Source of the DNA: Fluviicola chungangensis
Lineage (GTDB): Bacteria; Bacteroidota; Bacteroidia; Flavobacteriales_D; Crocinitomicaceae
Direction of reading: 5' to 3'
DNA: 64,000 nucleotides
Assembly: GCF_007558725.1 (NCBI RefSeq)
Contig: NZ_VLPL01000001.1
Location: forward strand, 125,984-189,983
Below the pieces are notes generated by a model. That model saw nothing but the letters and a program-made list of their open reading frames with translations, made no database searches and was not told the origin of the DNA. Both the position numbers and the translations under genes were made by a program. This document shows positions 1-64,000 of the stretch, in pieces (the first letter of the stretch is position 1; each line of letters opens with the position of its first letter).

Positions 1-219
1 GAGGCCCTGACTATCCTGGAGAAGTATGCTGCTCAGATTTTGGCACTGCACAACCTGCATTGTTCCATACACAGCGATAATCTGGCAAGCGTGGGGTTAT
101 TCGAAAAAGCGGGATTTGTGCGAGTAGGAGTCAGAAAAGATTGGTACCTGGAAAAAGGTGTTTGGTTGGATGAAATTTTATATCAGAAATGTCTGGAAAG
201 AAAAGAAACAAAAAATTAG
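1..219 (+). CDS. GNAT-family N-acetyltransferase, C-terminal fragment
   Basis: Only the last 72 codons are in the window, open from base 1. The fragment reads through NLASVGLFEKAGF and ends DEILYQKCLERKETKN. The N-x-x-S-x-x-L-F-x-K-x-G-F pattern is the late acetyl-CoA-binding segment of GNAT acetyltransferases of the RimJ/RimL or spermidine-acetyltransferase type, and the following V-R-K-D-W-Y-L pattern is also typical. The substrate cannot be told. The stop lies 31 bases inside mltG, so the two genes are probably co-transcribed and translationally coupled. Confidence 0.8.
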   Translation, partial: EALTILEKYAAQILALHNLHCSIHSDNLASVGLFEKAGFVRVGVRKDWYLEKGVWLDEILYQKCLERKETKN

Positions 220-1250
220 TATTTGCAGCGGTCGCTGTGATGTTGATCGGTGTTGCACTGGTTTTCGGGTGGACACCTCTCATGATCTACATGAAGAAAA
301 CATCCAACAACAAGGAAGCACGGGTGGTGATCGATAACCGACGCTCTTTGGAAGAAATCGCGGGAGACCTGAAAAAGGCAGGTGTCATCAGTGATACGGA
401 TGCATTTTTGTCGATGGCAAATTATAAAAAGCTTACAGTTGAAAATATAGAGCCGGGGATGTATGCTTTCCCTGCACGTACTTCCTACCGTGATTTATTG
501 AACTCCTTAAAAAGTGGAAGTTTTGAAGTGGAAGTGGTGGTAACATTCAATAATTGCAAAACCATTCATGACCTTTGTGTAAAGGTATCGAAGTGTATCG
601 AAGTAGATAGTACCGAATTGGAAAGTTACATTACAGACCAGGAAACATTGAATAAATACGGGTTTACCATTGAGCAGGTTCCGGCGCTGTTTATGCCGAA
701 TTCTTACCGAATGTATTACGATACCGGGAAAGAGGCTTTCCTGGAACGCATGGCGAAGGAATTTAAGAATTTTTGGACACCGGAGAGAATGGCACAATTG
801 AAAAAGGTGGGCTTGAAATCGCCTTCACAGGCTGTTACCCTTGCTTCAATTGTTTACGGAGAACAATCCAAAAATGCATCCGAATGGCCGATTATTGCCC
901 GTTTGTACCTGAACCGGTTGAATACGGGAATGAAATTACAGTCAGATCCGACATTTAAATTCTGTTGGGGAGATCAATTGGAAGGCGTACAGCGATTGAC
1001 ATATGAACACAGAAACAAAGACTGCCCTTACAATACCTATTTGTACAACGGATTACCTCCGGGGCCTATTTCCATGCCTCCGACGGGAGTTGTGGAAGCC
1101 GTTTTGAACCCGGATAACAACGATTATTTATACATGTGTGCTCAACCAAATTATGACGGATTGCACAATTTTGCAAAGGATTATGCCGATCATGCAAAAT
1201 ATGCAGCCGAATTCCAGAATTGGTTAGCATCCGAAATTGCCAATCAATAA
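189..1250 (+). CDS. mltG: Endolytic peptidoglycan transglycosylase MltG (YceG-like)
   Basis: MltG is an inner-membrane lytic transglycosylase that cuts nascent glycan strands and releases them from the membrane. The 353-residue protein has one N-terminal membrane anchor (about residues 9-30), a LysM-like region (about 45-115), then the YceG catalytic domain. Glu225 in LASIVYGEQ occupies the position of the catalytic glutamate. LQSDPT and LPPGPISMPP are the usual downstream family motifs. Length is normal for the family. The start overlaps the upstream acetyltransferase by 31 bases, and the next gene starts 3 bases after the stop, so an operon is likely. One oddity is the Cys-containing insert around WGDQ...CPYNTY where most homologues have no cysteine. 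Confidence 0.93.
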   Translation: MSGKKRNKKLVFAAVAVMLIGVALVFGWTPLMIYMKKTSNNKEARVVIDNRRSLEEIAGDLKKAGVISDTDAFLSMANYKKLTVENIEPGMYAFPARTSYRDLLNSLKSGSFEVEVVVTFNNCKTIHDLCVKVSKCIEVDSTELESYITDQETLNKYGFTIEQVPALFMPNSYRMYYDTGKEAFLERMAKEFKNFWTPERMAQLKKVGLKSPSQAVTLASIVYGEQSKNASEWPIIARLYLNRLNTGMKLQSDPTFKFCWGDQLEGVQRLTYEHRNKDCPYNTYLYNGLPPGPISMPPTGVVEAVLNPDNNDYLYMCAQPNYDGLHNFAKDYADHAKYAAEFQNWLASEIANQ

Positions 1251-1253
1251 AAT

Positions 1254-2246
1254 ATGGAACGCAGATCTTTTGTCAAATTGAGTGCTGTCGGATTGGCAGC
1301 ATCAGTAGTTTCTCCCGTATTTTCAAGAGAAGAAAGTACTTTGGAAACGGGAACTTCCGGATATACCGGCGGACCAAAAATGATTGCTACCTGGAGTCAC
1401 GGTCAACCGGCCAACCAGGCGGGCTGGAAGAAGCTGGAGGCGGGAGGAAGTTCTTTGGATGCGGTAGAAGCGGGAGCACGACAAACAGAAAGTGATGTCA
1501 CAAACCGCAGTGTAGGGATCGGTGGAATGCCGGACCGGGAAGGCCATGTGACGTTGGATGCCTGCATTATGGATTGGGAGTCGAATTGCGGTTCCGTGGG
1601 TTGCCTGGAGGGGATTGCACATCCGATCTCTGTTGCAAAACACATTATGCAGCATACCCCACATGTGATGCTGGTTGGTGAAGGAGCTAGGAAATATGCG
1701 CTTGAACACGGTTTTGATACGATTAAAACACCGCTTCCGGAAGTGAGAAAGGAATGGGAGAAATGGAAAAAGGAACAAGCGGCTACGAAGAAACCGGAGA
1801 TCAACCATGAGAATCACGATACAATCGGTTTATTGGCGATCGATCATTCCGGGCGAATCAGCGGGGCATGTACGACTTCCGGTTGGGCTTACAAATTACC
1901 GGGACGTTTAGGTGATTCACCGATCATTGGATCCGGATTATTTGTGGACCAGGAAGTCGGAGGAGCGGTTGCAACTGGTTTGGGAGAATCCATTATCCGT
2001 ATTGCCGGAGCGCATACGGTGGTAGAGTTGATGCGGCAAGGAAAAAGCCCGGAACAGGCATGTAAAGAAACAGTTGAACGGTTGATACGTAAACACAAGG
2101 ATATGACTGGTTTACAATGTGCATTCATTGCGATCAATACCAAAGGAGAAGTCGGTGGATTCTCTGTTTACAACGGATTCAATTATGCCTTGAAAACGGA
2201 AACGCAAGATCAGTTAATCGATACTCCTTTTGATCGGAAATGGTAA
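1254..2246 (+). CDS. Secreted glycosylasparaginase (Ntn hydrolase, asparaginase family 2)
   Basis: The enzyme class cleaves the GlcNAc-asparagine bond of N-glycoproteins or related beta-aspartyl bonds after autocleavage into two chains. The N-terminus MERRSFVKLSAVGLAASVV is a classic Tat signal (RRxFxK followed by a hydrophobic stretch), so a folded enzyme is exported. The autocleavage site and nucleophile should be Thr190 in HDTIG. The downstream GDSPIIGSGLF and GLGESIIR segments are substrate-pocket motifs of aspartylglucosaminidases. The 330-residue length fits. The stop codon overlaps the beta-mannosidase start by 7 bases, which argues for joint expression in glycoprotein breakdown. An isoaspartyl peptidase activity cannot be excluded. 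Confidence 0.88.
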   Translation: MERRSFVKLSAVGLAASVVSPVFSREESTLETGTSGYTGGPKMIATWSHGQPANQAGWKKLEAGGSSLDAVEAGARQTESDVTNRSVGIGGMPDREGHVTLDACIMDWESNCGSVGCLEGIAHPISVAKHIMQHTPHVMLVGEGARKYALEHGFDTIKTPLPEVRKEWEKWKKEQAATKKPEINHENHDTIGLLAIDHSGRISGACTTSGWAYKLPGRLGDSPIIGSGLFVDQEVGGAVATGLGESIIRIAGAHTVVELMRQGKSPEQACKETVERLIRKHKDMTGLQCAFIAINTKGEVGGFSVYNGFNYALKTETQDQLIDTPFDRKW

Positions 2247-4717
2247 GAATCGGACTTTTTGTTGCGGTGATTTTTTTGACAAATCAAGTGATAGGGCAAA
2301 AGATTCTATCCTGGAAAGTGCAGCATCCGGTATCTAAAGCGTGGTATGTATTGGGGGAAAAAGGATCCGTTCAGGAAGCACTGATTGCTGCGAACCAGCT
2401 TCCTGACCCTTTCGTAGGAATGAACGAAAGTCAGTTTAACTGGATTGAAAATTATCAATGGACACTTGAATCTGAATTTTTCTTACGGGAACCCGATCTC
2501 AGAGAATTTGTTGAATTGGATTTCCCGAGTATTGATACTTATGCTTCAATCTTTTTGAATGGGAAATTGGTAGCCGAAACCAATAATGCATTTGTGCGTT
2601 ACCGTTTTGACGTTCGGGACAAGGTCGTTCCGGGAAAGAACAAATTGAAGGTCGTTTTTACACCTCCGATCATGTACCAGAAACCACGTATGGCGGATGT
2701 GGGAGTGACACTTCCTGCTCCAAATGATGTAGGAAAAATAAAAGTGGCACCGCATTGCCGGAAACCCCAATACCAATTCGGATGGGATTGGTCTTTGAGA
2801 ATGCTGACAATGGGATTTTGGGAGCCGGTGAAAGTAGAAGTTTATTCCTCTAACCGCGTTCTTGCAAACTATTCCAATACCCTGGAAGTTGCCGATGAAA
2901 AAGCAGTTTCTGAATTTACACTGGTTTTGGCACAGGAAAGTTCAGAGACTTTTACGTGGAAAAGCACGCTGTTCGGTGATCAGAAAGTGACGAGTGAAAA
3001 TACGTATTTAAAACGTACCGAAACCATTTCAAATCCGAAATTATGGTGGCCGAGAGGACAGGGAGAAGCCTATTTATATAACGACCATTGGATTTTGCAA
3101 AATGAAAAGGGTGATGTCATTTTGGAAAAAGACGTTCGTTTCGGTTTGAAAAAGGTGGAATTGGTACAGGAAAAAGACCAATGGGGTACTTCCTTTCAGA
3201 TCAGGGTGAATAACCGCCCGGTTTTTTGCAAAGGTGCCGATTATATTCCGGATGATATTTTTCCGGCCCGTATAACAGATGAGAAATTAAAAAAGGCAGT
3301 TCAGACCATGCTGGATTGTAATTTCAATATGGTAAGGATTTGGGGAGGAGGATTTTACCCGAGAGAATCCTTCCTGGAAGCGTGTGACGAAGGCGGATTG
3401 ATGGTTTGGGAAGATTTTATGTTTGCCTGTGCCATGTATCCTGGAACAGACGATTTTCTGGCAAATGTAAAAACCGAATTGGACCAGCAAATACCCAGGC
3501 TGGCATCGCATGCTTCACTGACCTTGTTTAACGGAAACAACGAAGTAGATGTCGCTTGGAAAAACTGGGGGTTTCAAAAAGAATATCACTTATCTAAGAA
3601 AGATGAGGTTTTGATCGGTGCGTATTACCGGAAACTATTTAAAGAATTAATCCCTGAAACCCTTCGTAAGTTCACAGATCTTCCGTACGAGCATACTTCG
3701 CCTTTAAGCAACTGGGGAAATGATGCGTTCTATAACGACGGAACACAGCATTACTGGGGAGTTTGGCACGGAACAGACCCGATAGAGGATTTTGGACGGA
3801 AATCGGGCAGATTCAATGCTGAATACGGTTTTCAATCGTTTCCCGAACTGGCCACATTGCTATCATTCAGTAAACCGAAAGACTGGAAACTGGACAGCCC
3901 GCTGATGAAATTGCGTCAGAAAAGCTATGTGGGAAACAATATGATTGCCAAACATTCTGATTTACTTTATGGTAAAACAGCTGATTTTCAGCGTTTTGTT
4001 TATTTTTCACAGCTTACACAGGCCAAAGCTGTCGGGATTGCAGTGGTTGCGCACAGGAGCACTTTTCCAAGGTGTGCGGGAACATTGTACTGGCAGTTTA
4101 ACGATTGCTGGCCGGCTCCTACATGGAGCAGTATGGATTATTTCGGAAGATGGAAAGCGTTGCAGTATGAGGTCAAAAACGATTTCAAAGATGTGACGAT
4201 CGCAGAACGAATTGATACATTGGGTAAAGAAAAATATGTTCTGATTTCAGACATTCCAACCGGTTTTTTGTGTGAAATTGAAGCTCAGGTGAGCGATTTT
4301 CAAGGAAATCCCCTGGGAAGTTTTACCTGTCGCCAAGCCATCGCTTACCCGCATACCGTAGAATTGTTCCCCCAGGAGCTAAAGGCCTTCAAAGGAAGGG
4401 ATTTTGCCGTTCGTTTCATTTGGAAAGACGAAACAGGGAAAGAATGCGAACGTCTGTTTATTCACGAGCATGTTCCCGGGAAATCAGTTCCCGGAAAGGA
4501 ACCGGTTGTGCTTGTAGAATCACTCGATCCGCTTACAGGAAAGGGAGTTGTAAATATTGAGAATGAAACAATTTTAAAAGATTTTTGGTTTACATCCAAA
4601 GACGGAAAGGTTGTAATGGACCAAAATTTTGTGCACCTGCTTCCAGGGAAACACCGCATAGCATTTGAATTTGAAGGGAAGCTGACCGAAGACAGTTTTT
4701 TCTGGTTTTATCATTAA
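2240..4717 (+). CDS. Exported beta-mannosidase, glycoside hydrolase family 2
   Basis: GH2 beta-mannosidases release terminal beta-linked mannose, as in the Man-beta-1,4-GlcNAc core of N-glycans. An N-terminal hydrophobic signal (residues 1-19, ending VIGQ) predicts export to the periplasm. Next come a jelly-roll sugar-binding domain (about 20-200), an Ig-like domain and the TIM barrel. Glu435 in NGNNEVD fits the acid/base and Glu528 in NAEYGFQS the nucleophile. RIWGGGFY and VWEDFMFACAMYP are conserved barrel motifs of this clade. The start ATG overlaps the end of the glycosylasparaginase gene. The 825-residue length is normal. Substrate identity beyond beta-mannoside is inferred. Confidence 0.92.
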   Translation: MVRIGLFVAVIFLTNQVIGQKILSWKVQHPVSKAWYVLGEKGSVQEALIAANQLPDPFVGMNESQFNWIENYQWTLESEFFLREPDLREFVELDFPSIDTYASIFLNGKLVAETNNAFVRYRFDVRDKVVPGKNKLKVVFTPPIMYQKPRMADVGVTLPAPNDVGKIKVAPHCRKPQYQFGWDWSLRMLTMGFWEPVKVEVYSSNRVLANYSNTLEVADEKAVSEFTLVLAQESSETFTWKSTLFGDQKVTSENTYLKRTETISNPKLWWPRGQGEAYLYNDHWILQNEKGDVILEKDVRFGLKKVELVQEKDQWGTSFQIRVNNRPVFCKGADYIPDDIFPARITDEKLKKAVQTMLDCNFNMVRIWGGGFYPRESFLEACDEGGLMVWEDFMFACAMYPGTDDFLANVKTELDQQIPRLASHASLTLFNGNNEVDVAWKNWGFQKEYHLSKKDEVLIGAYYRKLFKELIPETLRKFTDLPYEHTSPLSNWGNDAFYNDGTQHYWGVWHGTDPIEDFGRKSGRFNAEYGFQSFPELATLLSFSKPKDWKLDSPLMKLRQKSYVGNNMIAKHSDLLYGKTADFQRFVYFSQLTQAKAVGIAVVAHRSTFPRCAGTLYWQFNDCWPAPTWSSMDYFGRWKALQYEVKNDFKDVTIAERIDTLGKEKYVLISDIPTGFLCEIEAQVSDFQGNPLGSFTCRQAIAYPHTVELFPQELKAFKGRDFAVRFIWKDETGKECERLFIHEHVPGKSVPGKEPVVLVESLDPLTGKGVVNIENETILKDFWFTSKDGKVVMDQNFVHLLPGKHRIAFEFEGKLTEDSFFWFYH

Positions 4718-4775
4718 CCGGAAAATTAATTAGAAATTTTAACGAGATAAATTTTGTAAATAATACCCCGGTAAT

Positions 4776-4783
4776 TAATTTTG
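4776..4783 (+). promoter_or_regulatory. TAnnTTTG -7 element for the MarR gene
   Basis: TAATTTTG matches the Bacteroidota -7 consensus and sits exactly 4 nt before the ATG of the MarR gene. At that distance the transcript would start at or next to the A of ATG, so it may be leaderless. Confidence 0.55.
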
Positions 4784-4787
4784 TTGC

Positions 4788-5231
4788 ATGGAAATAGGAA
4801 AAGTGATCCAATCGAAATTCAAAAATTCTAAGCACAAGGCTGTGGTAAATCTTCGTTATACTTCGAATTACCTGGGAAATATTCAGAACTCCTACATGGC
4901 AAAATTTGATTTGTCGATGCCTCAGTTCAATATTTTGAGAATTCTTCGCGGTGCCAATGGCTCGATCAGTGTCAATTCGGTGAAAGAAAGAATGGTGGAA
5001 AAATCCCCCAATACCACACGATTGATGGATAAGTTGATCGATAAAGGATTGATGGAGCGTGTTCGCTGCGAATCTGATCGCAGAGTGGTTTACGTTTCAA
5101 TTACGGAAGCTGGTTTGAAGATCCTGAAACAAATCGATGACGATCAGCAGTCGGAACTGGACTTCACCGGAAACATGACGGAAGAAGAAGCGGAAGTTCT
5201 TAGCAATTTACTGGACAAATTACGTGGGTAA
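4788..5231 (+). CDS. MarR-family transcriptional regulator
   Basis: A 147-residue winged-helix dimeric repressor or activator type. N-terminal helices are followed by LSMPQFNILRIL (helix-turn-helix entry), the recognition region VEKSPNTTRLMDKLIDKGL, and the wing with the conserved D-R-R pattern in CESDRRVVYVSITEAG. The ligand and target genes are unknown. The neighbouring outer-membrane receptor may be a target but has its own promoter. A palindrome right after the stop probably terminates this transcript. Confidence 0.9.
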   Translation: MEIGKVIQSKFKNSKHKAVVNLRYTSNYLGNIQNSYMAKFDLSMPQFNILRILRGANGSISVNSVKERMVEKSPNTTRLMDKLIDKGLMERVRCESDRRVVYVSITEAGLKILKQIDDDQQSELDFTGNMTEEEAEVLSNLLDKLRG

Positions 5232-5234
5232 TTT

Positions 5235-5301
5235 CACCGCAAAGAAAAGCGCAAAGATTTTAAATAAATCAAACTTTGTGTACTCTGCGCTCTTTGCGGT
5301 T
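5235..5301. repeat. ACCGCAAAG-type intergenic palindrome, copy 1
   Basis: The left arm carries ACCGCAAAGA and GCGCAAAG words and the right arm the complementary ctttgtg, TGCGCT and CTTTGCGGT words around an AT-rich loop. It begins 3 bases after the MarR stop and probably serves as terminator. Related elements are at 29450, 35419 and 58264. Reading it as the coding start of the next gene gives a spurious 49-residue extension. Confidence 0.7.
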
Positions 5302-5340
5302 AAACTTTTAAAAACCCTTTCCGAACCAATCGGATTACCT

Positions 5341-5348
5341 TACCTTTG
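5341..5348 (+). promoter_or_regulatory. TAnnTTTG -7 element for the outer-membrane receptor
   Basis: TACCTTTG lies 22 nt before the ATG at 5371 and fixes that ATG as the start. No clear -33 TTTG is seen. Confidence 0.5.
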
Positions 5349-5370
5349 CACCAAATTTCTTCCCGTTTTT

Positions 5371-7797
5371 ATGCGCTTTACGCTTTTTACATTCTTTCTT
5401 TCAGCAAGTCTTTTTACTTATTCACAAGCACCTGAAGGCACCGGTTCCATTGATGGGAGAGTATTGGATTCTGTTTCAAAAACTCCTTTGGAATACACCA
5501 TGGTCCGTGTTTTTAGCGCAAAGGATTCCCTGGTGGTAAACGGAATCTATACCGATGAGAATGGATTCTTTGTGTTGGAAGAGATCAAATATGGTACGTA
5601 TTACATAGTCATTTCCAATCCTGATTACAAAACAAAAACGATCCCGAATATTTCACTTTCAGCAGATAAAAACCTGCGCAAGCTGGGAACTATTGCATTG
5701 GTAAATTCCGGCAAAGAACTGGATGAAGTCGTGGTCCGGCAAGACAAAACACCCTTACAACTTGGCCTCGACAAAAAAGTGTACAACGTGGGTGATGATA
5801 TTGCTGCTACAGGTGGAACAGTTACCGATGTATTGAATAATGTGCCTTCAGTTGAAGTAGACCAGGATGGTGCTATTTCTTTGCGTGGTGACGGCAATGT
5901 GACGGTTCTTATCGACGGAAAACCGAGTAATATGACAGGTGGGAATGGAAAAAGCGTATTGGACGGGATTCCTGCAAGTAGTATTGAACGCATTGAAATT
6001 GTAACGAATCCTTCTGCTAAGTACGATCCGGATGGAACTTCCGGGATAATCAATATTGTTTTGAAGAAAAGTTCCCGGCGCGGGGTGAATGGAAGCGTAG
6101 GGATAACTGCCGGTACAGGAAATTTGTACACAGGTTCCCTTGGACTTAATGTGCGGAATACCCGGTTCAATCTGTATGGTAATTATGCATTTTCCTACCG
6201 GGATGGCTACCGGAATAATTTTTCGGATCTCAACCGTTATTCGGGGGATACAACTGTAAGTTTGAACCAAACAAGGTACGGTGGAGACTTAAATGTAACA
6301 CACACGGCTAAAGTTGGAATGGATGTCTATGTGAAAGACCGGAATACCCTTTCCTGGAGTATTGCGGGAAATACCGGAGATAGGAAACGGGTCGGGAACC
6401 AGGTGAATACACGTTACACGAATTTCGGCGATACGACCGACATTTGGACCAGGAATGCCACTGATCCGAGTACAACTCAAAATATTGATTTTTCATTAGG
6501 GTATAAATGGGATTTTAAAGACGACAAAGGTTCCCTCGATGCAAATGCCTACCAATCACTTTCTGCGGGAACAGATGAAGGCTTCTATCTGCAGACGACA
6601 GCTTTTCCGGCCAATGTCCCTGCCACAGATCAGCATATTTTTAGCCGTGAAGCCAATGATTTCACCACTTTTTCACTTGATTTTATCCGCTTGTTAAAGC
6701 ATAAGGTCCGGACCGAAAGCGGGCTGAAAATGATCCAGCGGAATATGAGCCTGCGTTCTTCCTCTGAAGCAAAGGATGCATCCGGATCATATGTTTCAGA
6801 TACGATTTCGAATTACAATTACAACTACCTGGAGAGTATTTATTCGGCTTATGGGATTGTTGGCGGCCAGTTAAAAAAGTTTCGCTACCAGGCAGGTCTT
6901 CGTGCAGAATACAGTATCCAGAATCCGAACCTGATCTCAACGAGCCAGAGTTTCAAGAATGAGTATTTCAATTTATTTCCTTCTGCTACGTTGCGTTACG
7001 AAGTGAAAAAAGGAACGGAATTGTCGCTTGGCTACAGCAGACGGATCAACCGACCGAACTCCGGGAATTTAAACCCGTTTACATCTTATGCTGATCCTTA
7101 TAATCTACGCAGTGGAAATCCGGCTTTACGCCCGGAATACATTCATTCCATCGATTTGGGATTGGATTATAGCTCAAAGAAGTTCACCTTGGCCTTTGCA
7201 TTGTATCAGCGTTATACCAGTCATGTGATTCAGCGGGTGAAAGTCTTTTATGAAAACGGAACTTCCAAAGGAACATTTGCCAATATAGACAACTCAGTGA
7301 GTTCAGGAGGAGAGATTGTGATGCAGTTGAAACCTTTCCCGATTTGGAGAAATATGATTTCATTCAATGGGAATTACATTTCGTATAAAGACGATGATCC
7401 AAGTGTAAACTGGAGCAGGCAAGGATTTGTTTTTGGAATGAAATTCAGTTCTACCTTAGACTTGCTAAAGAAAACACTGACCCTTCAGGTGAACGGTCGA
7501 TACAATGCTCCATCCGTTACGGCTCAAGGAAAAATGAATCCGAGAGGTTCTATTGATTTTTCAGCAGACAAATCGTTGTGGGATGGTAAGTGGGGAATCG
7601 GCTTAAGGGTGACAGATATTTTCAATACGCAAGGGTTTAATTTTGAAGTGGATCAGCCAACGGTTTTCCAGTCTTCACAGTTTAAATGGGAAACCAGAAG
7701 GATCATTGTCAGTGTTCGCTATAAATTCGGGAAAACTGACTTCAAAGAGGACAAACGCTCCAATGAAAACAATGGAGGCGGAGGTTTTGATTTTTAA
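5371..7797 (+). CDS. Outer-membrane beta-barrel receptor with carboxypeptidase-regulatory N-terminus (TonB-receptor-like)
   Basis: An 808-residue outer-membrane protein. A signal peptide (MRFTLFTFFLSASLFTYSQ) is followed by a carboxypeptidase-regulatory-like beta-sandwich (about 30-115, GSIDGRVLDSVSKTPLEYT), a TonB plug domain (about 130-230, with DVLNNVPSVEVDQDGAISLRG) and a C-terminal barrel rich in alternating aromatic strands that ends in RYKFGKTD plus a Gly/Asn tail. This is the OMP_b-brl_3 architecture common in Bacteroidota. The substrate is unknown and no SusD partner is adjacent, so polysaccharide uptake is not implied. A longer in-frame start at 5224 was rejected because those codons fall inside a palindromic repeat. 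Confidence 0.88.
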   Translation: MRFTLFTFFLSASLFTYSQAPEGTGSIDGRVLDSVSKTPLEYTMVRVFSAKDSLVVNGIYTDENGFFVLEEIKYGTYYIVISNPDYKTKTIPNISLSADKNLRKLGTIALVNSGKELDEVVVRQDKTPLQLGLDKKVYNVGDDIAATGGTVTDVLNNVPSVEVDQDGAISLRGDGNVTVLIDGKPSNMTGGNGKSVLDGIPASSIERIEIVTNPSAKYDPDGTSGIINIVLKKSSRRGVNGSVGITAGTGNLYTGSLGLNVRNTRFNLYGNYAFSYRDGYRNNFSDLNRYSGDTTVSLNQTRYGGDLNVTHTAKVGMDVYVKDRNTLSWSIAGNTGDRKRVGNQVNTRYTNFGDTTDIWTRNATDPSTTQNIDFSLGYKWDFKDDKGSLDANAYQSLSAGTDEGFYLQTTAFPANVPATDQHIFSREANDFTTFSLDFIRLLKHKVRTESGLKMIQRNMSLRSSSEAKDASGSYVSDTISNYNYNYLESIYSAYGIVGGQLKKFRYQAGLRAEYSIQNPNLISTSQSFKNEYFNLFPSATLRYEVKKGTELSLGYSRRINRPNSGNLNPFTSYADPYNLRSGNPALRPEYIHSIDLGLDYSSKKFTLAFALYQRYTSHVIQRVKVFYENGTSKGTFANIDNSVSSGGEIVMQLKPFPIWRNMISFNGNYISYKDDDPSVNWSRQGFVFGMKFSSTLDLLKKTLTLQVNGRYNAPSVTAQGKMNPRGSIDFSADKSLWDGKWGIGLRVTDIFNTQGFNFEVDQPTVFQSSQFKWETRRIIVSVRYKFGKTDFKEDKRSNENNGGGGFDF

Positions 7798-7919
7798 GCT
7801 TTTTTGATTACAATCGGTTGAACCGGATAATGGATCCCCAAATGGATCAAAGCTTTATCGAAACTCTTTGAGCTGCTTTGCTTTTTCTCTTTTATCGTTT
7901 TTGTTTTCATGACGTTCAT
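7794..7919 (-). CDS. Possible 41-residue basic small protein
   Basis: An open frame on the minus strand starts MNVMKTKTIKEKKQ and ends HLGIHYPVQPIVIKKA, with a lysine/serine-rich first half and a hydrophobic second half. It converges with the receptor gene and overlaps its stop by 4 bases. The composition looks coding rather than random, but there is no recognised family, promoter or ribosome-binding site. Apart from this frame and the helicase promoter, the 355-base gap up to 8152 shows only AT-rich sequence. Confidence 0.3.
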   Translation of the reverse strand: MNVMKTKTIKEKKQSSSKSFDKALIHLGIHYPVQPIVIKKA

Positions 7920-8102
7920 TTTTTTAAACTTAATCAATTAATATGCCATTAACAGGCCTCATTTATTAAAATGTCCTAATAAGTGATTTTATTGTATCAG
8001 ATAATAATTTATTAAAAAACGTGTTAAATGAACTATTGGATTTCTTTAAGCCTCGAAAATGAACCATTTAAATAAAATTATGAGAATATTTGAGCCAGGC
8101 TG

Positions 8103-8133
8103 TTTGGAAATCCTTAAAAGAACCGTACTTTTG
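8103..8133 (+). promoter_or_regulatory. Promoter of the SF2 helicase gene (TTTG, 19-nt gap, TACTTTTG)
   Basis: TTTG at 8103-8106 and TACTTTTG at 8126-8133 are 19 nt apart, matching the Bacteroidota primary sigma consensus at both boxes. The ATG is 19 nt downstream. Confidence 0.7.
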
Positions 8134-8152
8134 TAAGCCCTTTTTTTAACAA

Positions 8153-9694
8153 ATGATCGACGAAGAGCTGTTTCAAGCGAAGAAATTATATCCATTTCAG
8201 GAAAAGACTGTAAATGCAATCATAGACGAACTGGATAAAAATGGTTCTGATTATAATCTGCTATTCCAGCTTCCTACAGGAGGAGGAAAAACTGTGATCT
8301 TTTCCGAGGTAGCCAAGAGTTATATCGAACGTTATCAGAAAAAAGTGTTGATCCTGACGCACCGGATTGAATTATCCGTTCAGACATCCAAGCAGCTGAA
8401 TGCGATCGGAATCTCCAATAAAGTTATTTCCAGTGATGTAAAGAACCTGATCGATGAAGAGCATCATCCATGCTATATTGCCATGGTTGAGACGCTGAAC
8501 AATCGTTTGCAGGAAGACGAGAATTTTGTAGATGGTGTCGGTTTGGTCATTGTCGATGAAGCACATTACAACAGTTTCAGAAAGATTTTCCAATATTATT
8601 CGGGAGCCAATATCCTGGGAGTTACAGCTACACCGCTGAGCTCAAATAAAGCATTGCCTTTGAATGACCACTACAACAAGTTGCTGGTCGGCGAGAGTAT
8701 CGCTTCATTGATCCAGGGTGGTTATTTATCGGATGCCGAAACATTTACCTACGATGTAAATTTACATGGTTTGAAGATCGGGACGAACGGTGATTTTACC
8801 GTAAGTTCTTCCGAGACCGTTTATGGAAATTACTTCATGCAGGAGAAATTGTTGTTTGCATATGAGGAAGTAGCAGTAGGAGATAAAACCTTGATTTTTA
8901 ATTCGGGGATCGAAACTTCTCTGCGCGTGGAAGAAACATTCAAGAAAAGAGGATATAAGATCCGTCACCTGGATTCTACGTTCTCCGATAAAGACCGGAA
9001 AGATGTATTGTCCTGGTTTAAAACGACCAAAGATGCCATTTTGACTTCTGTTGGGATTTTGACTACCGGGTTTGACGAGCCGACAGTCGAAACCATTATT
9101 TTGAACCGTGCAACGCGCTCATTGACTTTGTATCACCAGATGATTGGCCGTGGATCACGCCGTTTGCCCAATAAATCAAATTTCAAGCTGATAGATCTGG
9201 GAAATAACGTGCGTCGTTTCGGTCTTTGGCAGGATTATATTAACTGGCAGGATGCTTTCCGTTTCCCGGACCGGTTCCTGGAGTCGCGCCTGAGTGAGGA
9301 CGACGACCTGGAATTTGAGGTGGAATTTGAATTTCCGCGTCACATGGAGCAGTTGGTTGATACCAATTTCCTGGAAGAGTTCAGTATCCGTGATGTATAT
9401 TACGAGTGTTTGGACAAAGGAGAGAAAGGGAAGCTGGCAGTGGATCTTTCCCTGGCAAATCATTGTGAAGGGATTGTGCGAAAAACAAAAGACCTGGACG
9501 ATGCCATTCAAATTGTGGATGCATTACAGGATCATATTGAGCACCGCTTAAAGCTTTACACTAAATGTATTGCTAAGAGTACCCCGAATTACTTCAAGTA
9601 CCTGATGGAAACGTATAACCGGCAATTGCGCCAGGAGATCCGGATGAAATTTGACGAGATCGAGGCGGAAGCTGAAGAAGCTGAATTGGATTAG
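8153..9694 (+). CDS. DEAD/DEAH-box superfamily 2 helicase (ResIII-like)
   Basis: A 513-residue ATP-dependent nucleic-acid translocase. Motif I is PTGGGKT (41-47), motif II DEAH (135-138), motif III TATP (about 158-161), and motif VI MIGRGSRRLP lies in the C-terminal RecA-like lobe. The helicase core most resembles the ResIII/type I restriction R-subunit and UvrB-like group. There is no nuclease or methylase neighbour, so a restriction role is not indicated. The C-terminus ends in an acidic coil (EIEAEAEEAELD). It is single, with its own promoter and terminator. DNA repair or RNA metabolism are both possible. Confidence 0.85.
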   Translation: MIDEELFQAKKLYPFQEKTVNAIIDELDKNGSDYNLLFQLPTGGGKTVIFSEVAKSYIERYQKKVLILTHRIELSVQTSKQLNAIGISNKVISSDVKNLIDEEHHPCYIAMVETLNNRLQEDENFVDGVGLVIVDEAHYNSFRKIFQYYSGANILGVTATPLSSNKALPLNDHYNKLLVGESIASLIQGGYLSDAETFTYDVNLHGLKIGTNGDFTVSSSETVYGNYFMQEKLLFAYEEVAVGDKTLIFNSGIETSLRVEETFKKRGYKIRHLDSTFSDKDRKDVLSWFKTTKDAILTSVGILTTGFDEPTVETIILNRATRSLTLYHQMIGRGSRRLPNKSNFKLIDLGNNVRRFGLWQDYINWQDAFRFPDRFLESRLSEDDDLEFEVEFEFPRHMEQLVDTNFLEEFSIRDVYYECLDKGEKGKLAVDLSLANHCEGIVRKTKDLDDAIQIVDALQDHIEHRLKLYTKCIAKSTPNYFKYLMETYNRQLRQEIRMKFDEIEAEAEEAELD

Positions 9695-9723
9695 TAATAA
9701 CAATACAAATCTTATATGATTAG

Positions 9724-9752
9724 AAGGTTGCTATAGTTGAGCGGCCTTTTTT
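9724..9752 (+). terminator. Intrinsic terminator after the helicase gene
   Basis: A 9-bp stem (AAGGTTGCT with AGCGGCCTT, two G-T pairs) around a 7-nt loop is followed by TTTTTTG. Confidence 0.75.
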
Positions 9753-9778
9753 GTTGTTTCGATTTTTTTCTGAGAACG

Positions 9779-9923
9779 AATTAACTTAATGGTTAACAAC
9801 CAGTAATTGGCAATGGTTGGGTCATACACATTAGTAAACCAATTAACTAAAAGGTTAACAACTTACAAGTTTGTGTTTTCCGGTACAAGTTATTTTAGTT
9901 AACAAGTTAACTAAATGGTTTAC
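9779..9923. repeat. Operator-like repeat cluster, TTAACTAAAAGG family (locus 1)
   Basis: Three copies of one motif at 9779, 9836 and 9904, about 60-68 nt apart: AATTAACTTAATGGTTAAC, AACCAATTAACTAAAAGG and AAGTTAACTAAATGGTTTAC. Read on the minus strand they match the alternating A and B units of the larger array at 42.2 kb. No gene is seen in the 306 bases between the helicase and the lipoprotein. Confidence 0.75.
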
Positions 9924-10000
9924 ATTTCAGGCAACAAGACCATTTTTCTTTTCCGAGTAGTTTAGCAATCCGTCGCGGCTGATTCTAACAATTAAGAGTC

Positions 10001-10621
10001 TTAATAGTTGATCAAAATCTCAGTCGTATCAAAAGGAACGGTAACTACACTGATCGAACCGGTATTTGTAGTTCCCTGCACATCATAGTATATCTGGTAC
10101 GCCGCATTTCCATTGTTGATGCAGTAAACGCTGTAGTCTGTTAGATTGTCCAGTTGAATCTCACCTGTGGGGCAACATTCCGCACATCCGTTCTTCCCGG
10201 CCTGTTTGAAATATTTAATAATTTTGGTTCCGTCACTGACAAAATGAATTCTGGCCCATGATTTTGCATAAATTCCGTAATTGAATACATTGTCATGGTC
10301 GATGGATAAATTATCCAATGTGGTCGTTATCCCGTCGCTGAAATAGTTTTCCTTTTCCACGGAAAGAATCACATTTTGAAATTTTTCACGATCCAGTTCA
10401 TAGGAATAGTTTCCGCTTGCATCGGTGGTTAAGGATGCTTTTTGAACTGGCGTTGAGTTGGAAGTAGTAGTGACGTAAATCGTAACACGAGCTCCGGAAA
10501 GCGGTACATTGAATGATGAATCGGTAATTGTTCCCTTTAAGACGTACTTTAAATTTTTCTTTTTACAGGAGAAAGTAAACACCATTAACAACGCTCCAAA
10601 AAACAGGGCTACATTTTTCAT
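10001..10621 (-). CDS. Lipoprotein with carboxypeptidase-regulatory-like domain
   Basis: The start is taken at MKNVALFFGALLMV because it gives a proper type II signal peptide with lipobox FTFSC followed by KKK; an upstream ATG adds eight residues without purpose. After the lipid-modified Cys, residues of about 28-95 form a beta-sandwich (GTITDSSFNVPLSGARVTIY...SGNYSYELD). The C-terminal half has a CAECC cluster and a beta-rich region of unknown fold. Probably an outer-membrane or periplasmic lipoprotein. No function can be assigned. Confidence 0.7.
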   Translation of the reverse strand: MKNVALFFGALLMVFTFSCKKKNLKYVLKGTITDSSFNVPLSGARVTIYVTTTSNSTPVQKASLTTDASGNYSYELDREKFQNVILSVEKENYFSDGITTTLDNLSIDHDNVFNYGIYAKSWARIHFVSDGTKIIKYFKQAGKNGCAECCPTGEIQLDNLTDYSVYCINNGNAAYQIYYDVQGTTNTGSISVVTVPFDTTEILINY

Positions 10622-10886
10622 ATTATTAAATTTTAACAAAAGCAATTCAGTTTTATTTAAAATAAAACAGGTATTTCATTCAATAGATTGTTAACAACCT
10701 TTTTATTGCCTGTTCCGGGAATTACTTTTTTAATCCTTTTTAAGGTCTGAAACACTTATAAATATAGCCTTTTACAGGGGTATCAACTAAAAGGACTGAA
10801 TAAAAAAATATTCACTTTTTTTAACAATAGTGCTGAATCTATGAATAAAGATATTATTTTCGCCGAGTAACTCAAAATTTATAATT

Positions 10887-11288
10887 ATGTCAGAAAATTT
10901 AGACGCAACAACAACAGCTCCTCAAGGTAAAGGAATGGCAGTAACAGGATTCGTCCTTGCTTTAGCAGCATTTTTATTGAACAACGTAATGGCGGGTATC
11001 GCTATCGTATCTATCGGTTTGGGTGGATCAGGATGGTTGATGTACCTTTGGTTGGTGGTTAACATCGTAAGTGTCGTATTGTGTGTTATGGCAATGGGCA
11101 AATTGAAGAAGACCGGAGGTAAAAGAGGTCTTGCTATCGCAGGTATGATCATCGGTATCGTTGGTACGGTTTGGGCGATCATCTTAACAATGGGATTAGC
11201 TGCTGCTGCTTCAATGTCAGGAGATCTTTCTAAAGAAATGAAAGATGCTTTCAAAGATGGAATGCAAAAAGAGTTGAAAGATATGTAA
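10887..11288 (+). CDS. DUF4190-like small membrane protein
   Basis: 133 residues. The N-terminus is Thr/Ala/Pro-rich (SENLDATTTAPQGKGMA), followed by three hydrophobic segments (about 20-45, 50-72, 82-108) and a C-terminal amphipathic, charged helix (LSKEMKDAFKDGMQKELKDM). The K-T-G-G-K-R-G-L-A-I-A-G pattern before the last segment is typical of DUF4190-type proteins. Codons are strongly biased to frequent ones (many GGT, CGT, ATC), which suggests high expression. Function unknown. A strong terminator follows. Confidence 0.7.
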   Translation: MSENLDATTTAPQGKGMAVTGFVLALAAFLLNNVMAGIAIVSIGLGGSGWLMYLWLVVNIVSVVLCVMAMGKLKKTGGKRGLAIAGMIIGIVGTVWAIILTMGLAAAASMSGDLSKEMKDAFKDGMQKELKDM

Positions 11289-11324
11289 TCACATCTCTTT
11301 CAATTTTTTGAAACGAATATGTTA

Positions 11325-11363
11325 AAATCCCCGTTCTGGTTAAGCCCGGACGGGGATTTTTTT
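11325..11363 (+). terminator. Intrinsic terminator
   Basis: Perfect 10-bp stem (AAATCCCCGT with ACGGGGATTT) around a 15-nt loop, then a T run. Confidence 0.85.
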
Positions 11364-11385
11364 ATTTTAGAAAAATTTCTATTCA

Positions 11386-11853
11386 ATGGAAAGCTGGCGT
11401 ACGGAAGAAGCGGTAGATAGTTTGGAAATCTCCTTGAAAAACAGGAGATCCATTGCATTGACCGTAGTTTGTATTTTAACTTGGGTAGGTTGTGGAATCC
11501 GTTTTACCTTGGACTTGATTGCATTTAACAATGTTTACCTCACAAAAACATTTGTGGATACCGATAAATACAACGGTATTTGGTTTCTTTTAAATTGGTT
11601 CATTTTCCCTGTTCTGTGCACTGTGGGTGCAATTTTTATGTTTCGTCTCAAGCGCTGGGGATTTTGGATTTACTGCCTGGGACAAATTCCCCCGGTAGTT
11701 TTTTCGGTTTATACCGTTGTCACCATAACCAAAAATTTAGGTTCGGGAATGTTTTTCGGCCTGCTGTGGAATTGTCTCTCAATTGCTTTTGTGGTAGTCT
11801 ACGCGGTGGAAATGAATAAATTGTCCCGAAAACCGGTTTCAACTGACTTTTAA
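11386..11853 (+). CDS. Hypothetical four-helix membrane protein
   Basis: 155 residues with four predicted membrane helices (about 22-43, 62-83, 93-113 and 120-142) and a short charged N-terminus containing a repeated S-L-E-I-S-L-K-N-R-R-S stretch. No family is recognised. It stands between a terminator and another small membrane protein and probably belongs with that cluster of membrane genes. Confidence 0.6.
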   Translation: MESWRTEEAVDSLEISLKNRRSIALTVVCILTWVGCGIRFTLDLIAFNNVYLTKTFVDTDKYNGIWFLLNWFIFPVLCTVGAIFMFRLKRWGFWIYCLGQIPPVVFSVYTVVTITKNLGSGMFFGLLWNCLSIAFVVVYAVEMNKLSRKPVSTDF

Positions 11854-11895
11854 TTTCTATTTTAGTCTCCTGAATTATTTAATACTATTTTACTT

Positions 11896-12363
11896 ATGGC
11901 AGGTCTGATAATTATCGGCGTTTTTCTTTATCTTTTGATTATTGGGGGGATTATTACAGCGAGTGTTCTGTATGTTAAGAATTTGATGGATCTATTGAAG
12001 CAAGTTGATCCCAAGAATAGATTGGTTCACCCGGGATTTGTCTGGATGCTTTACATTCCTTTTTATGGGGCATTTATTTATCCGTTTATGTTGTATCCGC
12101 GTATTGCTGAAAGCCTGAGACGTGAATTTGATTCACGCAGCAATCCACAGCCGGGAGATTATGGAAAGTCGCTTGGAATTGTTCTTCCGATCTTGCTTTG
12201 TTGTATGGTCGTTCCTTTACTGAATATTTTGGCGCTGATTGGATTTATTGTAATTGGGATTATTTTTTGGGTTAAAATGGCGCAATATAAAAGCATGTTG
12301 AGAACACTTCCTAAAGCTGATGGCGGAATGAGAATGTCGAGTGATTCGGATTTATTGGATTAA
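11896..12363 (+). CDS. Hypothetical membrane protein, tandem-duplicated family, copy 1
   Basis: 155 residues. The first membrane helix (about 3-25) leads into a conserved cytosolic motif YVKNLMDLLKQVD, then a helix with WMLYIPF, the segment PRIAESLRREFDSR, two more hydrophobic stretches, and a C-terminal LRTLPKADGG tail ending SDLLD. The next gene encodes a clear paralogue with every one of these motifs in the same order. I do not recognise a named domain. A guess of channel or scaffold would be unsupported. Confidence 0.65.
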   Translation: MAGLIIIGVFLYLLIIGGIITASVLYVKNLMDLLKQVDPKNRLVHPGFVWMLYIPFYGAFIYPFMLYPRIAESLRREFDSRSNPQPGDYGKSLGIVLPILLCCMVVPLLNILALIGFIVIGIIFWVKMAQYKSMLRTLPKADGGMRMSSDSDLLD

Positions 12364-12382
12364 TTTTTTAATACAGATTGTT

Positions 12383-12856
12383 ATGTACGGAGATATGTTA
12401 TTGACTTTGGGGATTTTTGTTTTTATTGGATTAGCAATAGGAATAGTAATCTATGTCTTTTATTTGAAGAATCTTCAGGATCTTTTGAAGGAGTGTGATC
12501 AGTCAAACTTACAAATGCCACCGGTGAACGTTTGGTTAATGTTTATTCCCTTTTTTAGTATTGTTTATGCGTTTATTATGTATTCTAAGATCAGTGAATC
12601 GGTTAAGCGCGAATTTGAATCAAGAAATGCTTCCCAATCAGGTGATTATTTGAAAACATTGGGACTTGTTCTGGCTATATTGGGTGCTGTAAGTGTTATT
12701 CCTATCGATGCTTTAAAAGGAATTGCTGGCTTAGGTTCATTGGTGATTTTTATTATATATTGGGTAAAAGCTGCAGAAATGAAGAATAAGCTCCGTTCGC
12801 TTCCGAAAGGAGACGGTGGAGTGAAGTTATCTGATAACCCGGATTTATTGGATTAA
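12383..12856 (+). CDS. Hypothetical membrane protein, tandem-duplicated family, copy 2
   Basis: The paralogue of the preceding gene. Shared blocks include LKNLQDLLKECD, WLMFIPF, SKISESVKREFESRNASQ and LRSLPKGDGG, with the same DLLD ending. The start at 12383 (MYGDMLLTLGIF) aligns with the first residues of copy 1, whereas an earlier GTG at 12341 would lie inside copy 1. The intergenic distance is only 19 bases, so the two are co-transcribed. The products could form hetero-oligomers, but this is inference. Confidence 0.65.
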   Translation: MYGDMLLTLGIFVFIGLAIGIVIYVFYLKNLQDLLKECDQSNLQMPPVNVWLMFIPFFSIVYAFIMYSKISESVKREFESRNASQSGDYLKTLGLVLAILGAVSVIPIDALKGIAGLGSLVIFIIYWVKAAEMKNKLRSLPKGDGGVKLSDNPDLLD

Positions 12857-12928
12857 CAAACAATACAGACGAGTATTTTAGATTAGACGCTGCAAGCGAT
12901 TGAACTTAAATTAAATATAAAAATAAAT

Positions 12929-13369
12929 ATGGATACACTGGATCAAAACATTGAATTGGATAGCGATAAATTAAAGGTTAGTCAATCAATCAGAGAACAT
13001 TTATTAACTTCTGCAAAATGGGCTCGTTTCCTGGCAATCGTTGGATTTATTTTTACGGGATTCACAGCAATTGCCTCTTTGATTATGTTGATTACGGCCC
13101 TTTCAACAGGATTCGGACCGTTGATTGGGATGGCTTTTCTGTACATCGGTTTAACTGTTGCAATGATCTTTCCTGCACTATATATGATTCGTTTTGCAGG
13201 ATCAATCACTAAAGGGTTGAATTCAAATAAACAAAGTGAGTTTGAATTCGGAGTCCAAAATTTGAAATCATTCTATAAATTCTCCGGTATTTTTACCATT
13301 GTATTTCTTTCGCTGTATATCATATTAATCTTTATCGGTATTGGGTCAGGATTTAGCAGAATGTTCTAA
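12929..13369 (+). CDS. DUF5362-like membrane protein
   Basis: 146 residues. A polar N-terminus (MDTLDQNIELDSDKLKVSQS) and the segment IREHLLTSAKWARFLAIVGF precede three to four membrane helices, the last reaching close to the C-terminus. The AKWARFLAIVGF entry and the N-S-N-K motif between helices resemble DUF5362 proteins of Bacteroidota. Role unknown. It closes the run of small membrane proteins and is followed by a terminator. Confidence 0.65.
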   Translation: MDTLDQNIELDSDKLKVSQSIREHLLTSAKWARFLAIVGFIFTGFTAIASLIMLITALSTGFGPLIGMAFLYIGLTVAMIFPALYMIRFAGSITKGLNSNKQSEFEFGVQNLKSFYKFSGIFTIVFLSLYIILIFIGIGSGFSRMF

Positions 13370-13392
13370 TAACCGATTGAATGCTTGAATAG

Positions 13393-13426
13393 AAGAGTCC
13401 TGATCGCATGTCCGGACTCTTTTTTG
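13393..13426 (+). terminator. Intrinsic terminator
   Basis: Stem AAGAGTCC with GGACTCTT around a 13-nt loop, followed by TTTTTG. Confidence 0.85.
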
Positions 13427-13471
13427 TTTTTCTATTCCACTGCGTACACGCACATTTTTCGTGGAGAATGT

Positions 13472-13479
13472 TATCTTTG
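13472..13479 (+). promoter_or_regulatory. TAnnTTTG -7 element for ettA
   Basis: TATCTTTG lies 18 nt before the ATG of ettA, the usual spacing in this genome. Confidence 0.6.
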
Positions 13480-13497
13480 TTTTCCTAAAAATTCAAT

Positions 13498-15180
13498 ATG
13501 TCTGACGATAAGAAAATCATATTTTCCATGGTTGGAGTTTCGAAAGTGACTCCTCAGGGAAAACAAATCATTAAAAATATTTACCTCTCGTTTTTCTACG
13601 GTGCAAAAATCGGGATTATCGGTCTGAATGGTTCCGGAAAGTCCACCGTTATGAAAATTATTGCGGGGCTGGATAAATCTTACCAGGGAGATGTCGTTTT
13701 TTCTCCCGGATATACGGTTGGGTATTTACCGCAGGAACCGGAACTGGATTTGAAAAAGACCGTGAAAGAAGTCGTGATGGAAGGTGTTCAGGATATCGTG
13801 GATATTTTAAAGGAATACGAAGAGATCAATGCAGCTTTCATGGATGAAGAAGTTCTGAATGATCCGGACAAAATGGACAAACTGATTGCGCGTCAGGGAG
13901 TGGTGCAGGACAAAATTGATGCGGTTGATGCATGGGAACTGGATAATAAACTGGAACGCGCGATGGATGCCTTGCGTTGTCCACCGGACGATCAGTTGAT
14001 CGAAACCCTTTCAGGTGGAGAAAAACGCCGTGTGGCTTTGTGTCGTTTGTTGTTGCAAAATCCGGATATCCTGTTATTGGATGAACCTACCAACCACTTG
14101 GACGCAGAATCCATTGATTGGCTGGAACAACATTTACAGCAATATAAAGGAACGGTGATTGCCGTGACACACGACCGTTATTTCCTGGATAATGTGGCAG
14201 GTTGGATCCTGGAACTGGATCGCGGAGAAGGGATTCCATGGAAAGGAAATTATTCTTCCTGGCTGGAGCAAAAAGGAAATCGCCTGAAAGAAGAAGAAAA
14301 GACGGAATCGAAACGTCAGAAAATGCTTGCCCGGGAATTGGAATGGGTGCGAATGAATCCGAAAGGACGTCATGCGAAGAATAAAGCACGTATCCAGAAT
14401 TACGACAAAATGATGTCCGAAGAAATGAAGGACAAAGAGGTGAAACTGGAAATCCCGATTCCGAATGGGCCACGTTTAGGAAATAATGTGATCGATGCGG
14501 AGCATGTAATGAAGGCATTTGGGGATAAATTGTTGTACGACGATTTGAACTTTAAATTGCCTCCTGCAGGAATTGTTGGGATTATCGGGCCGAATGGTGC
14601 GGGTAAAACGACCATTTTCAAAATGATCATGAACGAATTGCAGCCCGATAAAGGAACGTTTTCAATCGGTGAAACCGTGAAGATCGGGTATGTTGATCAG
14701 ACACATAAAGATATTTCTCCCGAAAAGACGGTATTTGAGGTGATCGGAGGCGGAAATGAATTCATTGAAATTGGAAATCAAAAATTCAATGCACGTGCTT
14801 ATTTGTCGAAATTCAATTTTGCAGGTTCCGATCAAAGCAAGAAAGTAGGAGTGCTTTCCGGTGGTGAACGAAATCGCCTGCATCTGGCAATGACTTTAAT
14901 GACCGAAGCAAATGTATTATTGCTCGATGAGCCTACGAACGATATTGACGTAAATACTTTGCGTGCCCTGGAAGAAGGAATTGAAAGTTTTGCGGGATGT
15001 GCAGTGGTTATTTCCCACGACCGTTGGTTCCTGGACCGCATTTGTACGCATATCCTGGCATTTGAAGGAGATTCCCAGGTGGTTTGGTTTGAAGGATCTT
15101 ATTCGGAGTACGAAGAGAACAAACGCAAACGTTTGGGAGACGCTGCACCGAAACGGATTAAATATAGAAAACTGGTTTAA
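13498..15180 (+). CDS. ettA: Energy-dependent translational throttle protein EttA (ABC-F)
   Basis: A soluble ABC-F protein with two ATPase domains and no membrane part, which binds the ribosomal E site and couples translation to the ATP/ADP ratio. Walker A motifs are GLNGSGKST (42-50) and GPNGAGKTT in the second half. Signatures are LSGGEKRR and LSGGERNR, with Walker B LLLDEPTNHLD and LLLDEPTNDID. An arm insertion in domain 1 and a linker with WVRMNPKGRHAKNKARIQNY match EttA rather than Uup or YbiT. The 560-residue length is right for EttA. Single gene with its own promoter. Confidence 0.95.
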   Translation: MSDDKKIIFSMVGVSKVTPQGKQIIKNIYLSFFYGAKIGIIGLNGSGKSTVMKIIAGLDKSYQGDVVFSPGYTVGYLPQEPELDLKKTVKEVVMEGVQDIVDILKEYEEINAAFMDEEVLNDPDKMDKLIARQGVVQDKIDAVDAWELDNKLERAMDALRCPPDDQLIETLSGGEKRRVALCRLLLQNPDILLLDEPTNHLDAESIDWLEQHLQQYKGTVIAVTHDRYFLDNVAGWILELDRGEGIPWKGNYSSWLEQKGNRLKEEEKTESKRQKMLARELEWVRMNPKGRHAKNKARIQNYDKMMSEEMKDKEVKLEIPIPNGPRLGNNVIDAEHVMKAFGDKLLYDDLNFKLPPAGIVGIIGPNGAGKTTIFKMIMNELQPDKGTFSIGETVKIGYVDQTHKDISPEKTVFEVIGGGNEFIEIGNQKFNARAYLSKFNFAGSDQSKKVGVLSGGERNRLHLAMTLMTEANVLLLDEPTNDIDVNTLRALEEGIESFAGCAVVISHDRWFLDRICTHILAFEGDSQVVWFEGSYSEYEENKRKRLGDAAPKRIKYRKLV

Positions 15181-15200
15181 TTAAAGAGAAGATTTGGGTT

Positions 15201-15337
15201 TCCTCCCTTGAGAAGAGCATACGCAGTATGTGAAGACGAACAACGACAAGCGTCAGTGCGAAAGTTGTGAGGAGGACTAAGGAGGGGGGCTTCGGAGAAA
15301 CGTTAGCCATCCCCCTCGATCCCCCTTCAAAGGGGGA
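15201..15337. repeat. Composite structured repeat with 41-bp core shared with 61.3 kb
   Basis: Outer arms TCCTCC (15201) and GGAGGA (15271) enclose a core at 15232-15272 that begins GAAGACGAACAACGACAAG and ends GTTGTGAGG. The same 41-bp core occurs at 61293-61333 with four transitions. A second palindrome TCCCCCTT/AAGGGGGA sits at 15320-15337. The element lies directly after ettA and may also terminate it. Confidence 0.6.
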
Positions 15338-15368
15338 AGAATTCAAATCCCTTCAATTTGAAAAAAAA

Positions 15369-15587
15369 ATGGATCCTCTGCACGGAATAACATTAGAGCG
15401 AATAGTAACCGAATTGGTGGAAGAGTTTGGTTTCGAACGTTTGGGAAAACTGATCCCGATCAATTGTTTTATCCATGAGCCGAGTATCAAGTCGAGCCTG
15501 AAATTCCTGCGTAAAACGCCGTGGGCAAGGGCCAAAGTGGAAGATTTGTATATCAATAGAATAGTAAACATTCGTAACAGTGGTTAG
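15369..15587 (+). CDS. VF530-family (DUF2132) small DNA-binding-type protein
   Basis: 72 residues. MDPLHGITLERIVTELVEEF and the segment INCFIHEPSIKSSLKFLRKT, then PWARAKVEDLY, match the VF530 family, whose structure resembles a DNA-binding helical fold; its cellular role is not established. The start at 15369 was chosen because the family begins at this P-L-H-G-I-T-L. Upstream in-frame codons run through a palindromic repeat. Confidence 0.85.
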   Translation: MDPLHGITLERIVTELVEEFGFERLGKLIPINCFIHEPSIKSSLKFLRKTPWARAKVEDLYINRIVNIRNSG

Positions 15588-15697
15588 TACTTAGTGGTTA
15601 GTTGAATGTTTACTTCTCAAAACCCTAATTCTAATAACTAACCTCTAATCCCTAGCCCCTAATCCCTAAAGACTAATCCCTAAACACTAATAACTAG
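15581..15697. repeat. CTAATCCCTAA word repeat forming a long imperfect hairpin
   Basis: The left arm (15581-15604) repeats TTAGT/GTGGTTAGT words. The right arm (15621-15697) contains CTAATCCCTA-like words about five times, complementary to the left. It overlaps the VF530 stop and ends 7 bases before pepD. Confidence 0.6.
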
Positions 15698-15703
15698 AAA
15701 AAT

Positions 15704-17155
15704 ATGGAAGTAAGAGATTTAGAACCGAAAGCATTGTGGAACCATTTTGCTGATTTGAATGCGGTACCACGCCCGTCTAAAAAGGAAGAGCGCGTAATCG
15801 AATTCATGATGAATTTTGGAAAGTCACTTGGGCTTAAAACCATTCAGGACCACATCGGTAATGTCATTATCAAAAAACCGGCAACATCCGGAATGGAGGA
15901 CAGACAAACAATTGTGATGCAATCGCATTTGGATATGGTGCACCAAAAAAATTCCGATACGATCTTTGATTTTGATTCACAAGGAATTGAGATGCTGGTT
16001 GACGGTGATTGGGTGCGTGCAAACGGGACTACGCTTGGAGCGGACAACGGGATTGGAGTTGCTGCAATCATGGCTGTTTTGAAATCAACAGATATTGTGC
16101 ATCCGGCAATTGAAGCGCTTTTTACTATCGATGAAGAAACGGGAATGACCGGAGCTTTGCAGGTTGATGCTTCCAATATTTCGGGAACAATCTTATTGAA
16201 CCTGGACACAGAAGATGATGATGAATTGTCGATCGGATGTGCGGGTGGAATCGATACCAATACAAAAACTACAGTCACTTACGAAGATCTTCCAAGCAAT
16301 TATGTTTGTTTTGATATTAAGTTGCGTGGATTGCTTGGAGGACATTCTGGAATGGATATTCATTTGGGGAGAGGAAATGCCAATAAATGGATGAACCGTT
16401 TGTTTAAACATGTAAGATCGGCTGTAGATTTGAAGTTGTGTAGCCTGGATGGAGGAAGTTTGAGAAATGCTATTCCGCGAGAAAGTACAGCTGTTGTTGC
16501 TGTCTCTGAAGATGAAAAGACAAAATTCCATGAAGCTGTTGATCAGATCATTGCTCAAATGGAAGCGGAATACCAATCCATTGAAAAAGATGCGAACTGG
16601 ACAGTTTCTGAAAGTTCAGATTTAAATAGAGTGGTAAAAGATTCTGATTTTGAGCGAATTATAAATTCAATTTATGCAGTTCATAACGGAGTTTACCGAA
16701 TGAGTCCGGCTATTGAAGGATTGGTGGAAGCTTCTTCCAGTTTGGCAAAAGTAACCGTCAGAGACGATTTGTTTATCACTCAATCCTTACAGCGCAGTTC
16801 GGTGGAATCATCCAAAGCGGATGTGGCCAATACGATCCGTGCAGCATTTGAAAGTGTGGGAGTGGAGGTTGTTCAGGGCGGAGAATATCCGGGTTGGGAA
16901 CCGAATGCGGATTCTGCCATCTTAAAAGTAATGGCAGATCTATATCGACAAGAATTCAATGCGGAGCCAAATATCAAAGCGTGTCACGCAGGTTTGGAAT
17001 GTGGGATTTTAGGAAAGCATTTCCCGGGAATGGACATGATCTCTTTCGGACCGAATATTCGTGGAGCGCATTCTCCGGATGAATGTGTACAAATCTCTTC
17101 TGTTCAGAAATTCTGGGATTATTTGCTGGATGTTCTGAAGCAGATTCCTGCGTAA
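15704..17155 (+). CDS. pepD: Cytosol non-specific dipeptidase / aminoacyl-histidine dipeptidase (peptidase M20C)
   Basis: A di-zinc dipeptidase that hydrolyses Xaa-His and other dipeptides in the cytoplasm. Metal and catalytic residues are visible: His75 and Asp77 in SHLDMVH, Asp114 in GADNGIG, Glu144/Glu145 in IDEETGMTGA, Asp168 in NLDTED, and the C-terminal His in RGAHSPDE. GGHSGMDI marks the dimerisation (lid) domain. The 483-residue length and absence of a signal peptide fit PepD. The next gene begins 9 bases downstream. Confidence 0.94.
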   Translation: MEVRDLEPKALWNHFADLNAVPRPSKKEERVIEFMMNFGKSLGLKTIQDHIGNVIIKKPATSGMEDRQTIVMQSHLDMVHQKNSDTIFDFDSQGIEMLVDGDWVRANGTTLGADNGIGVAAIMAVLKSTDIVHPAIEALFTIDEETGMTGALQVDASNISGTILLNLDTEDDDELSIGCAGGIDTNTKTTVTYEDLPSNYVCFDIKLRGLLGGHSGMDIHLGRGNANKWMNRLFKHVRSAVDLKLCSLDGGSLRNAIPRESTAVVAVSEDEKTKFHEAVDQIIAQMEAEYQSIEKDANWTVSESSDLNRVVKDSDFERIINSIYAVHNGVYRMSPAIEGLVEASSSLAKVTVRDDLFITQSLQRSSVESSKADVANTIRAAFESVGVEVVQGGEYPGWEPNADSAILKVMADLYRQEFNAEPNIKACHAGLECGILGKHFPGMDMISFGPNIRGAHSPDECVQISSVQKFWDYLLDVLKQIPA

Positions 17156-17164
17156 CGGTTCCTG

Positions 17165-17917
17165 ATGCAGTTTTCGTTAGTTGGGAGAATTGGAGGAATG
17201 ACTCGATCCGAGTTCTTCTTCTATTATTCCATTCCGATAATTGTCGTTTTGGTAGCCTTTCTTTTTGTTTTAAGAAAGTATAGAAGACAGGATTCAGTTA
17301 ATTATTCTGACGATTTCATAAGTGCTGCCGTCGTACTTGGAAGCTTACTTATTTTTCGTGAGAATGAGCGTTCCGTGAGTCAAAAACTACATTGGATTGA
17401 TTGTTATTTGAGAAAACGCTTTTCAAATGCTAGCTTCAATGTGATACAGATTTACAAGGATGTGGTTGATCTTGGGGTGGATCTCACGGAATACACCAAT
17501 CTTGCTAATGAGCGCTTAACAATTCGTCAGAAGATTCATTTAATGGAATTTCTTGTTCGGCTTGGAAATACCAATGGAAATATAAATCCGCGTGAATCGG
17601 AACTTATCTTTTATCTGTTGACGCGTTTAAACCTGGATCTGGATGATCTGGATGCAAGAATTCAGGATATTCTTATCCCAGGGAAAAAGCCGGAAGCAAG
17701 TACGACGAAAGTACGATCGCATTATTTCAAAATACTTGGGGTGGAAGAAAGTGCAGGGCTGCAAGAACTGAAAAATGCCTATAGAAAATTGGTAAAGATC
17801 TATCATCCTGACAATCATGGTGAGCTGGATGAAAGGGAGAGAAAGGAGTATGTTGGTAAATTCCTTGAAATCCAACAGGCTTATGAGATTCTCACAGCTG
17901 AACTCAATAGTCAATAA
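17165..17917 (+). CDS. Membrane-anchored TerB-like / J-domain protein, paralogue 1
   Basis: 250 residues: one N-terminal membrane helix (about 17-37), a central all-helical region of TerB type (IHLMEFLVRLGNTNGNINPR), and a C-terminal J-domain whose HPD motif is in KIYHPDNHGEL. The order membrane helix, TerB-like, J-domain is that of DjlA-type Hsp70 co-chaperones, so it probably recruits DnaK to the inner membrane. A second ATG at 17198 is an alternative start. Paralogues are at 19418, 20295 and 40613. Confidence 0.8.
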   Translation: MQFSLVGRIGGMTRSEFFFYYSIPIIVVLVAFLFVLRKYRRQDSVNYSDDFISAAVVLGSLLIFRENERSVSQKLHWIDCYLRKRFSNASFNVIQIYKDVVDLGVDLTEYTNLANERLTIRQKIHLMEFLVRLGNTNGNINPRESELIFYLLTRLNLDLDDLDARIQDILIPGKKPEASTTKVRSHYFKILGVEESAGLQELKNAYRKLVKIYHPDNHGELDERERKEYVGKFLEIQQAYEILTAELNSQ

Positions 17918-17981
17918 GTTTTTAAGTCATTCAGGCTTAAAATCAAGAATTTGACGTTTATTTGTTCTTGAAATCTAAATA

Positions 17982-19190
17982 ATGGACAAACTGAACACGA
18001 ACTGGTTAGAGTTTCATGAAAAAATGAAATTCCGGCTGGTGTTGCATCTACTCTACTTTTTTGCGGTCTTAATGTCCATTGTGACAGTTGTCAATCTTTT
18101 TAATAAACATTTTAGCGCTACTCCCAATTTTTTTGCAGTGGGAATGTGTGTTCTGGGGTTATTTGTGATACGGATTACCGGGAATTACCGGCTTGTGGGA
18201 GCAATTTGCTCCATTCTGACTTTTTGTATTGTGTCCGGAGCGTTTTTATTACTGAAAGCTACACATTACCTTACTCCCATGTGGATGATCGTCAATATCA
18301 TGTTTACCTTCTTTGTTTTGGGAAAGAAGTGGGGAATTCCGATTTTGGTGGCGCACTTCCTGGTTTTGTTCTATTACCTGGTCTATTTACACGAAGGAAA
18401 TATTGTGTCGGTCACGTCTTTTTCAGGAAATGATGTAACGACATTCATCCTGGAATATTCGATCGTAGGCTTTGCTATTGCATACATTCTGAACCTGTAT
18501 GTTGTGACGACCAACTATTCCCGGGTCGAACTGATAGAATATAATCAAAAGCTTTCGAACCAGAATAAGCTGATCTCGAAGCAAAATTCCGAAATGGAAG
18601 TGATGCTTCGCGAAATCCATCATCGGGTGAAGAACAATTTACAGATCATTACCAGTTTGCTTCGTTTACAGGCAAATAACATGGATGTTGAGCATGGGAG
18701 TTCTTACCAGGAAGCCATCGACCGGATCACGGCAATGGCGATTATTCATGAGAAAATGTACCAATCGGGTTCCTTGTCTAAATTTGATTTGGAAAAATAC
18801 TTGAAATCACTGGTAGCTAGTCTTTTGCTTAATTATTCCATTTCCAAAAGGCCGGAATTTATTATTGGGGTAGAGGTGGAAGATATGAAGTCGAAAAGTA
18901 TCGTTCCTCTGGCACTTCTGATTAATGAATTATTGCTGAATTCCTTAAAACACGCATTTCGGTACCAGGATAACCCGAAAATTTGTATTCACCTGAGTGA
19001 AAAGGAAGGGCATCAATCCAATCGGTTCCTGCTTGTTTATAGTGATAATGGTTCCTGGTCGGAAGATTCTGTTGCTTCATTCGGAACAGAGATTATTCAG
19101 GCAATGTCGGAGCAGCTGGAGGGAACTTTTACGCTTGATGTCGGGAATTCAGGGACGAATTATGTTTTCGATCTGGCTAATTTGAGCTAA
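17982..19190 (+). CDS. Membrane sensor histidine kinase, HisKA_2 type
   Basis: 402 residues with about six membrane helices (20-175) and no obvious extracytoplasmic sensor domain, a short coiled coil (185-208), then the HisKA_2 phospho-acceptor segment EIHHRVKNNLQIITSLL with His213/214. The ATPase domain has N-box NELLLNSLKHAF and a D-N-G G1-like box. HisKA_2 kinases usually donate to unlinked LytTR-type or other regulators. No response regulator is adjacent, so it is an orphan kinase here. It sits between J-domain genes, but a functional link is unproven. Confidence 0.88.
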   Translation: MDKLNTNWLEFHEKMKFRLVLHLLYFFAVLMSIVTVVNLFNKHFSATPNFFAVGMCVLGLFVIRITGNYRLVGAICSILTFCIVSGAFLLLKATHYLTPMWMIVNIMFTFFVLGKKWGIPILVAHFLVLFYYLVYLHEGNIVSVTSFSGNDVTTFILEYSIVGFAIAYILNLYVVTTNYSRVELIEYNQKLSNQNKLISKQNSEMEVMLREIHHRVKNNLQIITSLLRLQANNMDVEHGSSYQEAIDRITAMAIIHEKMYQSGSLSKFDLEKYLKSLVASLLLNYSISKRPEFIIGVEVEDMKSKSIVPLALLINELLLNSLKHAFRYQDNPKICIHLSEKEGHQSNRFLLVYSDNGSWSEDSVASFGTEIIQAMSEQLEGTFTLDVGNSGTNYVFDLANLS

Positions 19191-19199
19191 ATTTACCAC

Positions 19200-19412
19200 A
19201 TGGATGAGCATCAATTAGTGTCATTGGCTAGAGCCAAAATGCCATTTGGCAAGTACAAAGACCGTTATTTGATCCATTTACCTGAAAATTACCTGGTGTG
19301 GTTCAAACAAAATGGTTTTCCGGCCGGAAAGTTGGGGCAACAATTGGAGCTGATCTATGAAATTAAACTAAATGGGTTGGAACACCTTATTTATCCTTTA
19401 ATGCCTAAATAA
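19200..19412 (+). CDS. DUF3820 family protein
   Basis: 70 residues. The family signature is M-P-F-G-K-Y-K-D-R-Y-L-I-H-L-P followed by YLVWFKQNGFPAGKLG. DUF3820 proteins are small, of unknown biochemical function, and often compared with the N-terminal part of exonuclease-like proteins. It begins 9 bases after the kinase stop and ends 5 bases before the next J-protein, so it is in the same operon. Confidence 0.85.
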   Translation: MDEHQLVSLARAKMPFGKYKDRYLIHLPENYLVWFKQNGFPAGKLGQQLELIYEIKLNGLEHLIYPLMPK

Positions 19413-19417
19413 ATACA

Positions 19418-20254
19418 ATGACCTGGTCTCTATTGCTGGATATTTCAGCGATGCAAGCACAAAAACTGGCGGAAGAAGAAGTAGCCAGACAAAAACTGAT
19501 CGAAGCGATTATCGGATTTTCGATAACAGCAATCATCATGTCTGCTCCAACTTATTGGATGTTTCGTTACGTTTTTTCGAAACTTAGGAAAGAGTTCCGT
19601 TTTAAAACAAAGTTCAATTCCTATAATCATATTGATGCATTGGTTTTGTTGAGCATGAATGTGTTGCGAACAAACCCGGACTGTTTTAAGGAGAAATGTA
19701 TTTACCTGAAAGAATACATTGTTTACCTGTATCCGGAAAATCACGGTTCGTTTCATGAATCGCTCAAAATGGCTTATTCGGATGTATACCGGTCAGAATC
19801 AATCGTTCGGTGGTTGAGCCGTTTTCAGCAGGAAGAACAGCATAGGGATGTTGTTCGTTTTTTGATTCACATGGCAGCACAGGACGGAGTTATCGGTTCA
19901 CGTGAAAAAGGAGAGTTGGTCCGGATCATTGATGCTTTTACCCTGGTGCATGAAGAGTGGCTGGTTTTGATGGAAGATATCAATCGTGCTTTTGCGAGAA
20001 GATATGAATACAGGAGTAAGGCAAATGATTCCATAAGTTATCGGGATGATTTGGAGCGTAAGGCATTGGAATACTTCGAAATGGAAAAGGATGCGCTGGA
20101 TGAAGAGAAGCTCCGGCTGAAGTACCGGAAACTGGTGAAGAAATATCATCCCGACCGCTATCCGGATGCATCTCCGGAAGAGCACAAAGAACTGGAGGTG
20201 AAATTCCAGGAATTGCAATTGTATTACGAGGAATTGCTTAAATTACTGGTATGA
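19418..20254 (+). CDS. Membrane-anchored TerB-like / J-domain protein, paralogue 2
   Basis: 278 residues. A membrane helix at about 27-50 follows a charged start, then the TerB-like helical region (FLIHMAAQDGVIGSREKGEL, about 145-185), and the C-terminal J-domain with HPD in KKYHPDRYPDAS. The end lies close to the next paralogue (40 bases). Compared with paralogue 1 the N-terminal cytoplasmic part is longer. Probably a DjlA-like co-chaperone; the client is unknown. Confidence 0.8.
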   Translation: MTWSLLLDISAMQAQKLAEEEVARQKLIEAIIGFSITAIIMSAPTYWMFRYVFSKLRKEFRFKTKFNSYNHIDALVLLSMNVLRTNPDCFKEKCIYLKEYIVYLYPENHGSFHESLKMAYSDVYRSESIVRWLSRFQQEEQHRDVVRFLIHMAAQDGVIGSREKGELVRIIDAFTLVHEEWLVLMEDINRAFARRYEYRSKANDSISYRDDLERKALEYFEMEKDALDEEKLRLKYRKLVKKYHPDRYPDASPEEHKELEVKFQELQLYYEELLKLLV

Positions 20255-20294
20255 TTTGGATCGGGACCTTCTCGTTTAATTTTGGAAGTTATCA

Positions 20295-21080
20295 ATGCAT
20301 GATATGATGGTGCTTGGAATCATATCCGGAGTTGTTTTTGCTTTCTTGATTTTGGTGCTGATCAGGCGTCAGGTGAAGGATTCTAAAGAGCGGAAAACGA
20401 GCTCTGAATTGATTCTGAAACGTAGTTTTCAGCCACCTTCCGGTAAAAGGACGGAAAAAATGATCTTCCAGATCTATGTGTTGCTGGCTGCATGGATGAT
20501 GCGTAAAAATGCCATTAAATCATTTGAAAAACAATCGTTTGTAGTTGTTTATATCAATAAAAAGTTTAATATAGATTCCCTGGTTATTGCAAATGAACTG
20601 GAATTGGTTGGGGAAACCTCTATTCATGTGCGAAGTGTTGCCAATTGGGTGGTGCAAAAAATGCATGAAGCTCAGGAGCGGGCTGATCTGATTGATTTTT
20701 TAATCGATCTGGTGTTTGTGGATAGCGAATTGATTGATAGGGAATTCACGGCTTTAGTTCGGTTGGGAGAATTGATTGGTGTGCAGTCGGTGTATATTGA
20801 AAAAAGGGTTATTGAATACCGCAAACGGATTTTTGGTTCCTCTGCGGGTGGTGAACGTTTGCATGCCATAGCAAATGGGCAAACACGGAGGAACATGGCG
20901 CTGGCCATACTTGATTTGGGAATGTCTGCAACGGAAGAAGAAATCAAAAAGAGTTACCGCAGACTGGTAAAGAAGTTTCATCCGGACCTGAACCGGGAGT
21001 TGAATGAAGAGGAGCGAAGGGAGTTTGCACAGCGCTTTTTGGAGATTCAGGATGCATACGAGGAATTGATTTCAAATTGA
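20295..21080 (+). CDS. Membrane-anchored TerB-like / J-domain protein, paralogue 3
   Basis: 261 residues with an N-terminal membrane helix (about 4-24), a TerB-like region in which DLVFVDSELIDREFTAL is the acidic loop, and the J-domain with HPD in KKFHPDLNREL. TAATTTTG 10 nt before the ATG (20278-20285) suggests an additional internal promoter. Last gene of the 17.2-21.1 kb cluster. Confidence 0.8.
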   Translation: MHDMMVLGIISGVVFAFLILVLIRRQVKDSKERKTSSELILKRSFQPPSGKRTEKMIFQIYVLLAAWMMRKNAIKSFEKQSFVVVYINKKFNIDSLVIANELELVGETSIHVRSVANWVVQKMHEAQERADLIDFLIDLVFVDSELIDREFTALVRLGELIGVQSVYIEKRVIEYRKRIFGSSAGGERLHAIANGQTRRNMALAILDLGMSATEEEIKKSYRRLVKKFHPDLNRELNEEERREFAQRFLEIQDAYEELISN

Positions 21081-21268
21081 TTTTTAAATTGTCACAAATG
21101 TGCTTTTGTGTTTAAATAATTGATAATTAATTGATTGTTTAATTTCGTTCAAATGAGTTGTTCAAACAATTTCTGATTTTTTTTATTTTTTTTGATTGGA
21201 TTTGTAACCTAATCTACAACTGTGGCGTAGACGGGTCAAAACAGCATCGCATTTAAGTTTTATATAAT

Positions 21269-21457
21269 ATGGAAAGCACAATGATTAATAACGCAGTAAG
21301 CCTGGCAAAAACAAAATTAGAGCGTCACAAGGCAATGGGTAAGAATAGCAACTTAAGTATCGTGGAAGTTGCTCAATTAATGGATTTAGTTACATTTGGA
21401 CCAAGTATACCACAAGTAACAAACAGCATGCTTTTCTTTGGATATAGTATCAATTAA
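21269..21457 (+). CDS. Hypothetical 62-residue protein
   Basis: Not recognised. The sequence begins MESTMINNAVSLAKTKLER, has a helical basic first half, and a hydrophobic end (MLFFGYSIN). It is an isolated small gene with its own strong terminator 25 bases after the stop, which supports it as a true transcript. About 190 bases upstream are AT-rich without a clear TAnnTTTG element. Confidence 0.55.
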   Translation: MESTMINNAVSLAKTKLERHKAMGKNSNLSIVEVAQLMDLVTFGPSIPQVTNSMLFFGYSIN

Positions 21458-21481
21458 ACTTCATAAGATATACGTTCAATT

Positions 21482-21512
21482 AGCCTTCCGGGATTCCGGG
21501 AGGCTTTTTTTT
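21482..21512 (+). terminator. Intrinsic terminator of the 62-residue gene
   Basis: Stem AGCCTTCCGG with CCGGGAGGCT around a short loop, followed by eight T. Confidence 0.85.
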
Positions 21513-21570
21513 GTCTTGAACAGTTACAAATGTAAACAATGCAAAATTTAGTATTGTATATTTTAAATAA

Positions 21571-21578
21571 TACATTTG
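21571..21578 (+). promoter_or_regulatory. TAnnTTTG -7 element for the XRE regulator
   Basis: TACATTTG lies 4 nt before the ATG; a leaderless transcript is likely. Confidence 0.6.
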
Positions 21579-21582
21579 TATC

Positions 21583-21969
21583 ATGGAGATAAAAGATCGG
21601 TTACGGATGATTATGGATTCACATAAATTGAATGCGGGATCTTTTGCGGATAAGATAGGTGTGCAGCGATCGAATGTGAGTCATGTGTTGAGTGGTCGCA
21701 ATAAACCCAGTTTTGATTTTGTTGAGAAGTTGTTGCGTGCTTTTCCGCGTGTTTCCGCTGAGTGGCTCTTTACCGGTAAGCAGGGAAAGAAAGAAGCGGA
21801 GGATTTTGAGTTGTTAACGGACAAGTTGGCAGGCGTACCTGTACGAAAGAGTGGGTTTGATGCTGTTTGCGAAGATGATAAAGCTTTCGGGACTGAAAAG
21901 AAAATTGTAAAGACTCTCGTGTTCTACGATGATTTTACATTTGACGTCTTCCTTCCTAATGAGAAATAA
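21583..21969 (+). CDS. XRE-family helix-turn-helix regulator
   Basis: 128 residues with a Cro/C1-type HTH at about 1-60 ([23 protein letters not shown]) followed by WLFTGK and a polar tail without a known domain. Such small XRE proteins with SAEWLFTGK are common in Bacteroidota. It converges with mnmA and overlaps its 3' end by 14 bases. Targets unknown. Confidence 0.85.
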
Positions 21970-23134
21970 TCCCTGAGCCGATAAGTTCTTCTTTCAGGTA
22001 TAGTGCTGCAAACTGTCCCGGGGCAATTCCTCTTTGCTTTTTATCGAACAGGATATAGTATCCGTCCTCCAGGCGTGTTAAAGTGCCTTTTTGAAGCGGT
22101 TGACGGTATCGGATGCGGATTTCAAATTCTGCTGCGTCACCGGTATTCATTTCAAAATTCGGGTTGATCCAGTGCATTTCATTGGTTTCGATCTTTAGTG
22201 CCCATTTGTTGAGTCCCGGGTGATCGTCTTTTTGCCCGGAATAAACTGTATTTGTTTCTGTGTCTATCCCGATTACAAATGATGGGTTGGGTCTTCCGCC
22301 GATGTGCAGTCCTTTTCGTTGCCCGATCGTGTAGTAATGTGCGCCGATGTGTTTTTCTACTTCCTGTCCCATGTTGGGTGAGTAGATGAATTCTTTGCTT
22401 AATTCAACAACGTGCTCCAGGTTTACAGGGATGTTGGAATATTCGGTAAACTGGTCTTCTAATTCATTGATTTCAATGATTTTACCGTATTTTACTTCTA
22501 GCTTTTGTTGAAGGAATTCAGGTAAAGAGATTTTTCCAACGAAACACAGTCCTTGTGAATCTTTCTTTTCGGCTGTAACCAAACCGATTTCTTTTGCAAT
22601 GGCCCGGACTTCTGATTTTTGAAGGTTTCCGATCGGGAAAAGGGCTTTGGAAAGTTGTTCTTGGGACAACTGGCACAGGAAATAGGACTGATCTTTGTTG
22701 GGGTCCAGTCCGGCCAATAAATGATGAATTCCGTCTTCTGTGGTGGTTTTCCGGCAATAATGTCCGGTGGCAACATAATCAGCGCCGAGCTCCATGGCAG
22801 CTTTTAAGAACACGTCGAATTTGATTTCGCGGTTGCAGAGTACGTCCGGGTTGGGTGTTCTGCCGGCTTCATATTCGGCAAACATGTAGTCGACTATGCG
22901 TTCTTTGTATTCTTTGCTAAGATCCAATACCTGGAAGGGAATGCCAAGGTGTTCGGCTACTAAAAGAGCGTCGTTGCTGTCGTCGATCCAGGGACAGTCG
23001 TTGGAAAGGGTAACTGTTTCATCGTGCCAATTACGCATGAATAACCCGATTACTTCATATCCTTCCCGTTGCAATAAATGTGCTGTTACGCTTGAATCTA
23101 CACCGCCGGAGAGTCCGACAACCACTCTTTTCAT
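21956..23134 (-). CDS. mnmA: tRNA-specific 2-thiouridylase MnmA
   Basis: MnmA thiolates U34 of Lys, Glu and Gln tRNAs using persulfide sulfur. The PP-loop [11 protein letters not shown] is at the N-terminus. The catalytic cysteines are in [12 protein letters not shown] and [20 protein letters not shown] marks the central domain, and the C-terminal beta-barrel is complete. The 392-residue length is normal. The gene has its own promoter just upstream of the ATG. Confidence 0.96.
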
Positions 23135-23138
23135 GGTG

Positions 23139-23146
23139 CAAATTTA
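23139..23146 (-). promoter_or_regulatory. TAnnTTTG -7 element for mnmA
   Basis: TAAATTTG on the minus strand, 4 nt before the mnmA ATG. Confidence 0.55.
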
Positions 23147-23454
23147 CGAACTTTTAAAACGAACTTTTGAAAATTTCCATTCTTTCGAAAAATTAACAGT
23201 TACAAAAGTGAATAATTGATAGTTACATTTGTATTTGTTTCAATGTGAAAGAAAGAAATCAATTCTTGAATGCTTATTGACATTTCTGTGTGTTCAAAGA
23301 TTAAAATCTTCAATGGGTTCAAAAAGATTGTATAAAGTGAAAAGTGAAAAAACGTTTAATTGAACTGTTGAATTATTCTATCTGTCTATGTAGCGATTTT
23401 GTTCCAAACAATGTAAATATTAGTTAACAGAAATGAAAGCGCAGAAAAAAGTGA

Positions 23455-23462
23455 TATTTTCG
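23455..23462 (+). promoter_or_regulatory. TATTTTCG -7 element variant
   Basis: TATTTTCG lies 4 nt before the ATG at 23467, the same geometry as at 31943. The remaining ~300 bases between mnmA and this point are AT-rich and show no further gene or repeat to me. Confidence 0.4.
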
Positions 23463-23466
23463 TCGT

Positions 23467-24198
23467 ATGAAACTGATTACTGTAATCTTAATGATCCTAT
23501 CCGGCAGTGCCTATGCCCAGGAACCGTGTACGAAGGTATGGTTGAAGGGAAAAGTGGAAGATACCCTGGTTAAACACGCATTTTTGAATTTAATGGTCGT
23601 AAATACCTCCAACGGAAAAGGTGTTTTCGGTCAGCCCGACGGAACGTTTGGTGTATATGTAAACAACAACGATTCCATTGTTTTATCCATTAAAGGGTAT
23701 GAACGCTACGGATTCCGGGTAAAGGGAGATTCCTCTTGTCATTTTGAAGTCTATGCAGCGGTTGAAAGAAAAGCCCGCCAAATTGATGAAGTGGTGATTA
23801 AGCCTTTAAAGTCTATCCAGGAAATTAAAGAAGAGCGTGCGGCTTTGGCGCTAAGAGAAACGAGGACTATTACAGGAATTGAAGCTTTTCAAAGCCCGAT
23901 TACGGCATTGTACCAGCGTTTTTCCAAGCGTGAACAGTCCAAGGCTTGGGTTGCGCAAAAACAATACGAAGATTCAAAAGAAGAAATCGTACAGGAGTTA
24001 TTGAGACTTTATGTTTCGTACGATATCATTAAACTGAACAACGAAGATTTCATCGAATTCATTCATTTCATGAACATGGATGAAAACTTCCTGAAAACAG
24101 CCACCGATATTGAGCTGATCACCTTTATAAAAGATAAACTGGAGCATTACTTGCTATTGCATCCGGAGAAAGAAGGGGAATACCAGAAACAGAAATAA
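23467..24198 (+). CDS. Secreted carboxypeptidase-regulatory-like domain protein
   Basis: 243 residues. A signal peptide (MKLITVILMILSGSAYAQ) precedes a beta-sandwich domain (about 25-110, LKGKVEDTLVKHAFLNLMVV) and a C-terminal helical, charged region with KQIDEVVIK-like transition and FSKREQSKAWVAQKQYEDSK. This domain pair is common in periplasmic or surface proteins of Bacteroidota. Function unknown. Confidence 0.75.
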   Translation: MKLITVILMILSGSAYAQEPCTKVWLKGKVEDTLVKHAFLNLMVVNTSNGKGVFGQPDGTFGVYVNNNDSIVLSIKGYERYGFRVKGDSSCHFEVYAAVERKARQIDEVVIKPLKSIQEIKEERAALALRETRTITGIEAFQSPITALYQRFSKREQSKAWVAQKQYEDSKEEIVQELLRLYVSYDIIKLNNEDFIEFIHFMNMDENFLKTATDIELITFIKDKLEHYLLLHPEKEGEYQKQK

Positions 24199-24276
24199 TT
24201 ATCCATGTTTTAATGATCAACTATCGAGAAGCTGACTGAAGGATCGGATCTTTCGGATAATTAGAACATGGATAAT
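24198..24276. repeat. Inverted repeat between convergent genes
   Basis: Arms ATTATCCATGTT (24198) and AACATGGATAAT (24265) enclose 55 bases that include an internal AAGGATCGGATCTTTCGG-like hairpin. The position between two convergent genes fits a bidirectional terminator without a T run. Confidence 0.5.
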
Positions 24277-24288
24277 CGCTAATTTCCC

Positions 24289-26064
24289 TTAGTCTTCGAA
24301 AACCTTCGGTTCTTCAAACAATTGCTTGTCGTATAATTCCCGGTAATGACCGTTTGTCAACAAAAGATCAGCCGGTTTTCCTTCTTCCACAATTTTGCCG
24401 TCTTCCAGTACCAGGATATAATCTGCATTGCGAAGACTGGAAATACGGTGACTCACAATAACGGAAGTAGTTTGATTTTCCCGGTTAAGCTGCTGTAAAT
24501 TGCGCAGAATGATTTCCTCTGTTTCGGTATCGACTGCGGATAAACAATCGTCCAGGAGTAAAATGTCCGGTTTACGGATTAATGCGCGGGCAATGCTCAC
24601 GCGTTGTTTTTGTCCGCCCGAAAGGTTTACTCCCCGTTCGCCGAGTACGGTTTCGAATTGATCGGGAAAAGCTTCTATGTTGTGCAGGACGTGTGCATTT
24701 TTTGCCGCATTCACAATTTCTTCTCGTGTTACAGTATCAAAATTCAGTGCCCCGAATGCAATGTTGTTGTGAATGGTGTCCGAAAATAAGAAGACATCTT
24801 GCGGAACAATCGAGAGTTGCTTTCGGTATTCGGTCAGATTGATGGCGGAAAGGTTTTTTGAATTATACAGAACTTTTCCGGCGGATGGATCCAATTGGCG
24901 TACGATCATTTGCAGGAGTGTGGACTTTCCGGCTCCTGTTTTCCCGATGACTCCCAGTGTTTCGCCTCGTTTCAGTGTGAAATTGATATCGGATAATACG
25001 TTGGGAGAATCCGGTCCGTAGCGGAACGACATGTTTTCAAATCGGAGTTCCCGGAATGGCTCCAAGGGAGTTTCTGTTTGGTTTTTGATCGCCGGTTCGG
25101 TTCTTAAGAATTCATTGATGCGCTCCTGGGATGCTGCAGCCCGCTGATTGATACTTGTTACCCAGCCGATACTTGCGAATGGCCAGGTTAAATTATAGAT
25201 CAATAGAATGGTTGATACAATGTCTCCTGTATCGATTGTTCCGCCATAAGTAAGCAACCCGCCCATGTAAATACTTAATAGCGTACTTGTTCCGATCAGT
25301 AGGGAGATGGTCGGCATGAACAAGGCGTTTGTTCTTACCAATCGCATGGTTTTCTTTAAGTAAGATTGTGAGCTTGTTTCAAAGTTTTGTCTTGCGTGTT
25401 TTTCCTGGATGTAAGCTTTGATAACGCGGATCCCGGAGAATGTTTCCTGTCCCAGTGTGCTTAAACGGGATTGTTCCTGTTGCACGTCCTTGCTCAGTTT
25501 GTTCATTCGGTTGGAAACCAAGTAGATTAAGGTTGCCATGATTGGAAGTGGTGCAAGAGCGTACAGTGCCAATTCCGTATTGATTTTTAACATTTCATAC
25601 AAGCAGAAGGGAAATAATGCAATCAGGTTGGCGGTATACATGATTCCGGGCCCCAGGTATTGCCGGACTTGCGAAACGTCTTCCGAAATGCGGTTCATCA
25701 AGTCACCGGTCGATTGCTTTTTATAAAAGGCATAATCGAGCTGTTGGTATTTTTCGAAGATTTCGTTTTTCAGATCGAATTCGATATACCGTGACATAAT
25801 AATGAGTGTTTGCCGGGTCAGGAAGAGGAAAAATCCCTTAATTATGTTAAAAAGCATAACCAGTCCGGCAAGTCCGAGCACGGTCCAAAAAAGAGTTTGT
25901 CCTGCGCTTAATTCGGTCTTTCCGGAAAGAAAGTTCAGGGATTTCCCGACAAAGACAGGGATTTTTGCTCCGAAGTAGTTGCCGGCAACAATGAATAGTA
26001 GGCCTAGCAGTAATCGCCAGCGGTATTTGATGAAATATTTGTTTAAATAGCTTAGAGACTTCAT
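24289..26064 (-). CDS. ABC exporter half-transporter (MsbA/MdlA-like)
   Basis: 591 residues: six membrane helices (about 15-310) and a C-terminal nucleotide-binding domain. Walker A is GKTGAGKST, signature LSGGQKQRVSIARAL, and the switch His is in VIVSHRISSL. Walker B reads ILLLDDCLSAVD, with Asp where the catalytic Glu is usual. That substitution is typical of one half of heterodimeric exporters such as MdlA or YheI, so a partner encoded elsewhere is possible. Substrate may be a lipid or drug; this cannot be decided. Confidence 0.88.
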   Translation of the reverse strand: MKSLSYLNKYFIKYRWRLLLGLLFIVAGNYFGAKIPVFVGKSLNFLSGKTELSAGQTLFWTVLGLAGLVMLFNIIKGFFLFLTRQTLIIMSRYIEFDLKNEIFEKYQQLDYAFYKKQSTGDLMNRISEDVSQVRQYLGPGIMYTANLIALFPFCLYEMLKINTELALYALAPLPIMATLIYLVSNRMNKLSKDVQQEQSRLSTLGQETFSGIRVIKAYIQEKHARQNFETSSQSYLKKTMRLVRTNALFMPTISLLIGTSTLLSIYMGGLLTYGGTIDTGDIVSTILLIYNLTWPFASIGWVTSINQRAAASQERINEFLRTEPAIKNQTETPLEPFRELRFENMSFRYGPDSPNVLSDINFTLKRGETLGVIGKTGAGKSTLLQMIVRQLDPSAGKVLYNSKNLSAINLTEYRKQLSIVPQDVFLFSDTIHNNIAFGALNFDTVTREEIVNAAKNAHVLHNIEAFPDQFETVLGERGVNLSGGQKQRVSIARALIRKPDILLLDDCLSAVDTETEEIILRNLQQLNRENQTTSVIVSHRISSLRNADYILVLEDGKIVEEGKPADLLLTNGHYRELYDKQLFEEPKVFED

Positions 26065-26077
26065 TCGATAAATTTCC

Positions 26078-26085
26078 TATTTTTG
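26078..26085 (+). promoter_or_regulatory. TAnnTTTG -7 element for leucine dehydrogenase
   Basis: TATTTTTG on the plus strand, 73 nt before the ATG, in the divergent region. Confidence 0.4.
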
Positions 26086-26114
26086 CGAGCGCTAATGCGA
26101 TTTTGTTCGAATTA

Positions 26115-26122
26115 CAAAATTA
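26115..26122 (-). promoter_or_regulatory. TAnnTTTG -7 element for the ABC exporter
   Basis: TAATTTTG on the minus strand, 50 nt before the exporter ATG, overlapping the leader of the divergent gene. Confidence 0.45.
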
Positions 26123-26158
26123 GCCATTCGCATTGAAATAAAAGATTAAAAGTCGCGT

Positions 26159-27256
26159 ATGTTTGAAGTAAAAGAAGTCAAAGATCTAAATCTGGCTGAA
26201 AACCCCGTTATTTCTCAAATGAGTATGTATAACCACGAGCAATTGTTGTTTTGTAACGACACTGCAACTGGTCTGAAAGCAATTATTGCTGTACATAACA
26301 CCGTTCTTGGGCCTGCTTTGGGAGGAACCCGTATGTGGATGTACAACAATGAAATGGAGGCTTTGAATGATGTATTGCGTCTTTCAAGAGGAATGACTTA
26401 TAAGAATTCCATTTCGGGATTGAATTTGGGTGGAGGAAAAGCGGTGATTATCGGAGATTCTCGCTCCATGAAGTCCGAAGCTTTGTTCCGCCGTTTCGGA
26501 AAGTTTGTAAACTCATTGGCAGGGAAATACATTACTGCAGAAGATGTGGGTATTTCTCCGGTTGACATGGTTTGGGTTTCTATGGAAACAAATCACGTAG
26601 TGGGTTTGCCCGGAAAAAGCGGTGATCCGTCTCCTGTTACTGCTTACGGCGTTTACATGGGAATGAAAGCATGTGCAAGTCAGCAATTCGGTTCGGATTC
26701 GTTGGCTGGTAAAAAAGTAGCTGTCCAGGGAGTTGGTCACGTGGGTGAATACCTGGTGAAACACCTGGTTTCCGAAGGTGCAGAAGTAACTATTACGGAT
26801 ATTCACCAGGATACCTTGAAACGCGTATCGAGTGAATACGGTGTAAAAGTGGTTGGATTAGACGAAATTTACGATGTTCCAATGGATATTTACGCACCAT
26901 GTGCTTTAGGAGCAACAGTGAATGATGATACCATTAACCGCTTAAAGTGTTCGATCATTGCCGGGGCTGCAAACAACCAGTTGGCGAATGAGAAAATCCA
27001 CGGTCAACTGGTAAAAGAAAAAGGGATTATTTATGCGCCTGATTTCGCATTGAATGCTGGTGGTGTAATCAACTGTTATTCGGAAGTGGCAGGTTTGTCT
27101 CCACAATGGTCTATGGCTAAAGCCGAAGAGATTTATACAACGATCGGAAATATTGTTTCCCGTTCGAGTGCAGAGGGTGTTCCAACCTATCAAATTGCAA
27201 ACAAGATCGCCGAAGAGCGCATTGAGTCAATCGGTAAAGTGAAATTACCACTATAA
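26159..27256 (+). CDS. Leucine dehydrogenase (Glu/Leu/Phe/Val dehydrogenase family)
   Basis: Catalyses reversible NAD-dependent oxidative deamination of branched-chain amino acids. The 365-residue protein has the substrate-domain motif GPALGGTRM, catalytic Lys in NLGGGKAVIIGD, AEDVGIS, and the Rossmann segment VAVQGVGHVGEYLVKHL. CALGATVNDDTI and NAGGVINCYSE are cofactor-side motifs of the short leucine/valine dehydrogenases, distinct from glutamate dehydrogenase. It is followed 23 bases later by nusB. Confidence 0.92.
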   Translation: MFEVKEVKDLNLAENPVISQMSMYNHEQLLFCNDTATGLKAIIAVHNTVLGPALGGTRMWMYNNEMEALNDVLRLSRGMTYKNSISGLNLGGGKAVIIGDSRSMKSEALFRRFGKFVNSLAGKYITAEDVGISPVDMVWVSMETNHVVGLPGKSGDPSPVTAYGVYMGMKACASQQFGSDSLAGKKVAVQGVGHVGEYLVKHLVSEGAEVTITDIHQDTLKRVSSEYGVKVVGLDEIYDVPMDIYAPCALGATVNDDTINRLKCSIIAGAANNQLANEKIHGQLVKEKGIIYAPDFALNAGGVINCYSEVAGLSPQWSMAKAEEIYTTIGNIVSRSSAEGVPTYQIANKIAEERIESIGKVKLPL

Positions 27257-27279
27257 AAAAGATAGGAGAGTAGTTTAGA

Positions 27280-28227
27280 ATGCTGAATAGAAGACATTTA
27301 CGAATTAAAGTTTTGCAGGCGCTGTATGCTTATTTCCAAGGAGATGAGGATAGCATCAAGAAAACCGAGAACGAACTCATGCAGGCGGTAGATCGTATTT
27401 ATGATCTGTACTTGTATTTATTGCTGAGTTTCGGTGAACTGAAAGACATTGCGGAACATCGTATTGAAGAAAATAAAAAGAAAATCCGTCCGACAGAAGA
27501 AGATCTGAATCCCAATAGAAAGTTTGTGGATTCGGTGATCATACAAACGTTGCAGGACAGTTATTCCTTGCGTGAAGCTTCGGAAGACCGTTCGGTAAAC
27601 TGGATCGGGGATGAACATCATGAAATGTTCCGCAAGATCTATCTTCAAATGAGAGAAGGAGAAACCTGGTTTGCTCATATGAATAACGAATCAACCGATT
27701 TTGAGGAAGATAAGAACTTCATGATCAACTTGTTTAAGGCAGAAATTGCCAATTCACCTTTGATCTATCATTTCTTTGAAGAGAAAAGCATCCATTGGCT
27801 GGATGACATCGATCTGGCTTGTCAAATGGCCATTAAATCGATCAAAGCAATGGACGAAGGAGAAAAGTTTGTGGCTATGCCTTTGTATAAAGACAAGGAA
27901 GACGAGCAGGAATTCATCCGCACTTTACTTCGCAAGACCATTTCAATGGATTCCGAAAATTTAAAGCTGATCGATGAATTAACGGATAACTGGGAGCTGG
28001 AACGAATTGCCAAAATGGATATCCTCCTGTTGAAAATGGCAATTACGGAACTTCAGGTGTTTAAGAGTATTCCGAAAAAGGTAACTTTGAACGAATACAT
28101 TGAAATATCAAAATTCTACTCCACTCCAAAAAGTCATGGGTTTATCAACGGAATTCTCGATAAAGCCGTTGATAGATTGGTAAAAGAGGGAAAAATTTCT
28201 AAACTCGGAAGAGGTTTAATGGATTAA
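27280..28227 (+). CDS. nusB: Transcription antitermination factor NusB, long form
   Basis: NusB with NusE forms the complex that binds boxA and suppresses termination in rRNA operons. Here it has 315 residues, about twice the usual 140. The N-terminal RRHLRIKVLQALYAYFQG is the first NusB helix. The C-terminal 130 residues carry the rest of the fold (MDILLLKMAITELQVF, YSTPKSHGFINGILDKAVD). The extra central region (about 80-170) is helical and charged. Long NusB forms are common in Bacteroidota. The next gene starts 4 bases after the stop. Confidence 0.93.
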   Translation: MLNRRHLRIKVLQALYAYFQGDEDSIKKTENELMQAVDRIYDLYLYLLLSFGELKDIAEHRIEENKKKIRPTEEDLNPNRKFVDSVIIQTLQDSYSLREASEDRSVNWIGDEHHEMFRKIYLQMREGETWFAHMNNESTDFEEDKNFMINLFKAEIANSPLIYHFFEEKSIHWLDDIDLACQMAIKSIKAMDEGEKFVAMPLYKDKEDEQEFIRTLLRKTISMDSENLKLIDELTDNWELERIAKMDILLLKMAITELQVFKSIPKKVTLNEYIEISKFYSTPKSHGFINGILDKAVDRLVKEGKISKLGRGLMD

Positions 28228-28231
28228 TGTT

Positions 28232-28642
28232 ATGAGAAAAATCGTGTTTTTAGGACCGGTAGTTATCGGGATGGCTTTAGCGTTTTTAACGGCTTGTAAA
28301 TCTGATTCTCCTTCAGAAATTGTTGGATACAAGACGACGATGAAAGTTCCAAGTGTTTTTAATGCAGGAAAAATTGCAAGAGGTGAGGTAATTCACGCTA
28401 ACTTTGTAGTAGAGAATACAGGTGATCAGCCATTGGTGTTGTCTGATGTCTCAGGATCTTGTTCTTGTACGGTGGCAGATTGGAGTAAGGAACCGATTCC
28501 TCCGGGAGAAAAAGGATTTGTGAAAGCAGACGTAAAAACGGAGTCTTTTTCGGAAGGTCCGGTGACAAGAAGTGTAACTATCTTGTCGAATACAACGCCT
28601 CCAAGTACCAAAGTGGTAGTTGAGGCAACAATAATTAAGTAA
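28232..28642 (+). CDS. DUF1573 lipoprotein
   Basis: 136 residues. Signal peptide with lipobox LTAC at residues 19-22, then a DUF1573 immunoglobulin-like domain with HANFVVENTGDQPLVLSDV, the conserved CSCT and WSKEPIPPGEKG. These single-domain proteins are widespread in Bacteroidota, often near yajC as here, but of unknown function. Probably in the nusB-yajC transcript. Confidence 0.9.
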   Translation: MRKIVFLGPVVIGMALAFLTACKSDSPSEIVGYKTTMKVPSVFNAGKIARGEVIHANFVVENTGDQPLVLSDVSGSCSCTVADWSKEPIPPGEKGFVKADVKTESFSEGPVTRSVTILSNTTPPSTKVVVEATIIK

Positions 28643-28645
28643 AAA

Positions 28646-28720
28646 TGTTCAAAACGTTCAAAATGTTTAATCGTTCAGAATCTTGAATGTTGGAATCCTT
28701 TGAACCTGTTGAACACTGAA
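28646..28720. repeat. GTTCAA word palindrome
   Basis: The left arm has GTTCAAAACGTTCAAAATG and further GTTCA words. The right arm has TTGAATGTTG, TTTGAACCTGTTGAAC. It begins within 4 bases of the DUF1573 stop and ends 29 bases before yajC. Confidence 0.55.
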
Positions 28721-28749
28721 TAAGTAATAGTTAAATAAAAAATAGAGTT

Positions 28750-29013
28750 ATGCAAATTATAATGCTCGTATTGATGTTGGTGGTGTTTTACTTCTTTTTA
28801 ATTCGTCCGCAACAGAAAAAACAAAAAGAGCTTAAATCGTTCCGTGAGAATTTGAAGCAAGGTGATAAAGTGGTTACTATCGGTGGAATTCACGGAAAAA
28901 TCCTTGAGATCACAGATACAACAGTTTTGATTAATTCCGAAGGTACTAAGTTGCGTTTTGAAAAATCAGCAATTTCAACGGCAGTAGCTGAAAATTTAGG
29001 AGTGCAAGCTTAA
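28750..29013 (+). CDS. yajC: Sec translocase accessory subunit YajC
   Basis: YajC associates with SecDF and the holotranslocon at the inner membrane. 87 residues: one membrane helix (1-18), then the family hallmark FFLIRPQQKKQKELKSF and GDKVVTIGGIHGKI. Length is normal. A strong symmetric terminator follows. Confidence 0.95.
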   Translation: MQIIMLVLMLVVFYFFLIRPQQKKQKELKSFRENLKQGDKVVTIGGIHGKILEITDTTVLINSEGTKLRFEKSAISTAVAENLGVQA

Positions 29014-29040
29014 TCCGATAATTTAATTGGATATAAAAAC

Positions 29041-29070
29041 AGTAGAGGCGGAAAATTTTCCGCCTCTACT
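29041..29070. terminator. Bidirectional terminator, perfect 15-bp palindrome
   Basis: AGTAGAGGCGGAAAA and its exact reverse complement abut with no loop bases, between yajC and the convergent small gene. A short T stretch follows on the plus side. Confidence 0.85.
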
Positions 29071-29073
29071 GTT

Positions 29074-29346
29074 TTACGCGATATATGTTTTGGTGAAATT
29101 CATTGCGAAACCTGCAGCATTCTGTCTGCGCTCCACACGTCTTCTGGTTCTTCTTCTGGTGCGTCTTCGAACTCTTCGTCTTTCTCCGGGTACTGCCTGG
29201 GCATAAAATTGACCGGGTGATCCTGTGGTAACGAATTCGGTTGCTGACTTGTTTGCGAAATCACCTTCCGGTGTTTCAATTGTCAGCATACTTAATGAGA
29301 TTGCTCCGTAAAGGAATGTGCTGAGAATGATGTGTCTTGTTTTCAT
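29074..29346 (-). CDS. Small secreted arginine-rich protein
   Basis: 90 residues. A possible signal peptide (MKTRHIILSTFLYGAISLS) is followed by an acidic segment, then a repeat-like basic block at about 55-74 (ERRRVRRRTRRRTRRRVERR) and a short C-terminus. The CGT/CGC-rich block is coded by 9-12-nt tandem units and could have expanded by slippage. No family is recognised. The gene converges with yajC and shares its terminator. Confidence 0.5.
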   Translation of the reverse strand: MKTRHIILSTFLYGAISLSMLTIETPEGDFANKSATEFVTTGSPGQFYAQAVPGERRRVRRRTRRRTRRRVERRQNAAGFAMNFTKTYIA

Positions 29347-29449
29347 AATTTCTGAATTTTAGTAAGCGTGCGTTGTATAAGATTATCAATATGCGGGAAG
29401 GTTTAAAACAAAAACGGTGCCATTCAGAAAAAGAAATCCGGCTTTTATT

Positions 29450-29560
29450 TACCACAGTGAACACAAAGAGCACAAGGATATTTTCCAACGTGTGTTTGGT
29501 GCGCTTTTAATTCTGGTAATGTCTAATAATTCCTTGGGTGTTTCGTGTCCTTTGTGGTTA
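29450..29560. repeat. ACCACAAAG-type intergenic palindrome, copy 2
   Basis: Left arm ACCACAGTGAACACAAAGAG with CACAAGG; right arm GTGTTTCGTGTCCTTTGTGG. The interior is longer than in the other copies (about 75 bases). It fills most of the gap between the small gene and the thiolase terminator. Confidence 0.65.
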
Positions 29561-29584
29561 AAAAGTGAGGGATCGATCGGATGC

Positions 29585-29618
29585 AATAAAAAATGCCACC
29601 CCGAAAAGGAATGGCATT
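29585..29618 (-). terminator. Terminator of the thiolase gene
   Basis: Read on the minus strand: AATGCCA, loop, TGGCATT followed by TTTTATT. Confidence 0.75.
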
Positions 29619-29639
29619 CTAGTATACTATTTACTGATC

Positions 29640-30818
29640 TTAGATATTCTCAATAATCATAGCAGAAGCACCACCGCCACCGTTACAGATTCCTGCACCA
29701 CCGATTTTTCCTCCGTTTTGTTTCAATACGTGGATCAATGTTACAATGACACGAGATCCGGAGTTTCCAAGTGGGTGACCCAAAGCAACCGCTCCACCGT
29801 TCACATCTACTTTTGCAGGATCCAATCCTAAAATTTGTGTGTTTGCCAATCCTACTACGGAGAAAGCCTGATTCAATTCCCAGAAATCAACCTGGTCTGT
29901 TGTCAAGCCTGCCTTTGCCAATGCTTTCGGAACTGCTTTGGAAGGAGCTGTTGTAAAGAATTCAGGTTCGTGAGCTGCGTCTGCATAACTTACGATTTTT
30001 GCGATCGGTTTCAAACCGTGTTTTTCAACCGCTTCTTTGGAGGCAATGATCAATGCAGATGCTCCGTCATTTAATGTAGAAGCATTTGCAGCTGTAATCG
30101 TTCCTTCTTTATCGAAAGCAGGCTTCAATGAAGGGATTTTATCTAAAAACACATTTTTGTATTCTTCGTCTTCTACAAGCATGACCGGATCTCCTTTGCG
30201 CTGAGGAACAGAAACTCCAACGATCTCATCATTGAATTTTCCGGATTCCCATGCTGCAGCAGCACGCTTGTATGAGGTGATCGCGAAATTATCCTGGTCT
30301 TCCCGGGTGAAGGAATATTTTTGGGCTGTCTTTTCGGCGCATGTTCCCATCGGGACTTTGCTGTACACATCCAATAATCCGTCCTTGGTAATTCCGTCCA
30401 ATAGTTGGATATTTCCGAATTTAACACCATTTCGTCCGTCCAGGTAATGGGGAGCCTGGCTCATGTTTTCCATTCCACCGGCTACAACAATCTCATTATC
30501 GCCAGCAAGAATTGTTTGCGCACCCAACATAATTGCTTTCATTCCGGAAGCACAAACTTTGTTTACGGTAGTACAGGGAACCGTGTTCGATAATCCTGCT
30601 CCCAAAGCTGCCTGGCGGGCAGGAGCTTGTCCGACACCTGCTTGCAGCACATTTCCCATGAAAACTTCATCAATCAATTCAGGCTTCAATCCTGATCTGT
30701 CCAATGCTCCTTTAATAGCAACCGATCCCAACTGAGTAGCAGGAATGGAAGATAAACCACCCATAAATGCTCCCATAGGAGTGCGAACCGCAGCAATAAT
30801 GTATACTTCTTTCGACAT
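29640..30818 (-). CDS. Acetyl-CoA C-acyltransferase (thiolase)
   Basis: 392 residues from MSKEVYIIAAVRTPMG; an earlier in-frame ATG adds eight residues that overlap the promoter. The three thiolase active-site elements are present: Cys89 in NKVCASGMKA, the His of ALGHPLGNSGSR and the C-terminal Cys in CNGGGGASA. It either condenses acetyl-CoA or cleaves 3-ketoacyl-CoA; the sequence is closest to the short-chain acetyl-CoA acetyltransferase group, but FadA-like use is possible. Single gene with own promoter and terminator. Confidence 0.93.
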   Translation of the reverse strand: MSKEVYIIAAVRTPMGAFMGGLSSIPATQLGSVAIKGALDRSGLKPELIDEVFMGNVLQAGVGQAPARQAALGAGLSNTVPCTTVNKVCASGMKAIMLGAQTILAGDNEIVVAGGMENMSQAPHYLDGRNGVKFGNIQLLDGITKDGLLDVYSKVPMGTCAEKTAQKYSFTREDQDNFAITSYKRAAAAWESGKFNDEIVGVSVPQRKGDPVMLVEDEEYKNVFLDKIPSLKPAFDKEGTITAANASTLNDGASALIIASKEAVEKHGLKPIAKIVSYADAAHEPEFFTTAPSKAVPKALAKAGLTTDQVDFWELNQAFSVVGLANTQILGLDPAKVDVNGGAVALGHPLGNSGSRVIVTLIHVLKQNGGKIGGAGICNGGGGASAMIIENI

Positions 30819-30839
30819 AGCAATTTTAAATTTCGAACC

Positions 30840-30847
30840 CAAATTTA
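30840..30847 (-). promoter_or_regulatory. TAnnTTTG -7 element for thiolase
   Basis: TAAATTTG on the minus strand, 21 nt before the chosen ATG. Confidence 0.6.
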
Positions 30848-30894
30848 CTTATTTTTCTTCTTTTATGAAGCGGTTGGGTGCATTCTAAATCAAG

Positions 30895-30928
30895 TTTGTG
30901 AATTTAATTTATGATTTAACTAAATTTG
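30895..30928 (+). promoter_or_regulatory. Promoter of the DUF3078 gene (TTTG, 22-nt gap, TAAATTTG)
   Basis: Both boxes match the Bacteroidota consensus; the ATG at 30953 lies 24 nt after the -7 element. Confidence 0.65.
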
Positions 30929-30952
30929 TAGCATAAAAAAACCGAATTGCTT

Positions 30953-31936
30953 ATGAAAATCATTATTCTCATAATAACATTATTGACCGGTTCGATTGTG
31001 TTTTCCCAGACTGATGCTGAAAAATTGCGCGAAGACATTAAAAAATTGGATGCACTGCACGATTCATTGATGCCTAAAAAGTGGACAGTGAACAGTTTGT
31101 TTGGATTATCTGGTTCTCAAACAGCTTTTGTAAACTGGGCAGCTGGTGGTCGAAATAATGTGGCTGTGCTTGGATTTGTTGATTTTTCTGCGATTTACCA
31201 ACACCGCCGGATTAAATGGTCTAATGATGTCAAACTGGCTTTGGGTGGGATGTATTACACCGATTCGGTTGGTAAAGTGCAGGGGTTGCAGAAAACGGAT
31301 GACCGGATTGATTTGGCTACTTCATTGGGTTACGAATTCAAAAAACACTGGTTCCTAACGGCAATTGGAGGATTCCGTACCCAATTCCTGGACGGTTTCA
31401 GTTTCCCCAATGATTCCATTCCCATTTCACGGTTCATGGCGCCCGGATATGCGAATTTCTCTTTAGGGATCGAATATGCGCCGGTAGATTATTTCAATGT
31501 GTATTTATCCCCGATTGCCTCAAAAATGACTTTTGTAAATGATCAGCGGCTGGCAGATGCGGGTGCTTTTGGTGTAAAAGCAGCAGAATTGGATACAAGT
31601 GGGAACGTATTGAAAAGGGGATTGCATTTCAGAAATGAGATCGGAGCTTATTTCAGGCTGCGTTTCCAAAAGGAATTGTTCAAGAACATCGAAATGAAAA
31701 CACGTTTGGAATTGTTTAGCAATTATGTGCATAATCCCCAAAATATCGATGTCAATTTTGAAAACATCTTCACTTTTAAGGTAAATAAGTGGTTTCAGGC
31801 ATCCCTGCAATGGAACCTGATCTACGATGATGATATCGATATTCGCGATTCCAAAGGGAAAACCGGACCAAGAACCCAATTTAAATCGGTATTGGGATTA
31901 GGAATTTCGTACACTTTAACGAATACAAAAAAGTAA
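30953..31936 (+). CDS. DUF3078 outer-membrane-type protein
   Basis: 327 residues. A signal peptide (MKIIILIITLLTGSIVFSQ) precedes the hallmark GLSGSQTAFVNWAAGGRNNV. The rest alternates aromatic and polar residues as in a beta-barrel and ends LGLGISYTLTN. DUF3078 proteins are probable outer-membrane barrels of Bacteroidota with unknown role. A TTG two codons upstream is rejected in favour of the ATG. Confidence 0.85.
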   Translation: MKIIILIITLLTGSIVFSQTDAEKLREDIKKLDALHDSLMPKKWTVNSLFGLSGSQTAFVNWAAGGRNNVAVLGFVDFSAIYQHRRIKWSNDVKLALGGMYYTDSVGKVQGLQKTDDRIDLATSLGYEFKKHWFLTAIGGFRTQFLDGFSFPNDSIPISRFMAPGYANFSLGIEYAPVDYFNVYLSPIASKMTFVNDQRLADAGAFGVKAAELDTSGNVLKRGLHFRNEIGAYFRLRFQKELFKNIEMKTRLELFSNYVHNPQNIDVNFENIFTFKVNKWFQASLQWNLIYDDDIDIRDSKGKTGPRTQFKSVLGLGISYTLTNTKK

Positions 31937-31942
31937 AAAGCG

Positions 31943-31950
31943 TATTTTCG
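31943..31950 (+). promoter_or_regulatory. TATTTTCG -7 element variant for the VWA gene
   Basis: TATTTTCG, then 4 nt, then ATG; same arrangement as at 23455. Confidence 0.4.
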
Positions 31951-31954
31951 TTGC

Positions 31955-34039
31955 ATGAATTACTTTTCCGATCATTCTTTATGGTGGTTGTTACCTATAT
32001 CAATACTTGCTGTAGGCTTCTCGTTTTATTATTATTTCAGGACAGACCAAAAATCGGTCTGGGAACGGAACCAATTGCGCGTTTTGTTTTCACTGCGCAC
32101 GTTGAGCCTTTTCCTGATCGGGTTATTGTTGCTGGGACTGGTTTGGGAAACGATCACTTACCGGCCTGAAAAGCCATTGATTATTACGCTGGTGGATTCA
32201 TCTTCTTCCATGATGAATTACAAGGACAGCAGCAAAGTGAAGCGGCGGATCGGTGATTTCAGACAGGAGCTGCCAAAAGCCCTTGGCGAAGGGTATGAGT
32301 ACCTGGAACTTGCCGTAGGAACGAATGTGCGTGATCTGGATAAGCAACTCTCGCTGAACGATAGATCAAGTGACCTTGCCGCCGGATTCAAACAAATCAA
32401 GGACCGTTTCTTTAACCGGAATATCGGTGCAATTGTTCTGATTTCCGATGGAAATTACAACCAGGGAGTTCACCCGATGTATGAAGCCGAACGCATTGAA
32501 TTAACTCCTGTTTTTTCACTTGCAGTGGGTGATACGACTTTGAAACGCGATATTGTTGTGCGATCCGTGAACTCCAATGAAGTCGCCTTTTTAAATAACG
32601 AGTTTCCGGTCCAGGCACTCGTAGACTTTCAGCGTGTTCCACCTGGATCGTACCAGGTAAGTTTGCTTCAGAATGGGAAAGTGGTTCAGTCTCAGAAAGC
32701 GGTGGTAAGTAATACGAATTTGGATCAAAAAGAATTCCTGTTTACGGTGCTGGCTAAGAATAAAGGCTATCAGCGCTTCACCGTTTCCGTAGAACGGATA
32801 GGAGGTGAGTTTACCAAAGACAACAATCAGCAGACTTGTTTCGTGGAAGTCATTGATTCGAAAAGTAATGTATTGCTTTTAGCCAGTGCACCACATCCGG
32901 ATATCCAGGCGTTGCGTTCCGTATTTGAACTGGATCAGGAAGCGGTGATTTCTTCGGAATTGATGACCAATTATTCGTTGGGAACCAAGCTCCCGGATTT
33001 TGTAGTTTGGTATGAAAATGGCTTACGGCCAAATGCTCCATTATTCAAACAATTGCAGGATAGGGGAATCCCGGTTTTAATGATCTTGGGACCGAATGTT
33101 ACTACGAGTTTACTTCAAACCTACGGGTTGGCCGTGAAAGCACCGAACGGAAACCAGTATGAGGATGTATATCCTTCCGTAGCAAAAGGCTTTAATTCCT
33201 TTGGTTTATCAGCAGATTTCACCTCAATTGTGCCGGTACTGACTCCTTTGCGCACCAAGTTCGGCAGGTATAAACTTCCGGCCAATAGTGTAGTGATCTT
33301 GAACCAGCGTATTGGAAATATTGCGAAAGAAGATCCGTTGATTGCCGTTTCGCAAACCCAGAAATCAAAAATCGGGTTTATTTTGGGTGAAGGGTTGTGG
33401 CGTTGGAAGATGAAAGAATTCATGCAAAAGAAAACCACGGTTGGTTTTGAAGAATTCGTTCAAAAACTGACTCAGTATATATCAATCAAGCAAAATAGGG
33501 AACCTTTGCGCGTTACCTTGCCCAAACGTTTCAATACCATAGAAGACATTATTTTCAAGGCAGAGTTCTACAATGAGGCGATGGAACTGATTACAACTCC
33601 TTCCGTTGAAATGACCATCACCAAGCGCGGAGGCAATCGATTTAAGCAATTGTTTTCCCCGACAGCAAACTTCTACCAGTTGAATGTGGGGCAGTTGGAA
33701 TCCGGGACATACGATTGGAAGGTGGTTGCGGACAATAACGGGAAGAAATATACAAAAGCAGGTTCCTTTGCCGTGGATGAAATTTCCCTGGAAGACCAGG
33801 ATACACGCGCTAATTTTTCGACATTGAATCAATTGGCAGTTCAGTCGAATGGTTCGTATAAAACATTGGATCAGTACAAAGCATTGATCAATGAAATTAA
33901 AACCCGTGGAGACATTACAACGATCCAATACGAAGATACCGGATACCAGGAATTAATTGACTGGAAATGGATGTTTGTCCTGATTATTGCGTTGCTTTCA
34001 GCGGAATGGTTCCTGAGAAGGTGGTGGGGATCTTATTAA
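31955..34039 (+). CDS. Membrane protein with von Willebrand A-like domain
   Basis: 694 residues. Two N-terminal membrane helices (about 8-27 and 48-66) precede a VWA-type domain with a DxSxS metal site in LVDSSSSMM and VLISDGNYNQG. A large beta-rich periplasmic part follows, and a last membrane helix sits near the C-terminus (WKWMFVLIIALLSAEWFLRR). This layout is frequent in Bacteroidota and also occurs in the BatA-type gene at 47.6 kb. It may be a cell-surface or periplasmic sensor or scaffold. No MoxR ATPase is adjacent. Confidence 0.75.
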   Translation: MNYFSDHSLWWLLPISILAVGFSFYYYFRTDQKSVWERNQLRVLFSLRTLSLFLIGLLLLGLVWETITYRPEKPLIITLVDSSSSMMNYKDSSKVKRRIGDFRQELPKALGEGYEYLELAVGTNVRDLDKQLSLNDRSSDLAAGFKQIKDRFFNRNIGAIVLISDGNYNQGVHPMYEAERIELTPVFSLAVGDTTLKRDIVVRSVNSNEVAFLNNEFPVQALVDFQRVPPGSYQVSLLQNGKVVQSQKAVVSNTNLDQKEFLFTVLAKNKGYQRFTVSVERIGGEFTKDNNQQTCFVEVIDSKSNVLLLASAPHPDIQALRSVFELDQEAVISSELMTNYSLGTKLPDFVVWYENGLRPNAPLFKQLQDRGIPVLMILGPNVTTSLLQTYGLAVKAPNGNQYEDVYPSVAKGFNSFGLSADFTSIVPVLTPLRTKFGRYKLPANSVVILNQRIGNIAKEDPLIAVSQTQKSKIGFILGEGLWRWKMKEFMQKKTTVGFEEFVQKLTQYISIKQNREPLRVTLPKRFNTIEDIIFKAEFYNEAMELITTPSVEMTITKRGGNRFKQLFSPTANFYQLNVGQLESGTYDWKVVADNNGKKYTKAGSFAVDEISLEDQDTRANFSTLNQLAVQSNGSYKTLDQYKALINEIKTRGDITTIQYEDTGYQELIDWKWMFVLIIALLSAEWFLRRWWGSY

Positions 34040-34042
34040 ATC

Positions 34043-34080
34043 AAAAGTAGGGGCTGGTCGCGACCAATCCCTACTTTTTT
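34043..34080. terminator. Bidirectional terminator between VWA and SPFH genes
   Basis: AAAAGTAGGG pairs with CCCTACTTTTT, with an inner GGTCGCGACC palindrome. Confidence 0.85.
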
Positions 34081-34081
34081 A

Positions 34082-34999
34082 TCATTTTTTCAACAAATCA
34101 TTTCCCATCATTTGTTTCACGGTTTTTTCCATTCCATCAACAGAACCGTCCAGGAAGATGACATTTCCTTTTCCTTTTTCAGCGAATTCTTTTACAGCCT
34201 CTGTCCACATGGAGAACAAGATCAGGGAAGTATCCAGATCGGCAGCTTTCATTTTCTCAGCAGCTTCGGTCATACCTTGTGCCACTTCCTCGCGGAATAA
34301 GGCGATACCTTGTCCTTTCAGCTGAGCAGCTTCTTTTTCTGCCTGTGCAGCAATTTTAATTGCATTTCCTTCGGCTTCTGCAGCTTTTGTTTTGGTGATC
34401 AACAATGCCTGACCTTCGTTTTCTGCAGCAGCTTTCAGGTTGTTGGAAGCTACTACTTTTGCCATGGAAGTCGTGATTTCCGCATCGAACGTAATGTCGT
34501 TCAACTGAAGGTCAATCAAGTGGAATCCCCAGGTTTCAAGGGTATGGTCCAAACTTTCTTTCACGTCCGCAACAATTTCACCACGTAGCAGCAGAATTTC
34601 GGCTTGTTTCTTGGTGGCAACAAATCCGCGAACGGAACCTTCGATGGTACGGATCAATGCCTGGATAAAGCTTCGTTGGTCCACGAATTTAAAAGCTACA
34701 TTTTTGATGGTTTCTTCTTCTGCATTTAAAACAGAGTAAACCAACATGGCTTTGAAATAGACGTTTGCCTGGTCCTGTGTAATGGCCTGGAATTCCATTT
34801 CAATGGCGCGGTTCTGAATGGAAACCCGATTGTTTAGGCGTTCAAAGAACGGGATCCGGATATTTAGTCCGGGTTTCATGATTCTGCGGTATTTCCCGAA
34901 CATGGTTACAACAGCAATAGTTCCTTGTTGTACAGTTACAAAACTGAAAATAAGGAGGAGTACAGCAACTCCGATTAGAATGTATTTAATTTCTACCAT
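34082..34999 (-). CDS. SPFH/Band 7 (stomatin-like) membrane protein
   Basis: 305 residues: an N-terminal hydrophobic anchor (about 5-22), the SPFH domain (about 25-190, VTMFGKYRRIMKPGLNIRIPF) and an Ala/Glu/Lys-rich coiled coil (about 190-255) for oligomerisation. The C-terminal tail is polar. Such proteins form large ring-like assemblies at lipid microdomains and often guard membrane proteases. No NfeD partner is adjacent. Most similar to slipins, but exact subgroup is unclear. Confidence 0.88.
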   Translation of the reverse strand: MVEIKYILIGVAVLLLIFSFVTVQQGTIAVVTMFGKYRRIMKPGLNIRIPFFERLNNRVSIQNRAIEMEFQAITQDQANVYFKAMLVYSVLNAEEETIKNVAFKFVDQRSFIQALIRTIEGSVRGFVATKKQAEILLLRGEIVADVKESLDHTLETWGFHLIDLQLNDITFDAEITTSMAKVVASNNLKAAAENEGQALLITKTKAAEAEGNAIKIAAQAEKEAAQLKGQGIALFREEVAQGMTEAAEKMKAADLDTSLILFSMWTEAVKEFAEKGKGNVIFLDGSVDGMEKTVKQMMGNDLLKK

Positions 35000-35255
35000 A
35001 AAAAGTGATTTGAAGCAAACATACTTATAATTGAAAAGTGAAAATTGAAAAGGGAGAAATAAAAGTGAGAAATGCTGTTAGTAAGTTTACTAACGTGCTT
35101 TTGATCCGATTCAGATTGACACTGTGAACAGATTCATCAACTGTTTCAAATTTTTCAGAAAAAGTTTTTCACCGTTACAAAATAAACTGAAAAGAAATGC
35201 GTTAGAAGGAAAAACGCACTTTATTAAGCCTATGGTAAATAAATACTTGACGAAC

Positions 35256-35384
35256 ATGCAAACACAGGAAGTCACTGAGATTGCGAATCCATCCGCAGCT
35301 GTTATCAGTCAGATTCTGAACTACAGCAAATCATTGGAAGTAAAGAAATTAAAGCGCAAAAAAGTGCTTTTAAATTTAAACTAA
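35256..35384 (+). CDS. Small conserved-looking protein (42 residues)
   Basis: MQTQEVTEIANPSAAVISQ leads into an ILNYSKSLEVKKLKRKK core and ends LLNLN. I have the impression that small Bacteroidota proteins with I-L-N-[YF]-S-[KR]-[SA]-L-x-V and a basic end are common, but no name is known to me. An ATG 8 codons upstream (35232) is an alternative start. A terminator 6 bases after the stop supports expression. Confidence 0.55.
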   Translation: MQTQEVTEIANPSAAVISQILNYSKSLEVKKLKRKKVLLNLN

Positions 35385-35390
35385 TAAAAG

Positions 35391-35416
35391 AAGGGTCCTT
35401 AAACGGACCTTTTTCT
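35391..35416 (+). terminator. Terminator of the 42-residue gene
   Basis: GGTCC, loop TTAAAC, GGACC, then TTTTTC. A short stem, but well placed. Confidence 0.7.
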
Positions 35417-35418
35417 TT

Positions 35419-35495
35419 TACCACAAAGAGCACGAAGAAAAGTGCATGATACATTATTAAAAATAACCTCGTGCGCTTTGTGAGCCTCGTGGTAA
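35419..35495. repeat. ACCACAAAG-type intergenic palindrome, copy 3
   Basis: Left arm ACCACAAAGAGCACGAAG; right arm GTGCGCTTTGTGAGCCTCGTGG, with an AT-rich loop. It sits between two terminators of convergent genes. Confidence 0.7.
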
Positions 35496-35528
35496 ACAAA
35501 AAAGCACCGCCAAACTGACGATGCTTTC
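35496..35528 (-). terminator. Terminator of the M13 peptidase gene
   Basis: On the minus strand AAAGCATCG, 9-nt loop, CGGTGCTTT then TTTTGTTT, 20 bases after the stop. Confidence 0.75.
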
Positions 35529-35547
35529 CAATTATTTTATTTGCGGA

Positions 35548-37623
35548 TTACCAGATCTTAGCGACCTTCTCATCCGAGTTTCTCATTTTGTCTCCAGGTT
35601 TCACATTGAATGCAGCGAAGAATTCCGGACAGTTCATCAGCGGCCCGTTTACCCGGTACATTCCCGGTGAATGCGGGTCTGTTGCAATGCGTTTTTTTAA
35701 TTCCGCATCCGTGTAATTGATCTTCCACAACTGGGCATAAGCGATGAAGAAACGCTGAGCCGGAGTATATCCGTCAATTATTACGTTTTTCTTGAAATCA
35801 TCTGTCATTGTATATGCATAATAAGCCATGGTTAAACCTCCCAAATCTGCAATGTTTTCACCCATAGTCAATTCCGGATTCACACAGTTGTCCGAAACAG
35901 GGCAGAACGAACTGAATGTTTTACCCAGAATTTCTGTTTTGGAAACAAACTTTTGCTTGTCCGTATCCTGCCACCAGTCGTTGTAACTCCCGTCTGCAGC
36001 GAATTTGGAACCGTTGTCATCAAAGCCATGTGTGAATTCATGTCCGATTACCATTCCGATTCTTCCGTAGTTTACAGCATCTTCTGCATTTTCATCAAAG
36101 AAAGGAGGTTGCATGATTCCGGCAGGGAAAGCAATCTCGTTTAAAAGCGGGTGGTAATATGCGTTCACTAAATGTGCTGGCATTTCCCATTCTTTGCGGT
36201 TGACCGGTTTATGCAGTTTCTCTAAATTCTCCTTAAAAGCAAAACTGCGGCAATTATCAATATTTGCAACATAATCAACCGGACTGATCACCAATCCTCT
36301 GTAGCTTTTCCACTCATCCGGAAAACCTAATTTTCTTCCGATTGCATTCAGTTTTGCCAACGCCTCTTTTTTGGTATTATCGGACATCCAGTCCAGGCTT
36401 TGGATCCGCATTCTGAAACTTGCAAGCAAATTGTCTACCATCGTGTTTACGCGGTTCTTTGCATTTACTGAGAAGTTTTTATCGACAAATGCCTTTCCTA
36501 GCAATTCAGCTAAAGTGGAACCCGTAATCTCTTCGATACAGCGCTCATCAATCGGTTTCATGGTACTTGTACCACTTAAAACACCGCTGTAGAAATCGAA
36601 GTTGTGTTTCACCCATTTCTCGTCCAGTTTTCCTGCATAAGCATTTATTGTGCACCAGGACAGGTAATTATTCCATGACTGGAAGGAAGTTTTCTCCATC
36701 ATGAAATTAATTTGTTTCATGAAATCGGGCTGTCCAACAATCAGTGAATCAAAGTGTTCGCACCCGATTTTACTCAGGTAAACTTCGAAGTCTAATTTTG
36801 GCATGGCTTTTACAACCTGGTCCAACGATAACTTATTATAGGTCTTTTCAGGTAAGCGAGATTCAGCAGGAGTCATCATGGCCCCGGCTAATTCTTTCTC
36901 GAAATTGAAAACATCACTCGCTTTCTTTTTTGCATCATCCTCAGAATCACCCAACATTTGAAATGATTTTTGAATGTGCAGGATGTACGCATCGCGAATG
37001 GCTTGTTTGTTTTCCTGGAAATAGTAATCGCGATTCGGGAGACCGATTCCGCCTTGTCCCCAATAAGCTACATTTTTGTTGACATCTTTCAAATCCTGAC
37101 CGATCCCAAAACTGAAAACAGATTCAATTCCCAGTTGGTGTTGCCGCGCGATTAAACCAACCAATTCGTCTTTTGATTTGATCTCTGCGATCTGATCTAA
37201 ACGATCAGTTAATGGTTTTGCTCCAACTGTGTTACGGACAGTCATATCTGTAAAGGAAGTATAATAGTCTCCCAACAATTGGTCCTGGCTTCCGGAGGAT
37301 TTCGTTTTGGACCCGGCGGCAGTTTGAAGGATGGTTTTCAGCGTTGCCTTGTTTCGTTTATCGAGCTCGTTGAAACTTCCCCAGCGTGATTCAGTATTTG
37401 GTACCGGGTTGTTCTTACACCATGTTCCGTTTGCGAATTGAAAGAAATCGTCCTGCGGCTTGATGGAAAGGTCCATGTAAGACACATCAATACTTGTTGG
37501 TTTATCAGAACTTTCAGGAGTTACACCAACAGCATCCTGAGGAGGTGGTGGCAGTAAATTTTTAGGTTGGCAGGCAACTAAAGAAGTTGCAATAACTGCC
37601 AGAGGTAGTATTTTATTAACCAT
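35548..37623 (-). CDS. M13 family (neprilysin-like) zinc metallopeptidase, lipoprotein
   Basis: 691 residues. A type II signal peptide with lipobox LVAC precedes QPKNLLPPPPQ. The zinc site is HEFTHGFDD with the third ligand in GENIADLGG. NAYYHPLLNEIAFPAGIMQPPFF is the conserved substrate-binding region (N-A-x-Y and E-I-x-F-P-A). The protein should be tethered in the periplasm or at the surface and degrade oligopeptides. Length matches PepO. Its start overlaps the upstream acetyltransferase stop by one base. Confidence 0.94.
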   Translation of the reverse strand: MVNKILPLAVIATSLVACQPKNLLPPPPQDAVGVTPESSDKPTSIDVSYMDLSIKPQDDFFQFANGTWCKNNPVPNTESRWGSFNELDKRNKATLKTILQTAAGSKTKSSGSQDQLLGDYYTSFTDMTVRNTVGAKPLTDRLDQIAEIKSKDELVGLIARQHQLGIESVFSFGIGQDLKDVNKNVAYWGQGGIGLPNRDYYFQENKQAIRDAYILHIQKSFQMLGDSEDDAKKKASDVFNFEKELAGAMMTPAESRLPEKTYNKLSLDQVVKAMPKLDFEVYLSKIGCEHFDSLIVGQPDFMKQINFMMEKTSFQSWNNYLSWCTINAYAGKLDEKWVKHNFDFYSGVLSGTSTMKPIDERCIEEITGSTLAELLGKAFVDKNFSVNAKNRVNTMVDNLLASFRMRIQSLDWMSDNTKKEALAKLNAIGRKLGFPDEWKSYRGLVISPVDYVANIDNCRSFAFKENLEKLHKPVNRKEWEMPAHLVNAYYHPLLNEIAFPAGIMQPPFFDENAEDAVNYGRIGMVIGHEFTHGFDDNGSKFAADGSYNDWWQDTDKQKFVSKTEILGKTFSSFCPVSDNCVNPELTMGENIADLGGLTMAYYAYTMTDDFKKNVIIDGYTPAQRFFIAYAQLWKINYTDAELKKRIATDPHSPGMYRVNGPLMNCPEFFAAFNVKPGDKMRNSDEKVAKIW

Positions 37624-38081
37624 TATTTTTCAGGGTTTAAAAGCATTTCAACATGCGGGATTTCGTCTTCAAAGTATTCTTTCCCGGTAGATTCGAATCC
37701 GCATTTAGTATAGAATTTTTCCAAATGTTTCTGAGCAGAAATACGAATAGGAACTTTTCCGAACTCTTCGTGAGCGAATTGAATACATTTTTCCATCATT
37801 TCGTATCCGACACCATTTCCCCGGCAGTCATTGGTGAGAACAACACGTCCGATTGCTACTTCCGGATAAGAAATTCCCGGGTGTAAAATTCGCGCCGTAG
37901 CAATTACATCGCCTTTACCGTCACGCAAAAGCAAATGATACGCTTTCTTATCCTTTCCGTCCAGATCCAGGTACATGCAGTTTTGTTCAACTACAAAAGC
38001 TTTCAGTCTCAGCGCAATAATGTCGTGAAACTCATTCAGTGTTAGTTCGCTGTACGGTTTGAATTGCCAGTCTAAATGCAT
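37623..38081 (-). CDS. ElaA-type GNAT acetyltransferase
   Basis: 152 residues. LRLKAFVVEQNCMYLDLDGKD is the start typical of ElaA. The acetyl-CoA site is GRVVLTNDCRGNGVGYEMM. ISAQKHLEKFYTKCGF is the usual late motif. Substrate unknown. It is translationally coupled to the downstream M13 peptidase. Confidence 0.88.
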   Translation of the reverse strand: MHLDWQFKPYSELTLNEFHDIIALRLKAFVVEQNCMYLDLDGKDKKAYHLLLRDGKGDVIATARILHPGISYPEVAIGRVVLTNDCRGNGVGYEMMEKCIQFAHEEFGKVPIRISAQKHLEKFYTKCGFESTGKEYFEDEIPHVEMLLNPEK

Positions 38082-38087
38082 ACTATT

Positions 38088-38159
38088 TAATTATTAATTG
38101 GGTAATTATAAGTTATCAAGTATGTACTTGATAATTTTTTCATTGATAATTTATAATTA
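38088..38159. repeat. ATCAAG/CTTGAT intergenic hairpin, copy 1
   Basis: A near-perfect palindrome TTATCAAG...CTTGATAA (38113-38134) is embedded in larger TAATTATAA/TTATAATTA arms. A related structure is at 40545-40613. It fills the gap between the ElaA-type and carboxylase genes. Confidence 0.55.
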
Positions 38160-39800
38160 CGTCTGGATTACTCCAACGTTATACGGTTTTTCAGCTTTTT
38201 TATGGCTGGCCATTTCAATTCCAACGGACAGGAATTCTCTTGTTTTTGCAGGATCAATAATAGCATCCAGCCACAAACGCGAAGCCGCATAATATGGTGA
38301 AATTTGTTCGTCATAACGCGCCTTGATCGTATTGTAAAGTTCCGATTCTCTATCCGGGGTAATTTCTTCTCCACGAGCTTTTAGCGAAGCAACTTCGATC
38401 TGAAGCAATGTTTTTGCAGCCGAAGCACCGCTCATTACCGCAACTTCAGCAGTGGGCCAACCTACGATCAAACGCGGATCGTAAGCTTTTCCACACATGG
38501 CATAATTTCCGGCTCCGTATGAATTTCCGATTACAACTGTGAATTTCGGGACAACGGAATTTGCCATGGCATTTACCATTTTTGCTCCGTCTTTAATGAT
38601 CCCGGCGTGTTCTGATTTGGATCCAACCATGAATCCCGAAACGTCCTGGAAGAAAATCAAAGGAATGTTTTTTTGATTGCAATTCATAATGAATCGCGCA
38701 GCTTTGTCGGCAGAATCATTGTAAATCACACCGCCGAATTGCATTTCGCCCTTGGCATTTTTGGACAATTCGCGCTGATTGGCTACGATACCGACACTCC
38801 AGCCGTCCAGGCGTGCATACGCACAGACAATGGTTTTTCCGTAATCGCTTTTATATTCTGTCAGACTTCCTTCGTCAAAAATACAATCCAGGATTTCGTG
38901 AACATTGTAAGGTTTTGCTCTTTCGGAAGGTAGAATTCCATATACCTTTTTTGCTTCTTCTTTCGGTGCAACAGATTCGATGCGATCAAATCCTGCGGAT
39001 TCGGAAGCTCCGATCTGGCTCATCATTTTGCGGATAGTCATCAGGCACTCCTTGTCGTTTGCCACTTTATAATCACAAACACCCGAGATTTCAGTGTGAG
39101 TTGTTGCACCTCCGAGTGTTTCATTATCAATGTTTTCACCGATTGCAGCTTTCACCAGGTAGGATCCCGCAAGGAAAATCGTTCCTGTTTTGTCAACGAT
39201 CAGAGATTCATCCGACATAATCGGTAAATAAGCCCCACCAGCTACGCAGCTTCCCATAACGGCAGCAATTTGAGTAATTCCCATAGAGCTCATCACGGCA
39301 TTGTTTCTGAAAATACGTCCGAAATGTTCCTTATCGGGAAAAATCTCATCCTGCATCGGGAGGTAAACTCCTGCAGAATCGACCAAATAAATGATCGGAA
39401 GTTTATTCTCCATGGCAATTTCCTGTGCACGCAAGTTTTTCTTTCCTGTAATCGGGAACCATGCTCCGGCTTTTACCGTGGCATCATTAGCTACAACGAT
39501 GCATTGTTTTCCGGAAACTTTTCCAATAACCACTACTACTCCGGCAGAAGGGCAGCCTCCATGTTCTTTATACATTCCCATTCCGGCAAAAGCACCTACT
39601 TCGAAGCGTGGGGTATTCGCGTCGAGCAGCATGTCTATTCGCTCACGGGCCGTCATTTTTCCTTTTTCATGAAGTGCTGCGATCCGTTTTTCTCCGCCAC
39701 CTTTCAGGATGGAAGCCAGTTCGGACTCCATGCGGGAAATCTTCAGCCTCATTTCATCATCGTTCTTATTGAATTCCAATTCTTTTGAATCAATTGCCAT
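38157..39800 (-). CDS. Acyl-CoA carboxylase, carboxyltransferase (beta) subunit
   Basis: 547 residues, of the methylcrotonyl-CoA/propionyl-CoA carboxylase beta type that transfers CO2 from carboxybiotin to an acyl-CoA. N- and C-terminal crotonase-like halves are complete (AGVVVVIGKVSGKQCIVVAND; FFQDVSGFMVGSKSEHAGI). GNSYGAGNYAMCGKAYDPR is the conserved acyl-CoA site. The start at MAIDSKELEF is preferred over an upstream ATG because the promoter lies between them. The biotin carboxylase subunit is not nearby. Acyl specificity unresolved. Confidence 0.9.
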   Translation of the reverse strand: MAIDSKELEFNKNDDEMRLKISRMESELASILKGGGEKRIAALHEKGKMTARERIDMLLDANTPRFEVGAFAGMGMYKEHGGCPSAGVVVVIGKVSGKQCIVVANDATVKAGAWFPITGKKNLRAQEIAMENKLPIIYLVDSAGVYLPMQDEIFPDKEHFGRIFRNNAVMSSMGITQIAAVMGSCVAGGAYLPIMSDESLIVDKTGTIFLAGSYLVKAAIGENIDNETLGGATTHTEISGVCDYKVANDKECLMTIRKMMSQIGASESAGFDRIESVAPKEEAKKVYGILPSERAKPYNVHEILDCIFDEGSLTEYKSDYGKTIVCAYARLDGWSVGIVANQRELSKNAKGEMQFGGVIYNDSADKAARFIMNCNQKNIPLIFFQDVSGFMVGSKSEHAGIIKDGAKMVNAMANSVVPKFTVVIGNSYGAGNYAMCGKAYDPRLIVGWPTAEVAVMSGASAAKTLLQIEVASLKARGEEITPDRESELYNTIKARYDEQISPYYAASRLWLDAIIDPAKTREFLSVGIEMASHKKAEKPYNVGVIQT

Positions 39801-39822
39801 GTTTTTTCGTTTATTAGCGTTC

Positions 39823-39830
39823 CAAATATA
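39823..39830 (-). promoter_or_regulatory. TAnnTTTG -7 element for the carboxylase gene
   Basis: TATATTTG on the minus strand, 22 nt before the ATG. Confidence 0.6.
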
Positions 39831-39887
39831 CACAATTCACTGTAGAAACTTTCTCGCACAAAGCGAAAGAATGACCGATTTCTAAAT

Positions 39888-39895
39888 TACTTTTG
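39888..39895 (+). promoter_or_regulatory. TAnnTTTG -7 element for pcm
   Basis: TACTTTTG, 4 nt before the pcm ATG. Confidence 0.6.
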
Positions 39896-39899
39896 TCAG

Positions 39900-40544
39900 A
39901 TGCAAGATACTTACAAGCACAAGGGAATGAGAAAGCAGTTGATTGATCAATTGCGTCAAAAAGGAATTACAGATGAACGTGTGCTGACTGCATTTGATGC
40001 AATTCCGAGACATTTCTTCCTGGACCTGGTCTTTGAGCAACAGGCCTATTCCAATGTCGCTTTTCAGATTGGGGCCGGACAAACCATTTCCCATCCATAT
40101 ACGGTTGCTTTTCAAACATCGATCCTGGAATTGAAAAAAGGTGATAAGGTGCTTGAGATCGGAACCGGTTCAGGTTTTCAGACATGTATCCTCTGTTCGA
40201 TGGGTATGAAGGTCTTTTCCATTGAGCGCCAGAAGGAATTGCATATTAAGGCAAAAAAGATCATCGATCATTTCCGATTTACACCCAAATTATTTTTTGG
40301 CGACGGGTATGAAGGGAAGGAAACCTTTGCACCGTTTGATAAGATTTTGGTGACCTGTGGCGCACCGTTTATCCCCGAAAAACTCGTTCAGCAATTGAAA
40401 GTAGGAGGGATGATGGTGATTCCTGTGGGAGATTTGGATTCCCAGGAAATGCACCGGATTACAAAGATTTCAGATTCGGAATATAAAGAGGAAGTATTCG
40501 GGAACTTTAGTTTTGTACCGATGCTGGAGAAAACCGTGAGATAA
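39900..40544 (+). CDS. pcm: Protein-L-isoaspartate O-methyltransferase
   Basis: Pcm methylates isoaspartyl residues with S-adenosylmethionine to start repair of aged proteins. 214 residues. YKHKGMRKQLIDQL at the start, AIPRHFFLD, the PCMT hallmark GQTISHPYTVAFQT and SAM motif VLEIGTGSGFQT are all present. The conserved KHKG N-terminus supports the ATG at 39900 despite the very short leader. Confidence 0.95.
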   Translation: MQDTYKHKGMRKQLIDQLRQKGITDERVLTAFDAIPRHFFLDLVFEQQAYSNVAFQIGAGQTISHPYTVAFQTSILELKKGDKVLEIGTGSGFQTCILCSMGMKVFSIERQKELHIKAKKIIDHFRFTPKLFFGDGYEGKETFAPFDKILVTCGAPFIPEKLVQQLKVGGMMVIPVGDLDSQEMHRITKISDSEYKEEVFGNFSFVPMLEKTVR

Positions 40545-40613
40545 AATTATCAATTATTAATATCAATTGATCAAGCTCATTCTTGATAATTAAATCATTG
40601 CTAATTGATAATT
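40545..40613. repeat. ATCAAG/CTTGAT intergenic hairpin, copy 2
   Basis: Perfect outer arms AATTATCAATTA (40545) and TAATTGATAATT (40602) enclose a TCAAG...CTTGA inner stem. It lies between convergent genes and touches the stop codon of the J-protein, so it is probably a terminator for both. Confidence 0.55.
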
Positions 40614-41395
40614 CAAAGGATCAGGCTTTCATACGCATTTTGGATTTCCACAAACTTCTCGGCAGCCATTTTTTGTTGGGATTCGGTTCCTGTGGCAAAT
40701 TTATCCGGGTGATGAAGCTTCACGAGTTGTCTATATGCTTTTTTAATCTCATCTTGTGTTGCATTCTTTGAAACTCCCAAAATTTCATGCGCGTACTTTT
40801 TGGATACAGATCCGGATTTTTTTGTTTCCTTTTCTTTTCGATGTTCGCTGTAAGCGGCATAAATGGCAATGATCTTCGCGAGATTATCTGGATTTAAGTC
40901 TAAATCAGCATTGATCTGTTTCAGGAAGTTTAATTCCGAAGAGTTCATTTTTCCGTTAATCAAAGCTAATCCGGTTAGGAAATAAATGATCTGTGAACGT
41001 GATCCTTCGTCTTTCAGGTGCATTTTCATCCAATCGGTGATCGTTTCCGTGCGGATCGGGTATTTCAGTGAAAAGAGGAGCGAGTCACCGAAATTGTAAG
41101 TTGCTTTTGGAAAATACCGGTTAAAATACTGGTTGATGAACTGGATTTTCTCCTTCGATTCCTGGTAATTGATCAGCATCAGTTTTGCTCCCAAAGCCAA
41201 ATAAGCTTCGAGGTAATTGTCTTCCGTAGGTTTCAGGCTTTGAGGAAAAATTCCCTTGCGCCAGGAGCGGGCGTGACGTGTTTTGTAAACATATAATGTT
41301 ATTCCACCGACAAACGGGATTCCGAATAAGAGAATGACCAGCCAATCCGGAAGTTCGGCAACTGGTTCAAAAGAGAGTGGAAAAAAAAGCGTCAT
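40613..41395 (-). CDS. Membrane-anchored TerB-like / J-domain protein, paralogue 4
   Basis: 260 residues from MTLFFPLSFEP; an ATG 13 codons upstream is less likely. One membrane helix (about 19-37), a TerB-like region (IYFLTGLALINGKMNSSELN, about 115-150) and a C-terminal J-domain with HPD in KLHHPDKFATG. Same architecture as the three genes at 17-21 kb although 20 kb away and on the other strand, so the family has dispersed. Likely DnaK co-chaperone at the inner membrane. Confidence 0.8.
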   Translation of the reverse strand: MTLFFPLSFEPVAELPDWLVILLFGIPFVGGITLYVYKTRHARSWRKGIFPQSLKPTEDNYLEAYLALGAKLMLINYQESKEKIQFINQYFNRYFPKATYNFGDSLLFSLKYPIRTETITDWMKMHLKDEGSRSQIIYFLTGLALINGKMNSSELNFLKQINADLDLNPDNLAKIIAIYAAYSEHRKEKETKKSGSVSKKYAHEILGVSKNATQDEIKKAYRQLVKLHHPDKFATGTESQQKMAAEKFVEIQNAYESLIL

Positions 41396-41472
41396 AGGAA
41401 CAGTTCTATTTATTTTAATCCGATAAACTTCCAAAGTAACAAATATTGGTAAATGAAATAGGCTGGAAGTTT

Positions 41473-41480
41473 TACTTTTG
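41473..41480 (+). promoter_or_regulatory. TAnnTTTG -7 element for the membrane protein at 41.5 kb
   Basis: TACTTTTG, 17 nt before the ATG. Confidence 0.6.
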
Positions 41481-41497
41481 TGTTTTGACAGAAGTAT

Positions 41498-42151
41498 ATG
41501 AAAAACCTGAAATGGATCACCTACCTGAATTTAGTTCTTTATGGACTTTTTATTTGTGTGAATATCCTGGAGTTGATCTGGAACGGGTATAACTACTCCC
41601 TGGTAGATAAATTGATCATTTCCGAATCAATGAGTTTCAGCTCTTTTTTTGTGAAATCGGAAATAAAAGTTCACACGATATTGAACTGGATCAGTTTGAT
41701 TGCTTTGATTCTTTTTTTAGTGTTTGCCAACCGTTTCGTTAAGAAAAATGATTTAGGAAAATCGTTTCATTTTTTAATCGTGTTATTGGCTTTCTTTCCC
41801 TTTGTCAGTTATTTTCTGTACTACATTATCTGGAGAAAGCTGAATCAAAGTTTATTCATGTATTTGGGAGATTCGGCTAAAGAATCAGATCGGGTGATTG
41901 TATTGATTTGGATATTCGAACTTTCCGTAATACTGTGTTCGGTATTATTTACAAGCGTTCAGTATTATTCGAACAGTCCAGAACTTGCCTCGCTGGCCAC
42001 CCGTTTAAAGGATTTTGAACTTATAGCACACTCAATTTATCTGTTACTTCTTTCAATTCTGTACTTGTTCTATTTTATCCATTTCAAAAAGGGCATTATG
42101 AAACATGAAGGCGGGGTACGGGATATGATTGAAAATGAGTTGATCGATTAA
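41498..42151 (+). CDS. Hypothetical membrane protein
   Basis: 217 residues with five to six predicted membrane helices (about 8-30, 60-80, 92-112, 130-152 and 172-192) and a polar C-terminal tail ending ENELID. No family is recognised. It is a single gene with a good promoter, followed by the repeat array. Confidence 0.6.
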   Translation: MKNLKWITYLNLVLYGLFICVNILELIWNGYNYSLVDKLIISESMSFSSFFVKSEIKVHTILNWISLIALILFLVFANRFVKKNDLGKSFHFLIVLLAFFPFVSYFLYYIIWRKLNQSLFMYLGDSAKESDRVIVLIWIFELSVILCSVLFTSVQYYSNSPELASLATRLKDFELIAHSIYLLLLSILYLFYFIHFKKGIMKHEGGVRDMIENELID

Positions 42152-42170
42152 ATTTAAATGACGAGAGTTT

Positions 42171-42620
42171 GTAAACCATTTAGTTAATTGGTTTCAGATT
42201 ATATCCGGATTTGTTCGTCGATTGTTACTTATTAACCTTTTAGTTAATTGGTTTTCACGTTTATCCAGTTTTGTTCATCGATAGCCGAGCTACTTGTAAA
42301 CCATTTAGTTAATTGGTTTCAGATTATATCCGGGTTTGTTCGTCGATTGTTACTTATTAACCTTTTAGTTAATTGGTTTTCACGTTTATCCAGTTTTGTT
42401 CATCGATAGCCGAGCTACTTGTAAACCATTTAATTAATTGGTTTCAGGTATACTAAGGTTTATTCACAGCCTGTTAAGATATGTGGCTTGTAAACCTTTT
42501 AGTTAATTCGTTCACAAACGGTATTGATTTTTGATGACCAACAACATACTAAGCCTGTTAGCAAATTTACTAAAAGGTTAACAGGTTGATTTAATGACTT
42601 GAAAGTAAATGGTTTATACT
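42171..42620. repeat. Operator-like repeat array, AAACCATTTAGTTAATTGG family (locus 2)
   Basis: Two near-identical 125-bp units (42171-42295 and 42296-42420, one mismatch) each hold an A half (AAACCATTTAGTTAATTGG) and a B half (TTAACCTTTTAGTTAATTGG). Further single copies are at 42421 and 42490, and reverse-oriented relatives at 42564 and later. Motifs recur every 60-69 bp, as in the smaller cluster at 9.8 kb. No gene is seen between 42152 and 42745. Confidence 0.9.
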
Positions 42621-42745
42621 TTTAAATCAAGTGATTTTACTAACTTGCTCACACCATTTTACACTCCGTTTAAAATAATTTTCACTCCCGCGTCACTTTT
42701 CCGCTACTCGTTACACTAACTTTATCAAGAGACCAATTTAGCAAG

Positions 42746-43279
42746 ATGGCGGCCACGAAGAAAAAACGTTTTATGGAGCTTTATGAACCGATACATGTAA
42801 GGTTCGAAAAGTTTTGTAAGGCAAGAGCGTATGGGAATTTCAATTTCAAGGATTTGATGCATGATGCGTTAGTGGTCGCGTATGAACGTTTCGATTCCCT
42901 GAAAAAAGAAGAGGCTTTTTTACATTTCCTCTTTGGAATTGCCATCCGTTTGCTGGCAAATGAAAACCGCAAGATCAGTACGGAGCGTTTCTCCGATCAT
43001 TCACAGGTCTACAATTATTCCCTAGAAAGTGATCGAACGGAAAGACTTTTGGAGATTAACTCTTTGTATGAAGCGATTTCTCAATTACCGGATTTACAAA
43101 AAGAAAGTATTATCCTGTTCGAGATCTCCGGATTTTCGATCAAAGAGATTGCTGAACTACAGCAGTCTTCGGAAGATGCCGTGAAACAGCGATTGGTCAG
43201 AAGCAGGAAAAAATTGGTTGAATTGATGACCGGGAAAAAAGAAGTAGCATTAAATAATTTGAGTTATGACAGAAGATAG
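42746..43279 (+). CDS. ECF-type RNA polymerase sigma factor
   Basis: 177 residues. Region 2 lies at about 25-80 (FKDLMHDALVVAYERFD) and region 4 at about 112-165 (LPDLQKESIILFEISGFSIKEIAEL, then VKQRLVRSRKKL). It directs RNA polymerase to a specialised regulon, usually under control of a membrane anti-sigma factor. The stop overlaps the following membrane protein by 14 bases, which makes that protein the probable regulator. Confidence 0.9.
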   Translation: MAATKKKRFMELYEPIHVRFEKFCKARAYGNFNFKDLMHDALVVAYERFDSLKKEEAFLHFLFGIAIRLLANENRKISTERFSDHSQVYNYSLESDRTERLLEINSLYEAISQLPDLQKESIILFEISGFSIKEIAELQQSSEDAVKQRLVRSRKKLVELMTGKKEVALNNLSYDRR

Positions 43280-44354
43280 ACTTTCCGGTTTGTTTGATGA
43301 GATTCGAAATGAATCGGCTCAAACTTCTATTTCCGAGGTGGATCAATGGATTGATGCTGCCGTAGCTGCCGGTGCAACAATTGGAATCTTAGCGACATTG
43401 AAATTAATACTTATTAAAAAACCTTTGATTATGTGGACAACGTTGTTAACTGTAACGGGTGGGGCTTCTTTGGGAGTCGTAATGATTTTCAGCAAACCCG
43501 ACAAAATGCCGGAAAAACCGGAAAAGAAAGAAGTGGTTTCTTATACCGTCCCTGCCAGGGAATTGAAAGAGAAAAAAAGAGAAGTACCTGTGGATCAGGA
43601 GTCTCCCATATTGGACGAACCAGCCAGAGAATCAACTGCCGAAACCCCCGATTTACCTGAAGATATGGGAACTCTTGTTCCTTTAAGTTTATCGAAATTC
43701 AATGAGAAAGGGGGAATTCCAACTTACAGAAGGCCTGAAGTAACGGAATCATTTACGAAAGTCCATATTTCAGGTGCGCTTTACGTAGAGTTATCCCAGG
43801 GGAAGGCATGCAGTATTTTAATTGAACCTGAAACCGCTAAAGACCTTGTTCAGGTGGAAATTCAGAATGGAACGCTTTACCTGAAAAACACACCGGAAAA
43901 GAAAGATCGAAAGGAAAAAGTAGTGATTCGGGTATGTGTAAAGGATTTGGATGAATTGCACATGAGCGGAGCAACAAGCTTAATGAGTCCGCATCAATTG
44001 GGATTGGATCAATTATCATTGGATATGGCAGGCGCAAGCAATGCGAGTTTAAATTTGAAAGTATCAAAATTAAAGGGGGATTTTTCGGGTGCAAGCAATG
44101 TTGAAATTGCCGGAACATGTGAATCAGTTGATTTGGATATTTCAGGGGCCGCACAAGCACAATTGGGGGATTTATCGGTAAAAAAAGCAAAAATAGACAA
44201 TAGTGGTGCCGGACATTTAGAAATTTCGGTTTCTGAAAATCTTAAGGCAGACGGATCCGGTGCAAGCGTGACCTACTATCAAGTGGAAGGAGCCTCCGGT
44301 AATGTTTCCATTGATATAGAAACAAGTGGGAGTGCGACCGTTAAAAAGAAGTGA
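43266..44354 (+). CDS. Membrane protein with head-GIN (DUF2807) domain, probable sigma partner
   Basis: 362 residues. A short cytoplasmic N-terminus (RLSGLFDEIRNESAQTS) is followed by one or two membrane helices (about 34-75), a Pro/Glu/Lys-rich linker (80-130), and a DUF2807 beta-helix domain (about 155-360) with repeated S-G-A words. The translational overlap with the ECF sigma gene and the cytoplasmic-membrane-periplasm layout suggest an anti-sigma role, but no classical zinc anti-sigma motif is visible. Confidence 0.8.
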   Translation: MTEDRLSGLFDEIRNESAQTSISEVDQWIDAAVAAGATIGILATLKLILIKKPLIMWTTLLTVTGGASLGVVMIFSKPDKMPEKPEKKEVVSYTVPARELKEKKREVPVDQESPILDEPARESTAETPDLPEDMGTLVPLSLSKFNEKGGIPTYRRPEVTESFTKVHISGALYVELSQGKACSILIEPETAKDLVQVEIQNGTLYLKNTPEKKDRKEKVVIRVCVKDLDELHMSGATSLMSPHQLGLDQLSLDMAGASNASLNLKVSKLKGDFSGASNVEIAGTCESVDLDISGAAQAQLGDLSVKKAKIDNSGAGHLEISVSENLKADGSGASVTYYQVEGASGNVSIDIETSGSATVKKK

Positions 44355-44467
44355 AAGTGAAATTAAAATGAATAAGGGAAGGTTTCCCTTTCGAAACAAA
44401 AGAAGCTGTAACAAGGCAAAGTTAGTTTATAACCTAAGTAGAGTAAAGTAGTCGGCAACGGCTGACG

Positions 44468-44500
44468 AAAAAAGCCCCCGCTGGAGAGTCGGGGGCTTTT
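44468..44500. terminator. Bidirectional terminator
   Basis: AAAAGCCCCC and GGGGGCTTTT form a 10-bp stem around an 11-nt loop, between the sigma operon and trxB. Confidence 0.85.
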
Positions 44501-44517
44501 GATATTTTGAACTTTTG

Positions 44518-44615
44518 CTGTCAGTTCTCGATACATTCCGCGAATGTCAGTTCAAGTATCCCGACGGGAATGTCGGATGTATCAAGAACGGCAAGCGGAG
44601 CACTCGAAATGACAG
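44518..44615. repeat. CTGTCAGTTCTCGATAC imperfect palindrome
   Basis: Left part CTGTCAGTTCTCGATACATT, right part ATGTATCAAGAAC...ATGACAG, with inner GACATTCCCG/CGGGAATGTC-like arms. Ends 9 bases before the trxB stop. It looks like a Bacteroidota dispersed repeat; only one copy is in this window. Confidence 0.55.
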
Positions 44616-44623
44616 TAAATGGA

Positions 44624-45571
44624 TTAATGTTCTAAACTTGCCAGGTAACGTTCTGCATCCAAAGCGGCCATACAACCGGTTCCCGCAGCGGTAATTGCCT
44701 GGCGGTATGTTTTGTCTGCAGCATCTCCCGCAACAAATACTCCCGGAACGTTGGTTAAGGATGTTCCCGGCTTTTCGTATTTGATGTACCCGGTTTCATC
44801 CAGGTTGATGTAATCTTTGAAAACATCGGTATTTGGTTTGTGCCCGATTGCTACGAAGAAACCTGTTGCCGGAATTTCTTTTTCTTCTCCCGTAACATTG
44901 TTCTTCACTTTTACTCCGGTTACTCCGTTTCCGTCACCCAACACTTCAACTGTTTCCGTATTGTGAAGAATTTCAATGTTTGGGGTGTTGCGTACCCGGT
45001 CTGCCATGATTTTGGAAGCACGGAATTTATCTGTACGGACCAGCATCGTTACTTTTTTGCACAATTTAGAAAGGTAATGCGCTTCCTCGCATGCGGAATC
45101 TCCGGCACCGACAATAACGGTTTCCTGTCCGCGGTAAAAGAATCCGTCACAAACAGCACAGGCAGAAACCCCGCCACCGATTGAAAGGTAATGTTGTTCG
45201 GAAGGAAGTCCCAGGTATTTCGCAGCTGCTCCGGTGGAGATAATGACTGTTTCTGCGTGGATTTCATGTCCGTCTTCGGTCCAGCATTTGTGGATAGGTC
45301 CGGTAAAATCGACTTTTGTAATAAAGCCAAAGCGCACATCCGTTTCAAAACGTTTTGCCTGAGCTTCTAATTGCACCATCATTTCAGGTCCTGAAATACC
45401 GTCGGGATATCCGGGAAAGTTCTCAACCTCGTTGGTTGTAGTTAACTGTCCTCCCGGTTGCATTCCCTGGTACATAACAGGTTTCATTTCCGCTCTCGCA
45501 GCGTAAATTGCAGCAGTGTATCCGGCAGGACCGGACCCGATGATCAGGCATTTTATTTTTTCAGCGCTCAT
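44624..45571 (-). CDS. trxB: Thioredoxin-disulfide reductase
   Basis: A 315-residue NADPH/FAD enzyme that keeps thioredoxin reduced. FAD motif IIGSGPAGYTAAIYAAR at the start, redox pair CAVC in SACAVCDGFF, NADPH motif VIVGAGDSACEEA, and GVFVAGDAADKTYRQAITAAGTG at the C-terminus. Length and motif order are canonical. No thioredoxin gene is adjacent. Confidence 0.96.
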   Translation of the reverse strand: MSAEKIKCLIIGSGPAGYTAAIYAARAEMKPVMYQGMQPGGQLTTTNEVENFPGYPDGISGPEMMVQLEAQAKRFETDVRFGFITKVDFTGPIHKCWTEDGHEIHAETVIISTGAAAKYLGLPSEQHYLSIGGGVSACAVCDGFFYRGQETVIVGAGDSACEEAHYLSKLCKKVTMLVRTDKFRASKIMADRVRNTPNIEILHNTETVEVLGDGNGVTGVKVKNNVTGEEKEIPATGFFVAIGHKPNTDVFKDYINLDETGYIKYEKPGTSLTNVPGVFVAGDAADKTYRQAITAAGTGCMAALDAERYLASLEH

Positions 45572-45600
45572 GTGTTTATTATACTATTTAATTTATGGTC

Positions 45601-45641
45601 AATCCACTCCTGTGGATTATTTATCATCTGCCGCGGCAGAT
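45601..45641. repeat. Two short palindromes upstream of trxB
   Basis: AATCCAC/GTGGATT (45601-45618) and the perfect ATCTGCCGCGGCAGAT (45626-45641) lie side by side, 30-70 bases upstream of the trxB ATG. Operator sites or a termination structure are both possible. Confidence 0.4.
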
Positions 45642-45739
45642 TTTTATTCGTTTTTTAGTTTTGAGACTATAAAATTAGGGTTTTCTTGCTTTTAATAGTG
45701 TGTGTATAAACAGAAGTAGATTTTAATAGGAATCCAAGT

Positions 45740-46297
45740 TTATTTTTTGCAATAATAGATAAAAGCAGGAGGGAAGTTTGCAGGAGTAAATGCAATTTCC
45801 ATGTGTTTGAAAAACTGTTTGATGTTTTTTTTCGCATTGAGGGAATACTGAAATTGAACATACAGGGAATTCGAATGCATCACCCGGTGACTTTCTTTCA
45901 GTATCCGGTTCTTCAGGTCGCTGGGGAAATTGGCAAGCGGAAGTGATGAAACAACAGCATCTGCCTGGGAATACCCGTTTTTCTCCAGGTATTCACCGAT
46001 CTTTTCAGCGGAATCGTGAATCAAAATGACCCGCGGATCTTTGAATTCCTTCTTTAACTGTTTTATAAAGCTGTCATTGAGTTCGAAAACCAATAAAATG
46101 CCATCAGGACTTAATTTTTGTAGGATTTTTCGTGTGAAAACACCTGTTCCCGGACCCAATTCCACAATCACTTTAGCTGTTGAGAAATCAATTTTCTGCA
46201 ACATTTTTTTTGCTAAATATTTGGAGCTTGGAGCCATTGCTCCAACCATTTTACGTTCTTTCCAGAAATTACGTATAAATGAACGCTTATCAGACAT
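45740..46297 (-). CDS. Class I SAM-dependent methyltransferase (phospholipid N-methyltransferase-like)
   Basis: 185 residues. The start [19 protein letters not shown] is typical of the PmtA/rRNA-dimethylase-like group. The SAM motif is [17 protein letters not shown], followed by an acidic strand end (VFELND) and [11 protein letters not shown] in the place of the catalytic motif. A phosphatidylethanolamine methylase is plausible, but a small-molecule or RNA substrate cannot be excluded. Its start overlaps the upstream dihydroorotase homologue by 8 bases. Confidence 0.75.
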
Positions 46298-47564
46298 GTT
46301 CTCTTGTTTCTTTCAGTGCGAATTTACCATTATTGATAATTCCATAAACAAATCCGTTCAATTGTTTATCCAATGCTGGTGTATTGCTGCACGCAATAAC
46401 TAAATCTTCTTTGGTGAATACCCATGGTTTTCCCGGAATAAATAAGGACAAATCCGCTACTGGCTGGTCTTCGATTGCCAGGGTATCTAGTGACAATAAT
46501 GACCTGGATTTTTCGGTAAGTCCGCTCACCACCAATTCCAAATCAAAATCAGGACAAGCTCCCAATTCACCAAAAAGGGTTTGAATGGTACTGTTCCCGA
46601 AATTTGCGTGATCGAATTCCAAATCGGTTTCTTCCGTGTCATTTGGTCGGTGATCGGAAACAATGCAGTCAATGGTTCCGTCTTTCAATCCCGCCCAAAG
46701 TGCTTGTCGGTCTGACTCCGGGCGCAGTGGAGGCATTAATTTGAAATTCACATCGAAATCCAATACAGCTGTTTCATTGTAAATCAAATGGTGTGCATGT
46801 ACATCTGCAGTAACACTCAATCCTTTTGCTTTTGCTTTGCGAATTAAATCCACGGATTCCGCTGTAGAGATCCCGGTTGCGTGAAGGTTTCCTCCTGTAT
46901 ATTCCAATAAACGCAGGTTGCGTTCCAGTTGAATGATCTCACTGATCGCAGGATCCGCTTTTAAACCGGTTTTGGTGGAAGCTTCCCCTTCGTTGACCAT
47001 GCCACCTCCGGAAATGGATTTGTCGTGTGCAAACCCCACCACGATTCCGTCAAAATTCTTAGAGTAGAGCAGGGCGCGGTACATGATTCCTCCGTTTACC
47101 GGAACCAAATCGTCCGAGAACATGCGCACACCGGACTGGAACATGTCGTACATTTCTGCCAATGCTTCGCCTTGGTTCTTTTTGGTAATGCAGCCCATTG
47201 GGTGTAAAGAAGTTACTGCATTTTCGCTTCTTCTTAAGACATATTCCACGCTTGTTTTGTTGTCCAGAACAGGCGAAGTAGATGGCAAAACCGCTACGTG
47301 TGTAAATCCACCATAAGCAGCGGCATCCAATCCGCTTTGAATAGTCGATTTATGTTCTTCGCCCGGGTCCGCAAAATGGGCTTTCAGGTCGACCCATCCT
47401 TTTGAAACGTGCAGGTTGTCTTCCCGGATTTCCAATTCACAGGAACGTTCTATATGAGCCGAAATTTCGTGTACCTTGCCATCTTCAAGATACATGTCGA
47501 CTTTCTTTCCATGCCATTTGGAGCTTTTGTCTATAACCGTTACTTGCCGGATAAGTAATTTCAT
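46290..47564 (-). CDS. Dihydroorotase homologue, probably without full metal site
   Basis: 424 residues with the amidohydrolase TIM barrel of type I dihydroorotases (pyrimidine synthesis). The usual D-x-H-x-H metal motif reads [10 protein letters not shown], so the first His is Lys. VHAHHLIY keeps a later His, and SDHRPND keeps the Asp-His of the catalytic loop. NLHATGIST departs from the usual H-x-S-T. It may be a non-catalytic partner (as PyrC' proteins that support ATCase) or have a changed site. It overlaps the methyltransferase by 8 bases and lies 4 bases after the BatA gene. Confidence 0.78.
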
Positions 47565-47568
47565 ATCT

Positions 47569-49620
47569 TTATTTCTTGTAGAAAATTAGTAAAGCCATTT
47601 CGCACAGGACGAATATTCCTGCAAAGAAAACAAACCAAACCCAGGTATCATAATTCTCACCGATTTCGAGGAGAGAAGCACTGTTCCAATGGGAGCCATC
47701 GGATAGAGTATTTACATGGATTCCCGCTTGTTCAAAAGATTTTTTGATTTCATCCCCCGTAGATTCGGATGTCTGTGACTCAAGCCGGTTGTAATTGGTT
47801 GAAAGAATTCCGCTTTGCTTTCCGTCCTGCGAAATACTGTAATTCCCGGCTTCGAGAATCCGGATAGCTTCGAGCCCCTGGATGGAAAGATAAGAGCGCT
47901 TGTTTTTGGTAAAAATGACCGGTATATAATCGATTTGTCCGTATTTCAGGTGAACTGGGTTTTCGCTGGAAGCATTTACATTGATCGGGTAACTTCCGTC
48001 GGAACCAATGATCAGGTAAGATGGATTTTGACGCTGGCTCAGATTTCCGGCATGCAATAAAAGGGTAGAGAATAATTGATTGCTTGTAAATGTACTGAAT
48101 TCGGGCTTCAAAGAAGTGGAGAACAGATAGGCATTGTTCTTTCCGGTTCCTTTAACAAAGAACGGGGTTCCATTCTGGTAGTTGATCAGGTTGCTCGAAA
48201 GCGTTTTTGAGTTACTCAATAAACGATATGCTTTTGCAACAGCCGGCAAGGAGATGTTTTCCGGTTTTCCCTCAAAAATTCCCTGGAAGAACGGGTCCTT
48301 GATATTCAGCTTTTGAATGCCCAAACCAACGGTTTGTGTCCCGCTGATAGTTGGCAGATTCAATTTGTTCAACAGGGCATTCCATCCTCCGGGTGAAACA
48401 TTGGTCCCCGGAATGAGCAGCAAGGCTCCCTGTTCCTGGTGATAGGCTGTTAGTTCGGTGCTCAAGTTGCTTGGAATCTGGTTCAAACCGTTTAAAACGA
48501 CCAGGTCAACAGCTTCCAGGTTCTCCTGGGAAGCCTGGTTGGTAGAAACTTCTTTGATTTGATAAAAGTCGTCCAATCCAAAAACAATCCCCACATTTTC
48601 CACCGCATCTTCGCCGTTGATGATCAATACAGAGCTGCTTTTCTTTACTTCGTAATTAAAAAAGAACGCATCATCGCGGGTCATTTGCTTGTCGTTGATA
48701 GCAATCTTTCCCTGGGCGATTCCGGCTTCCTGGTTGAAGTAGTTCAATTGTACGGTGTCTGATCCGTTTGAAGGCAATTCAGCAAACAAATCGCGCTTCA
48801 ATTTACCGATCTGAACACTAACTACAGCAGATTCAATGGCTTCTTTTCCGGTATTTACAACGCGGATCGAAAGGGTTTGGGCGGAGCCTAATTTTTGGAT
48901 AGGGGTTTCAAACCAAATGGTATCAATGTAGAGATTTCCGGTGTTTTGAGGAACAAGTAAAAGAGGGGAAACACTCGGAATATATTTAAACTTTTTATTT
49001 GAATAAATAGCGTTATTTTTTTGAAAATCAGAAATATAAACCAAAGCCGGGTTGGATTTGATGTTTCCCTCTTTTTGTGCATCTTCCACCCATTGGTTCC
49101 AATAAGAAAGGATTTCTTCCTGTGAACGGTAAATAGGAGAGTAGTTGACTTTTGCCACCTGGTCCACGAATTTCACCTTTGTTAAAGTCTGTTTTTCGTT
49201 TCCGCTCAATTCATTGGTGAATAGTACGTATTGCGTATTTCTTGGAGCTTTGTCTACAATGGAACCTGCCAATTCTTTTGCCTGTGCCAGCAACTCGCCC
49301 TGTCCGCCGATGCGCGACATGGAAAAGGAATTGTCGATATACACACCGATTAACCGGATATCTTTTTTGTTTGTATCCGATGTTGGAAAGTAGGGTTGGG
49401 CAAAAGCAATCACCAGGCAGGTAAAGGCCAAAATACGGGCAAACAAAATTAAGAGATGCTTGATTTTTCGGGGATTTTTCTGCTGCTGTTCAACCGATTT
49501 GACAAATGCGATGCTGGAAAAATAGATCGTTTTGTATTTGCGAAAATGGAACAGGTGAATGAGTATTGGAATGACCAAAACCAGTAGGGCAAATAAAAAT
49601 TCAGGATAAACCCATTTCAT
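47569..49620 (-). CDS. BatA-domain membrane protein with VWA-like region
   Basis: 683 residues. The N-terminal double-membrane BatA domain ([20 protein letters not shown], second helix about 56-76) is followed by a VWA-like domain with DNSFSM, a long beta-rich periplasmic region and a C-terminal membrane helix ([19 protein letters not shown]). Such proteins are widespread in Bacteroidota and often occur with MoxR/Bat clusters, which are absent here. Role unknown. It is related in layout to the protein at 31.9 kb. Confidence 0.82.
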
Positions 49621-49633
49621 AACGCTAAGTTAA

Positions 49634-49750
49634 TGATGAATTGCGAATCACGAATTGTGAATTCCAAGAGTTTTTCCTGATTTTTGAACAATTTAGAGCA
49701 ATTTGACACTTGTCAATTGTCAGTTTGAGTATCTCCGCGCAATTCGCAAT
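49634..49750. repeat. ATTGCGAATT word palindrome
   Basis: The left arm has GAATTGCGAATCACGAATTG and TGAATTC; the right arm has GCGCAATTCGCAATT. It fills the gap between the TIGR02757 stop and the BatA start. The inside contains a TTGACA...TGTCAA inverted pair. Confidence 0.5.
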
Positions 49751-50514
49751 TATTTCACTCCTTCAAAAACGCCCAGTCCAAACAGTGCAAAGTCATACTT
49801 GCACGGATCTTCCGGATCGAGCTGTACGAGTTGTTCCTGGATCTCAGTAACACTTTTCCAGTCGTTTTGTGTGCGGGTAAGTATTCCCAGTTTGCGGGCA
49901 ACATTCCCGGTGTGTACGTCCAACGGAAGATGTAGTTCGGACATAGGGATGGAATTCCAGATCCCGAAATCCACTCCGGATTCATCTTTGCGGACCATCC
50001 AACGCAAAAACATGTTGATCCGTTTGGCAGAAGATCCTTTTAACGGATTGGCAAGGTGTTTTTGGGTTCTGTCGGGAAAAGGTTCCTGAGTAAAGGTGTT
50101 CCGGAATGAAATAATACGTCCTTGTATACCCGGAATTTCGGTATGTGGTGCAAATGCAGCTTCCAAGCCACCCTGCCGGTAAATCCGTTGAAGCGAAACA
50201 AAAAACGCATTCAGGTCATCGTGATTGAAGGTTCTGTGGACAAATGAATGCCTTTGCTCTTCGTAATCCATAACGTACTCGTAAGGCCGAAAATTCATGA
50301 TTTCAAGCAAACGTTGTCCGCTTTTTATGATTGCCGTGCGATTTCCCCAGGCAAGCGTTGAGATCAGGAAAGCACTGATTTCGATGTCTTCCTTGCGGGT
50401 AAATTGTTTCGGAATCCGGATCGGATCTGACTGAATAAAATCGGGCCGGTTGTACAACTCCACTTTTTCATTCAGAAAGTCTTTCAGTTCGGTTTGGGAA
50501 AAGGAAGTATTCAT
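49750..50514 (-). CDS. TIGR02757 family (DUF2400) protein
   Basis: 254 residues. [30 protein letters not shown] and the C-terminal [19 protein letters not shown] are hallmarks of TIGR02757, a conserved all-helical bacterial family that shares some features with HhH-type DNA glycosylase folds. Biochemical function is unknown. It overlaps the upstream ABC gene by 4 bases. Confidence 0.88.
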
Positions 50515-51161
50515 TTCAGTGATCCGTCGGCCATTACAATGGTTCTGTCGGCCATTTCTGCCAACAGGTTATTGTGTGTAACAATCACAAACGTCTGACC
50601 GAATTCTGCCCGCAAATCGAAAAACAACTGGTGTAATTCCGCTGCATTCTTGGAATCCAGGTTTCCGGACGGTTCATCAGCAAAAATAATGTCCGGTTCG
50701 TTCATCAATGCCCGGGCAACGGCTACACGTTGTTGTTCTCCGCCTGAAAGGGCAGCTGGCTGATGGTTTTCGCGTTGACCAAGTCCTAGTTTGTCGAGTA
50801 AGTGCTTTGCACGCACCTTGGATTCATGCATTCCTTTTCCACCGATCAGCGCCGGCATCAGGACATTTTCCAAAGCGGTAAATTCTGGCAGTAACTGGTG
50901 GAACTGAAAAATGAATCCGATCTTCTGATTCCGGAATTCAGCGAGGCCTTTTGAATTCAGCGAAAACGGGTTGATCCCGTTCAGGGTTAAACTCCCTGAA
51001 TCGGGTTTGTCCAAAGTCCCCAATATTTGAAGCAAAGTCGTCTTTCCGGCCCCGGAAGAACCCACGATCGAAACGATTTCTCCGGATTGGATTTCCAGGT
51101 CAATACCTTTCAAAACATCTAACTGGCCGTACCTTTTTCGAATTCCCTTTGCAACGAGCAT
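50511..51161 (-). CDS. lolD: ABC transporter ATP-binding protein, LolD-like
   Basis: 216 residues. Walker [10 protein letters not shown], the MacB/LolD-type Q-loop region [21 protein letters not shown], signature [15 protein letters not shown] and Walker [13 protein letters not shown]. With a LolC/E-type permease it would extract lipoproteins for outer-membrane delivery. No permease is adjacent, so the assignment rests on sequence style alone. One-base overlap with ribBA and 4-base overlap with TIGR02757. Confidence 0.82.
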
Positions 51162-52375
51162 TACTTATCCAGTTTTAGAGAATGTCCCATTTTGGTAACC
51201 TTGGTCTGTAAATAGCTTTCATTGTGAGAATTGCGGCCTACTTCGATGGCAACGTTTTCCACAATTTCCAGCCCGTAACCGATCAATCCGGTGCGTTTTT
51301 TCGGATTGTTCGACATCAAACGGATCTTGGAAATGCCTAAATCGTGCAAAATTTGTGCTCCGATCCCGTATTCGCGCTCATCGGATTTGAACCCCAGTTT
51401 CAGGTTTGCCTCTACGGTATCGTATCCTTCTTCCTGTAATTTATAGGCTTTCAATTTGTTCAACAGCCCGATTCCGCGTCCTTCCTGGTTCAGGTAAACG
51501 ACTACTCCTTTGCCTTCTGCTTCGATCATTTTCATGGAGTGATGCAATTGAGGTCCGCAGTCGCAACGGCAAGAACCAAAAATATCGCCGGTCAAACAGG
51601 AAGAGTGCATACGCACCAATACCGGTTCGTTCGGTTCCCAGGTTCCTTTCACCAGGGCTAAATGTTCTTGTCCGTTGGATTTCACAGAGAATGCAACCAA
51701 TTTGAAATCACCGTACTCAGTGGGCATTTCCACCTCAACTTCGCGGGAGATCAACGATTCGTGCTTCATGCGGTAAGCAATCAGATCGGCGATGGAGATC
51801 AGTTTTAAATCAAACTTCTTTGCAATTTTGAATAATTCGGGCAAGCGCGACATGGATCCGTCTTCATTTAAGATCTCGACTAAAATTCCTGCCGGTTTGA
51901 AACCTGCCAAACGAGCCAGATCAACAGCAGCTTCTGTGTGACCGGTACGCTGTAATACACCACCTTTCTTTGCCCGCAGAGGGAAAATATGTCCCGGACG
52001 ACCCAAATCTTCCGGTTTGGTATCTTCTGAAACCAGTGCTTTGATTGTCTTGGCACGGTCAAAAACAGAAATCCCGGTGGTACATCCATGACCGATCAAG
52101 TCAACGGAAACCGTGAATTGGGTTTCGTGTAAGACGGTGTTATTTGTAACCATGAGGTCTAATTCCAATTCGTTACATCTGGATTCGGTTAAGGGAGTAC
52201 AGATCAATCCTCTTCCGTGTGTGGCCATGAAATTGATCATTTCAGGAGTAACCATTTCAGCTGCTGCAATAAAATCTCCTTCGTTTTCGCGGTCTTCGTC
52301 ATCAACAACTATAATAACTTTCCCGGCTTTTATATCTTCAATCGCTTCTTCGATTGTATTTAACTTTCCTGACAT
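51161..52375 (-). CDS. ribBA: Bifunctional 3,4-dihydroxy-2-butanone-4-phosphate synthase / GTP cyclohydrolase II
   Basis: 404 residues that provide both riboflavin precursors. The N-terminal RibB half has [16 protein letters not shown] and [12 protein letters not shown]. The C-terminal RibA half has the zinc cysteines in [17 protein letters not shown] and [14 protein letters not shown], the GTP-binding catalytic region. Both halves appear intact. No riboflavin riboswitch is apparent upstream. The 52-base gap to the next gene allows its own promoter. Confidence 0.96.
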
Positions 52376-52427
52376 ACTGTTTAATAAAGTACCGCAAATT
52401 TACTTCGAATTCTGCAATAGCGAGCTA

Positions 52428-52895
52428 CTATTTAACTTTTTTAAATGTAAAGAAGATACCGTTCGGATCGTTTTTCACATTTTCAATCCAAACCGACATT
52501 TTATTGGCAACCGGCCGGACGTAATTGATCCGTTTGGGGAAGGAGTTTTGGTTATTTACAAATGTTAATGTGTCGGCTTCCCGGTAGTTTTTACAGGTGA
52601 AAACAAGCGTGTCTTTTTCTATGACTATCTGGTAATACAAACGGTTGTTCTTTTCAAAGATCCGGAGGAATTCCTTCTGGAATTTATTTTCGTAATGCAT
52701 GTAGTTTTCCCCGGAAATGCACTTGTTACCGGGTTTCCAGTTTTCATGAATGGTTTCATTATTCAAGGAGGTGATCCAGTTTCCCTGGATCCATTCGGGA
52801 AGATTGTTCCGCTCGGAACAGGATTGAAGCAAAAAGAAAGTCAGAGCAAGGGCTTTTGCAAGAGTTGTAATAGCTTTAAAGTCTGTTTTTCCCAT
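52428..52895 (-). CDS. Small lipoprotein
   Basis: 155 residues. The signal peptide ([20 protein letters not shown]) ends in lipobox LLQSC. The mature part is a lipocalin-like beta-rich sequence ([19 protein letters not shown]) that resembles DUF6265-type or other Bacteroidota lipoprotein barrels, but no name is certain. The 5' 55 bases overlap the 3' end of the glycosyltransferase gene, an unusually long overlap, yet no later start gives a signal peptide. Confidence 0.65.
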
Positions 52896-54025
52896 GAATA
52901 GAGTCGTTCAATGTAGTGTTTGCCTTGCGTTGCGATCAAACTAAATTTACCTTCTATAACTAAACCCTGTGTTATTTTTTCGACAAAGGTATCGATATCT
53001 TCTGCCAATAAGATATTTTCGCCGTCAACACCACCCAACGCATTGTTAGACAGCGAGGTAGTGATGCATGGGAGACCACTTGCCATGGCTTCCAATAATT
53101 TGTTTTGAAGCCCTGTTCCAATGAAAAGTGGTGCTACAAAAATGCGGGAACGCTGGTAGCTGACGCGGATATCATCCACCCAGCCGGTAACGGTAACAAA
53201 CCCGGATTGCAATTCCAGTACCCGTTTCGAGGGGCTCGCTCCTGAAAGAAGCAATCTGCATGGAATTCCGTTTTGATGAAGTCGCGGTAATATCTCTTCT
53301 GCCAGGCAAACCGCCGCTTCGATATTCGGGGCGTACGAAAAATTTCCCGTGAAAACCAGGTCGTAATCCTTGTGGATGGGTAAGGTCTCGAAGAACGAGT
53401 TGTCAATCCCGTTGGGAACAATCACAATCCGTTGGTTTTCAGGATGCTGGATCAGTTTCCTGTCTTGTTCCGAAATAATTGTTTTGTGTTCGAAATAATC
53501 GAAAATGCGACGCTCGTATGCTTTTAACCGTTTGCTTTCCAGTCGGTAAAACCACTTTTTGTACCAGGGTTCCGTTTGGATCCTTCGTTCCATTCCCTTG
53601 GAAAGTGCGTCCATGTAATCCAGTGTTTTGGGGATTAGATGCTCATTCTTAACGTATTCTGAAACGCGGATCAATTGGCAATAAATGTGTGCCGGTTTGG
53701 ATTGGGCAATGATTTCCTGCACCCGCCGATGAATGGATTTGCGGTAGAAATAATGTACCTGCAAGGGTTTGGACCCAAGCATGGCTTTAAAAAGCTGGAG
53801 TAACAATCCCCATTTCGTTAGTTGAAAAATGTGAATCCGGGTACAAAACTGACTAACGATTTGCTTGTGTTCCTCAGAAACCGGAATATCTGTCGTGCAA
53901 ATCAGCGTGACATTGAATTGCCTGGAAAGTTCTTTGAGGTGGTAAAAAGCCCTCAATTTATCGCCTTTTTCCAAAGGATAAGGAAAACGGGAAACGATAA
54001 AAAGGATGTGTTCTTTAGACTCCAA
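52841..54025 (-). CDS. GT4-type glycosyltransferase (a)
   Basis: 394 residues. N-terminal LFIVSRFPYPLEKGDKLRAFYHL is the acceptor-domain start. VFTGNFSYAPNIEAAVCLAEEILP and PLFIGTGLQNKLLEAMASGLPCITT are the nucleotide-sugar-domain motifs of GT4 enzymes (two Rossmann lobes). The start codon appears to be TTG, 11 bases inside the end of the upstream glycosyltransferase, since the family N-terminus follows it directly. The sugar and acceptor are unknown. Confidence 0.87.
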   Translation of the reverse strand: MESKEHILFIVSRFPYPLEKGDKLRAFYHLKELSRQFNVTLICTTDIPVSEEHKQIVSQFCTRIHIFQLTKWGLLLQLFKAMLGSKPLQVHYFYRKSIHRRVQEIIAQSKPAHIYCQLIRVSEYVKNEHLIPKTLDYMDALSKGMERRIQTEPWYKKWFYRLESKRLKAYERRIFDYFEHKTIISEQDRKLIQHPENQRIVIVPNGIDNSFFETLPIHKDYDLVFTGNFSYAPNIEAAVCLAEEILPRLHQNGIPCRLLLSGASPSKRVLELQSGFVTVTGWVDDIRVSYQRSRIFVAPLFIGTGLQNKLLEAMASGLPCITTSLSNNALGGVDGENILLAEDIDTFVEKITQGLVIEGKFSLIATQGKHYIERLYSWEKQTLKLLQLLQKPLL

Positions 54026-55181
54026 GTGTGTGTTTCATTAATGCAATACAAGTGTCAAAACTATGAACTTTTGAGATATAATCGCGTGATTTGTTTCCGG
54101 CTTCCTGTCGTAACCGGTCGTTTTCGTGAAATTCCAGGATCAATTTGACAAATGTATCCGCTGAGTCGGCAATTTGGATTCCCGATTGGGATACGTCGAT
54201 CCCGGCTGCTCCCAATTTAGTTGTAATACACGGGATTCCCAGGGCCATGGCTTCCAGCAGTTTGATCCGGATTCCGCTTCCGGACAGGATAGGAGTGACC
54301 AGTGTTCCGGATTGGGCCATGAATGCATTGCTGTCTTTTACCCATCCGACCACTTCAATGGAGTCGGTGCCGAGAAAACGAAAATGTTCACTTTTGGAAC
54401 CGGCAATTTTTAAAGGTAACCCGGATATTTTCGGATTGCTCCAGATGGTTTTTACCAAATAATTCACCGCTTCCTGGTTTGGTTTCCAATCCATGGAGCC
54501 CAGGTGAAAGAACCCTTTATTGGAATAATCTACCTGGATTTCAGGACTTAAGGATACAGAAACCGGAAGCAGCACGGTATTTTTTTGCCGGGTATGTTTA
54601 GCAATCCATTCCTGATCTTCGTTGGAAATAGCCCAGACAGTGCTTGCTTTATTCAGGATTTCCGTTTCCTCCCGGCGCAGGGTTTTTTCCAGGTTTCGCA
54701 AATAGAATCGCTTCAATACGGCTGTTTCAAGGCTTGCTTGCAACTTCCAGATCTCCGACTCAATATTGTGAGAACGAATGATCACGGGAGCTAATTTCGT
54801 GAAATCGAACTGGCTCAATTGAGCGGCAGCAAATAAACTGTCGCAGACAATGTAATCGTATTGCTCCCGGAGTTTCGTTTCCAGTTCACGGTATAATTTA
54901 CCCGATTTGAAGCGGGAAAGGTTGTAGTTTTTGCGGCGAAGAAAGTTCACCAGGGCACCGGTCGCTTTGATTTCCGTATTGATCGGAACAACCGTTTGGG
55001 ACTCCAGGTATTGACTTAAGACGCGTTCGGATTCTTTGGTATATGGATGCTTGTGTGTTGCGAAAATGATTCCGTCTACTGTTGCAATTTGGCTCAGTCC
55101 TTTCAGACATTCCATCATGGCGAAGCAACCTCCGTCGATAACCGGAGCAGGAGACTTGGGGGCAATGTAGAGGATTCTCAT
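54015..55181 (-). CDS. GT4-type glycosyltransferase (b)
   Basis: 388 residues, same architecture as the next gene: MRILYIAPKSPAPVIDGGCF at the start, VIIRSHNIESEIW, FHLGSMDWKPNQEAVNYLV and LSGSGIRIKLLEAMALGIPCI near the donor site. The pair may act in one surface-glycan pathway. The start ATG overlaps the stop of the LptF/G permease (ATGA type), so envelope biogenesis is likely. Confidence 0.87.
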   Translation of the reverse strand: MRILYIAPKSPAPVIDGGCFAMMECLKGLSQIATVDGIIFATHKHPYTKESERVLSQYLESQTVVPINTEIKATGALVNFLRRKNYNLSRFKSGKLYRELETKLREQYDYIVCDSLFAAAQLSQFDFTKLAPVIIRSHNIESEIWKLQASLETAVLKRFYLRNLEKTLRREETEILNKASTVWAISNEDQEWIAKHTRQKNTVLLPVSVSLSPEIQVDYSNKGFFHLGSMDWKPNQEAVNYLVKTIWSNPKISGLPLKIAGSKSEHFRFLGTDSIEVVGWVKDSNAFMAQSGTLVTPILSGSGIRIKLLEAMALGIPCITTKLGAAGIDVSQSGIQIADSADTFVKLILEFHENDRLRQEAGNKSRDYISKVHSFDTCIALMKHTLGV

Positions 55182-56659
55182 CGTCTTCTGCCAAAAGTTA
55201 GCAGGTAACGCCAGAGTTTCCGGTCGAAAACTCCCAGATCATTGGCCGCAGCGACCATCAGGATACATGCGATCGGGATTAACACTGCCGTAGGAAGCCA
55301 CATTCCCCAAAAAGGAGAAAGCACACCCGACATGGCCAGATTCTGCCCGATACTGAACAGTACGAAGTATACCATGAACAATAACGCTGCAATAACCACC
55401 GGAGCACCGAAACCACCTTTGCGTACAATTGCTCCGAGCGGTGCACCTACAAAGAACAGGACGATAATTGCCCCAGAAAGCGCAAATTTCCGATGGAACT
55501 CGATTTGGAATTGACCGTAATTCGTTCGGAAAGCATCCACAAATTGTGCTTGTTCTTCGGCACTTATTTTCATACTTCGCGCGCTGACAATGGCTGCATT
55601 CACAGCAGCGATGCGTTCCTGTTTGGTTAACGAAGACAAGGTGATCACCTTCGAAGGAATGCTTTGTAATTGCTGGATTTCTTCAGCTTCCTTTAATTTC
55701 TTTGCCGGACCGGTTTTCGGCAATTTGGCAAAACTCAGGGATTGATTGAATGGCCGGCTGTTCAGGTTCGTTTTTCCGAAATCAGACAATATTTTGTTTT
55801 GTTTTCGCTGCAAGGAGTCTTTTGCTTCGTTGATCTGGAACACATTGAGCATTTCGTAGTCGTTCTTAAAGAGTTCCTCGTCCGATTTGTTCAGGTCAAA
55901 TCCCACCAATTCCATTTTGTAGGTTGCAGCTTTAAACTGGGTGGTCCTGCTGGGCCTGAAATCGCCGGAATGGAACGGTTGTCCCTGGTTGGTAAAAACC
56001 GGTGCCTGGGCCTGCAATTCTTCGTGTACGATCCCGTTCGACAAATGGAATAAGAGGTATTTTCCGTCAGCTCCCTTGTATACGGTACCCGAATCGGATT
56101 TAACCGTTTTCAGTACGTTCGGATTCGTGTAATCGTGAATGGTAATGCCGTAAAAGGTGTTATTTTTCCCGGATTTCACTTTGATGGCGTACCCATCGAT
56201 TTCCTTGGAGTAGGAGCCGGGTGTCAATAACATGCCGACCTTTGTTTCCTGGATATCAAAAATAATAGTGTGCCACTTCAGGTTTGCTACCGGGATGACG
56301 TAATTCGAAAAGAAAAAAGTCGCAATTGCAATCAGGATAACGGTTTGCGTTAAAGGTCTCAGGATTCTGAAAAGAGATAATCCGGAAGATTTCAAGGCAG
56401 TCAGCTCATTGTTTTCAGCCAGGTTTCCCAGGGTCATGATGGAACTGAGGAGAATAGCCAGCGGAAGAGCGAGCGGGATCAGTCCGGCGGAAACGTAAAA
56501 CATCAATTCGATGATTACACCGACACTCAATCCTTTTCCCATCAAATCATCAATGTAGACCCAGGTAAATTGCATAATCAGCATCACCATCGAGATGAAG
56601 AAGGTCACGACAAAGGGACCGGCGAAGGATTTTATGCTAAAAACAGTGAGTCTTTTCAA
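55178..56659 (-). CDS. LptF/LptG family permease
   Basis: 493 residues. Inner-membrane subunit family that, with LptB, drives lipopolysaccharide transport. Six membrane helices: about 15-35, 50-72, 98-120 and three in the C-terminal third (LSGAIIVLFFVGAPLGAIVRKGG, etc.). A periplasmic beta-jelly-roll lies between (GSYSKEIDGYAIKVKSGKNN). The longer-than-usual periplasmic part contains a Lys/Gln-rich helical insert. The start is TTG, as the conserved KRLTVFSIKSF follows at once and no ATG precedes it. LptF versus LptG cannot be decided. Confidence 0.88.
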   Translation of the reverse strand: MKRLTVFSIKSFAGPFVVTFFISMVMLIMQFTWVYIDDLMGKGLSVGVIIELMFYVSAGLIPLALPLAILLSSIMTLGNLAENNELTALKSSGLSLFRILRPLTQTVILIAIATFFFSNYVIPVANLKWHTIIFDIQETKVGMLLTPGSYSKEIDGYAIKVKSGKNNTFYGITIHDYTNPNVLKTVKSDSGTVYKGADGKYLLFHLSNGIVHEELQAQAPVFTNQGQPFHSGDFRPSRTTQFKAATYKMELVGFDLNKSDEELFKNDYEMLNVFQINEAKDSLQRKQNKILSDFGKTNLNSRPFNQSLSFAKLPKTGPAKKLKEAEEIQQLQSIPSKVITLSSLTKQERIAAVNAAIVSARSMKISAEEQAQFVDAFRTNYGQFQIEFHRKFALSGAIIVLFFVGAPLGAIVRKGGFGAPVVIAALLFMVYFVLFSIGQNLAMSGVLSPFWGMWLPTAVLIPIACILMVAAANDLGVFDRKLWRYLLTFGRRR

Positions 56660-56693
56660 AGTGTAAACAGTTTGTTAGCGGACCAATGGGCCT

Positions 56694-57506
56694 TTAAATC
56701 TTCTGGACACGTTTGGTAATCGTTTGTCCTTTCAGTGTAGTCATCCGGACCAGGTACATTCCTTGTTCAAAACGCTCCATTGAAACCGGATTCGCCTTTT
56801 CCTGGGAATAAATCAGGTTTCCGGCGGTATTGTAAATGGCGATGTTTTTGAGGTTTTCAGTAGAAAAATGAAGCATGCTGCTGGTCGGATTCGGATAAAT
56901 GGTCACCTCCGGCTGCAGGGATTGCTCATCCAACGCCAGCGGATCATCTTTGCGTATATTCACACTGTCGACGAATAAATTAAATCCACCCTGAGTTTCC
57001 AAAACAAATGCAATGTGAATTGTTTCGTTATTTGTATATCCGGCTTCGCTTAAATTCACTTCATGTTGCGTCCAGTCTTCCCATTCGAATTCAACACGCA
57101 AGAGGGTATCTGTAAAACTGGAAATTTGCGTATCTGTAGCAGAGATCAATACCTGGTACGTATCCGGATAACTCGGATCGAAGGATTTGGCGTTCCATTT
57201 CAGGTAATTCCCGAAGGTTCCGATAGTGACAGGAGGGGAGATTAACCAGCGATTTGCTTTTTGTGCAACCGTGAAATAGGAAGTTGCCGCAGCTACCGTG
57301 TCCGATGTATTATTCGGATCTGCCATACTGATCCATGCCCCGGGAACCTGAAAGGGTATTTCCACTTCCGTGTACGAATCATTTTTGACCGTTGTCCAGC
57401 TTGCAGGAATTCCCTGTTGGAAATCCTCGTCCAGGACGGTTGTTTGAGCTTGGGCAGAAAGCGTTGAAATGAAAACGCTTGAAAGAAGGGCGATTTGTTT
57501 TAACAT
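56694..57506 (-). CDS. T9SS-secreted choice-of-anchor-J-type protein
   Basis: 270 residues from MLKQIALLSSVFISTLSAQAQ, a signal peptide. An upstream start is rejected because a TAnnTTTG box lies 4 nt before this ATG. The domain (about 20-170, DEDFQQGIPASWTTV, RWLISPPVTIG, ISATDTQISSFTDTLL) is a cleaved-adhesin/choice-of-anchor-J lectin-like fold. A C-terminal type A sorting domain begins VTIYPNPTSSMLHFS and ends with a basic tail, directing export and surface attachment by the type IX system. Confidence 0.87.
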   Translation of the reverse strand: MLKQIALLSSVFISTLSAQAQTTVLDEDFQQGIPASWTTVKNDSYTEVEIPFQVPGAWISMADPNNTSDTVAAATSYFTVAQKANRWLISPPVTIGTFGNYLKWNAKSFDPSYPDTYQVLISATDTQISSFTDTLLRVEFEWEDWTQHEVNLSEAGYTNNETIHIAFVLETQGGFNLFVDSVNIRKDDPLALDEQSLQPEVTIYPNPTSSMLHFSTENLKNIAIYNTAGNLIYSQEKANPVSMERFEQGMYLVRMTTLKGQTITKRVQKI

Positions 57507-57510
57507 AAGA

Positions 57511-57518
57511 CAAAAATA
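57511..57518 (-). promoter_or_regulatory. TAnnTTTG -7 element for the T9SS protein
   Basis: TATTTTTG on the minus strand, 4 nt before the ATG at 57506. Confidence 0.6.
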
Positions 57519-57530
57519 CAAAGACTTTGG

Positions 57531-57995
57531 CTACATTGCCAGATTTATCAAGATATCCTTAAATTCCTGGTAAAAGGCGTCAAAATGAATGAAACGATCG
57601 GCTAAAAAGTTTATTATTTCGGGATGATCTTCGGGGTTGTAAAAGTTCAGGTCGGAACGTTCCCAGAGAATGCGGTTAAATACCGGAACGGCAGAAGTAG
57701 AAGCGTTTTCGATCCAAATACCATCGGTCCCCATTTCGCTTTCCAGAACATTTTTCAATTCATGCAATTGTTCCCAAAGGATCTGGCGAACACCCGCATC
57801 TTTTCCCTGGATATCAAAGGTTAGGCGTGCACCCGAGTCATCTGCATCCACACGGATATAAATGTCTTTTACTTCGGATGGATATGCCAACCAGTTCATT
57901 CTGCGTCCGTTGGAAGAACGTTTTTTTTGCATGTGGACCTTAAACCGGTTCCAGAAATCAATTTTCAATTGCTTTTTTTCTTCCTTGGAATACAT
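57531..57995 (-). CDS. DUF4268 protein
   Basis: 154 residues from MYSKEEKKQLKIDFWNRFKV; the first residues and the region SNGRRMNWLAYPSEVKDIYIRVDAD match DUF4268, often seen at the C-terminus of predicted nucleases or alone in Bacteroidota. Function unknown. A longer in-frame start was rejected because a good promoter (58014-58021) lies inside that extension. Confidence 0.8.
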   Translation of the reverse strand: MYSKEEKKQLKIDFWNRFKVHMQKKRSSNGRRMNWLAYPSEVKDIYIRVDADDSGARLTFDIQGKDAGVRQILWEQLHELKNVLESEMGTDGIWIENASTSAVPVFNRILWERSDLNFYNPEDHPEIINFLADRFIHFDAFYQEFKDILINLAM

Positions 57996-58013
57996 GTGTT
58001 GGAAATTGTAGTG

Positions 58014-58021
58014 CAAATATA
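58014..58021 (-). promoter_or_regulatory. TAnnTTTG -7 element for the DUF4268 gene
   Basis: TATATTTG on the minus strand, 18 nt before the chosen ATG. Confidence 0.6.
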
Positions 58022-58263
58022 CAGTTGTAATCGGGGAATGAAAATGCCGTGTTTTTGATTTAACAACTTGTAACGATTGCAGGAATAGATAGCAATTTGA
58101 CTTTAAATGTAGAAAATTCAAAAGGGAAAGGGGTATTTTTACCGTTCTTTTTTCCTTGAAAACCAATCCTGGTAAAGGTCGCTCGTAATATTACGAAATC
58201 GCGATTTCTTTATTTCCGGACACAATAATATCGTAATATAACGAATTAATAAATTGCCAAAAA

Positions 58264-58334
58264 AACCGCAAAGAACCAAAGAGTACAGCGCGAGAATATG
58301 AAAAAAGCACTGTATACTCCGCGTCTTTGCGGTT
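58264..58334. repeat. ACCGCAAAG-type intergenic palindrome, copy 4
   Basis: Left arm AACCGCAAAGAACCAAAGAG, right arm TACTCCGCGTCTTTGCGGTT. Closest to copy 1 at 5235. Follows the delta-60 repeat gene in its reading direction and probably ends its transcript. Confidence 0.7.
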
Positions 58335-58382
58335 GAACCGGGCGAGAAGATTATGAGAAAACCCGCCCGAAAAGTTTATTCT

Positions 58383-60041
58383 TTATTCAAAAAGTAACTT
58401 GTATGTACCGACTTTCCCGTCCGGGGTCTGTACTTTCAAAATCGCCACTCCTTTGTAAGCTGAAACCAGGGTAATATCTGAAATTCCTTCTGAAACGCTG
58501 TTTTCATAGAGAACCTTTCCATCCAATGAAATCAATTGGATCGAAGCGGATTCGTTGCTGTTTACCAGGAAATGACCGTTTGAAACCGGATTCGGATATG
58601 CCGAAAAGGCTTGTTCTTCCGAAAATTTGCCTACAGCCAGGTTGCTGTCCGTTCCGAAAGTTAGCTTCAGAATGTAAATACTTTCTTTTGTGGCTCCGGC
58701 AATCGGGTTGCGATACCCGGTCAGGATAATGTCCAGATTGCTTGTAAGGTCTATATCCATGAAATTTGCCAGTTTCCCGTTCCAGCCTGATGAACCGACC
58801 ATTCCGTGGTCAAAGATCAGGTAGCCGTTTCCATTGAATGCATTGTTCAATTGACCTTGTGCATTCATGCTGACAATCAATCCTTTATTTTGATAGTTTC
58901 CACTGACATAATCCGAAGTAAAACCGCAAATCAGGAATTCATTCGGGCCTTTTTCGATGATCTTACTAAAGAAAGTGGCACTGTCCTGCGCGAAATCAAA
59001 ATTGACGAATCCGTTGGGAATACTGTTATCCAGAGCACCTGTTGTATTGACAAAAGCCACAAATCCTTTGTTTAACCGGCCGTATCCGCTGGAATAATAA
59101 TTGTTTACGGGCATATTGTAACCTGCAACCAGCAATTTTCCGGTGGTTGAATATAGAATGGAAGCCGCTTCATCTGTGTTATCCGTGCCAAAACTAAAGA
59201 ATCCGTTAGTGCCGAAATTCAGGTCCGGTGTTCCGTTTGGGTCCAGTTTAAAAAGAGTATTGTCAGTGTAATTGGCAGAATCATACGCGTAAGTGGTTGA
59301 ATTCCAGGAATCGATTCTCAATAGTCCGTAAGTTTCGCCATTGGGGCCGATTGCCATGTCCACAAAACGGGATCTCGGGACGTTCGTCAAGGAAAAAACA
59401 CCGTTTGTTCCGTAGGTATTGTCGGGGAAACCATCTGTATTCAGGCGAACGATTGCCGGTTTTCCGCCGGGACCTATTCCTCCGACCATGAATTTTCCGT
59501 TGGGAAGAATGTGCAGGCTTTTGGGGATCGAATAAGTCCCGGTTGTCCCGAATACGTGATTGGTCAACAGGTGCCCGTTTACTCCAAAGGTAGAATCCAG
59601 GCTGCCGTTGGTTTTCAAACGCATCATAATGAATTGTTTGGCCCCGCAAACGCCGTTGATACAATATTTGGATTCACCGATAAAGACAATTTTGCCGTCC
59701 GACTGGATTTTCACGTCGTAACCGCGGCTGTCTTGTCCGCAATAAATTTCCGCAGCACCATTCGTACCGAAAGCCGGATCAGGCATTCCGTTTGACAAAT
59801 AGCGGTAAACATGCATCATCAGATCGGATGTATTCGGATCTCTTCTTAATACGGTTACAATTTTTCCATCCGCCTGGATGGCCGACGCCATTCCTCCTCC
59901 CAGGTTTCCTTCACTGTTGGAGTTGGGACCGAGATAGGGGAGGTAGCCGTTCGTGTTGAACGTGGAATCAAGGTGTTGTGCTGAAGCGTTCATCGCGAAA
60001 ATAGACGAACAACCCAGCAATGCAAGTAAAATCTTCTTCAT
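58383..60041 (-). CDS. T9SS-secreted delta-60 repeat protein
   Basis: 552 residues. A signal peptide (MKKILLALLGCSSIFAMNASAQ) precedes multiple delta-60 repeats of 50-60 residues (pattern D-G-K-I-x, G-x-L-D-x-x-F-G-x-N-G), which predict a beta-propeller-like surface protein. The C-terminal sorting domain starts at FSAYPNPVSNGHFLVN and ends YKLLFE. Function of the family is unknown; an extracellular binding role is likely. Confidence 0.9.
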   Translation of the reverse strand: MKKILLALLGCSSIFAMNASAQHLDSTFNTNGYLPYLGPNSNSEGNLGGGMASAIQADGKIVTVLRRDPNTSDLMMHVYRYLSNGMPDPAFGTNGAAEIYCGQDSRGYDVKIQSDGKIVFIGESKYCINGVCGAKQFIMMRLKTNGSLDSTFGVNGHLLTNHVFGTTGTYSIPKSLHILPNGKFMVGGIGPGGKPAIVRLNTDGFPDNTYGTNGVFSLTNVPRSRFVDMAIGPNGETYGLLRIDSWNSTTYAYDSANYTDNTLFKLDPNGTPDLNFGTNGFFSFGTDNTDEAASILYSTTGKLLVAGYNMPVNNYYSSGYGRLNKGFVAFVNTTGALDNSIPNGFVNFDFAQDSATFFSKIIEKGPNEFLICGFTSDYVSGNYQNKGLIVSMNAQGQLNNAFNGNGYLIFDHGMVGSSGWNGKLANFMDIDLTSNLDIILTGYRNPIAGATKESIYILKLTFGTDSNLAVGKFSEEQAFSAYPNPVSNGHFLVNSNESASIQLISLDGKVLYENSVSEGISDITLVSAYKGVAILKVQTPDGKVGTYKLLFE

Positions 60042-60272
60042 AATCGGTATTTAGTAATTGGGTTTAAAGGAAAGACTCTGTTTGGAGTGAAAAAGTTCGG
60101 TGGAAAAACCCGTTTTTTTGATTGATTTGTCAATGAAAATGGCGGTTTTAAGAGTTAATGATCTGGCATTGAAACGGATTGTCAGCATGAATTTAATTGG
60201 AAAAAATGTAAAAAAGATGCGACTTGATACAAAAGCGGCGATGGTGTTGAAAGAAAAGGGTCAACAGTTATC

Positions 60273-60410
60273 CTATTTAACATAATTGAAAGAAACACGT
60301 CCAATCATATCCGATTGATGCATGGAATTTGCTGCGGAATTCCAATTGATCGGAATTCGTTTTGAGCCTCCGGGAGTTTGATCCCGGTTCAATTCGCGTT
60401 TCTGTTAGGC
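60273..60410. repeat. attC-like folded element 1
   Basis: CTATTTAACATAAT at the left contains an RYYYAAC-type box (ATTTAAC). A GTTRRRY-type box (GTTAGGC) is at 60404-60410. Between them are hairpins GGAATTCC and CCGGGA/TCCCGG, plus weak AGAAACACG/CGCGTTTCT arms. The overall length (138) is inside the attC range. Speculative. Confidence 0.3.
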
Positions 60411-60826
60411 GATTTTTCCGGATGAAAATCTGCAACCGGCCAATGCAATTGATTATAAGCATCAGGAAATTTTTATACACAGCAGGTTTAACGCAGCAAG
60501 GATGAAAAAAATAAACGCGTCAGAATTGATTATTTCGCAGAATGTCCCGTGCGGAAAATTCTACGCGATTCTCGTGAAGTAAATTTTCAGCAGTTCCAAA
60601 GGCAGAATTCAAAATTGGAGATTTAGTAAAATAACCAATTCAATGGTTTGGTTCTAAAGTGGAATAAATCGAATGAACGTCCGGATGCAATAGTTTAAGC
60701 GATTCTCCGGGGAAGATGGTTCCGGCAGTTGTTCGGATGAAAAGGGAAACGGCACAGGAGTAGAGCAGTCAACCAGTTTGGTATTCACGAGGGGTTGCAC
60801 AATGAAGGTCAAATGGAACGGTTGTA

Positions 60827-60959
60827 CTATTTAACATAATAGTAATTATAAGACACGAGAAGCATCGCTTCGAGAAAGCCAAAGCGTCAGCGCGGCTTGG
60901 TTGATTGCACGATTTTCCTCCGGAGGATTTGCCCTATAATTAGACGTTATATTAAATAG
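60827..60959. repeat. attC-like folded element 2 with 26-bp terminal inverted repeats
   Basis: The left end repeats the CTATTTAACATAAT of element 1. The right end (ATAATTAGACGTTATATTAA, then ATAG) is its imperfect reverse complement, with about 20 of 26 positions pairing. Inside are GAAGC/GCTTC, AAGCC/GGCTT and CCTCCGGAGG hairpins. The element could be an integron attC, a MITE or an RNA gene. Confidence 0.45.
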
Positions 60960-61189
60960 CCGCACGGCCAACACACATTGCAATAAAATTTTCTGCAATC
61001 CTGCGGAATTGCGAAGCACTCACAGACACCAATAAAAATCAATAAAACATTGTCTGTAATTTTTGCAGAAAGATTTTATAAGCAATTTTTCCTACGCACG
61101 CCACCCGCAGGGTTTTCCCATAAGGCTCCAACTTTTATTCTTTTCCAGGGAATTGAATTTATGGCGTTCTTTTTCGAGAGATTTCCACC

Positions 61190-61335
61190 TACCTCAGATT
61201 TATTGCCTTTGTGAGGCAATATCTTCGTCTTCGCTAGCAATGCTAGCTCTTTTCATTGCAAAAAAGTGAGCCAAGAAAAAGCGCTAGCTTTTGAAGACGA
61301 ACAATGACAAACGTTAGTGCGAAAATTGTGAGGTA
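61190..61335. repeat. Structured repeat sharing a 41-bp core with 15.2 kb
   Basis: Outer arms TACCTCA and TGAGGTA enclose a GCTAGC palindrome pair, TTCGTCTTC/GAAGACGAA arms and the core at 61293-61333. Differences from the 15.2-kb core are four transitions, two of which change a C-G pair to T-A in an ACAAY/RTTGT stem. Confidence 0.6.
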
Positions 61336-61530
61336 AGTCTAGGCCTGTACACGTAAAGCTTGAAAACTAGCACTGCATTCCACTGTTCGCACCCCAACTC
61401 ACCACGCTGTTACCGAATTTTTCTGCTGAAAAATCCGACAGCTGAGCTCAAACAGGGGTTAAACAACGCTCCATTCCGTTTGTTTTCTACACTTTCCGCG
61501 TAAGGGCCGATTTTAGATCGGGGTTCTGGA

Positions 61531-62304
61531 TTAAATTCCGCTTCCGACAAATACATTTTCGTTGTGCCATTTCAATAATGACTTGTCTGGTAGAAATCGT
61601 TTTGGTAATTGAATCGATTTTCCGTGATATGGTAAAAATAAACTTATGAAGGTTGAGTTTGAATTCATTAGTAGTTTATCTGATAATTTTACCTTGTAGT
61701 CAGGAGTTATTGTAATTAATCCTGTGTCAAAAGCTTTGTCATGCAACGAGTTTAAACATACCCCATTAGAGGGATTAACTCTGTTTCCAGTATCTTTTGA
61801 CCAAGGTACAACGTGACTTGCAACTAACAGTTCCGGGAAGGTTATTCCAGTGATACAACATGACGAGTTATATGAGGATAATATGGCCTTTCTGAAAAAG
61901 TATTGATTGACTCTTGCTTTTATTAGAGTTTCCCTTTCCAACCCTTCATGCGGTATATTGTCCAGATTTATTCCGGAGGAAGCTTCAACAGATTGTCCTT
62001 TATATTTGGCAAGAATTTGCTCACTTTCCCATGCAAGTTCATTCCAATTGTCTTTAAATTCGTTCCAGACTTCCTCCTCTCCTTTTGCTCCCTGACTCAA
62101 ACCCGAAACATTTCTTGCTTTCAAGTCTGGATCAAGCCTTGCAAAATTGGCTAGTTTCATAGCAATCGATCCGTTACTTCTCCCCATAATTTGAGCTAAT
62201 TCCTTCACAGGTGGATAATTTGCATTAATCTTAGTGAATGGAATCTTACAATAAAGGTTGAACGCAACGATATGTTCGTCTCTTGACCAATTATTTTTCG
62301 CCAT
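61531..62304 (-). CDS. HNH endonuclease with N-terminal DNA-binding-like domain
   Basis: 257 residues. The N-terminal domain (1-60, NNWSRDEHIVAFNLYCKIPF, MGRSNGSIAMKLANFARLDP) is a helix-turn-helix-like module frequent at the start of defence HNH proteins. A charged helical linker follows. The C-terminal HNH_2-type nuclease (about 135-225) has CCITG, LLVASHVVPW and NGVCLNSLHDKAFDTG, which give the His-Asn-His metal site. Likely cuts DNA. The start overlaps the upstream receiver gene by 14 bases, so it is the last gene of a three-gene operon. Confidence 0.87.
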   Translation of the reverse strand: MAKNNWSRDEHIVAFNLYCKIPFTKINANYPPVKELAQIMGRSNGSIAMKLANFARLDPDLKARNVSGLSQGAKGEEEVWNEFKDNWNELAWESEQILAKYKGQSVEASSGINLDNIPHEGLERETLIKARVNQYFFRKAILSSYNSSCCITGITFPELLVASHVVPWSKDTGNRVNPSNGVCLNSLHDKAFDTGLITITPDYKVKLSDKLLMNSNSTFISLFLPYHGKSIQLPKRFLPDKSLLKWHNENVFVGSGI

Positions 62305-63439
62305 TCGCTTCTTGAATTCTTATATGCTCAATTGTTTCTTCTTTGCTCCAAGGGTTGATACCTGTTCTGAAAAAATATGATCCGAATTTCCCAAGTATTT
62401 CATTTGTAAGTTCATCACTTAATGAAATTATACGTTCGTAATCAGCTGTTAAACTTGTTTTTGGAACCATTTTGTATGCGGAAAGAATTACTTTCCCACC
62501 TCCAAATAGAGCTGAAGGAGGTAAATAGCGATCATATCCTGCTATTTCTGGTTTATCTGTTAAAGCATAACCTATCTTGTCTTTTTCAGTTCTATTAGCA
62601 ATTTCCTTAGGAAATTCGTTGGGCAAAATTTTACAAACTAATAATTCGTCTAATGATTTACTTGCAACATTGCAACGTGGAGTGAGAATCAATAACAACT
62701 CAGATTTGTCTTTTTTTTCTAAAATGTCTCCTGTCCAGAATTCAAATGAATTGATACGCTGAATATAGTGCTCAATTGGATTCAGAAATTCAGGTTTTAT
62801 TTTCCCATTTTCGTCGGTCTCAGGTTCTAATAAGGTTGAAAGAAGTGATCTGATCGCAATTCGCTTAAAAACCTTTTGAACACGGTCTATATTCGTTCCG
62901 GTTGAATTAATACCCGAAATTAGTTGTCTAATTTGTTCACCGGTAAAAAATTGTTTTGTGAAAGCCAAGTTAAGATCCTTGTGTAATTCAGTTTCTAATA
63001 TTCCTTTTGGACAAAACACGTCAATGAACCCTGAACTTAATAGCATTTCGAACGGATCAATAACTTTTTCTTTAAAATCTTCAGCCTTGTCGATCTTATA
63101 GATTGTCCCACTGTTATTGAATCTATCTTCAATTAGATGAATGCTTGCACTGAAAATGAAAATTGGTATGTTGTAGGATTGAAATGCAACCTCAATTTCG
63201 TTTAAAAATTCAGCATCCCCCTCAACTAACTCCTGAGCACCTGCAGTTTTGCCAACTAAATCAAATATCACAGCTTTTAAACTGCCGTCATTGATTGCCT
63301 GTTCTATTTCAGACTTGAAACTGGTTTGATTATCAATTGTAATATAATTAATGTCCGATATTACTTGTTCAAAGAGTCTTTTGCTATCATCTAATATTTT
63401 TTGATCACTGTCAATGTGAATAATAGTCCCTCTATTCAT
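62291..63439 (-). CDS. Receiver-domain protein with unknown C-terminal domain
   Basis: 382 residues from MNRGTIIHIDSDQ; longer starts would run through the kinase gene. Residues 1-130 form a response-regulator receiver: acidic pair in IDSDQKILDD, the phospho-Asp candidate in AVIFDLVGK, Ser in IFIFSASI and Lys in YKIDKAED. The C-terminal 250 residues carry no known DNA-binding domain; LLLILTPRCNVA and FEFWTGDILEKKDKSE stand out. It overlaps the kinase by 8 bases and the nuclease by 14. Probably the signal relay between kinase and nuclease. Confidence 0.7.
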   Translation of the reverse strand: MNRGTIIHIDSDQKILDDSKRLFEQVISDINYITIDNQTSFKSEIEQAINDGSLKAVIFDLVGKTAGAQELVEGDAEFLNEIEVAFQSYNIPIFIFSASIHLIEDRFNNSGTIYKIDKAEDFKEKVIDPFEMLLSSGFIDVFCPKGILETELHKDLNLAFTKQFFTGEQIRQLISGINSTGTNIDRVQKVFKRIAIRSLLSTLLEPETDENGKIKPEFLNPIEHYIQRINSFEFWTGDILEKKDKSELLLILTPRCNVASKSLDELLVCKILPNEFPKEIANRTEKDKIGYALTDKPEIAGYDRYLPPSALFGGGKVILSAYKMVPKTSLTADYERIISLSDELTNEILGKFGSYFFRTGINPWSKEETIEHIRIQEANGEK

Positions 63440-64000
63440 AGTTAGATTTTTTGATAATAAATGCTGGTCCGTCGGATCTGTTTTCCGCTTTAATTTTCCA
63501 ATTATTTCGACTAAGAATACTTTGCGTAAAGGCCAAACCAAGCCCCGTAGCATTTTTTTCAGAACGTGTCGTAACTCCATAATTGAAAATATGTTCGATT
63601 AAGTCTTCATTAATAAATGGTCCCGAGTTGCTAATTACAAAGGCGTTTTGCTCCATAAATAGTTTAATTTCGCCCGGTCTTTCTGATTTTTTAAGCCAGT
63701 AGACAGCGTTGTTTATGATATTCAGGAATGTAATCCAGAAAGCATATTCAAGATCATTAACAACATAATCCTTTAGTCGTTCATCTGCAGTAATCGAAAT
63801 CCTATGCTCTTCCATGTCTGATTTGTACAGGTTACAAACCTTTAAAAACGTATTATACGGAATGAAGTTCTTTTTTCTGGTTCTTCCAATTGCAGGTTGT
63901 AAAGAGCCACGTAATTCGACAAGAACATCAGTCGCTTGATGAAGTGAGTTTACGTCCGATATAAAAATGTCCCGTACTGCTTCATTTATTTTATCTTTTT
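63432..64000 (-). CDS. GHKL histidine-kinase-like ATPase, C-terminal part (runs off window)
   Basis: The frame is open from the window edge (189 codons seen). The ATPase domain shows an N-box FLNIINNAVYWL, a G1-like SNSGPFI (Asn-Ser-Gly-Pro instead of Asp-Asn-Gly) and G2 ATGLGLAF. The visible upstream residues (GSLQPAIGRTRKKNFIPYN) hold no clear phospho-acceptor His; it may lie outside the window. The ATG at 63815 is internal, not the start. It opens the three-gene cassette with the receiver and HNH proteins. Confidence 0.75.
   Translation of the reverse strand, partial: KDKINEAVRDIFISDVNSLHQATDVLVELRGSLQPAIGRTRKKNFIPYNTFLKVCNLYKSDMEEHRISITADERLKDYVVNDLEYAFWITFLNIINNAVYWLKKSERPGEIKLFMEQNAFVISNSGPFINEDLIEHIFNYGVTTRSEKNATGLGLAFTQSILSRNNWKIKAENRSDGPAFIIKKSNYE

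What the first reader, a model, noticed from the sequence alone, without database searches (positions are those of the whole stretch)
42171..42620. Periodic operator-like array shared by two distant loci
Two 125-bp units with one mismatch alternate A and B versions of a roughly 20-bp imperfect palindrome (AAACCA...TGGTTT ends) every 60-65 bp. The same motif with the same spacing occurs at 9779-9923. This is neither a CRISPR (spacers also repeat) nor a usual transposon. Regular spacing near six helical turns suggests cooperative binding of one protein, as in partition, nucleoid or iteron sites. It lies just upstream of the ECF sigma gene.
Basis: partly seen in the sequence, partly recalled or inferred. 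Interest (0 to 1): 0.6.

Follow-up and report, generated by a model that had tools for sequence, protein, structure and literature searches.

The report
Scattered paired operators, co-evolving regulator
The odd repeat array is one outpost of a family of short mirror-image DNA sites scattered between genes in a few related bacteria, most likely bound by a small regulator protein whose own gene is bracketed by the same sites and which, in the genomes examined, is found where the sites are numerous.

Summary
Six direct copies and one reversed copy of a 26-bp imperfect palindrome lie at 42171-42582, and three more at 9772-9923; only four of the seven sit in the recent 125-bp duplication. The sites belong to a dispersed, mostly intergenic family: in this genome 17 strong F1 sites in 7 intergenic regions and at least 24 F2 sites, many in relatives G001 and G013, one in G007, hardly any in the other ten genus genomes. 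Sites recur in the same intergenic regions of different species although the DNA around them, and the prevailing motif version, have changed. The commonest spacing is 71 bp, not six helical turns. A small ArsR-like winged-helix gene is flanked by sites in exactly the three site-rich genomes; its orthologue is in 3 of 240 family genomes. Of 19 distant paralogues, 11 carry look-alike palindromes about 100-140 bp upstream. Best explanation: dispersed operators of this protein, often paired around an IHF-like motif and leaning to gene 3' ends; function perhaps local folding or insulation. Tests here argue against CRISPR, an origin/terminus cluster, an ECF operator and RAYT-mobilised REPs. No binding experiment exists.

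The parts
42171..42196 (+). F1 site, A version
42231..42256 (+). F1 site, B version
42296..42321 (+). F1 site, A version (second 125-bp unit)
42356..42381 (+). F1 site, B version (second 125-bp unit)
42421..42446 (+). F1 site, A version (partial third unit)
42490..42515 (+). F1 site, diverged; best-scoring site of the genome
   Evidence: 38 bits, E 6e-9
42557..42582 (-). reversed site, F1/F2 hybrid
42627..42652 (-). weak F2-like site (4 mismatches), 70 bp from the previous one
42169..42418 (+). recent tandem duplication of a 125-bp unit holding one A and one B site
9772..9797 (-). F1 site, between two convergent genes
9834..9859 (-). F1 site, between two convergent genes
9898..9923 (-). F1 site, between two convergent genes
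35077..35102 (-). F2 site; a site is also present in the orthologous region of G013 (L213), where the whole region is conserved
42746..43279 (+). ECF-like sigma gene downstream of the array; orthologues in relatives lack the array
41498..42151 (+). gene upstream of the array (no Pfam match); the first site starts 20 bp past its end

Best explanation
Shown by sequence: the arrays belong to a genome-wide, mostly intergenic family of 26-bp palindromes of the type GTNARC-N3-TTA-N3-AA-N3-GYTNAC. Several sites are kept at the same intergenic places in species whose surrounding intergenic DNA has diverged, and the prevailing version of the motif differs between species. Inferred: they are operators of a 100-aa ArsR-like winged-helix protein (here encoded at G000:C15:341328-341627), whose gene they flank, and which binds each site as one or more dimers. 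The F2 motif contains an 8-2-8 palindrome like those upstream of several of the protein's paralogues, plus one extra half-site. Two sites often lie about 71 bp apart with an IHF-like motif midway, so a bend between two bound complexes could fold about 97 bp into a small loop. More speculative: because the sites lean towards gene 3' ends and convergent gene pairs, the complexes would act as boundaries or roadblocks between transcription units rather than as ordinary promoter operators. The window array is such a locus enlarged by a recent 125-bp tandem duplication.
For: Dispersal with a sharp score gap: 17 sites of 25.6 bits or more in G000, the next at 16.1. Lineage restriction: 4 of 40 genomes, G000 included, match R1 at E<=0.01, one of them (G009) by a half-site only. 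Conservation against diverged flanks: 28 consecutive identical columns across one site in G000/G001 (further alignments). Positional conservation: 9 of 13 non-coding G013 site regions have sites in the orthologous region of G000 and/or G001. Motif shift: of 18 exact G013 matches to TTARTAAAATNRYTWAC 16 begin TTAGTAAAAT, against 0 of 11 in G001 and no exact match in G000, where TTAGTAAACT prevails. Regulator link: the gene is flanked by sites in all three genomes; an orthologue of 84% identity or more is in G000, G001 and G013 only, 3 of 240 family genomes, the same three that are site-rich. At the LemA-like locus and the E1-like locus the same three genomes have sites and the other 10 of 13 and 11 of 14 examined do not. 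The three are not one clade (AU p 0.014). Paralogue test: GTTAGYAANNTTRCTAAC fits the 230 bp upstream of 19 ArsR-like paralogues better than shuffles (summed mismatches 80 against 111, sd 2.9, lowest of 100 shuffles 105) and better than 25 control upstream regions. HTH_5 (ArsR family) above the Pfam cut-off. SmtB/ArsR operators are described as 12-2-12 inverted repeats (PMC8790569, passages), the outline of this 26-bp site.
Against: No binding data. The co-occurrence rests on few independent events (minimum 2 changes on the tree; a sign test cannot reach significance). G000 carries two subfamilies, and only F1 flanks the ArsR-like gene there; F2 could belong to another protein. The paralogue pattern was fixed after I had seen their upstream palindromes; 5 of 19 paralogues have 6 mismatches, like typical controls, and one control has 3. 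Sites lean to 3' ends, unlike classical operators. Doublets at 71 bp, 3'-end bias and tandem clusters also describe REPINs and REPs. G007 has one near-perfect site and no orthologous regulator. Of the 9 shared G013 regions, one (L213) is conserved throughout and in another (L203/L196) the sites lie at different places within the region.
Confidence: 0.62

Rival explanations
1. REP/REPIN-like dispersed repeats: palindromic doublets that spread by transposition, mostly neutral, with the ArsR-like gene an accidental neighbour.
For: Doublet spacing of 71 bp, as in GI REPINs of P. fluorescens SBW25 (PMC3116915, passages); 3'-end and convergent bias as in REPs (PMC3733652, abstract and section 15); tandem clusters; a shared motif inside the doublet spacers of three genomes; weak Y1_Tnp matches do exist in the site-rich G001 (1) and G013 (3).
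Against: No Y1_Tnp (PF01797) in G000, while site-poor genus genomes have it; no GTAG or CGTC tag in the consensus; neighbouring sites have the same orientation in 49 of 55 cases, while 93% of SBW25 doublets are inverted; single-strand folds pair the two sites with each other in only 4 of 21 doublets; sites stay alike while their surroundings diverge.
Confidence: 0.2
2. Operators of some other DNA-binding protein (another regulator, a nucleoid or terminus protein), with the ArsR-like gene merely one of its target loci.
For: Two subfamilies in G000; no common theme seen among flanking genes (one search's output was cut); four F1 regions at 135-282 kb of contig C1, not far from a GC-skew sign change between about 270 and 310 kb.
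Against: F2 sites are spread over 8 contigs; the half-sites resemble the upstream palindromes of ArsR-like paralogues; presence matches the ArsR-like orthologue.
Confidence: 0.14
3. Only a local tandem duplication with no wider meaning.
For: The 125-bp unit is duplicated with one mismatch.
Against: Three further copies in the same array, two of them diverged, and single or paired copies at many other loci and in other species.
Confidence: 0.02
4. RNA element (terminator or 3' hairpin) rather than a DNA site.
For: Intergenic, leaning to gene 3' ends; 3 of 9 copies fold with z between -1.6 and -2.6.
Against: The other 6 of 9 copies have z between -0.9 and 1.0; no Rfam match in the window.
Confidence: 0.02

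Closest known systems
ArsR/SmtB-family repressors with 12-2-12 inverted-repeat operators
   Same: Small winged-helix protein, palindromic 26-bp sites flanking its own gene, several paralogues with palindromes upstream
   Different: Dozens of dispersed sites leaning to gene 3' ends; score below the NCBIfam metalloregulator cut-off (37 against 55 bits), so possibly not a metal sensor
REPs and REPINs (GTAG/CGTC-tagged palindromes, RAYT-associated)
   Same: Short intergenic palindromes, doublets at 71 bp, 3'-end bias, tandem clusters, versions that differ between species
   Different: No RAYT found in this genome, no tag, mostly direct orientation, few cross-pairing hairpins, AT-rich, tens of copies found, linked to a winged-helix gene
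TAACTGA intergenic direct repeats of Beggiatoaceae, Cyanobacteria and some Bacteroidetes (PMC4679880, passages)
   Same: Lineage-patchy intergenic repeat of unknown function
   Different: Heptamer direct repeats, mostly just upstream of start codons in the main genome studied, not spaced palindromes

Membership tests
ArsR/SmtB regulator with its operators | ArsR-type winged-helix domain | tested here: met
   PF01022 HTH_5, 32.3 bits against cut-off 22
ArsR/SmtB regulator with its operators | NCBIfam metalloregulator subfamily cut-off | tested here: not met
   NF033788 37 bits against 55; so it is filed as ArsR-like, not as a metalloregulator
ArsR/SmtB regulator with its operators | 12-2-12-type inverted repeat next to its own gene | tested here: met
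   26-bp sites about 100 bp upstream and about 40 bp downstream of the gene in three genomes
ArsR/SmtB regulator with its operators | protein binds the sites | not testable with these tools
   needs EMSA or DAP-seq
ArsR/SmtB regulator with its operators | predicted three-dimensional fold | tested here: inconclusive
   single-sequence AlphaFold2 model of the G001 orthologue, mean pLDDT 41.5; not used further
REP/REPIN | GTAG or CGTC tag at one end | tested here: not met
   consensus of 45 copies lacks either tag
REP/REPIN | RAYT (Y1_Tnp) in the genome | tested here: not met
   0 matches in G000; 11 of 14 genus genomes match, among them site-rich G001 and G013 and site-poor ones
REP/REPIN | doublets as inverted repeats forming one hairpin | tested here: not met
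   49 of 55 neighbours in the same orientation; cross-pairing in 4 of 21 folds
REP/REPIN | intergenic, leaning to gene 3' ends | tested here: met
   16 of 57 site regions convergent against 35 of 237 background; mean relative position 0.36 in co-directional regions
CRISPR | unique spacers between near-identical repeats | tested here: not met
   spacers duplicate with the 125-bp unit, repeats vary, single copies elsewhere
Partition or terminus site family | clustered near origin or terminus | tested here: not met
   F2 sites on 8 contigs; the F1 subset alone leans to C1 (4 of 7 regions)

The most novel reading that the evidence does not exclude
A lineage of Fluviicola maintains a REPIN-like population of about 97-bp elements (site, IHF-like bend, site) whose partner is not a transposase but a dedicated ArsR-like DNA-binding protein. 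Protein and sites co-evolve and are lost together, and the elements act as loop-forming boundaries between transcription units: a small clade-specific chromosome-organising system derived from a local repressor.
Probability: 0.25. Interest if true: 0.78.

Novelty: new variant of a known kind. Interest (0 to 1): 0.56.

Why it matters
If true, a local autoregulator's operator has spread to tens of intergenic places, often keeps a fixed pair geometry, changes its sequence in step across species, and disappears with its protein. That would make the origin of global regulators or nucleoid-type proteins testable in a small system, and show that REPIN-like site populations need not depend on a transposase.

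Tried and rejected
RNA-structure reading: folds of 9 copies not consistent, no Rfam match in the window. Replication-fork trap or terminus reading: GC skew of the sampled part of C1 changes sign between about 270 and 310 kb and four F1 regions lie at 135-282 kb, but F2 sites are spread over 8 contigs. RAYT/REP reading: PF01797 absent from G000. Phage or plasmid origin: the motif pattern has 0 exact matches in viral contigs; the ArsR-like protein has no match in phages, plasmids or, by the peptide-pattern search, viral contigs.

Generalisation that every ArsR-like paralogue has a dispersed site family: not supported. In 400-kb samples each of G012, G007 and G013, and 464 kb of G000, each paralogue palindrome tested occurs 0-2 times within 2 mismatches; the one in G007 lies at the paralogue's own promoter. 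The same G013 sample held no F3 match, which fits about 20 sites in 4.6 Mb but is no positive evidence; reversed control patterns gave 0-3.

Structure prediction: too poor to use. A PDB sequence search gave only weak winged-helix matches, best E 0.0011. Literature: searches listed no paper that, from its title or the start of its abstract, describes these repeats; I opened only PMC3733652 (abstract, section 15), PMC3116915 (abstract, passages), PMC4679880 (passages) and PMC8790569 (passages). Three of ten paper searches were not used.

Choices and dropped rows: model R1 used 14 copies and left out the duplicates at 42296 and 42356. R2 used 45 copies, one of them (L094) inside an open frame. 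F2 is counted as the 24 of 34 G000 matches with core TTAGTAAACTTRCTWAC; one of the 24 (C12:213513) lies in a called gene, and a 25th with one further change (C2:70664) also does. In some searches I used 21 of the 22 doublets listed, leaving out 42557/42627 because its second site is weak. The motif tests, and the self-derived motifs, use a motif I had seen in the same spacers; the Gibbs run does not, but it took the best of 4 starts for the real set and of 2 for each of 8 shuffled sets. In one search the LemA locus of G004 was left out because its contig ends nearby.

Full report
Observation. The array is real. A 26-bp imperfect palindrome occurs as six direct copies and one reversed copy at 42171-42582, and as three copies at 9772-9923 on the other strand. 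Two 125-bp units, 99% identical, hold four of the seven copies; one more is a partial third unit and two are diverged, so the array is older than the duplication. The 13-mer TTTAGTTAATTGG occurs 7 times in the window with up to one mismatch against 0.39 expected. In the whole genome it occurs 6 times exactly, 5 of them in the two arrays.

Genome-wide family. A sequence-only model from 14 copies (R1) finds 17 strong sites in G000 (25.6-38 bits), then a gap to 16.1 bits. They lie in 7 intergenic regions at 6 places, two of the regions being the two sides of one gene. A variant pattern uncovered a second subfamily, F2 (core TTAGTAAACTTRCTWAC): 24 of the 34 G000 matches have this core, on 8 contigs; the reversed control gave 17 matches in G000. 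This is a lower bound, since a further F2-like site turned up (L074). The common outline is GTNARC-NNN-TTA-NNN-AA-NNN-GYTNAC. Exact matches to a slightly wider form, each strand counted, are 25 in G000, 50 in G001, 10 in G013, 2 in G007 (one site), 1 in G008 and 0 in the other nine genus genomes; the reversed pattern gave 0-2. A scan of the genome-contig collection found the F1 pattern in 6 stretches, five of that MAG and one Proteus contig, which I did not examine and take as chance.

Anatomy. With locus-specific patterns I scored 49 sites in G000, 50 in G001 and 23 in G013 in the fetched loci (these loci were chosen because they hold sites). Of 55 neighbour gaps up to 160 bp, 22 are 69-73 bp (71 the mode, 10 cases); in G013 6 of 7 are 71 or 72. 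Other gaps group at 40-45, 60-67, 100-101 and 136-142. Neighbours have the same orientation in 49 of 55. The roughly 45-bp spacers of 69-73-bp doublets share a central motif, about ATTGATTTTCA, found by a Gibbs search in 21 doublets (score 250.6; 8 shuffled sets 167-185). Its complement resembles the IHF consensus WATCAANNNNTTR, which I recall from memory: 12 of 21 spacers match within one mismatch against 3.3 in shuffles (maximum 10 in 300). Whether an IHF-like protein binds there is unknown. The spacers of the 60- and 65-bp gaps in the window were not part of this test.

Position. Most sites are intergenic: 3 in G000, 2 in G001 and 1 in G013 fall inside called genes, of the 49, 50 and 23 above. 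Of 57 site-bearing intergenic regions, 34 are co-directional, 16 convergent and 7 divergent, against 156, 35 and 46 in 464 kb of contig C1 (p 0.013, not corrected for orthologous regions counted more than once). In co-directional regions the mean position of 69 sites is 0.36 of the way from the upstream stop to the downstream start (p 4e-5, sites in one region not independent). The gene caller was a simple hexamer script.

Conservation. G000 and G001 proteins near shared site loci are 66-97% identical. At the L097/L088 locus one site is identical over 28 consecutive columns while the flanks are not. Of 14 G013 site loci, one is inside a long open frame shared with G000 (L208/L187); 9 of the other 13 have sites in the same intergenic region of G000 and/or G001. 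With about 2,200 intergenic regions of 60 bp or more per genome (extrapolated from 237 in 464 kb) well under one overlap would be expected by chance. One of the nine (window 35 kb/L213) is conserved throughout and so adds nothing on constraint, and in one (L196/L203) the sites lie at different places. At L183/L091/L212 the three species carry different versions (F2 in G000, F1 in G001, the AAAATT type in G013) with gaps of 70, 71 and 71 bp. In 700 bp before that gene, G000, G001 and G013 have sites and the other 11 of 14 genomes have nothing better than 4-5 mismatches to the general pattern (for G009 only 309 bp were available).

The regulator. One site-bearing locus holds a 100-aa ArsR-like gene (L098:11329-11631) with sites on both sides in G000, G001 and G013. 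Pfam HTH_5 is above cut-off. Orthologues (84% or more) exist in these three only, of 14 genus genomes and of 240 family genomes; the next relatives there are at most 42% identical. In G002, G007, G008 and G009 the lipoprotein-like and LemA-like neighbours are adjacent without this gene (these gene names are my reading of the translations), and in 700 bp before the LemA-like start the 10 site-poor genomes examined have nothing better than 3-5 mismatches to the general pattern. On a tree of 1,293 protein columns the three positive genomes are not one clade (AU p 0.014) and at least two changes are needed; G007, with one residual site, sits among the genomes that lack the gene. This is too few events for a formal association test.

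Paralogue operators. I compared the 230 bp upstream of 19 ArsR-like paralogues (32-42% identical, from this and other genomes; identities). Matching them with the F2-derived 18-mer GTTAGYAANNTTRCTAAC gives 80 summed mismatches against 111 (sd 2.9) in shuffles; 11 of 19 have 4 or fewer, at about -98 to -139, for example GTTCGCAATATTGCGAAC and GTGAGTAATATTACTAAC; 5 of 19 have 6. Of 25 control upstream regions 1 has 3, 3 have 5, 17 have 6 and 4 have 7. I chose the 18-mer. The F2 site can thus be read as such an operator plus one extra adjacent half-site; the fit of F1 to this reading is poorer. In samples of 400-464 kb the paralogue palindromes are rare (0-2 copies), so wide dispersal looks special to the clade-specific protein.

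The ECF gene. Orthologues were found in 8 genomes, G000 included, at 84-100% identity. The array exists only in G000; G001 has one F2-like site, G009 a half-site (also the weak hit), and G002, G003, G007, G008 and G013 nothing better than 3-4 mismatches to the general pattern. The sequence just before the start codon looks alike in all 8 (by eye). The array is therefore not a conserved operator of this gene; it starts 20 bp past the end of the upstream gene.

Verdict. Operator-type DNA sites dispersed through the genome: well supported. Function as folding or boundary elements: speculative. REPIN-like spread remains the main rival, because the 71-bp doublet spacing, 3'-end bias and clusters coincide with published REPINs and REPs (PMC3116915 abstract and passages; PMC3733652 abstract and section 15), although tag, orientation and hairpin tests failed and no RAYT-type transposase was found in this genome.

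Noticed in passing
window 8153-9691: ResIII/DEAD-type helicase is 99.1% identical over 347 aa to its G001 counterpart, while the protein on the other side of the 9.8-kb array is 75% identical: a sign of recent transfer or exchange next to the array.
   Followed up: no
L101 (G007) 5256-5285: A single near-perfect site lies between a DinB-like and a DnaE-like polymerase gene (my reading of the translations) in a genome without the ArsR-like orthologue; possibly a relic.
   Followed up: partly
L066 5249 (G000), L262/L264 (G002/G009) upstream of the E1-like gene, L118, L123, L125: A second palindromic element (CTGTTCG..GCGAACA followed by CGAATTC) occurs both upstream of another group of ArsR-like paralogues and in unrelated intergenic DNA; rare in samples.
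   Followed up: partly
window 15631-15696: Short tandem repeat of a 14-bp unit CTAATCCCTAAACA.
   Followed up: no
window 35029-35074: 13-14-bp A-rich tandem repeat ending just before the F2 site at 35077.
   Followed up: no
G000 contig C1, about 270-310 kb: GC skew changes from positive to negative in sampled stretches, a possible replication terminus.
   Followed up: no
L117 and L120 (G010, G012) upstream of ArsR-like paralogues: Repeated TAATATACCTAACTTGTTT element, two copies 68 bp apart in L117 and a similar pair in L120, echoing the doublet spacing of the main family.
   Followed up: no
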